Source: an uncultured Acidobacteriota bacterium (lineage in GTDB: Bacteria; Acidobacteriota; Thermoanaerobaculia; UBA5066). Taken from it: a stretch of 34,321 nt of DNA. The DNA lies in the NCBI GenBank assembly GCA_937888435.1, contig CALAQS010000255.1, positions 1 through 34,321 of the forward strand. Direction: 5' to 3'. Both the position numbers and the translations under genes were made by a program. Of this stretch, positions 1-34,321 are shown in pieces; the stretch's first letter is position 1; the number at the start of each line of letters is the position of its first letter. The notes below the pieces were generated by a model. It was not told the DNA's origin. It was given only the letters and a program-made list of their open reading frames with translations, and made no database searches.

Positions 1-536
1 CCCTCGAGAATTTTTTCCGCGAGGAGAACCTCAAGTCCCTGCGCGAGCTCGCGCTCCGCGAGACGGCGGAAAACGTCGACCACGGCCCGATCGGGACCAG
101 CGGTTCGTTCCCTGCGATCGCCCCGCCGATCCGCGTCGCCGTCGCGCTGCCTCTCGATCCGGTGGTCGCGCGCTCTCTCATCCGGCGTGGGTCGCGAATG
201 GCCGGCCGGATGAACACGCGCTGGTACGCGATCTACGTGAGGCGCAAACGCGACCGGCCCGAGAACCTGTCGGCCGCGCGCCATCGCGAGCTGACCGAGA
301 ACATCCAGCTCGCGATGACGCTCGGGGCCACGGTCGTCTACCGCGAATCCGAGGACGTGGCGGCGGCGATCCTCGACTTCGTCCGCGAGGAGCGGGTCGG
401 CGTCCTCATCATGGGGCGGCCATCCCGAAAGGGCTTGTGGGGACGTATCGCGCCGGGCATCGTCCAGCGCGTTCTCGAGAACACAGACGGGATCGACGTC
501 ATGGTGGCCGACATCGGGCATGAAGGGCCTCCATGA
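1..536 (+). CDS. KdpD-like sensor N-terminal/USP-domain protein without kinase (5' end outside window)
   Basis: Frame from base 3 reads LENFFREENLKSLRELALRETAENVD...IRVAVALPLDPVVARSLIRRGSRMAG...VLIMGRPSRKGLWGRIAPGIVQRVLENTDGIDVMVADIGHEGPP*. NFFR..NL..LRELALR..A..VD followed by a USP-like domain is KdpD-like; the stop comes right after the USP domain. Confidence 0.7.
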   Translation, partial: LENFFREENLKSLRELALRETAENVDHGPIGTSGSFPAIAPPIRVAVALPLDPVVARSLIRRGSRMAGRMNTRWYAIYVRRKRDRPENLSAARHRELTENIQLAMTLGATVVYRESEDVAAAILDFVREERVGVLIMGRPSRKGLWGRIAPGIVQRVLENTDGIDVMVADIGHEGPP

Positions 537-538
537 CG

Positions 539-558
539 CGCCGCGCCAGTGCGCGGCG
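539..558. terminator. GC-rich hairpin between convergent genes, possible bidirectional terminator
   Basis: CGCCGCGC-CAGT-GCGCGGCG, perfect 8-bp stem just after the stop at 534-536; no clear U-tract. Confidence 0.4.
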
Positions 559-586
559 GAGACTTCTCGCTCCTCGAGAGCGCGCG

Positions 587-2566
587 TCAGACCGCGGCGC
601 GGACCGGCAGCACGATCGCCTGCACGCCCTCAAACTGGAGACGGCGCTGGATCGCCATCGCGGTCTCGTTGTGGAGGAGGCGGTGGTACCACTCCTCCTT
701 CTCGAAGACCAGCTTGCCGCTGAACACGACCGAGCGCGGAAACTCCTGGCGCAGCTCCTTGCAGATCTCGACGACCTTCTCGACGGCTTCGGTGGCGATC
801 GCAAGCCGGTATCCGGCGTTCCATCCCTGCGCGCGGCACCACGCGACGTACTTCTCGAGGTTCTGCCGGGCGTCCGCTTCGAGGTGCCCCATTTCGTCGC
901 TGCCCTTGAAGTTGCCGGAGTCGACGACGGCCACGGAGACGAAGACGAAGTTCTTGTAGTAGTTCGGGAACAGGGTGTGGATGCTCAGAATCTGGTGGAT
1001 CCCGTAGCCGGAAAACCGGTCCACGGTGAGGATCGCGGTCGGCAGCTTGTGGTCCAGCGCCTCGATGGCGTTCTTCGCGACCGGGATGGGCGCGACGGGC
1101 ACGAGGACGTCGTCGAGCCGCTTGAGGTCCCGCTGCACGCTCTCGTAGTGCCGCCGGATGAGAAAGCAGACGAAGATCGTCGCGCTCGTCACGAGCGACG
1201 TCATCCATCCGCCCTCCGCGAACTTCTCGTAAAGAGTGATACCGAGGATCGTGAGGCACATCACGAGGCCGGTGCCGTGGATCGAGAGCTGACTCTTCCA
1301 GCGGGGCTCCTTGTGCCGGTCCACGATCCAGTGGCGCGCCATGCCGAGCTCGGTCAGCGAGAACGTGAGGAAGACGTTGATCGAGTACATGACGACGAGC
1401 ATCGTGATGTTGCCGCGCGTGTAGAGCAGCGCCGCGATCGCCGCAAGACCCATCAGGAAGACGCCGTTCTTCGTGACGAGCCGGTCCGAGAGCTGTGAGA
1501 AACGATGCGGCATCCAGGAATCGAGCGCCATGTTCCCGAGAACGCGCGGCCCGTCGAGAAAGCCGGTCTGCGCTCCAACGAAGAGAAGCGCCGCCTCCGC
1601 GACGAGGAGCGTCAGGACGAGCGCCGTCCCGACGGCGACGCCCCCGACCCTCCAGTGCCCGAAGAGTGCGTCGAAGAGCACCCAGTTCATCGTCTTTCCC
1701 TCGTGCGCGCGCGCTCCGACGAGGAGATAGCCGAACAGGATGCCTCCCGCGGTGAAGGCCAGCGACGCCGCCATGAGGAACATCGTGTGTTTGCCGGTCT
1801 TCACGCGCGGCTCGCGGAGCATCGTGACGCCGTTCGAGACCGCCTCGATACCGGTGTAGGTGCCGCCGCCCATCGAGTACGCGCGGAGAATAACGAACGC
1901 GAGCGGCCAGAAGCCCATCGTCGCCGCCGAGGCATGGAATTCCCGCGCGGCGCCGGCGAACACTGCCGGCAACCCGGTCGCGTTGGCAGCAAACATATAC
2001 AGGATCGCGAACACGTGCGTCCCCATGAAGACGAGAAAGATCGGCACGAGGAACGTGACCGACTCCTTGACGCCCCGAAGGTTCAGAACGATGAGGAAGA
2101 CCAGCACGGCGATCTCCGCGATCACCTTGTACCGCGCCATCCCGGGCGAGAGGAAGTTCCAGACCTGGTCGCAGGCCGACGCGATGGACACGGTGATCGT
2201 GAGAACGTAGTCCACGAGGAGGGCGCAGCCCGAGACGACCCCGGCCTTCCGCCCGAGGAGTTTCGTCGCGACGAGGTACCCGCCGCCGCCGCCCGGGAAG
2301 TGCTGGATGAGGTTCGAGTAGGCGATGGAGATGACGGCGATCGTGATCGCGGTCATCGCGACGAGGACGATCGCGAGCGAACGGTGGCTGCCGAGGGCCC
2401 GAAACGCCTCGTCGGGTCCGTACGCCGAGGAAGAGAGGCCGTCGGCCCCGAGGCCCACCCACGCGAGGAACGCGACGAGCGAAACCCGGTGAAAGATCTT
2501 CGGATCGTTGACGTCCCGGGGCTTCCCGAGGACGAGGCGGGTCAGCGAATTGCGTTCGGGCGCCAA
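587..2566 (-). CDS. APC-superfamily permease, KimA-like potassium/amino-acid transporter with C-terminal cytosolic domain
   Basis: 659 aa with multiple hydrophobic helices; GLGADGLSSSAYGPDEAFRALG and FPGGGGGYLVATKLLGRKAG motifs; cytosolic C-terminal domain of about 200 aa. TTG start. Confidence 0.65.
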   Translation of the reverse strand: MAPERNSLTRLVLGKPRDVNDPKIFHRVSLVAFLAWVGLGADGLSSSAYGPDEAFRALGSHRSLAIVLVAMTAITIAVISIAYSNLIQHFPGGGGGYLVATKLLGRKAGVVSGCALLVDYVLTITVSIASACDQVWNFLSPGMARYKVIAEIAVLVFLIVLNLRGVKESVTFLVPIFLVFMGTHVFAILYMFAANATGLPAVFAGAAREFHASAATMGFWPLAFVILRAYSMGGGTYTGIEAVSNGVTMLREPRVKTGKHTMFLMAASLAFTAGGILFGYLLVGARAHEGKTMNWVLFDALFGHWRVGGVAVGTALVLTLLVAEAALLFVGAQTGFLDGPRVLGNMALDSWMPHRFSQLSDRLVTKNGVFLMGLAAIAALLYTRGNITMLVVMYSINVFLTFSLTELGMARHWIVDRHKEPRWKSQLSIHGTGLVMCLTILGITLYEKFAEGGWMTSLVTSATIFVCFLIRRHYESVQRDLKRLDDVLVPVAPIPVAKNAIEALDHKLPTAILTVDRFSGYGIHQILSIHTLFPNYYKNFVFVSVAVVDSGNFKGSDEMGHLEADARQNLEKYVAWCRAQGWNAGYRLAIATEAVEKVVEICKELRQEFPRSVVFSGKLVFEKEEWYHRLLHNETAMAIQRRLQFEGVQAIVLPVRAAV

Positions 2567-2646
2567 ATCACTTCTTCCATCTGTGCGCGATCACCGCGGG
2601 AGTTTAGTCTGAGAGGCCCCGGCTGAGGCCTCCCGCCTTCTCGCGC

Positions 2647-2675
2647 TTGATTTCCCGGCGTTCCGTCCCTAGCTT
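2647..2675 (+). promoter_or_regulatory. Putative sigma70-like promoter of ACT-domain gene
   Basis: TTGATT-N17-TAGCTT, about 35 bp upstream of the ATG at 2710. Confidence 0.4.
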
Positions 2676-2709
2676 ATTGTCGAGGGGGTTTCACAGAAAA
2701 GGAGTCGAC

Positions 2710-3144
2710 ATGGCCATCACCGTCAAGAAGATCACGCTCTGGCGCCGTGAGTCGGGGGACCGTCCCGGCCTCATGGCGGAAACGCTCAGACCCCTCGCCG
2801 GGTACGGAACCAGCCTGAAAGTCGCGATGGGCTACAGGCAGCCCGGGGGCAGTACCGCCGTCATCGAGGTGTCGCCGGTCTCCGGAAAGAAGGCGGTCGC
2901 CGCCGCGCAGTCGGAGGGCCTCGGGGCCTCCACCATCCCGACGCTTCTCGTCGAAGGAGACGACCGGCCGGGCCTCGGGTACGCGCTCGCGCACGCCATC
3001 GCCGATGCCGGCATCAATCTCGACTTCCTGGTAGCCCAGGTCATCGGCCGAAAGTTCTCGGCGATCTTCGGCTTCGGGAGCGAGGCGGACGCGAAGAGCG
3101 CAACCGGCCTCATCAAGAAAGCGGGACGGGCGGGAAAGAAGTAG
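2710..3144 (+). CDS. ACT-domain protein
   Basis: ATG at 2710 preceded by AAAAGGAG; two ACT-like segments (ESGDRPGLMAETLRPLAGYG..., VEGDDRPGLGYALAHAIADAGINLDFLVAQVIGRKFSAIFGF). Confidence 0.65.
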   Translation: MAITVKKITLWRRESGDRPGLMAETLRPLAGYGTSLKVAMGYRQPGGSTAVIEVSPVSGKKAVAAAQSEGLGASTIPTLLVEGDDRPGLGYALAHAIADAGINLDFLVAQVIGRKFSAIFGFGSEADAKSATGLIKKAGRAGKK

Positions 3145-3204
3145 CTTCCGGCCCGAACGCGTGGCGCCTCGCGAGGACGCGGGGGAGGCCGATATATCCT
3201 GAGA

Positions 3205-3912
3205 GTGATCAGGATGAAGGAAATTCTCGTTCTCGTCTTCGCCGCAGCGAGTCTGACCAACGCCCTGAAGGAGATCGCCGCCTCCTGGGAGATTGCGGGC
3301 GGGGAGAAGATCGCTTTCAACTTCGCGTCCTCCAGCACGCTCGCCCTGCAGATCCGCGAAGGGGCGCCGGCGGACCTCTTCCTCTCGGCAGACGAGGCGC
3401 AGATGGACGTCCTCGAGAGGGCAGACCTCGTCGCGCCCGGGACCCGTCGCAGCGTCCTTTCGAACACTCTCGTCATCGTCGTGCCGCACGACAGTTCGCT
3501 CCAAATCGCCTCTCCGAAGGATCTCGCCGGCAAGGGCGTCGAGAAGCTCGCATTGGCGGAGCCGACGTCCGTCCCCGCGGGCGTCTACTCGAAGAAATTC
3601 CTCGAACGCGTCGGAATCTGGGCCGCTATCGCCCCGAAGGTCGTGCCAACCGAGAACGTGAGGGCGACGCTTGCGGCCGTCGAGTCGGGGAACGTCGACG
3701 CCGGAGTCGTCTACCGGACCGACGCCGCGATTTCGAAGCAAGTCAGGATCGCGTTCGAGATCCCCGCGGCCTTGGGCCCTGCGATCTCGTATCCGTTCGC
3801 GCTCGTCAAGGGGGCGCCACGGGAAAAGGAGGCCCTGAGCTTCCTCGCGTACCTCGGTTCACCCGCCGCGCGCGCCGTCTTCGTGCGATACGGCTTCCTC
3901 GTGAAGGACTGA
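3205..3912 (+). CDS. modA: Molybdate-binding protein ModA-like
   Basis: VFAAASLTNALKEIAASWE...FNFASSSTLALQIREGAPADLFLSADEAQMDVL; followed by ModB and ModC. No signal peptide is encoded. Confidence 0.85.
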   Translation: MIRMKEILVLVFAAASLTNALKEIAASWEIAGGEKIAFNFASSSTLALQIREGAPADLFLSADEAQMDVLERADLVAPGTRRSVLSNTLVIVVPHDSSLQIASPKDLAGKGVEKLALAEPTSVPAGVYSKKFLERVGIWAAIAPKVVPTENVRATLAAVESGNVDAGVVYRTDAAISKQVRIAFEIPAALGPAISYPFALVKGAPREKEALSFLAYLGSPAARAVFVRYGFLVKD

Positions 3913-3913
3913 C

Positions 3914-4591
3914 GTGTTCGAGCTCGCCGTGGACCTGCCCGTCGTCTGGTTCACGCTCCGGGTGGCGGCTCTCGCCGTTCTCCTCCTCGCGCCCTTCGGG
4001 CTCGCGCTCGCATTGCTCCTCGCGCGGAGGCGCTTTCCCGGCAAGGCCCTCCTCGAGACGCTCGTCTCGCTTCCGCTCGTCCTCCCGCCCGTCGCGACCG
4101 GCCTTCTGCTCCTGAAGTTTCTGGGCCGGCGCGGCCCAGGCGGGCGCGCCGCGCGTAGCCTTTTCGGGGTGGACGTCGTCTTCACGTGGAAAGCCGTCGT
4201 CGTCGCCATGATGGTGATGTCCCTCCCTCTCCTCGTGCGCACGGCACGCGTCGCTTTCGAGGAGGTGAACCCGCGTCTCGAAGCGGTCGCCCGGACGCTC
4301 GGGGCGAGTGAAGTGCGCGTCCTCTCGACGGTCACGCTTCCCCTGGCCTCGCGCGGAATCGCCGCGGGCCTCCTTCTCGCCTTCGCGCGCTCGCTCGGCG
4401 AGTTCGGCGCCACGATCCTCGTCGCGGGGAACATTCCGGGCCGCACGACGACGATCGCCACGGCGATCTACAACGACGTGCAGACCGGCCTGGACGGGAG
4501 CGCGTACGGCCTCCTCGCGGTCTCGGCGGCGCTCGCCTTCGGCGCCATTTTTCTTTCGGAGGTCTGGTTGAAGCGCCGGACGAACGCGTGA
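3914..4591 (+). CDS. modB: Molybdate ABC transporter permease ModB
   Basis: Permease with EAVARTLGASEVRVLSTVTLPLASRGIAAGLLLAFARSLGEFGATILVAG signature; GTG start 1 nt after modA stop. Confidence 0.87.
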   Translation: MFELAVDLPVVWFTLRVAALAVLLLAPFGLALALLLARRRFPGKALLETLVSLPLVLPPVATGLLLLKFLGRRGPGGRAARSLFGVDVVFTWKAVVVAMMVMSLPLLVRTARVAFEEVNPRLEAVARTLGASEVRVLSTVTLPLASRGIAAGLLLAFARSLGEFGATILVAGNIPGRTTTIATAIYNDVQTGLDGSAYGLLAVSAALAFGAIFLSEVWLKRRTNA

Positions 4592-5298
4592 CGCTTTCGC
4601 TCGAAGGCTTCCGCCTGCCGCTCACGCCCTTCGCCCTGGAGCTCGACGTTACGCTGAGCGCCCACGTCACGGCCGTCTTCGGGCCGTCAGGCGCCGGCAA
4701 GACGTCGCTCCTCGAAGCCGTCGCGGGCCTGAGGCATCCCCAGAGGGGACGCATCGTCCTGTCCGGCCGCGTGCTCGACGACGCGGCCGCGGGAGTCCGC
4801 GTCCCTCCGCGTCAACGGGCCGTCGGATACGTCACGCAGGACGATTCGCTGTTCCCGCATCTCTCCGTCGCGGGCAATCTTCGTTACGGAGCGGGCCGTG
4901 GCGTCGCGCGCAAGGCCCCTCTCGGGGAGGATCGCATCGTCGACACCCTCGGACTCGCCTCTCTCCTCGACAGAAGCCCCGCGACGCTTTCCGGCGGAGA
5001 GCGGCGCCGCGTCGCCCTGGGCCGGGCCCTCCTGTCGACACCGGAGATCCTGCTTCTCGACGAGCCCCTCTCCGGCCTCGACCGTCCGCTCAAAGTGAGG
5101 GTCCTCGAGCATCTCCTCAAGATCAAGGCGGCCTTTCCCCTGCCGATCCTCTACGTCACGCACGAGGCGGCCGAGGTCGAGGCGCTCGCCGACGAGGTCG
5201 TCGTCCTCGACGCCGGCCACCTGGTAGCCCGCGGCGCTCCCGCCGACGTGCTTCGGGACGGTGCTCCCGGCCGCAGCGACAGACACCTCGCTGGCTGA
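4588..5298 (+). CDS. modC: Molybdate ABC transporter ATPase ModC, short form without C-terminal MOP/TOBE domain
   Basis: Walker A GPSGAGKTS, signature LSGGERRRVALGRAL, Walker B ILLLDEPLSGLD; GTGA overlap with modB; 236 aa. Confidence 0.83.
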   Translation: MTLSLEGFRLPLTPFALELDVTLSAHVTAVFGPSGAGKTSLLEAVAGLRHPQRGRIVLSGRVLDDAAAGVRVPPRQRAVGYVTQDDSLFPHLSVAGNLRYGAGRGVARKAPLGEDRIVDTLGLASLLDRSPATLSGGERRRVALGRALLSTPEILLLDEPLSGLDRPLKVRVLEHLLKIKAAFPLPILYVTHEAAEVEALADEVVVLDAGHLVARGAPADVLRDGAPGRSDRHLAG

Positions 5299-5310
5299 AG
5301 CATCTGCATC

Positions 5311-5339
5311 TTGACGGCCGTCCCACCCTTCGTTACATT
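5311..5339 (+). promoter_or_regulatory. Putative sigma70-like promoter of the apbE operon
   Basis: TTGACG-N17-TACATT ending 19 bp before the ATG at 5359. Confidence 0.55.
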
Positions 5340-5358
5340 GCGATTGAGACTGAGTCGC

Positions 5359-6339
5359 ATGAGCAACGAGACGATCGTCCGGCACCTCGCGGCCATGGGG
5401 ACCGCGCTTTCCCTGACCGTCTCGGCTCCGACGCGGGACGCCGCGCTTCGCGCTAGTGAGGCGGGAGTGAGGGAGATCGAGCGCATCGAGGCGCTTCTCT
5501 CCACGTGGCGGGACGACACTCCCCTCGCCCGGCTGAATGCCGCGGCTCCCGGCGTTGCAACGCTGGTTTCACCGGAGCTCTTCGGATTGCTGAGGAAGAT
5601 CTTCGAATGGGAAAAGGCGACCGGCGGCGCCTTCGACCCGGCGGTGGCACCGCTCGTCAAGGCGTGGGGGCTTCGCACGGGCGGGCGCATTCCCGACGCA
5701 CGGGAGCTGGCCGCCGCGCGCCGTGTCTCCGATCCCGCTCTCTTCACTTTCGAAGAATCTTCTCTTTGCGTCACCCGCCACGACGCCCTCGCCGGCATCG
5801 ACGAAGGCGCCTGGGGCAAGGGCTGGGCGCTCGACAAGGCGGCGGCTGCGATGCGCGCGGCCGGCGCGACGTCCGGAGTCCTGGACCTCGGCGGCCAGAT
5901 CCTCGCGTTCGGCGAGGAGACGATCACCGACGCCGCGGATCCACGCGATAGAGCGCTGTCGGTGGGACGGCTCCGCCTCCAGAACGCATCCGCGTCGACG
6001 TCCGGCAACTCCGAACGCGGCGTGACCGTGAACGGGCGTCGCATCGGCCACCTCCTCGATCCCCATACCGGCAGCCCGGCGCCCGATTTCGGCTCCGTGA
6101 CGGTCGTCGCATCCTCGGGCCTGACCGCGGACGTTCTCTCGACGGCGTTCTTCGTGCTCGGACCGGAAAAGGGCCTGGCGCTGTCGGAGCGCCTTCGGGG
6201 CAGCGGTGTGGTTCATGAAACGTTGTTCTTCTCAGAGAGTGAAGAGGGGCGCGGGTTGCGGGTTTCCATGTCACCCGGAATGAGGCGCCTTTTCTCTCTT
6301 TCTCATTCAAAGAAATCCTCCGAAGGAGATCACCCGTGA
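5359..6339 (+). CDS. apbE: FAD:protein FMN transferase ApbE
   Basis: MGTALSLTV..., GKGWALDKAAAAMRAAGATSGVLDLGGQILAFG, IGHLLDPHTGSPAPDFGSVTVVASSGLTADVLSTAFFVLGPEKGL. Confidence 0.88.
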   Translation: MSNETIVRHLAAMGTALSLTVSAPTRDAALRASEAGVREIERIEALLSTWRDDTPLARLNAAAPGVATLVSPELFGLLRKIFEWEKATGGAFDPAVAPLVKAWGLRTGGRIPDARELAAARRVSDPALFTFEESSLCVTRHDALAGIDEGAWGKGWALDKAAAAMRAAGATSGVLDLGGQILAFGEETITDAADPRDRALSVGRLRLQNASASTSGNSERGVTVNGRRIGHLLDPHTGSPAPDFGSVTVVASSGLTADVLSTAFFVLGPEKGLALSERLRGSGVVHETLFFSESEEGRGLRVSMSPGMRRLFSLSHSKKSSEGDHP

Positions 6340-7742
6340 TCAAACATTCCACAGCGCGCGGCGCCGTCGCCGCGATCAGCCTCTTCCTCCTTCTGAGCAA
6401 TCCTCTTTCCTCCCACGCGCTCGCCGACGATCCGCCGAAGGCGCCCGACGCGCCGGCCCCGACCGACACTCCGAAACCCATTCAGACCGACACCGAGAAG
6501 CTGAAGGAGCTCGAGCAGAAGGTCGATGTGCTCACGAAGGAGATCGAGTCGATGCGCCTCGGCGAAACGCCGGCGCAGCAGGCTCCCCCCGCCTCCGGCA
6601 CGGCAGCGGTGGCCCCTTCGTCGGCGGCGCCCACCCTCGGACTCGGGCCGTCGGCCTCGAAGGTCTACGCGAAGTACGGCGTCTCGATCGGCGGGTACGG
6701 CGAGACCATCTACCAGAACTTTTCGACCGCTCGCCAGGACGGGTCTCCGTCGAATCTCACGCCGATCGTCGACGTCGCGCGAGCCGTCCTCTACTTCGGC
6801 TACAGGTTCGACGACCATTTCGTCTTCAACAGCGAGGTCGAGTTCGAGCACGCCGTGACGGCGTCGGACAAGAACGGCGAGGCCGAAGTGGAATTCGCCT
6901 ATATGGACTGGATGAGCCGCTCGAAGGCGTTCAACCTCCGCGCGGGCCTCATGCTCATTCCGGTCGGACTCATCAACCAGCTCCACGAGCCCCCGGTCTT
7001 CCTGGGCTCGCTGCGCCCGGACGTGGAGACCATCATCCTTCCCTCGACGTGGCGGGAGATCGGCGTCGGCGGGTGGGGCGACGTCGGACCGTTTTCGTGG
7101 CGCCTCTACTTCGTGAACGGACTCGACGCGTCGCGCTACGCGGCCGATGGCCTGAAGGAAGGGAGCGGCGAGGGCTCGCTGGCGCTCGCGCGGAGCTTCG
7201 CCGTCACCGGCCGGCTCGACTACACCGGCCTTCCCGGCGTCCTCGTCGGCGGCTCGTTCTTCAGCGGGAATTCCGGACAAGGTCAGGTGACGCCGTCGGG
7301 AGACTCCTTCGCCGGCCGAACGACGTTCGTCGATCTGCACCTCGACGCGCGCTATCGGGGCGCGTCCTTCCGCGCGGTGTGGGCACGGTCCACGGTCGGG
7401 GACGCCGCCGCCATCAACCAGATCAACAACCTCGAAGGCGACGAGTCGGTGGGCAGTCGGCAGGAGGGCTGGTACGCAGAGGCGGGCTTCGACGTCTTCT
7501 CTCTCGTGCCGAAGAGCCGGATGACGCTCACGCCGTTCGTGAGGTACGAGGCGTACGACACCCAGGCCGCCGTGCCCGTGGGCTACGCTCGGGATCCGGA
7601 GAACGACGTGCGGGTCGTGACGGCCGGTGCGAACTTCAAGCCGATCCCGCAGATCGTCATCAAGGCCGACGGCCAGTGGCGGCGGAACGCGGCGTACACC
7701 GGGGTGAAGCAGTTCAACATGGCGCTGGGGTACGAGTTTTGA
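6336..7742 (+). CDS. Outer-membrane porin-like protein (OprO/P-like) with N-terminal coiled coil
   Basis: Signal peptide, coiled coil KLKELEQKVDVLTKEIESMRL, beta-barrel-like body, C-terminal LGYEF (terminal aromatic). GTGA overlap with apbE. Confidence 0.65.
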   Translation: MIKHSTARGAVAAISLFLLLSNPLSSHALADDPPKAPDAPAPTDTPKPIQTDTEKLKELEQKVDVLTKEIESMRLGETPAQQAPPASGTAAVAPSSAAPTLGLGPSASKVYAKYGVSIGGYGETIYQNFSTARQDGSPSNLTPIVDVARAVLYFGYRFDDHFVFNSEVEFEHAVTASDKNGEAEVEFAYMDWMSRSKAFNLRAGLMLIPVGLINQLHEPPVFLGSLRPDVETIILPSTWREIGVGGWGDVGPFSWRLYFVNGLDASRYAADGLKEGSGEGSLALARSFAVTGRLDYTGLPGVLVGGSFFSGNSGQGQVTPSGDSFAGRTTFVDLHLDARYRGASFRAVWARSTVGDAAAINQINNLEGDESVGSRQEGWYAEAGFDVFSLVPKSRMTLTPFVRYEAYDTQAAVPVGYARDPENDVRVVTAGANFKPIPQIVIKADGQWRRNAAYTGVKQFNMALGYEF

Positions 7743-8389
7743 GCAAGAAGACCGGGGATTTTCTTAGAAGGAAGGAAGGGCACGGCCAACGCCCCGCCCA
7801 CCGGGCACGGACTGCACACCTCCGCTGCCCCGCGCGCCGCCTTTCTTCTCTTTCATTCATAGAAATCTCTCTCTTCGTCCTTCTCCTTTCACCTGCATCT
7901 TCTTTCGCGAAGAGCTTTCTCACTCAGGAGGAAGCTCTTCGCCTCGCGTTTCCGACGGGCGCGGTCGTGACGCGCAAGACGGCGTTTCTCTCCGAGGCGG
8001 ACCGCGCGGAGGTCGCCCGCCGGACGGGAGGGACGCCCCCGCCCGGGCTCGTCGTCTTCTACACGGGCGCCTCTGGCGGCACCGACCTCGGCACGGTCTA
8101 CTTCGACAGGCACATCGTGCGCACCGAGCCCGAGACGCTGCTCGTCCTCGTCGACCCGAAGGGAGCCATCGCGCGGATCGAGATCCTCTCTTTCTCGGAG
8201 CCGGAGGAGTACTTTCCGCGCGCGAGCTGGTACGGGCAATTCTCCGGCAAGACGCTGACGGACGAGCTCTCGGAGAAGCGCGGGGTGCGGCCGGTGACCG
8301 GCGCGACCCTCACCGTACGTGCCACCGTCGAGGCCGCACGGCGCGTCCTCGCGCTGGACGCGTTCCTCCGCGAGACGAAGCGGCGGTGA
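7739..8389 (+). CDS. FMN-binding domain protein, predicted ApbE flavinylation substrate
   Basis: Contains the VTGATLTVRATVEA flavinylation-type motif (TGATxT) and a FMN-binding-like core (LVLVDPKGAIARIEILSFSEPEEYFPRASWYGQF). TTG at 7739 overlaps the porin stop (TTGA); N-terminus uncertain. Confidence 0.7.
   Translation: MSKKTGDFLRRKEGHGQRPAHRARTAHLRCPARRLSSLSFIEISLFVLLLSPASSFAKSFLTQEEALRLAFPTGAVVTRKTAFLSEADRAEVARRTGGTPPPGLVVFYTGASGGTDLGTVYFDRHIVRTEPETLLVLVDPKGAIARIEILSFSEPEEYFPRASWYGQFSGKTLTDELSEKRGVRPVTGATLTVRATVEAARRVLALDAFLRETKRR
7756..7771 (+). repeat. Dispersed AT-rich repeat, copy A: GGATTTTCTTAGAAGG
   Basis: Exact 16-mer; inside the 5' end of the FMN-binding ORF. Confidence 0.75.
7907..7942 (+). 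other. Strong intragenic hairpin
   Basis: GCGAAGAGCTTTCTC-ACTCAG-GAGGAAGCTCTTCGC: 15-bp stem (14 Watson-Crick, 1 G-U), 6-nt loop. Confidence 0.7.
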
Positions 8390-8396
8390 GGCCGGG

Positions 8397-8828
8397 ATGA
8401 GCCGCTGGGAGCTTTTTCTGCTGCACGCCTCGACGCTCGCGATCGCGATCTCCGGCGTCGTCTACGGCTTCATGAAATACGCCATGACGGGCTCGGACCC
8501 GGATTCCCCTCTCGGCCACCCCTGGCAGCCCGGCGTCCTGAAGGCACACGTTCTCGCGGCGCCGTTTCTCGTCTTCGCCTTCGGGCTCGTGGCGCGCGGA
8601 CACGCGCTGCCGAAATGGAGGTCCGGCGAAAAGACCGGAAAAAAATCCGGGATCTCTCTCCTGGGGCTCGTCGCGCCTCTCGTTCTCTCGGGGTACGCCG
8701 TTCAGGTTTTCACCGGAGATTCACTGAGAAGGGAAACGGGGTGGGGGCACACCGCGGCCGGGGTGCTCTACGTCCTCGCCTACGCCGCGCACCTCCTGAA
8801 GAGAGTCCCCGAGGAAGACCGCGGCTAG
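8397..8828 (+). CDS. Four-TM membrane protein with conserved-looking His pairs, candidate b-heme protein
   Basis: MSRWELFLLHASTLAIAISGVVYGF...LKAHVLAAPFLVFAFGL...WGHTAAGVLYVLAYAAHLLKR; four hydrophobic segments; directly downstream of the FMN-binding gene. Confidence 0.6.
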   Translation: MSRWELFLLHASTLAIAISGVVYGFMKYAMTGSDPDSPLGHPWQPGVLKAHVLAAPFLVFAFGLVARGHALPKWRSGEKTGKKSGISLLGLVAPLVLSGYAVQVFTGDSLRRETGWGHTAAGVLYVLAYAAHLLKRVPEEDRG

Positions 8829-8873
8829 GCGGCGCGCGAACGACAATGCGCTTCAAGGCCGTCGCGCGCTCCG

Positions 8874-9275
8874 TCAGCGCACGTCCGCCAGCGTCGTCTT
8901 CTCCAGCCGGGCCGAGATCACGTCGCGGATTTCCTTGAACACGCGGAGGAGCCGCTTCTCCCTCTCGACGGGCGTCGGCTCGTAGAAGTACGTGCTGACC
9001 GACTCTGTCGGCGCGAGGGCCCCGTCCAGGAGCCGGATCACCTCGGCGAGCGAGATCTTCTCGGCCGGGCGGGCCAGCCGGTATCCGCCATGCGGCCCCT
9101 TCTGGCTCTTCACGAGCCGCGCGCGCTTGAGCGCCATCAGGAGCTGCTCGAGGAACTTCGCGGGAAGACCCTGCGCCTCGGCCATCGCGGCGACGGTGAC
9201 GAAGCCCTCCCCCTTCGCGCGGGCGAGGTGAATGAGCGCCAGCAGCGCGTACTCGCTTCGTCTCGTGAGCCTCAA
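8874..9275 (-). CDS. Rrf2-family transcriptional regulator lacking cysteines
   Basis: MRLTRRSEYALLALIHLA...GLPAKFLEQLLMALKRARLVKSQKGPHGGYRLARPAEKISLAEVIRLLDG is a typical Rrf2 wHTH. TTG start. Confidence 0.88.
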   Translation of the reverse strand: MRLTRRSEYALLALIHLARAKGEGFVTVAAMAEAQGLPAKFLEQLLMALKRARLVKSQKGPHGGYRLARPAEKISLAEVIRLLDGALAPTESVSTYFYEPTPVEREKRLLRVFKEIRDVISARLEKTTLADVR

Positions 9276-9304
9276 GATCTTTATTGTCTCCCGATCAATA
9301 ATAC

Positions 9305-9332
9305 TTGACTAAATCCGTGGGGTAAATAATAT
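9305..9332 (+). promoter_or_regulatory. Putative promoter of the sulfate transport operon
   Basis: TTGACT-N16-TAATAT in an AT-rich divergent region between the rrf2-like and sulfate-binding protein genes. Confidence 0.5.
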
Positions 9333-9334
9333 AA

Positions 9335-9349
9335 GATTTTCTTAGAAGG
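9335..9349 (+). repeat. Dispersed AT-rich repeat, copy B: GATTTTCTTAGAAGG
   Basis: Exact 15-mer in the cysP leader. Confidence 0.75.
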
Positions 9350-9358
9350 GAGTAGGGC

Positions 9359-10450
9359 ATGGCGCGCGTCGATCGACTCCTCCGGACTCACGGCCCGCAT
9401 CGCCGCCTGCGCCGCGGTCCCGCCATCGGCGCGGCGGCCGCCCTCGCCCTTCTCTTCCTATTCGCAGAAATCTCTTCTCCCTCTTCGTCTTCCCTCCTCG
9501 CGGCCCCCGCGTCCGTCACCCTTCTCAACGTCTCGTACGACCCCACGCGTGAGCTGTACGAGGAGATCAACGCCGCGTTCGCGAAGGCCTGGGCGGCGAG
9601 GACCGGCCAGAAGGTCACGATCAACCAGTCGCACGGCGGCTCGGGCAAGCAGGCCCGGTCCGTCATCGACGGCCTCGAGGCCGACGTCGTGACGCTCGCG
9701 CTTTCGGGAGACATCGACGCGATCGCGTCGAGGGCGGGCCTCCTGCCCAGGACGTGGCAGGCGCGGCTCCCGAGGAACAGCACCCCCTTCTCCTCCACGA
9801 TCGTCTTCGTCGTCCGAACGGGGAACCCGAAGAGGATCCGGGACTGGGACGACCTGACGAAGAGAGGGATCGCCGTCATCACGCCGAATCCGAAGACGTC
9901 CGGCGGCGCGCGCTGGAATTACCTCGCCGCCTGGGGATATGCCCTGAAGGGACCGGGCGGAAACGAAAGGACAGCGCGCGACTTCGTTTCGAAGCTTTTT
10001 CGAAACGTACCCGTCCTCGACACGGGCGCCCGCGGAGCCACGACGACATTCGCCGAGCGCGGCCTCGGCGACGTCCTCATCGCCTGGGAGAGCGAGGCGC
10101 TCCTCCTGACGAAGGAGGTCGGTGTGGGCCGCTTCGAGATCGTCGTCCCGTCCGTGAGCATCCTCGCCGAGCCGCCCGTCGCCCTCGTGGACAGGAACGC
10201 CGACAAGCACGGCACGCGCGCCGCGGCGCAGGCCTATCTCGAGTTCCTGTACACGGACGAGGCACAGACGATCGCGGCGAAGCATCACTTCAGGCCCGGG
10301 AGCGCGAAGGTCACGGCCTCTCGCGCCGGCGATTTCCCGAAAGTCTCTCTTTTCACGATCGATGAGGTCTTCGGCGGATGGGGCCAGGCGCAGAAGGTCC
10401 ACTTCGACGACGACGGCACGTTCGACCAGCTCTATCAGCCCGGCCGATGA
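9359..10450 (+). CDS. cysP: Sulfate/thiosulfate-binding periplasmic protein
   Basis: Signal peptide then [26 protein letters not shown]...[35 protein letters not shown]...[19 protein letters not shown]. Confidence 0.9.
9985..10007 (+). other. AT-rich intragenic hairpin
   Basis: CGTTTCGAA-GCTTT-TTCGAAACG: perfect 9-bp stem in the cysP CDS. Confidence 0.6.
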
Positions 10451-12120
10451 GAGGAGCCAGCCGGCACGGAGTGCTTCCCGGGTTCGGGCCTGCTCTCGGC
10501 GTGACGCTTCTCTATGTCGGCCTCATCGTCCTCGTGCCGCTCGCCGCTCTCTTCGTGAAAACGGCCGGACTCTCTCTTGCGGAGTTCTTTCGCATCGTGA
10601 CGGCGCCGCGCGCGCTCGCGGCCTACCGCCTGAGCTTCGGGGCGGCGCTCGCCGCCGCGCTCCTCAACGCGGTCTTCGGCCTGGTTCTCGCGTGGGTGCT
10701 GGCCCGCTACCGCTTTCGCGGTCGCGCGTTCGTGGACGCGCTCGTGGATCTTCCCTTCGCGCTCCCCACGGCCGTCGCGGGCCTCACGCTCACGGCCGTC
10801 TACTCCAGCCACGGCTGGCTCGGCCGTTTCCTCGAGCCGCTCGGCCTGAAGGTCGCCTTCACGCCCGCCGGCGTCGTCCTCGCGCTCACGTTCGTGGGCC
10901 TGCCGTTCGTCGTCCGCACCGTCCAGCCCGTCCTCGAGGATCTCGACTCGGAGCTGGAAGAGGCCGCGGCCGTTCTCGGGGCCTCGCGCCTGCAGACGTT
11001 CGTGCGCATCGTCCTGCCAAACCTCCTTCCGCCGCTCCTGACGGGGTTCACGCTGGCCTTCGCGCGGGGGCTCGGCGAATACGGCTCGATCGTGTTCGTG
11101 TCGGGCAACATGCCCTTCCGCACCGAGATTGCCCCCTTTCTCATCGTGACGAAGCTCGAGCAGTACGACACGGCCGGCGCCACGGCGATCGCGCTCGTCC
11201 TCCTCGTGACGTCGTTCGTCCTCGTGTTCACGATCAACGCCCTGCAGCGCTGGACGCGGCGCCTGGCCGGCGCGTCCACCGTGATCGGGCGCGGCTTCCG
11301 GCTCGCTCCCGCGCTCGCGGACGCGCCGGCGCTCCGGCGAGGCCTCGTGGCTACCGCGTTCCTTTTTCTCGCGCTCTTCCTCTTCGTGCCGCTCGCGGCC
11401 GTCTTTGTGCAGGCGCTCGCCAAGGGGCCGGCGGCCTACCTCGCGGCGATCACCCAGCCCGCCGCTCTCTCCGCGATCCGCCTCACGCTTCTCACGGCCG
11501 CCGTCGCGGTGCCGTTGCACCTCGTCTTCGGGGTGGTTGCCGCGTGGCTCGTCGCGAAATTCCGATTCCGCGGGAAGGGCCTGCTCGTTTCCCTCATCGA
11601 CCTTCCTTTCGCGGTTTCTCCGGTCATCGCCGGTCTCGTGTTCGTCCTGCTGTTCGGGCGGCAGGGATTCCTCGGACCCTTCCTCGCGGCGCACGACTGG
11701 AAAGTCATTTTTGCCGTCCCCGGAATCGTCCTCGCTACGGTCTTCGTCACGTTCCCATTCGTCGCGCGCGAGGTGCTCGCGGTGCTCGAGGCGCAGGGCA
11801 ACGAAGAGGAGGAGGCCGCTCTCACGCTCGGGGCCAGCGGATGGCAGACGTTCTTTCGCGTGACGCTCCCGAAGGCGCGCTGGGGGCTCCTCTATGGCGT
11901 CGTGCTGTGCAATGCGCGCGCGATGGGAGAGTTCGGCGCCGTCTCGGTCGTGTCCGGGCACATCCGCGGCGTGACGAACACCCTGCCTCTCCACGTCGAG
12001 ATCCTGTACAACGAGTACGACTTCACGGGCGCGTTCGCCGTGGCGTCGCTTCTCACCTTCCTCGCCCTCGTCACGCTCGCGGCCCGGAAGCTGGAGGAAG
12101 CGCGGGTGAAGACGGCATGA
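10447..12120 (+). CDS. Fused sulfate ABC permease CysT-CysW
   Basis: Single 557-aa ORF with two permease domains, each with an EAA loop ([93 protein letters not shown]). ATGA overlap with cysP. Confidence 0.9.
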
Positions 12121-12857
12121 GCGTCGTCGTGACGGATCTGAGGCGCCGCTTCACCCCGGACGGGCCTCCGGCCGTCGCGGGCGTCTCTTTCACCGCGCCC
12201 ACGGGCGCGATCACGGGAATCCTGGGTCCGTCCGGAGCCGGGAAGTCGACGGTGCTCCGGCTGATCGCGGGGCTCGAGGAGCCGGACGCGGGGCGCGTTC
12301 TCCTGCACGGCGAGGACGTGACGGACGTACCGGTCCAGAAGCGGGGAGTCGGCTTCGTGTTCCAGGGCTACGCGCTCTTCGGACACCTCTCCGTGCGCGA
12401 GAACGTGGTCTTCGGCCTGCGCGTGCGGCGCGTTCCGCGCAAGGAGGCTGTAGAGCGGGCGGACGAGCTCCTCCACCGCGTCCAGCTCGACGGCTTCGGG
12501 GACCGCCGCCCGTCGGAGCTCTCCGGCGGCCAGCGACAGCGGGTGGCCTTCGCGCGAGCGCTCGCCGTGAATCCGCGCGTCCTCCTCCTCGACGAGCCGT
12601 TCGGCGCCCTCGACGCGGGCGTGCGCCTCGAGCTCGGCGAGTGGCTCCTCAGGCTTCACGACGAAACGGGCCTGACGACGCTCCTCGTCACGCACGACCA
12701 GCCGGAAGCGTTCGCGCTCGCCGAGCACCTCGTCGTGCTTCTCGACGGGAAGGTCGCGCAGGCGGGCACTCCCGCCGAGCTGCGCGCGCATCCGGCCGAC
12801 AGCCGGCTCGAGGCTTTCCTCAGGGTCGTCTCGCGCGGGCCGCGGCACCCCGCCTAG
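12117..12857 (+). CDS. cysA: Sulfate ABC transporter ATPase CysA (short)
   Basis: GPSGAGKST, LSGGQRQRVAFARAL, VLLLDEPFGALD; ATGA overlap with the permease fusion. Confidence 0.88.
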   Translation: MSVVVTDLRRRFTPDGPPAVAGVSFTAPTGAITGILGPSGAGKSTVLRLIAGLEEPDAGRVLLHGEDVTDVPVQKRGVGFVFQGYALFGHLSVRENVVFGLRVRRVPRKEAVERADELLHRVQLDGFGDRRPSELSGGQRQRVAFARALAVNPRVLLLDEPFGALDAGVRLELGEWLLRLHDETGLTTLLVTHDQPEAFALAEHLVVLLDGKVAQAGTPAELRAHPADSRLEAFLRVVSRGPRHPA

Positions 12858-14284
12858 TTTTCCTCGGGCTTTCGGCGGGAACGGCGGCTCCCGAGCCGCG
12901 TCACCTTCTCGGTGAGGCTCCCTTTCCTCACATGCAGACCCGAGCGCGTCAGGTCGCCGATCGGCCCTTCCAGCGGCACGTCGAGCCCTGCCGACTTCGA
13001 CAGGCCGATCTTCTGGCTTGCGTAGACGCTGCGGTGTCCGACGAGGAGAAACGCCGTCCCGGCGGTGAGCGCCGCGTAGACGCCGACGTCCCGCGGCAGA
13101 AGCTCGATGCCCATGACGGCCGCCGCGATCGGCGTGTTCGCGGCGCCGGCGACGACGCCCACGAAGCCGAAGGCCGCGAAGAGCCCCGTCGGGAGGTGCA
13201 GGAGCCGCGCGAGAGCCGCGCCGCTCGTCGCCCCGATGAAGAAGAGAGGCGTCACGATCCCGCCGCTCCCGCCGGTCTCCAGCGTGACGACCGTCGCGAC
13301 GATCTTCCACAGGAACGCGAGGATCACGATCGTCCCTGTGGCGGCGAGCGCGTTCTCGATCGTCGGGACCCCGAGCCCCGCGTACGCGTCACCGACGAGG
13401 GCGTAAAAGGCCGCGAGAAAAATGCCTCCGGCCACGGCGACGATGTACGGGTGCTCCTCGAAGCGCCTGAGGCCGCGCTCGAGCCCTCGCATCCCCTCGA
13501 TCAGGAGGAGCGCGACGAGGCCGAAGACGGCTCCGAAGAGGATCGACAGGCCGACGAGCTCGGAGCGCCCGAGCCCGCCGAGCCCTTCAGGAAGGGCGGG
13601 CACGGGCGCCCGCGAGCCGCACACGAGGTGCGCGACGATGCCGGACACGAGACAGGGGAAAAGGACCGCGTACTCAATCCGCCCGAGGTAGAGCACCTCG
13701 ATCCCGAAAAGGGCGCCGGAAATTGGCGTCCCGAAGACGGCCGCGAAGCCGCCGCCGATGCCGCAGATCACGAGGCGGCGACGGTCGTCGTCGTTCAGGC
13801 GGAGGACATCGGCGAACAGGCTCGTAATCGCGGCCCCGATCTGGGCGCAAGGTCCTTCCTTCCCCACCGAGCCTCCGAAGGCGAGGGTCACGACCGTCGC
13901 CAGAAGCTTGATGGGCGCGACCTTCCACGGGATCCGGCCGGACTCCCGGTGGATCGCGGCGATGACAGCTTCGGTCCCGTGGCCGCGCGCCGTCGGCGCG
14001 AACCGCCGGATCAGGAGCACACACGCCGGAAGCGCGAGCGGGAGAAGCAATGTCGGCGAGATTCCGCCCGGGGTCACCCGCTTCACCCACGTCCCGGACG
14101 CCGCAAGCGCCCATAGGAACGCGCGCGTCCCAAAGCCGACGCAGAGGCCGGCGGCTGCGCCGAGGACCGTCCACTTCAGCGTGCTGATGACGAGCGCCGT
14201 GTGCTCCGTGTACCAGTGCGTCTCGTCGCTGAGCCGGGGAGGGGGCGCTTCGCCCGGGGGACCGAGGGAAGGCTCTCCTTTCAC
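12854..14284 (-). CDS. ClC-type chloride channel/antiporter
   Basis: [59 protein letters not shown]; multiple TM helices. Confidence 0.88.
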
Positions 14285-14379
14285 AGGCGAAGTCTAAGCT
14301 CCGAGACGAGAGACGCCCACCGGCATCTGAACCTGACGTGCACACGACCCCGTATACCCTTGCGTCCGGGAGACCTCAC

Positions 14380-17034
14380 GTGACCAAGCCGAACGCGCCC
14401 GATCCGGAGTCGCTCCGCCTCGTGGAGGACCGCGTGCGGAAGAAGAACTGGAAACGATGGGGGCCGTATCTCTCCGAACGCCAGTGGGGAACCGTCCGCG
14501 AGGATTACAGCCCGGACGGCTCGGCCTGGGAGTACTTCCCGCACGACGTGGCGCGCTCGCGCGCGTACCGCTGGGGAGAGGATGGCATCGCCGGCATCTC
14601 CGACCGCCACGCGAGCCTCTGCTTCGCGCTCGCCCTGTGGAACGGGGTGGACCCGTACCTGAAAGAGCGCCTCTTCGGCCTCACCGGCGCCGAAGGAAAC
14701 CACGGCGAGGACGTGAAGGAGTACTACTTCTATCTCGACTCCACGCCGACGCACTCGTACATGCGGATGCTGTACAAGTATCCGCAGGCGGAGTTCCCGT
14801 ACGCGAAGTTGCGCGAGGAGAACGGCCGCCGCGGCAGGCGGGAGCTGGAATACGAGCTCCTCGACACCGGCGTCTTCCACGAGAACCGCTACTTCGACGT
14901 CTTCGTCACCTACGCGAAGGCCTCGCCCGAGGACATCCTCGTGGAGATCGAGGTCTTTAACCGCGGCCCCGAAGCCGCGCCGATCCACCTCCTTCCGACG
15001 CTCTGGTTCCGCAACACGTGGTCGTGGGGCCTCAACGCGCGAAAGCCGCGCGCGCGCAAAGCCGAAGGGCCGGCGGGCGCGGCGGCGGTCGCGATCGCGC
15101 ACCCCGCATACGGCGACCGCACGCTGTACGCCGAAGGCGCGCCGGAGCTCCTCTTCACCGAGAACGAGACGAACAACCGCCGCCTCTTCGGCACCGAGAA
15201 CGACGGACCGTACGTGAAAGACGCGTTCCACGAGCGCGTCGTCCACGGCGCCACGGAGGCGGTGAATCCCGCGGGCTTCGGCACGAAAACCGCCGCGTGG
15301 TACCAGTTCGACGTCCCGGCAGGCGGCTCGAAGAGGATCCGGCTGCGCCTGACGGATGCGGTGCCGGCCTATCCGATAGGGCCTCTCTTCGACTCGATTC
15401 TCGCCGCGCGTCGCGCGGAGGCGGATACCTTTTACGCGAACGTGATCCCGGACGACGTCTCGGACGACGCGAAGAGCGTCATGCGCCAGTCGTTCGGCGG
15501 GCTCCTGTGGAGCAAGCAGTACTACGGCTTCGAGATCGCCCGCTGGCTGAAAGGCGATCCCGATCAGCCGCCGCCTCCGCCGGAGCGGAAACACGGCCGC
15601 AACTGCGAATGGGGGCATCTGTACAACGCCGACGTCATCTCGATGCCGGACAAGTGGGAGTACCCGTGGTACGCCGCGTGGGACCTCGCGTTCCACACGG
15701 TGCCGCTCGCGCTCGTCGACCCCGACTTCGCCAAGCAGCAGCTCATCCTGCTCCTGCGCGAGTGGTACATGCACCCGAACGGGCAGCTCCCCGCGTACGA
15801 GTGGAAGTTCAGCGACGTGAATCCGCCCGTCCACGCATGGGCCGCGTGGCGCGTCTACAAGATCGACGCAAAGCGCTCGGGCAGGCCGGACCGCAAGTTT
15901 CTCGAGCGCGTGTTCCACAAGCTGCTCCTGAACTTCACGTGGTGGGTGAACCGCAAGGACGAAGAGGGAAGAAACGTCTTCCAGGGCGGCTTTCTGGGCC
16001 TCGACAACATCGGCGTCTTCGACCGCAGCGCTCCTCTCCCAACCGGCGGCCACCTCGAGCAGTCGGACGGCACGAGCTGGATGGGCATGTATTGCCTGAA
16101 CATGCTCGCGATCGCCCTCGAGCTGTCGCGCGAGGACGACGCCTACGAAGACGTCGCGTCCAAGTTCTTCGAGCACTTCGTCTACATCGCGCGCGCGATG
16201 AACAACCTCGGCGGCGATGGCATCGAGCTGTGGGACAAGCAGGACGGCTTCTATTACGACGTCCTGCACCTCTCCGGCGGCGGCCGCCTCCCGATGCGCG
16301 TGCGCTCGATGGTGGGCCTCGTCCCGCTCTTCGCGGTGGAGACTCTCGAGCCCGACGTCGTGGACCGTCTGCCCGGTTTCAAGCGGCGCATGCAGTGGTT
16401 CATCGACAACCGGCCCGACTTCGCGAGTCACGTCGAGACGATCTCGACGGACGACGGCCCGCGCCGCTTTCTCTCGCTCGTGAGCCGCGACCGCCTGCGC
16501 TCGGTCTTGACGTACCTCCTCGACCCCGGGGAGTTCCTCTCGGACTTCGGCATTCGCGCCCTCTCGCGTTTCCACAGGGAGCACCCGTACGTGATCGACG
16601 TCATGGGCATGGAGCACCGCGTCGATTACGAGCCGGCCGAGTCGTCCACGGGCCTCTTCGGCGGCAATTCGAACTGGCGCGGGCCTGTCTGGTTTCCCGT
16701 GAACTACCTCATCATCGAGTCGCTCCAGAAGTTTCACCATTTCCTGGGCGATTCCTTTCAGGTCGAGTTCCCGACTCGCTCGGGAGAGAGGTCGACGCTG
16801 TCGGACGTCGCCAGCGAGCTCTCGCGCCGCCTCACCCGCATCTTCCTGCGCGACGAGAGCGGCCGGCGGCCCGTCTACGGAGGCGCCGAGACGTTCCAGA
16901 CCGATCCTCACTGGCGCGACTACATCCTTTTCTACGAGTACTTCCACGGCGACATCGGCGCCGGGATCGGCGCGAGCCACCAGACCGGCTGGACCGGGCT
17001 GGTCGCGAAGCTGCTTCAGCAGAGCGGCGAATGA
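14380..17034 (+). CDS. GH63-like glycoside hydrolase (glucosidase family)
   Basis: [64 protein letters not shown]..., [37 protein letters not shown] start. Confidence 0.75.
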
Positions 17035-18998
17035 CCGCCGGAACGGGCGAGCCCGACGGGCGCGAGTGGCTCGAAGCGAACGGCCTCGGCGGGTACGCGA
17101 TGTCGACCGTCACCGGCGAGAACACGCGCAGGTATCACGGCCTGCTGGTGGCCGCGACGAAGCCCCCCGTTAGCCGCGCCGTGCTCCTGTCGAAAGTCGA
17201 GGAGACGCTCCTCGTGGGCGGCCGGCGCATCGACCTCTCGACGAACCTCTTCCCGGGAACCCGACATCCCGAAGGCTTTCGCTTCCTGGCGGACTTCCGG
17301 ATGGACCCGTTCCCGACGTTCATATGGGACGTGGAAGGCTTCGTCCTCGAGAAGCAAGTCTTCATGCCGCACGGCGAGAACGCCGTGTGCGTGACGTGGC
17401 GGCTCGCGAAGGGCGGGAATGACGCCGGGCCCATCGGCCTCGAGGTGCGCCCCCTCGTCGCGTTCCGCGACTTTCACGCGCTCACGCATGAGAACGACAC
17501 CCTGAACCGCCGGATCGAGATCGCGGAAGGATCGGTTGCGATCCAGCCCTACGAGCGCCTTCCTCAGCTGTTTCTCGGGCACAACGGGCAGGCGGAGCAG
17601 GCCGGAGATTGGTATCGATCCTTCGAATATGAAGAGGAGAGGGCGCGCGGCTTCGACTTCCGCGAGGACCTCTGGCACCCGTTTTCCCTGTCTTTCACCT
17701 TCGAGGAAATCCCGGGCGCCGCGCGCCCCGAGGCGGCGATCATTGCGTCGACCTCCCCCCGCTCCGCCGCCGACATTCACCTTCTAAGAAAATCCGAGCT
17801 CTCCCGAAGAGAGCATCTCGTTCGACGCGCGCCGGGGGGCCCTTCCTTTCGCAAACTCGTCCTCGCCGCCGACCAGTTCCTCGTCGCACGCGGCAACCTG
17901 ACGACCGTGATCGCGGGCTACCCCTGGTTCAGCGACTGGGGCCGCGACACGATGATCGCGCTGCCTGGCCTCACGCTGGCGACCGGCCGGCCGGAGGTCG
18001 CGAAGGAGATCCTCCTCGCGTTCTCGGAGCACGTGGATCAGGGGATGCTGCCGAACCGGTTCCCGGAAGCCGGCGAGGAGCCGGAATACAACGCCGTCGA
18101 CGCGACACTCTGGTATTTCGAGGCCGTGAGGCAGTACGTGGAAACCACGGGCGACCTGACGCTCGTCGGTGACCGCCTCTTCAGAATCCTCGCGGACATC
18201 GTCGCGTGGCATGAGCGCGGCACGCGCTACGGCATCCGTGTAAGCGCGGACGGGCTCCTCCAATGGCACGCCGCGGGCGAGGCGCTGACGTGGATGGACG
18301 CGCGAGTCGAAGGTCGCCCCGTAACACCGCGCGAAGGCAAGCCCGTCGAGATTCAGGCGCTCTGGTTCAACGCGCTCCGCACGATGAGCGACTTCGCGTC
18401 GAGCCTCGGAGACGGAGATTCTGCGAAAGCATATGCGGCGCGCGCGGAACGATGCCGCACGAGCTTCCTCAGGCTCTTCCCCGACGAGACGGCAGCCGGC
18501 CTCGTCGACTGCGTTGACGGCGCGTGGCGCGACCGGTCGGTCCGGCCGAACCAGCTCTTCGCCGTCAGCCTCCACCATTCGATGGTTCCGAAGCCGCTCG
18601 CGCGAAGCGTCCTTGCCATCGTCGAAGAGCATCTCCTGACGCCCTACGGACTCCGCACGCTGTCGCCGAAGGACCCGGCGTACCGGGGCCGCTACGAAGG
18701 CGGGCCCGTGGAACGCGACGCGGCTTATCACCAGGGCACGGTGTGGCCGTGGCTTCTCGGGGCCTATGCAACAAGCTTCCGCCGCGTGAATGGCGACGGC
18801 CCGAAGACCGCGAAGGCGATCCGCCGCCTCCTCGCCCCGCTCGAGGATTTCCTGCTCGGCGACGGCCTCGGCCAGCTCCCGGAGATCTTCGACGGCGACG
18901 CGCCCCACCGCCCGCGCGGCTGCATGGCCCAGGCCTGGAGCGTCGCCGAGATCCTGCGCGTAGCCGTCGACGAGAGAGGCCGGAAGACACGGGAATAG
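17031..18998 (+). CDS. Amylo-alpha-1,6-glucosidase / glycogen debranching enzyme (GH133-like)
   Basis: [78 protein letters not shown] overlap with the upstream gene. Confidence 0.88.
17780..17795 (-). repeat. Dispersed AT-rich repeat, copy C: GGATTTTCTTAGAAGG on minus strand
   Basis: CCTTCTAAGAAAATCC on plus strand, inside the GH133 CDS. Confidence 0.75.
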
Positions 18999-19210
18999 GA
19001 CTGGCCCGTTCCGGCATCCACCTGTTCGATGGTGAAAGGCGATCCATCGAGGCCTCGAACGGCTGATCCATGCCGGCCTTGACTCCCGTATGGGAAAAGG
19101 TTGATTCTGCGACATAATCTCGTTCTCACACACTTCCGGAATGTTCCACTTCGTCCCAAAGCCGAAGCGTCAATCCCACGAATCCGCAGAAACTCGAAGG
19201 AGGCACACAC

Positions 19211-19597
19211 ATGAACCGTCGCCAGTTCGCCAGCACCCTCGGAGCCGCCGTCGCCGGCATCGTCGCCGGCAAAGCCCTTCTCGCCGACGACAAGCCGGCC
19301 GAGAAAGACAAGAGCAACGACCACGTTTGCGCAGGCAAGAACGGCTGCAAAGGTCAGGGCGCCTGCGCCACGAAGGACAACACATGCGCCGGCCAGAACG
19401 GCTGCAAGGGCAAGGGCGGCTGCGCCTCGGCGTCGATGAAACACGACTGTTCGGGCAAGAACAAATGCAAGGGCCAGGGCGGCTGTAGCACGAAGGACCA
19501 CAAGTGCGCCGGCCAGAACGCCTGCAAGGGCAAGGGCGGCTGCGCGGTGCCGCTCAAGAAGAAGGCCGCACCCGCCGCCGCGCCGGCGGCCTACTGA
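19211..19597 (+). CDS. Cys-repeat bufferin-like RiPP precursor (BufA2-like) with Tat-like signal
   Basis: MNRRQFASTLGAAVAGIVAGKALLADD then four C-[AS]-G-[KQ]-N-x-C-K-G-[QK]-G-[GA]-C modules; AGGAGG ribosome-binding site; followed by DUF692 and DUF2063 genes. Confidence 0.8.
   Translation: MNRRQFASTLGAAVAGIVAGKALLADDKPAEKDKSNDHVCAGKNGCKGQGACATKDNTCAGQNGCKGKGGCASASMKHDCSGKNKCKGQGGCSTKDHKCAGQNACKGKGGCAVPLKKKAAPAAAPAAY
19328..19567 (+). repeat. Tandem duplication of a 120-nt (40-aa) unit inside the bufferin-like gene
   Basis: Cys codons 40/46/52/59/65/71 recur exactly 40 codons later at 80/86/92/99/105/111; the second halves of the two units differ by one base over about 40 nt (TGCGCCGGCCAGAACG[G/C]CTGCAAGGGCAAGGGCGGCTGCGC). 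Confidence 0.85.
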
Positions 19598-19608
19598 CCC
19601 CCTTCCCC

Positions 19609-20481
19609 ATGGGAGACCGGTTCGGATTGCCCGACCTCGGCGTGGGGGTCGGGCTCCGCACGGTCCACTTCGGTCACGTCCTCTCGAAGGCGCCCGAGGT
19701 GGACTTCTTCGAGGCCCTCACCGAGAACTTCCTCGACACGGGCGGGCGCCCGCGCCACATCCTCGACCGCGTCTCCGAACGCTATCCGGTCGTGCTCCAT
19801 GGCGTCTCGATGTCCATCGGAGGGACCGACCCTCTCGATCTGGGCTACCTGAAGAAGGTCAAAGCGCTCGCCGTGCGCACGAACGCGCGGTGGGTGTCGG
19901 ACCATCTCTGCTTCACGGGGGTTTCGGGGCGCAACACCCACGACCTGCTCCCCCTGCCGTACAACGAGGAGACGTTGCGCCACGTCGTCTCCCGCGTGAA
20001 GCAGGCATCCGAAGTGCTCGGGCAGCCTCTTGTCCTCGAGAACCCGTCTTCCTACCTGGAATTCCGCTCCTCGACGATGTCCGAAGCCGCGTTTTTCGCG
20101 CGCCTCCTGGTAGACGCCGACTGCGGGATGCTGCTCGACGTGAACAACGTCTACGTGAGCTCCGTGAACCACGGCTTCGATCCCATCATCTACCTCGACG
20201 CGCTGCCGGCGGACCGCGTCGTGCAGTACCACCTCGCCGGGCACACCGACAAGGGCACACACCTCCTCGACACACACAGCGCGCCCATGGTGAAGGACGT
20301 CTGGAAGCTCTACGCGCACGCGATCGCCCGCACGGGGCCGCGTGCCACGCTCTACGAATGGGACGAGGACATCCCGGACTTCGCGACCGTCCACGGCGAG
20401 GCGAAAAAGGCCCTAAAGTATCGCCCGCCGCTCGCGAGCGAATCCCGGGTCGACGCTCCGCGGCGGCCCGCCCGTGCCTGA
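19609..20481 (+). CDS. bufB: DUF692 / MNIO-family maturase (BufB-like)
   Basis: GVGVGLRTVHFGHVL...DFFEALTENFLDTGG...VVLHGVSMSIGGTDPL...VSDHLCFTG...LLDVNNVYVSSVNHGFDP...YHLAGHTDKG...DTHSAPM...YEWDEDIPDF. Confidence 0.9.
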   Translation: MGDRFGLPDLGVGVGLRTVHFGHVLSKAPEVDFFEALTENFLDTGGRPRHILDRVSERYPVVLHGVSMSIGGTDPLDLGYLKKVKALAVRTNARWVSDHLCFTGVSGRNTHDLLPLPYNEETLRHVVSRVKQASEVLGQPLVLENPSSYLEFRSSTMSEAAFFARLLVDADCGMLLDVNNVYVSSVNHGFDPIIYLDALPADRVVQYHLAGHTDKGTHLLDTHSAPMVKDVWKLYAHAIARTGPRATLYEWDEDIPDFATVHGEAKKALKYRPPLASESRVDAPRRPARA

Positions 20482-21289
20482 GTTGCCGCGCCTCGAGCGC
20501 TGGATGCAGGCCGTGATCGTCCATCCGGGCGCCGTGGAGAAGGCCGTTCGCGCCCGTTCCGCGGCGCGCCACATGAAGGCTGCCGAGGCGCGCCGTGCGA
20601 TCCTGCCTTCGAAGACGATGGCGCCGCTCGAGCGGCTCGCGGTCTACCAGGGGATGTACCCGCTGCGCATGCGCGACGCCCTCGAGGCCGACTATCCCGG
20701 TCTCGCGGCGTTCCTCGGACACGAGCGCTTTTTCGATTTCGTCCTCGCGTACGTCGCGGTCCATCCCTCCCGCAGCTACACGTTCGCCCGCCTCGGCGAC
20801 CACGTGCCCGAGTTCCTCCGAAGAACCCGCCGCTTTGGGCCCTCGCCTTTCCTCTACGACCTCGCGCGCCTCGAGCGCGCGGTCACCGAGGTCTTCGAAG
20901 TCGACGAGGAGGGCTCGGAACGCCCGTCACGTCCTCCCCGCCACGTCGCCGAGGACTGGGAGTCGCGCCGCTTCGCCACCCCTCCGACACTTCGCCTTCT
21001 GGCGTTCCGCCACGCCGCGGGCGCCGCGCTCGACGCGCTGAAGGCGGGGAAACGTCCGGAGACCCGCCCGCACGCGACGTGGGCGGCGCTGCACCGCCGC
21101 CGTTATTCCGTCTACCGTCTGGACCTGACGCGGGAGGAATTCCACCTCCTCGGGGCGCTCGCAAAGGGACGGACGCTCGGGGCGGCGCTTCGCGCGGCCG
21201 CCCGCGCGTGCGGAAAACCGCTCTCGCCCCGCGCCGTCACGCGCGCGTTTCGCATCTTCACCGCGGAAGGGCTTCTGCGCGAAGGTTGA
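20474..21289 (+). CDS. bufC: DUF2063 family protein (BufC-like partner of the MNIO)
   Basis: LERLAVYQGMYPLRMRDALEADYPGLAAFLGHERFFDFVLAYVAVHPSRSYTFARLGDHVPEFL; GTG start overlapping bufB. Confidence 0.85.
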   Translation: MPELPRLERWMQAVIVHPGAVEKAVRARSAARHMKAAEARRAILPSKTMAPLERLAVYQGMYPLRMRDALEADYPGLAAFLGHERFFDFVLAYVAVHPSRSYTFARLGDHVPEFLRRTRRFGPSPFLYDLARLERAVTEVFEVDEEGSERPSRPPRHVAEDWESRRFATPPTLRLLAFRHAAGAALDALKAGKRPETRPHATWAALHRRRYSVYRLDLTREEFHLLGALAKGRTLGAALRAAARACGKPLSPRAVTRAFRIFTAEGLLREG

Positions 21290-21290
21290 G

Positions 21291-21302
21291 GGGCGATCGC
21301 CC
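21291..21302. terminator. Possible terminator hairpin between convergent genes
   Basis: Perfect palindrome GGGCGATCGCCC immediately after the bufC stop and at the CDGSH gene stop; no U-tract. Confidence 0.25.
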
Positions 21303-21535
21303 TAAGGCTTCGGAGCCCGGGGCGGCAGATCGCACGCCGGCGGGTCCGACTGGAAGCCCACCTTGTTGTGCGTGCCGTCGCAGAACGGCTTGCTCGCGGA
21401 TTGGCCGCACCGGCAAAGGGCGATCGTCGCGCGGCCGCCGAGGCCGAACGCTTTCTCCGCGCCGTCCACGAGGCCGATCTCCCCGCTCACGAGGAGCGGG
21501 CCGTTGGGCTTCACCAGAATCTTCACGTCGCTCAT
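21302..21535 (-). CDS. CDGSH-type iron-sulfur domain protein
   Basis: 77 aa with CRCGQSASKPFCDGTH matching the C-x-C-x(n)-C-D-G-[ST]-H signature. Confidence 0.9.
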   Translation of the reverse strand: MSDVKILVKPNGPLLVSGEIGLVDGAEKAFGLGGRATIALCRCGQSASKPFCDGTHNKVGFQSDPPACDLPPRAPKP

Positions 21536-21544
21536 GTCATCACC

Positions 21545-22054
21545 TCAATGCGCCTTCTTCTCGAGATCGAGGAAGCGCTTCTTCGCGGTCTTCAGGAACT
21601 CGAACGACTTTCCCCTGCCTTCCCAACCTTCGAGCGTCACGTTCGCCGCGAGGCCCGGGCGCGACACGACGAGGGTCGGAAATCCGCGCAACCGATAGCG
21701 GTCCGCGAGCGCCACCATCTCGGGCGAGTTGCGCCCGGTCTCGCGCTCGCGATCCGCCACTTCGATCGGCACGAAATCCTTCTCGATCTGCGCGGCCATC
21801 TCCGGTACTGCAAAGACCTGCCCTGCGAGCAGCCGGCACGGCCCGCACCAGGCGGCCGTGAAGAAGTAGAGCGCGGGCTTTCCGCTCTTCTTCGCCTCGG
21901 CGTCCCCTGAAGCGATCGAGCGCCATCTGATCGACATCTTGCCGGGCGCGGGCTTCGAGGCGCTCGTGTCCGAGCGCGACGGGCCCGGAAGGGCGAGAAG
22001 AATCGCGAAGAGGGCGGCGGCGAACGGAGGAAAGGATCGTGGCATACGCATCAT
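21545..22054 (-). CDS. Secreted thioredoxin-like protein
   Basis: Signal peptide; ALYFFTAAWCGPCRLLAGQVF active site; RYRLRGFPTLVV cis-Pro motif. Confidence 0.85.
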   Translation of the reverse strand: MMRMPRSFPPFAAALFAILLALPGPSRSDTSASKPAPGKMSIRWRSIASGDAEAKKSGKPALYFFTAAWCGPCRLLAGQVFAVPEMAAQIEKDFVPIEVADRERETGRNSPEMVALADRYRLRGFPTLVVSRPGLAANVTLEGWEGRGKSFEFLKTAKKRFLDLEKKAH

Positions 22055-22075
22055 TTCGATCTTAGCAGCGGCGAA

Positions 22076-24061
22076 TCACTCACGCGCGGCGGAGACGCGC
22101 ATAGGGGCGTCGGGAAGATCCGAGAGGAAAGCGCGCAGAGAACGCGGCCACTCGGACGGGGGACGCGTGAGCGCCTGCCTGAGCGTGATCGTCCGGATGC
22201 CGCGCGCCGCCTCGGAGAGGAGGGCGGCGGCCACTTCGTCCTGACCGGCATCGCGCGCCGCGAGCGCCCGGACGAGGGCGAGAACGGGAGCGTTGAAGAC
22301 CCGCTCGGGCAGCGAGTCGAGGAACGCGCGCGTGTCGCCCGTCCGCCCCGACAGTCTCAGCGCTTCGGCCCGCAGGGCGGCCGTGTAGGCCGAAGGCGAA
22401 ACGTCAAAAAGCCTCTCGGCGAGGCGGGAGGCGCGCTCCGGGCGAGCGATGTCCAGGTTTCGCAGCGTCTGGTCCGCCAGCCCCGCGACCCACGCGGTGT
22501 TGTACGTGCCGGGCCGTTCACCGTCTGGCCGCTCGAAGCACATGAAGAGATGCGGCCACCGGAACTTCGATGCGAGATACCTCACGAGCGGGGTCTGAGT
22601 CGTGATCTGCGGCGAGTCGGCCAGAAGGAGCGGAATCGCGTCGGGGCTCGTCGCGAGCCACGGAGGCGAAGACAGGCGGCGCCGGCGAGCGTCGTCGTCA
22701 TGCTCCGCGAGGCGGTTCGCGAGAAGAAACGGATGAATCCGGAACGCCGAGAAGGCTGGGTCCGACGCCGCGGGCACGTATCGGGGTAGCCAGTACATCC
22801 CCTCACGGCTCTCGGGCGGGCGAAAGGAAGGCGGGTATTCCTCGTACAGCGCGCGCGAGACGCGCGCGAGCCCCGTGGACGAAACGTAGTAGAACGTGGC
22901 CGCCTCGGCCTGAAACGTCCCGAGCGCATTCACGACGGTGCCGAGAATGACGAGTACGACGGCGGCGGCACGCCGCGCGGGCGTCCCCGCGGCTGCGCCC
23001 GCGGCGGACGCGAGAAGCGGCACGAGCGGGACCAGGAAGCGCGGCCCCCAGCCCCCGCTCCCGTCCCACGCCCACCAGGCCGAATACAGCGCGAGAAGGC
23101 CGGCGGCGAGCGCGAGTGTCGAGACCGCGGCGCCGCGTGTCTCCCGCCCGCGGACGAGCGCAACGAGCCCGACGGCGGCGAGGAGGCCCAGCGGGAAGTA
23201 GAGAAAGAGCCCCTTGTTCGGACCCACGAGGAGGCGCCAGGCCCCGTCGAGAGGCGGATGCGAAAAGTACTGCCCGCGTGCATAGGACGAGAACGGACGG
23301 CCGAAGCGAACGACCTCGAAGGCGAGCATTGCCGCGATCGGTATGGCGATGCCCGCGATGGCTGCGGCCCATGCCCGCACCCTCTCGCGCGCGAGAGGCC
23401 ACACTCCGGCGAGAAGCGGCAGAAGCGCGAGCGGGACGAAAAGGAGATTCACGACCTTCGTGAGGGCGAAAAAGCCGGCGCAAAACCCCGCGGCGAAGGC
23501 GAGGCCGAGCGCCGACCGTCCTTCCGCCTGGCTCGCGCGGGTCGCGAACATCACGGCGAACACGAGACAGACCGCTTGCAGCGGCTCGGTGAATCCGCAC
23601 GCCGTGTACGGCCAGAGAGGCGAAGCGAGCGCAGTCCCGAACACGGCGAGCCCCTGGCCGAAGAGGCCCGCGCCGAGCGTCTTCGCGAGGAGGCCGGCCC
23701 CCGCAGCCGCCGCCGTCACGAGGAGGACCTGCAGGAGAACGAACAGCGTTTGCGACGTGCGCGCGCCGAAACGCGCCTCCCACGGGCCCGCTACGAGGGC
23801 GAACGGCACCTCGAGCAGCGGAAGCCCCATGCCGTAGGGCGACACCGCGTCGCCCGCCGGCCGCGGGATGGCGAACGTCTGTCCGCGCGCGATCCCAAGC
23901 TCGAAGGTCTCAGCGATCGAGATCGCGGTGTAGAGCATCTGCTGCTCGTCGCTGACGGTCCCGAACGTGCGCTCTTCGGCCGTCGCCGCGAGCAGGAGAA
24001 AGGCGGCGAGGACCGAAAGGCCGAGCGCCCGCGGGGCCCTGTTCAGGAGCGAGAGGGCCAT
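22076..24061 (-). CDS. Polytopic membrane protein, possible GT-C type glycosyltransferase with C-terminal repeat-like region
   Basis: Many TM segments; WPYTACGFTEPLQAV, GPNKGLFLYFPLG, WWAWDGSGGWGPRFLVPLVPLL; ATG at 24061. Confidence 0.55.
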   Translation of the reverse strand: MALSLLNRAPRALGLSVLAAFLLLAATAEERTFGTVSDEQQMLYTAISIAETFELGIARGQTFAIPRPAGDAVSPYGMGLPLLEVPFALVAGPWEARFGARTSQTLFVLLQVLLVTAAAAGAGLLAKTLGAGLFGQGLAVFGTALASPLWPYTACGFTEPLQAVCLVFAVMFATRASQAEGRSALGLAFAAGFCAGFFALTKVVNLLFVPLALLPLLAGVWPLARERVRAWAAAIAGIAIPIAAMLAFEVVRFGRPFSSYARGQYFSHPPLDGAWRLLVGPNKGLFLYFPLGLLAAVGLVALVRGRETRGAAVSTLALAAGLLALYSAWWAWDGSGGWGPRFLVPLVPLLASAAGAAAGTPARRAAAVVLVILGTVVNALGTFQAEAATFYYVSSTGLARVSRALYEEYPPSFRPPESREGMYWLPRYVPAASDPAFSAFRIHPFLLANRLAEHDDDARRRRLSSPPWLATSPDAIPLLLADSPQITTQTPLVRYLASKFRWPHLFMCFERPDGERPGTYNTAWVAGLADQTLRNLDIARPERASRLAERLFDVSPSAYTAALRAEALRLSGRTGDTRAFLDSLPERVFNAPVLALVRALAARDAGQDEVAAALLSEAARGIRTITLRQALTRPPSEWPRSLRAFLSDLPDAPMRVSAARE

Positions 24062-24636
24062 CGGGCCGGCACCTGACGTTCCGATCCGGCGAGGGCGCGC
24101 CGAACCGCGGCGTCGGGCTCGGTCTCCACCGTGAAATACTCGGCGCCGTCCCGGGCGAATCCCTGGTCCGCGACATGCCGAAGGGCGGTTAGAAGAGAGT
24201 CGAAGTAGCCGGAGCCGTTGAAGAGGACGATCGGCCGTGAATGGTGGCCGAGCTGGCGCCAGGTCACGATCTCGAAGAACTCGTCGAGAGTGCCGAACCC
24301 CCCGGCGAGCGCGAGGAAGCCGGCAGCCACCTCCGACATTCGCGCCTTGCGCTCGTGCATCGTTGCGACGACCTCGAGATGCGTGAGGCCGCCGTGCGCG
24401 ATCTCCTTTTCCGCGAGGCCCGCCGGGATGACGCCGTAGACGGGCGCGCCCTCCTCGAGCGCCGCGTCCGCGAGGATGCCCATGAGCCCGACGCGCCCGC
24501 CGCCATACACGAGGCCCGCACCGGCGCGAGCGATCGCGCGCCCGACGGCCGCCGCGTCGTCTGCGTGAACGGGCGAGAGGCCGGTGCGCGCGCCGCAGAA
24601 AACGGCGAGCAGGGGACGGTCGAATGTCATCGGCAT
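24043..24636 (-). CDS. LOG/TIGR00730-like nucleotide 5'-monophosphate phosphoribohydrolase
   Basis: LAVFCGARTG...GAGLVYGGGRVGLMGILADAALEEGAPVYGVIP...MHERKARM...ALAGGFGTLDEFFEIVTW. Confidence 0.88.
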   Translation of the reverse strand: MPMTFDRPLLAVFCGARTGLSPVHADDAAAVGRAIARAGAGLVYGGGRVGLMGILADAALEEGAPVYGVIPAGLAEKEIAHGGLTHLEVVATMHERKARMSEVAAGFLALAGGFGTLDEFFEIVTWRQLGHHSRPIVLFNGSGYFDSLLTALRHVADQGFARDGAEYFTVETEPDAAVRRALAGSERQVPARWPSRS

Positions 24637-24683
24637 TCCGGAATGATGCCCGAACGCCCAACGGGGCTGTTAAGGTCGCCGTC

Positions 24684-25256
24684 GTGCGCCGGTCCGTGCC
24701 GCTCGATCGCGCCCGTGCAACCCTTCGCGACGCGCTGCTCCGGCACGTTCCGGTGGACGCACGCGAGGAGCGGCACCAGAACGCGATTCTCCGTCTCGTC
24801 GAGACGGAGACGGCCTGCTTCTCGCGCCACACGTTCGCTCCCGGTCACATCACCGGCAGCGCTTTCGTGGTCTGCCGTTCCACCGGCAAGGTCCTGCTTC
24901 ACCATCACCGGCGGCTGAACGCGTGGCTGCAGCTCGGAGGGCATGACGACGGAGAATACGACCCGCGCGCCACCGCGCTGCGGGAGGCGGCGGAGGAATC
25001 GGGGCTGAAGGACCTCACGCTCCTAAAGGACGAGATCCTCGACGTCGACGTCCACGACATCCCCGCCGGCAAGGGCGAACCGCCCCATCTCCATTACGAC
25101 GTGCGCTACGCGCTCGCGACCGCAACGCCCGGGGACATCCATCGCGATGCCGCCGAGTCCGTCGACCTCCGCTGGTTCACGCTCGGCGAGGCGGCCGAGA
25201 GAATGAACGAGCCGGGAGGGCGGCGAGCGCTGGCACGCGTGGCGAAACTGCTTTGA
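24684..25256 (+). CDS. NUDIX hydrolase
   Basis: GGHDDGEYDPRATALREAAEESGL Nudix box; start may be 24624 or 24684. Confidence 0.85.
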   Translation: MRRSVPLDRARATLRDALLRHVPVDAREERHQNAILRLVETETACFSRHTFAPGHITGSAFVVCRSTGKVLLHHHRRLNAWLQLGGHDDGEYDPRATALREAAEESGLKDLTLLKDEILDVDVHDIPAGKGEPPHLHYDVRYALATATPGDIHRDAAESVDLRWFTLGEAAERMNEPGGRRALARVAKLL

Positions 25257-25312
25257 GCCACGCGGCCATGAGGCGCCCTTCACGCGGCGCTTCGCCGACG
25301 GCCTAGCCCTAT

Positions 25313-27166
25313 TTACCCTCTAAGAGAATCCCCGGGTCTTTCTCCCGAGGCCGTTCCCTCTTCCGCCTCTCCGTACATGCGGTCGATGACGTCCCGGTAC
25401 TTCTCGGCGACCACGCGGCGCTTGATCTTCATCGTGGGAGTCAGCTCGCCGCCCTCGATCGTGAAGTCGTCCGTGAGAAGCGTGAAAGCGCGGATCTGCC
25501 GCTCGTGGGGCTCGTCGCCGTTGAGGATGTCGATCGCCTGCTTCACGAGCGAGAGGACCTTCGGATTCTTCACGAGCGTGTCGCGATCCCGGAATTTCAC
25601 GCCGGACGAGAGCGCCCAGGTCTCGAGCTTCTCGAAGTCCGGCACGATCAGCGCCGACAGGAACTTCCGCCGGTCGCCAATGAGAATTGCTGACGCGACG
25701 TACCGCACCGACCTCAGCGCGGCCTCGATCGGCGCGGGAGCGATGTTCTTTCCGTATGCGTTGATGAGGATCTCCTTCTTGCGGTCGGTGAGCGTCAGGA
25801 ACCCGTCCGCGTCGAAGGAGCCGATGTCACCCGTGAGGAACCAGCCTTCGGCATCGAAGACGCTTGCCGTCTCGTCGGGCTTCCGCCAGTAACCGCCCTC
25901 CATCACGTTCGGGCCCTTTGCGAGAACCTCGCCGTCCGAGGCGAGCCGCAGCGTGACGCCGGGAATCGCGCGACCGACCGTGCCGAGGCGCCACTCGCCC
26001 GGGCGGTTGCACGAGAGGACGGGGCTCGTCTCCGTGAGACCGTAGCCTTCGTACACCTCGATACCCGCCGCCCAGAAAAATTCGGCGACGTCGCGGGAAA
26101 GCGGCGCGCCGCCCGAGATCGCGAAGCGAAAGCGGCCTCCGAGCCGGGCCTTGATCTTTCCGAAGACGAGCCGATCGGCGAGCGCGACCTTGAGCCTCAG
26201 GAAGAGCCCCGGCGCCTTCCCCGCCCCGACGACCGCGAGACGGCGGACACCGGTCTTCACGCCCCAGGAAAAGATCGCGCGGCGCAGGGCCGGAGCCCTC
26301 TCCACGGCCGTCTGGACGCGCATGAGCATCTTCTCGTACACGCGCGGCACCGCGGCGAAACAATGCGGCTTGACCTCGATGAAGTTCTCCGAGAGGTTTT
26401 CGATCGACTCCGCGTACGTGATGGTGGCGGCTCGCGAGAAGAAGAGATAGTCGACGATCCGCTCGAACACGTGCGCCAGAGGCAGGAAGGACAGGGCGCT
26501 CGTGTCACTCGTCACGTCGAAGAACGCCGAGCATGCGGCGACGTTCGACACGAGGTTCTCATGTGTCAGAACCGCCCCCTTCGGCTCACCCGTGGTTCCG
26601 GACGTGTAGATCATCGTCGCGAGATCACCCGGAAGGATCGACGACGCGCGCTCCTCGAAGGCGCCCGGGTCCGCGCGCAGGGCCGCGAGGCCCTTCTGGA
26701 CCACGGTGGCGAAAGGTGTGGCCTTCCCCGCGCTCCACGGCACATGGTCGAGAACGAGCACGTGCTTGAGCTCGGGGCAGCGGTCGCGGACGTCGACAAC
26801 CTTCTGGAGCTCGACCGCGCTCGAGACGACGACGACCTTCGCGAGCGAATCCCGCAGGATGTACTCGACCTGGGGCGCGAGGTAGCTCGTGTAGATCGGC
26901 ACGCTGAGCGCGCCGAGGGAAAGCGTCGCGAAGTCCGCCATCGGCCACTCGGGCCGGTTCTCCGAAAGAATCGCGACGCGGTCGTCCCGATCGACGCCGA
27001 GGAGCGCGAGCCCCAGGGCGAGGCCCTGGGTGTGCTCTCCGAAGTCCGTAGCGGAAAGAGGCGTCCAGGCCTCGCCGGTCTTCGAGACGAGGAGCTCCGC
27101 CTTGCCGCTCCCGGCGGCAAAGCGAAAGTAGTCCAGCAGAGTTTTCGCGGGAAGCGGTTCGAGCAC
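25313..27166 (-). CDS. Long-chain fatty-acid-CoA ligase (AMP-forming)
   Basis: MIYTSGTTGEPKGAVLTHENLVSN, GYGLTETSPVLSCN, GWFLTGDIGSFDADGFLTLTDRKKEILINAYGKNIAP. Confidence 0.92.
   Translation of the reverse strand: MLEPLPAKTLLDYFRFAAGSGKAELLVSKTGEAWTPLSATDFGEHTQGLALGLALLGVDRDDRVAILSENRPEWPMADFATLSLGALSVPIYTSYLAPQVEYILRDSLAKVVVVSSAVELQKVVDVRDRCPELKHVLVLDHVPWSAGKATPFATVVQKGLAALRADPGAFEERASSILPGDLATMIYTSGTTGEPKGAVLTHENLVSNVAACSAFFDVTSDTSALSFLPLAHVFERIVDYLFFSRAATITYAESIENLSENFIEVKPHCFAAVPRVYEKMLMRVQTAVERAPALRRAIFSWGVKTGVRRLAVVGAGKAPGLFLRLKVALADRLVFGKIKARLGGRFRFAISGGAPLSRDVAEFFWAAGIEVYEGYGLTETSPVLSCNRPGEWRLGTVGRAIPGVTLRLASDGEVLAKGPNVMEGGYWRKPDETASVFDAEGWFLTGDIGSFDADGFLTLTDRKKEILINAYGKNIAPAPIEAALRSVRYVASAILIGDRRKFLSALIVPDFEKLETWALSSGVKFRDRDTLVKNPKVLSLVKQAIDILNGDEPHERQIRAFTLLTDDFTIEGGELTPTMKIKRRVVAEKYRDVIDRMYGEAEEGTASGERPGDSLRG
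25316..25331 (-). repeat. Dispersed AT-rich repeat, copy E: GGATTCTCTTAGAGGG on minus strand
   Basis: Two paired changes (T to C and A to G) preserve the palindromic core CTCTTAGAG; spans the last codons of the acyl-CoA ligase. Confidence 0.6.
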
Positions 27167-27228
27167 GATCTGTCCGAGCCATTATGCCGGAGAGGGCCGG
27201 CGCTCGGCGGCGGGTCCGGAGAAGGGCT

Positions 27229-28434
27229 CTAGAGTGGCCGCACCGAGATCGAGAGCACGTCGGCGCAGCCTCGCTGAATCTCCTCGAGAACAGCTTCCTG
27301 CGGCGCCCGTCCCACCTGGATATGGGCGCACGCGGCTTCCGCGCCCGCGAAGACGACGTTTTCCGTCTGTTCGACGTTGATCCCGGCCGCGCGCAGCACG
27401 CCGAACACGTGCGCAAGGATGCCGACGCGGTCGCGGTGCCGGACGGACAGGACGTGCGTCGCCGGCGTGCGGCTCGCGAGGTTGACGGCGTTCGGAACTT
27501 CCCCCGTCGAGGCGAAGGCCGCGACGATCCGCACGGTCTCTTCCGCGATGGCGGCCTGCGCCTGCTCGGTCGAGGCGCCCACGTGGTGCGTGCCGATGAC
27601 GCCGGGAAGGAGCGCGATCCCGTCCTCGAAGGTGCCCGTCCCTCCGGACGGCTCCTTCGCGAAGACGTCGAGACCCGCTCGGAGCACCTTCTCGGCGATC
27701 GCGGCCTCGAGGGCCGGCTGGTCGACGACCTCGCCGCGACTCGTGTTCACGAAGAAGGCGCCCGGCTTCATGGCTGCGAAGAACTTCGCGTCGAGCATGC
27801 CCTTCGTCTCTCTCGTGAGCGCGCAGTGCACCGTCACGCCGTCGGAAGCGGCGGCGAGCGCATGAATCGAGTCGGCGCGCGCCACGCCGAGCTGCGCCGC
27901 GCGGTCTTCGTCCAGGGAGCGGCTCCACGCGACGACCGGCATCCCGAAGGCCTTCGCCCGCCCGACGACTTCGAGTCCGATCGCTCCGAGGCCGATGACG
28001 CCGAGCGTGCGCCCGGCGAGGCCGCGAGCTTTCCCGTACAGCGACTTGTTCCAGACACCGGCGCGAAGGTCGTTCATCTGATCGACGATGCGGCGGTCGA
28101 GGGCGAGGATGAGACCCCACGTCAGCTCGGCCACGGCGATCGCGTTCTTGCCCGGGCAGTTCGACACCGCGATCGCGCGCGCTGAGGCGGCCTGCAGGTC
28201 GATCGTGTTCACGCCCGCGCCCGCACGGACGATCAGCGCAAGACCGGAGGCGCCTTCCATCTCCGCCGCTCCGACTTTCGTCGACCTGACGACGAGCGCC
28301 TGGGCGCCGGTCTCGGCGAGGCGTGCGCCGAGGGAAGCCCCTTCGAGCTTCGGCTCGTAGAGGACCTCGCAGCCGAGAGCGGCGAGGCCGTCCAGACCGG
28401 ACTTTTCGAACGCGTCTGCGACGAGCACTTTCAT
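27229..28434 (-). CDS. serA: D-3-phosphoglycerate dehydrogenase with C-terminal ACT domain
   Basis: MKVLVADAFEKSGLDGLAALGCEV..., GLAGRTLGVIGLGAIGLEVVGRAKAFGMPVVAWSRS, NTSRGEVVDQPALEAAI, ACT-like RHRDRVGILAHVFGVLRAAGINVEQTENVVFAGAEAA. Confidence 0.88.
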   Translation of the reverse strand: MKVLVADAFEKSGLDGLAALGCEVLYEPKLEGASLGARLAETGAQALVVRSTKVGAAEMEGASGLALIVRAGAGVNTIDLQAASARAIAVSNCPGKNAIAVAELTWGLILALDRRIVDQMNDLRAGVWNKSLYGKARGLAGRTLGVIGLGAIGLEVVGRAKAFGMPVVAWSRSLDEDRAAQLGVARADSIHALAAASDGVTVHCALTRETKGMLDAKFFAAMKPGAFFVNTSRGEVVDQPALEAAIAEKVLRAGLDVFAKEPSGGTGTFEDGIALLPGVIGTHHVGASTEQAQAAIAEETVRIVAAFASTGEVPNAVNLASRTPATHVLSVRHRDRVGILAHVFGVLRAAGINVEQTENVVFAGAEAACAHIQVGRAPQEAVLEEIQRGCADVLSISVRPL

Positions 28435-28442
28435 GGCGGACC

Positions 28443-29672
28443 TCAGAATCGGTGTACGAAGAGGCCGGACCGCAGCTTCGGCTCGAACCACGTGGACTTC
28501 GGCGGCATCGTGGCCCCCGCGTCCGCGATCGCCATGACCTCGGCGAGAGACGTCGGGAACATCGAGAACGCGACGGCGCCCCGCCCCGAGCGCACGCGCT
28601 CCTCGAGCTCGCCCGTGCCCCGGATCCCTCCCACGAAGTCGACGCGGGGATCCGTGCGGGGGTCGCCGATGCCGAGGACGGGTGCGAGCAGGCGGTCCTG
28701 GAGGAGGGAGACGTCGAGAGAGGCAATCGGATCCTCGCGATTCACGGGCTCGCGCGGCGTGAGGGTCTGCCAAGTTTCTTCGAGGAATAGGGCAATCTGC
28801 CCTTTGCCGCGCGGCTCGGGCGCTTCGGCGGCCCGCACGTCGAACCGCTCGCGCACCTTTCTAAGAAAATCCTCTTTCCCCAGTCCTCCCAGGTCCTTGA
28901 CCACCCTGTTGTACGGCAGGATCGCGAGCTCGCGGTCCGGGAAAATCGCGGCCGGGAACCAGTTGACGGGATGCTCGTCGGGAAGCGTCCGGAGCTTCCC
29001 CTTCAGCGCGGCGCGCGCGCGCGCGGCCGACGCGCAGCGGTGATGGCCGTCGGCGACGTAGAGAAGAGGCACCGCCGCGAACGATGCGACGAAGAACGCG
29101 ATGTCGCCCTCTGGCACGACCCAGAGAGTGTGTCTCACGCCATCCGGCGCCTCGAAGTCGAACTCCGGGGACGCCGCGGTCACCCGGGCGACGCGACCGT
29201 CTATCGCGTCCGCCGCCCGGTAGGTCAGGAACACGGGCTCGGCGTGCGCGGACTGCGCGAGCAGGTGCCGAACGCGGTCGTCCTCCTTGTCGGGCCGCGT
29301 CTTCTCGTGCTTGCGGATGACGTCCGCGTCGTAGTCGTCGACCGAGCACGTTGCGACGAGGCCGTCCTGCTTGCGCGCCCTCCACGTCTGCCGGTATACG
29401 AGGAGGCGGGGAACGGGGTCGCTCTCGAGCGTGCCGTTCGCGTAGAAGCCGTCGAGGTTCTCACGCCCCTTCGCGTAAACGGCTTCGGAATGGATGTCCA
29501 CGTCCTCGGGAAGGTCGATCTCCGGGCGGCAGACGTGCAGGAACGAAACCGGGTTGCCAGCCGCGAGCGCGCGGGCCTCGCGGGAATCCACGACGTCGTA
29601 GGGGACGGAGGCGACGCGCGCTGCGAGCTTGCGCGGCGGGCGGCCGGAGGGGAAAGGACGGATGCGTGCCAT
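28443..29672 (-). CDS. DUF1015 family protein
   Basis: RIRPFPSGRPPRKLAARVASVPYDVVDSREARALAAGNPVSFLHVCRPEIDLP; DGHHRCASAARAR; 8 bp upstream of serA. Confidence 0.88.
   Translation of the reverse strand: MARIRPFPSGRPPRKLAARVASVPYDVVDSREARALAAGNPVSFLHVCRPEIDLPEDVDIHSEAVYAKGRENLDGFYANGTLESDPVPRLLVYRQTWRARKQDGLVATCSVDDYDADVIRKHEKTRPDKEDDRVRHLLAQSAHAEPVFLTYRAADAIDGRVARVTAASPEFDFEAPDGVRHTLWVVPEGDIAFFVASFAAVPLLYVADGHHRCASAARARAALKGKLRTLPDEHPVNWFPAAIFPDRELAILPYNRVVKDLGGLGKEDFLRKVRERFDVRAAEAPEPRGKGQIALFLEETWQTLTPREPVNREDPIASLDVSLLQDRLLAPVLGIGDPRTDPRVDFVGGIRGTGELEERVRSGRGAVAFSMFPTSLAEVMAIADAGATMPPKSTWFEPKLRSGLFVHRF
28856..28872 (-). repeat. Dispersed AT-rich repeat, copy D: GGATTTTCTTAGAAAGG on minus strand
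   Basis: One-base insertion relative to copies A and C; inside the DUF1015 CDS. Confidence 0.7.
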
Positions 29673-29764
29673 GGGCGGAGTATCCCCCACCCCCGGGCCT
29701 TGCGCGGGGCGCCCGTGCTAGACTTTCCCATCGATCGGACCTGCTACTGAAAGGAAATTCGGGG

Positions 29765-30037
29765 ATGAAACTGTACGTCGGCAATCTCTCCTACGGTGTG
29801 AACGATGCCTCCCTCCGGGCCCTCTTCGAACCTCATGGAGCCGTCGAATCGGCCACGGTCGTCGCGGACCGCGAGTCGGGCCGCTCCAAGGGGTTCGGCT
29901 TCGTCGAGATGAGCGACGCGGATGCCCAGAAGGCCATCCAGGCGCTCAACGGGTCGCAGCACGACGGCCGCACGATCCGCGTCAACGAGGCCCGTCCGAA
30001 GACAGACGAGCCGCGCGGACCCCGCGGACCGCGCTGA
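29765..30037 (+). CDS. RRM RNA-binding protein
   Basis: KLYVGNLSYGVNDASLRALFEPHGAVESATVVADRESGRSKGFGFVEMSDADAQKAIQALNGSQHDGRTIRVNEARP, with RNP1 and RNP2 motifs. Confidence 0.93.
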   Translation: MKLYVGNLSYGVNDASLRALFEPHGAVESATVVADRESGRSKGFGFVEMSDADAQKAIQALNGSQHDGRTIRVNEARPKTDEPRGPRGPR

Positions 30038-30078
30038 GCGGGCGCGGGTTGCGGGTTGCCGAAGGGGGCACCCGCGGC

Positions 30079-31770
30079 ATGACTCGTTTTTTTCGGGCTG
30101 CGACCCTGCCGGTCGCGGCCCTTTTTCTTTTCGCGGGCGCCGCGCCCCGCGGGGACGATCTCGTGTTCACTGGCGGGCGGGTCGTAGACGGCACGGGGAA
30201 AGCGGCATTCCGCGGGGACGTGGCCGTCCGGGACGGCCGCATCGCCGCGGTAGGCGATCTCGCGCCGGACCGGATCGCCCGCGCCCGTCGCCGGATCGAT
30301 GCCACCGGCCTCGTCGTCGCGCCGGGGTTCATCGACCTCCTCGGCCAGTCCGAGTACAACGCCCTGGTCGACCGGCGCGCGGCCTCCAAGATCACGCAAG
30401 GAATCACGTCCGAGGTCACGGGCGAGGGCGAGTCCATCGCACCCCTCGACGAAACGCTGCTCAAGAGCAACGAAGACACGTACCGACACTACGGCCTCAG
30501 GCCGGACTGGTCGTCGCTCCTCACGTACTTCATGAGGTTCCGGCGGACCCCCCCCACGATCAACCTCGGCACGTTCGTCGGGCTCGGGGGACTCCGCCGG
30601 ATGGTCGTCGGAACAGAGGATCGGCGAGCCGGCCCGACCGAGCTCGACCGAATGAAGGCGCTCGTCGCGCAGGCCATGGAAGACGGCGCGCTCGGAGTCT
30701 CCACGTCGCTGCAGTACGTTCCCGATCTCTACAACTCCACCGACGAGATCATCGCCTGCGCGAAGGTCGCGGCCTCCCGCGGTGGCGTGTACTTCACCCA
30801 TCAGCGTTCCGAGGGGAATCGGATCGACTCGTCGCTCACGGAGGTGTTCCGGATCGCCCGGGAAGCCCGCATCCCGGCGAACGTATGGCACCTGAAGACC
30901 GCCTACCGGCGCAACTGGGGAGCGATGCCGAGGATCCTCGCCGCGTTCGCGGCCGCGCGCGCCTCGGGGCTGGACGTCGCGGCGAACCAGTACCCGTGGA
31001 ACGCGGCTTCGAACGGGCTGGATGCCTGCCTCCCGCCCTGGGTCCGCGAGGGCGGCCGCGAGAGGCTGCTGGCGCGCTTGCGCGATCCCGAGGCGCGGGC
31101 CCGTATTCGAAACGAGATGGCCGAGGACGCCGACTCCTGGGAGAACCAGTGGTACGGCTCGGGCGGCGGGTCCGGCGTCATGCTCGCCGCCGTTCTCAAC
31201 CCCGAGCTCAAGAAATACGAAGGCGGGACGCTCCAGGAAATCGGCGCGCTCATGAAGAAAGACCCGCGCGACGCGCTGATGGACATCGTCCTCGCCGACC
31301 GCGCGAACGCTCTGTGCATCATCTTCATGATGAGAGAGGACGACGTCCGGGCAGCCTTGAAAGATCCCTTCGTGGGCTTCTGCACGGACTCCGGGGCGGC
31401 GGCCACGGACGGGATTTACTCGGAAGAGAAATCCCACCCCCGCGCCTGGGCCTCGACGGCGCGCATCCTCGCCACGTACGTGCGCGACGAGAAGCTCCTC
31501 TCTCTCGAAGAGGCCGTGCGGAAGATGACGTCGTTCTCGGCCGCGCGCGCGGGATTCCGGGATCGCGGCATTCTGAAGGCCGGGATGGCCGGCGACGTCG
31601 TCGCCTTCGACCCCGTCCGGGTGAAGGCCGTCTCGACGTACGCCGACCCCCTGCATTATTCCGAAGGCTTCCCGTACGTCGCCGTCAACGGCGCCCTCGT
31701 CGTCGACGGCGGAAAGATCACGGCGGAGCGCCCCGGGCAGCCGCTCGTAGGGCCCGGCTCGAAGCGCTGA
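30079..31770 (+). CDS. Secreted amidohydrolase, N-acyl-D-amino-acid deacylase-like
   Basis: Signal peptide; DDLVFTGGRVVDGTGKAAFRGDVAVRDGRIAAVGDL..., VVAPGFIDLLGQSE, THQRSEGNRIDSSLTEVFRIAREARIPANVWHLK. Confidence 0.82.
   Translation: MTRFFRAATLPVAALFLFAGAAPRGDDLVFTGGRVVDGTGKAAFRGDVAVRDGRIAAVGDLAPDRIARARRRIDATGLVVAPGFIDLLGQSEYNALVDRRAASKITQGITSEVTGEGESIAPLDETLLKSNEDTYRHYGLRPDWSSLLTYFMRFRRTPPTINLGTFVGLGGLRRMVVGTEDRRAGPTELDRMKALVAQAMEDGALGVSTSLQYVPDLYNSTDEIIACAKVAASRGGVYFTHQRSEGNRIDSSLTEVFRIAREARIPANVWHLKTAYRRNWGAMPRILAAFAAARASGLDVAANQYPWNAASNGLDACLPPWVREGGRERLLARLRDPEARARIRNEMAEDADSWENQWYGSGGGSGVMLAAVLNPELKKYEGGTLQEIGALMKKDPRDALMDIVLADRANALCIIFMMREDDVRAALKDPFVGFCTDSGAAATDGIYSEEKSHPRAWASTARILATYVRDEKLLSLEEAVRKMTSFSAARAGFRDRGILKAGMAGDVVAFDPVRVKAVSTYADPLHYSEGFPYVAVNGALVVDGGKITAERPGQPLVGPGSKR
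31411..31435 (+). other. Intragenic hairpin with GNRA-type loop
   Basis: GGGATTT-(A)-CTC-GGAA-GAG-AAATCCC: 10-bp stem with one bulged A and a GGAA tetraloop. Confidence 0.6.
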
Positions 31771-31780
31771 CGGCGGCCCG

Positions 31781-32725
31781 CTACCGCGCGGCGACGACCG
31801 CGGCCTCGATCATGATCGAGCCGAGGTCGACCACAGGGGCGGCGGCGAGCGTCTTCCTCCGCTTCCCGAGGAGCTCGACGACGCTGTCGCCGATCCTCAG
31901 GAGGTTTTCGCGGCTGGAGCCGCCGAGGTGCGGCGTCATGAGAACGTTCGGCGCGGACAGGAGCGGGCTGTTCGGGTCGGGCGGATCGCTCAGGAAGACG
32001 TCGGTTGCGTAGGCGCGCACCTTCCCCGACGCGAGCGCCGCGGCGAGCTCGGGCTCCACGACGATCGAGCCGCGGGCGGTGTTCACGATCACGACGCCGT
32101 CCTTCATCTTGGCGAGCGTGTGCTCGTTCACGAGGCCGCGTGTCTCGGCCGTCGCCGGAACGTGAAGGCTGATGAAGTCGGCGCGCAGGAACAGCTCGTC
32201 GAGATCGTCCACGAGCTCGGCAAGGGCGTGATTCGCGATCTGCGGGTCGTAGGCGATGACCTTCATCCCGAAGGCCTGGGCCCGCCGCGCGACCTCCGTG
32301 CCGATCAGGCCGGCGCCGACGAGGCCGAGCGTCTTGCCGAAGAGCTCGGTGCGCTTGAGCTCCTTCTTGAGAAAGCGCCCCTGCTTGAGGCCGGTGTGCC
32401 CCTCGACGAGGCGGTTCGGGACGGCGAGCATGAGCGCCATCGTGAGCTCCGCCACGGCGACCGAGGACGCGCGCGGCGTGTTCTTCACGTCGATCCCGCG
32501 CTCGCGGCAGGCCTGGATGTCGACGTTGTCGAGGCCGACTCCGCCCCGGATCACGAGCTTCAGGTTCGGCGCGCCGTTCAGGAACTCGCGCGTCACCTTC
32601 GTCTTCGAGCGCACGAGGACGATTTCGGCGTCCTTGAGGCGCGCGGGGTCGGTGAAGACCTCGCCGAACGGGGCGAGGCGGCCGGGAAGGGACTCGTCGA
32701 ACGCATCGGCGACCAGGATCTTCAT
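31781..32725 (-). CDS. D-2-hydroxyacid dehydrogenase (phosphoglycerate dehydrogenase-like, no ACT domain)
   Basis: MKILVADAFDESLPGRLAPFGEVFTDP..., GKTLGLVGAGLIGTEVARRAQAFGMKVIAYDPQ, VNTARGSIVVEPELAAAL, TPHLGGSS. Confidence 0.85.
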   Translation of the reverse strand: MKILVADAFDESLPGRLAPFGEVFTDPARLKDAEIVLVRSKTKVTREFLNGAPNLKLVIRGGVGLDNVDIQACRERGIDVKNTPRASSVAVAELTMALMLAVPNRLVEGHTGLKQGRFLKKELKRTELFGKTLGLVGAGLIGTEVARRAQAFGMKVIAYDPQIANHALAELVDDLDELFLRADFISLHVPATAETRGLVNEHTLAKMKDGVVIVNTARGSIVVEPELAAALASGKVRAYATDVFLSDPPDPNSPLLSAPNVLMTPHLGGSSRENLLRIGDSVVELLGKRRKTLAAAPVVDLGSIMIEAAVVAAR

Positions 32726-32855
32726 GGGCGGTCCTCCTGCTTTGGGGACGGTTCTCGACGGCCGGGCCGGCGGAATACATCCCTTTACAAGCTGAGGGCC
32801 GCGCGGGCGCGCAGCCATGATGCTCCCGCATCAGGCGGAGCCAGGCGGACCTCGG

Positions 32856-34321
32856 TCAGCGGTTCGCCGTGCCGCGAACCTGCTCCTCGGCGTACGCGAG
32901 GAGCAGGGCGGCGTCCGGGTCAGCGGGAGAGAGGCGCATCGCTTCGCGCGCCCAGGGCACGGCCTTCGCGGCTTCTCCCCGTGCGAGGTACCCCGCCGCG
33001 GAACGGACGAGGAGGCGGGGGACCATCGGGGACAGGGGCGGCAGCCTCATCGCGCGCCGGAGGAGCCAGGGGGAGACGGATTCGGCGGCCGTCGGCGGCG
33101 GATCCCCCTCGGATGTTCCAGCCTCGAGCCATGCCTTCGGGAGCTCGATCCCGGCGAGGTTCCTCGCGGCGAGCCACGCGTGGCCCGCGATGGGGCTCAG
33201 CGCCGGGATCGTCGCCACCCGTACGGGACCGGCCGTCGGCCACGCGAGGGCCGCCGGAGGACGCAGGCGCTCCGCGTACCCGATCCAGCTGCCCGGTGCG
33301 ACGAGGACGCCGGGCATGTTCACGAACGCTCCCGCGATGAAGGCGATCCGGACCACTCCCACCGAGATGAGAGCCGCGGGGGCGACGAGAAGTGGGAGCA
33401 CCGTCAAGAGGTGTCGCGGCCCCCACGCGGCGCCGCCTTCCCAACTCCACCAGCGGGCGACGACGAGGAGATGCAGGAGCGGCGTGCCGGCGCACAGAAT
33501 TTTCGCCAGACGCGGGGCCCGCGACAGGCCGACTAGCCCGATCGCCACGACGGGAGCGTACAAGAAGAGACTCCGCCCCGGCGAGAGGAGCAGGCCAAAC
33601 AACCCTTCGCCGAGCGGCGTTGTAAAGCGGAGAAGCTCCGACCCGTAGCCGGTCTCGAGGAGCGAACCGTAGAGGGCGAAGTTTCCAAGCCCATGCAGGC
33701 ACAGAGCGCCTGTGAAGACGCCAAGGGCCTGCAGCGCGCCGACGACCGAGCGCGCCCGGCGCGCATCGAGGGCAAGACTGAGAAGAAAAACCGGCACCGT
33801 CACCCAGAGGATCGGCTTGAGGAGACACGCGGCCGCCCACGGCACGGCTGCGGCGCCCGCGCGGCCAGAGAGAGCGATGGCGGCTCCCGCCGCGAGGCCC
33901 GCCGCCGCGAACGGCTCGACGAACGAGTCCGCCGCGTATGGCCACAAGAATGTCCCCGCGACGAAGGCCGCCTCCCACGGCCCGGTCGCTCCCGGTCGCA
34001 GCGCCCGCACGAGAGAACCGAAGGCGAGTGCCGCAAGCGCTGTGCCGAGAGACCACGTCAGAGCGGTCACTGCGTCTACACCCGAGGCCCCGATCAGCCG
34101 TCGCAACAACCAGGCCGGCGCCAGAGCCGGGAGCGGCAGGACCGACGCAAACAGACCGTACTTCGAGTGGGCCGGCGGCGCGGATTCTGGCGTCGAAGGG
34201 CCGACCGCCGGCATCCGACCGAACCCCGGGTGTCCCTGCACAAGGAGACCGAGGGACTCCGACACGACTTCGGCCCCGTCGGACGTGTTGACACTCCGCC
34301 CGATAAACGCAAATGCGCAGA
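32856..34321 (-). CDS. Polytopic membrane protein paralogous to the 22076-24061 gene (N-terminus outside window)
   Basis: Frame stays open to the window edge (CAFAFIGRSVNTSDGAEVVSESLGLLVQGHPGFGRMPAV...); FLWPYAADSFVEPFAAA, SPGRSLFLYAPVVAIGLVGL, WWSWEGGAAWGPRHLLTVLPLL; TPR-like C-terminus. Confidence 0.55.
   Translation of the reverse strand, partial: CAFAFIGRSVNTSDGAEVVSESLGLLVQGHPGFGRMPAVGPSTPESAPPAHSKYGLFASVLPLPALAPAWLLRRLIGASGVDAVTALTWSLGTALAALAFGSLVRALRPGATGPWEAAFVAGTFLWPYAADSFVEPFAAAGLAAGAAIALSGRAGAAAVPWAAACLLKPILWVTVPVFLLSLALDARRARSVVGALQALGVFTGALCLHGLGNFALYGSLLETGYGSELLRFTTPLGEGLFGLLLSPGRSLFLYAPVVAIGLVGLSRAPRLAKILCAGTPLLHLLVVARWWSWEGGAAWGPRHLLTVLPLLVAPAALISVGVVRIAFIAGAFVNMPGVLVAPGSWIGYAERLRPPAALAWPTAGPVRVATIPALSPIAGHAWLAARNLAGIELPKAWLEAGTSEGDPPPTAAESVSPWLLRRAMRLPPLSPMVPRLLVRSAAGYLARGEAAKAVPWAREAMRLSPADPDAALLLAYAEEQVRGTANR

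Follow-up and report, generated by a model that had tools for sequence, protein, structure and literature searches.

A probable minimal bufABC operon with a two-unit, 12-cysteine BufA2 precursor in an uncultured Acidobacteriota bacterium

In a 34,321-nucleotide stretch of DNA from an uncultured Acidobacteriota bacterium (the window), a short gene for a cysteine-rich repeated protein lies directly upstream of an MNIO gene. The questions were what this pair of genes encodes and whether the repeat is of recent origin, as had been proposed from the sequence of the window. Positions 19211–21289 most probably form a minimal bufABC operon with a two-domain BufA2 precursor, which would be modified, exported and used for chelating excess copper.

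The precursor and its operon

The bufA2 gene (19211..19597, + strand) is a 128-aa open reading frame with an ATG start, directly preceded by the Shine–Dalgarno-like stretch AAGGAGG. Its translation has 12 Cys at positions 40, 46, 52/59, 65, 71/80, 86, 92/99, 105, 111, so that the four C-x5-C-x5-C modules and the 40-aa repeat of the original prediction were confirmed exactly. Comparison of the repeats delimits unit A (aa 40–71, modules 1 and 2, 19328..19423, +) and unit B (aa 80–111, modules 3 and 4, 19448..19543, +), offset by 40 aa and joined by a linker of 8 residues, with Cys gaps of 5,5,6,5,5,8,5,5,6,5,5 along the chain. There are four Cys-Lys sites of the N-x-Cys-Lys-Gly type, Cys46 and Cys65 in unit A and Cys86 and Cys105 in unit B, and 8 of the 12 Cys lie outside them. 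Since the Cys spacing is constant or almost so in 11 homologues, it is not due to chance. The product passes the NCBIfam BufA2 profile NF050166 with 63.7 bits (cut-off 60) in a match spanning only profile positions 4–64 of 79, and it had no match to PF10048 (DUF2282, Buf1) in the Pfam search at E values up to 1. AlphaFold2 with an 11-row alignment gave no usable fold (mean pLDDT 42.7), and a sequence search of the PDB with the precursor and BufC as queries returned no match.

The bufB gene (19609..20481, +; putative ATG start at 19609) encodes an MNIO of the MbnB_TglH_ChrH family, formerly DUF692, with 346 bits to PF05114 and 342 bits to the bufferin maturase profile NF050167 (cut-off 310). 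The bufC gene (20474..21289, +) encodes a DUF2063 partner, PME1/HvfC-like, with 53.7 bits to PF09836 (cut-off 27.2); its match to the NCBIfam HvfC profile, the sole trace of an RRE part, is sub-threshold (42.6 of 142 bits). The proposal of a two-domain bufferin beside an MNIO is thus borne out by the BufA2 and BufB equivalog cut-offs, both passed, and by the adjacent DUF2063 partner. Gene content, order, family membership and conservation are all observed: precursor, BufB and BufC follow one another in 10 of the 12 relatives examined, the exceptions being G001, whose contig stops before bufC, and G108, whose precursor stands alone. In the genome to which the window belongs (3.7 Mb, 366 contigs), the precursor and the MNIO each have a single match. 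DoxX, a core gene of bufferin clusters, adjoins the precursor or bufC in G005, G006 and G026; neither DoxX nor a copper gene directly adjoins the operon of the window. A promoter and terminator scan found nothing, and a plasmid search gave a single weak Asticcacaulis match. Convergent to bufC are genes for a CDGSH iron–sulphur protein (21305–21538, −) and a thioredoxin-fold protein (21545–22054, −); in G003, no CDGSH gene was found at the corresponding site.

The window's BufB could be aligned with 3BWW and MbnB structures. It retains the His/Glu/Asp/Asn positions conserved among relatives, and its EWD motif lines up with the region proposed for the catalytic base. Against the MbnB model it reached only 62.8 of 325 bits. 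When residues were matched to FonB by way of the 3BWW alignment, Arg15-Arg16 of FonB corresponded to R17 followed by T18, the second Arg being absent, and the residue after the proposed catalytic Asp (D252) was E253, compared with Phe250 in FonB and Asp in Cys-Lys enzymes. T18 and the acidic E253 fit a substrate of the Cys-Lys type, whereas FonB is of the Lys-Cys type.

Unit number among relatives and age of the duplication

The closest homologues in named records belong to metagenome-assembled genomes of Thermoanaerobaculia/Acidobacteriota, which by itself would probably place the window in this group. Within the genus, sampled with one genome per species, the gene occurs in three of four species, always with 128 aa and the same layout. 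At the site in the sister species G002, bufABC is absent, and the CDGSH and thioredoxin-like genes come within about 50 nt after the upstream glycosidase, which is shortened in its C-terminal part (window 18999–21300 against L107 at about 7400–7700), and the G002 genome has no BufA2 or BufB profile match. G003 carries bufABC at the same site as the window, which indicates that the operon was gained or lost as a block.

The domain number of the precursor varies between genera. In its own family there are two units in G005 and G009 and one in G006, G007, G011 and G012, and all of these precursors have a BufB-type MNIO next to them. In the rest of the class and phylum, one-unit short-core forms (L073–L079, L085) and two-unit forms (G015, G032, G051, G054, G060, G077, G108, G119, G122, G184) both occur. 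Both G009 (L030/L092 on C185; L013 on C781) and G005 (L014, L035) encode a canonical 6-Cys BufA2 as well as a two-unit short-core BufA2, with a separate MNIO close to each of them. The one-unit precursors L031–L034 (G006, G007, G011, G012) have a second module, CRGHNACKGMGGC, that is closer to module 3 than to module 2 of two-unit relatives, and its sequence suggests the product of a module-fusing deletion. In the G108 precursor (L078/L098), with no MNIO found in the 13 kb retrieved, the units are identical in 32/32 residues, yet 6 synonymous codons differ.

The Cys-Lys sites themselves also vary. Module 1 has CS in place of CK in G001 and G003, and CA in G009, from which three modified sites would be predicted in these genomes, compared with four in the window. 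In G026 (one unit), G035 and G050 both inner Cys are absent together, while the Cys of the Cys-Lys sites and the outer Cys are kept. This pattern would fit modification of the Cys-Lys Cys and an inner pair serving as a dispensable disulphide; it is weak evidence, because a single deletion removes both.

The near-identity of modules 2 and 4, reported as one base, was reproduced (1/39 nt), and in these modules all 12 shared codons are identical. Both facts speak for a recent, perhaps ongoing, tandem duplication or gene conversion that made or homogenised the second unit in this lineage. However, modules 1 and 3 differ at 10/39 nt and the complete units at 16/96 nt and 7/32 residues, so the near-identity of A and B is confined to the second half of each unit. 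This A–B divergence (16 nt) is not below that of orthologous units between species, which is 15–20/96 nt for A–A and 9–14/96 nt for B–B. Modules 2 and 4 of the window are each 2 nt from their own G001 orthologue, and in G003 the two modules differ at 8 nt. G001 and G003 share the layout and the length, and unit-specific stretches are retained across species, with TKDNT/TKENT/TPDNG-type residues in unit A and TKDHK in unit B in three species. The identity of the 12 codons has a P of about 0.024 with the codon usage found in these precursors, or 0.0024 with the window average, both for a module pair picked after the fact, and the 1-nt difference argues only weakly for a recent event.

An exact label-swap test on 14 two-unit genomes, with G119 omitted from the unit tests, showed that the observed A/B labels were matched by 18 of 8192 arrangements (1 of 32 within one six-genome group). 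This favours pairing of A with A and B with B, although position-specific constraint could also be the cause. A recent duplication was rejected on comparison with G001 and G003 and is considered highly improbable, the doubling being regarded as old; conserved residues together with strong codon bias best account for the close match of modules 2 and 4, and a small local conversion between them may still have taken place. The view of the duplication as recent or homogenised finds no support: the genus has a fixed four-module layout, which turns up again in other families of its class and phylum, and the A/B differences are common to three species. The original prediction had named four-module homologues of fixed length in distant taxa as evidence against itself, and the distribution found comes close to this. 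Comparison of the genus with other families gave no signal of a shared origin of the duplication (net identity +5 over 33 genome pairs).

A putative twin-arginine-like export signal

The precursor begins with a signal-like segment (aa 1–25, 19211..19285, +), MNRRQFASTLGAAVAGIVAG, whose twin-arginine-like MNRRQF is found in three species of the genus (the window, G001 and G003). RRxF is also present in four further precursors from four other genera, as MDRRDF (G122), MNRREF (G108, G119) and MKRREF (G301), and one MNRREF precursor has a lipobox-like LTGC. Twin-arginine-like starts were located at 19211–19230 of the window and in L080, L078, L081 and L086, two of them with a lipobox-like Cys. Phe at +3 after the pair was found in 7/12 N-termini with RR and in 0/27 with KK, KR or RK, among sequences that are related and not independent, and many other precursors of relatives plainly have no RRxF. 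TatC is encoded in the window's own genome (E 9e-71). In the two main papers (PMC12452194, PMC13097082) the signals described are of the Sec or lipoprotein kind only, and the term twin-arginine is absent from both; we found no report of a Tat-like signal in bufferins, for which the literature states Sec. Judging from these N-termini, it may tentatively be proposed that a subset of bufferins in the phylum is exported via Tat instead of Sec, already modified, folded or metal-loaded.

Proposed function and relation to known systems

In the proposed scheme, the two-domain BufA2 precursor would be made with its N-terminal export signal and presented by BufC to BufB, which in the cytoplasm would oxidise Cys46, 65, 86 and 105 of the N-x-Cys-Lys-Gly sites to 5-thiooxazoles. 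The remaining eight Cys would probably form disulphides; by analogy with Buf1 these would join the first and last Cys of a unit, and there may also be Cys52–Cys59 and Cys92–Cys99 pairs. Modified BufA2 would then be exported and chelate surplus copper outside the cytoplasm. With two units per chain the candidate metal-binding groups would be roughly doubled, and a doubled metal capacity, as envisaged from the repeat, is plausible. The choice of modified Cys, the role of copper, the route of export and the stoichiometry are all inferred.

It is unlikely that this BufA2-like protein deals with a different metal or with oxidative stress, although MerC–Buf2 fusions and gold-induced operons have been reported (PMC12452194), no copper gene adjoins the operon and one sister species is missing it: those members of the class that have been characterised bind copper, and the MNIO passes the bufferin maturase cut-off. 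It is hardly credible that the product is an unmodified, metallothionein-like exported protein whose adjoining MNIO acts on something else. That most of its Cys are not in Cys-Lys sites and that no MNIO was seen in the 13 kb retrieved for at least one homologue (G108) would agree with such a protein, but the BufA–BufB–BufC order is conserved in relatives and a single MNIO match accompanies the single precursor in the window's genome.

Taken as a bufferin, the precursor falls within the Buf2 family (Buf_6/12Cys), in which 6 Cys are the rule (90%) and the remaining members have 12, with a 12-Cys member modelled as duplicated 6-Cys domains (Antoine et al. 2025, PMC12452194). The two-domain layout is therefore not new, having been published as a minority form of about 10% of members. 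The Buf2 of Caulobacter is similar to Buf1 in its function, in the mass lost per Cys and in its UV spectrum (PMC12452194), and Gadgil et al. 2026 (PMC13097082) count BufA2 among the thiooxazole metallophores of the Cys-Lys type. The window protein shares with Buf2/BufA2 the NF050166 match, the N-x-Cys-Lys-Gly sites, an N-terminal signal-like segment and the MNIO and DUF2063 neighbours. It differs in the twin-arginine-like motif of that segment, in an operon that has no DoxX and in the sixth Cys of each unit, which lies 5 residues past the Cys-Lys Cys and not about 12, giving gaps of 5,5,6,5,5 in place of the canonical 5,5,8,5,12 with the C-terminal sixth Cys replaced.

Buf1 (DUF2282) is, as proposed here for the window system, MNIO/DUF2063-dependent, exported and a Cys-based copper chelator; Buf1 has four conserved Cys and another profile, whereas the window protein has no PF10048 match. 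In oxazolin, fontiphorin and bulbicupramide (captophorins; PMC13097082, PMC12538549), an MNIO together with a DUF2063 partner modifies Cys cassettes that vary in number, as proposed here, but their EGKCG repeats are Lys-Cys and the window sites Cys-Lys; a NACKG substrate is not processed by FonBC (PMC13097082). Methanobactin (MbnA/MbnB) is a copper-binding RiPP made by an enzyme of the same family, unlike the window system in its short leader peptide without an export signal, its MbnC partner and its oxazolone-thioamide.

The locus is a further two-domain bufferin operon, well conserved, from a lineage that has received little study. From genus to genus the unit number shifts, but the Cys grammar does not. 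The Tat-like signal, if real, raises the question of whether the export of some bufferins takes place only after folding. The natural series of one unit, two units and units without the inner Cys pair could be used to learn which Cys are modified.
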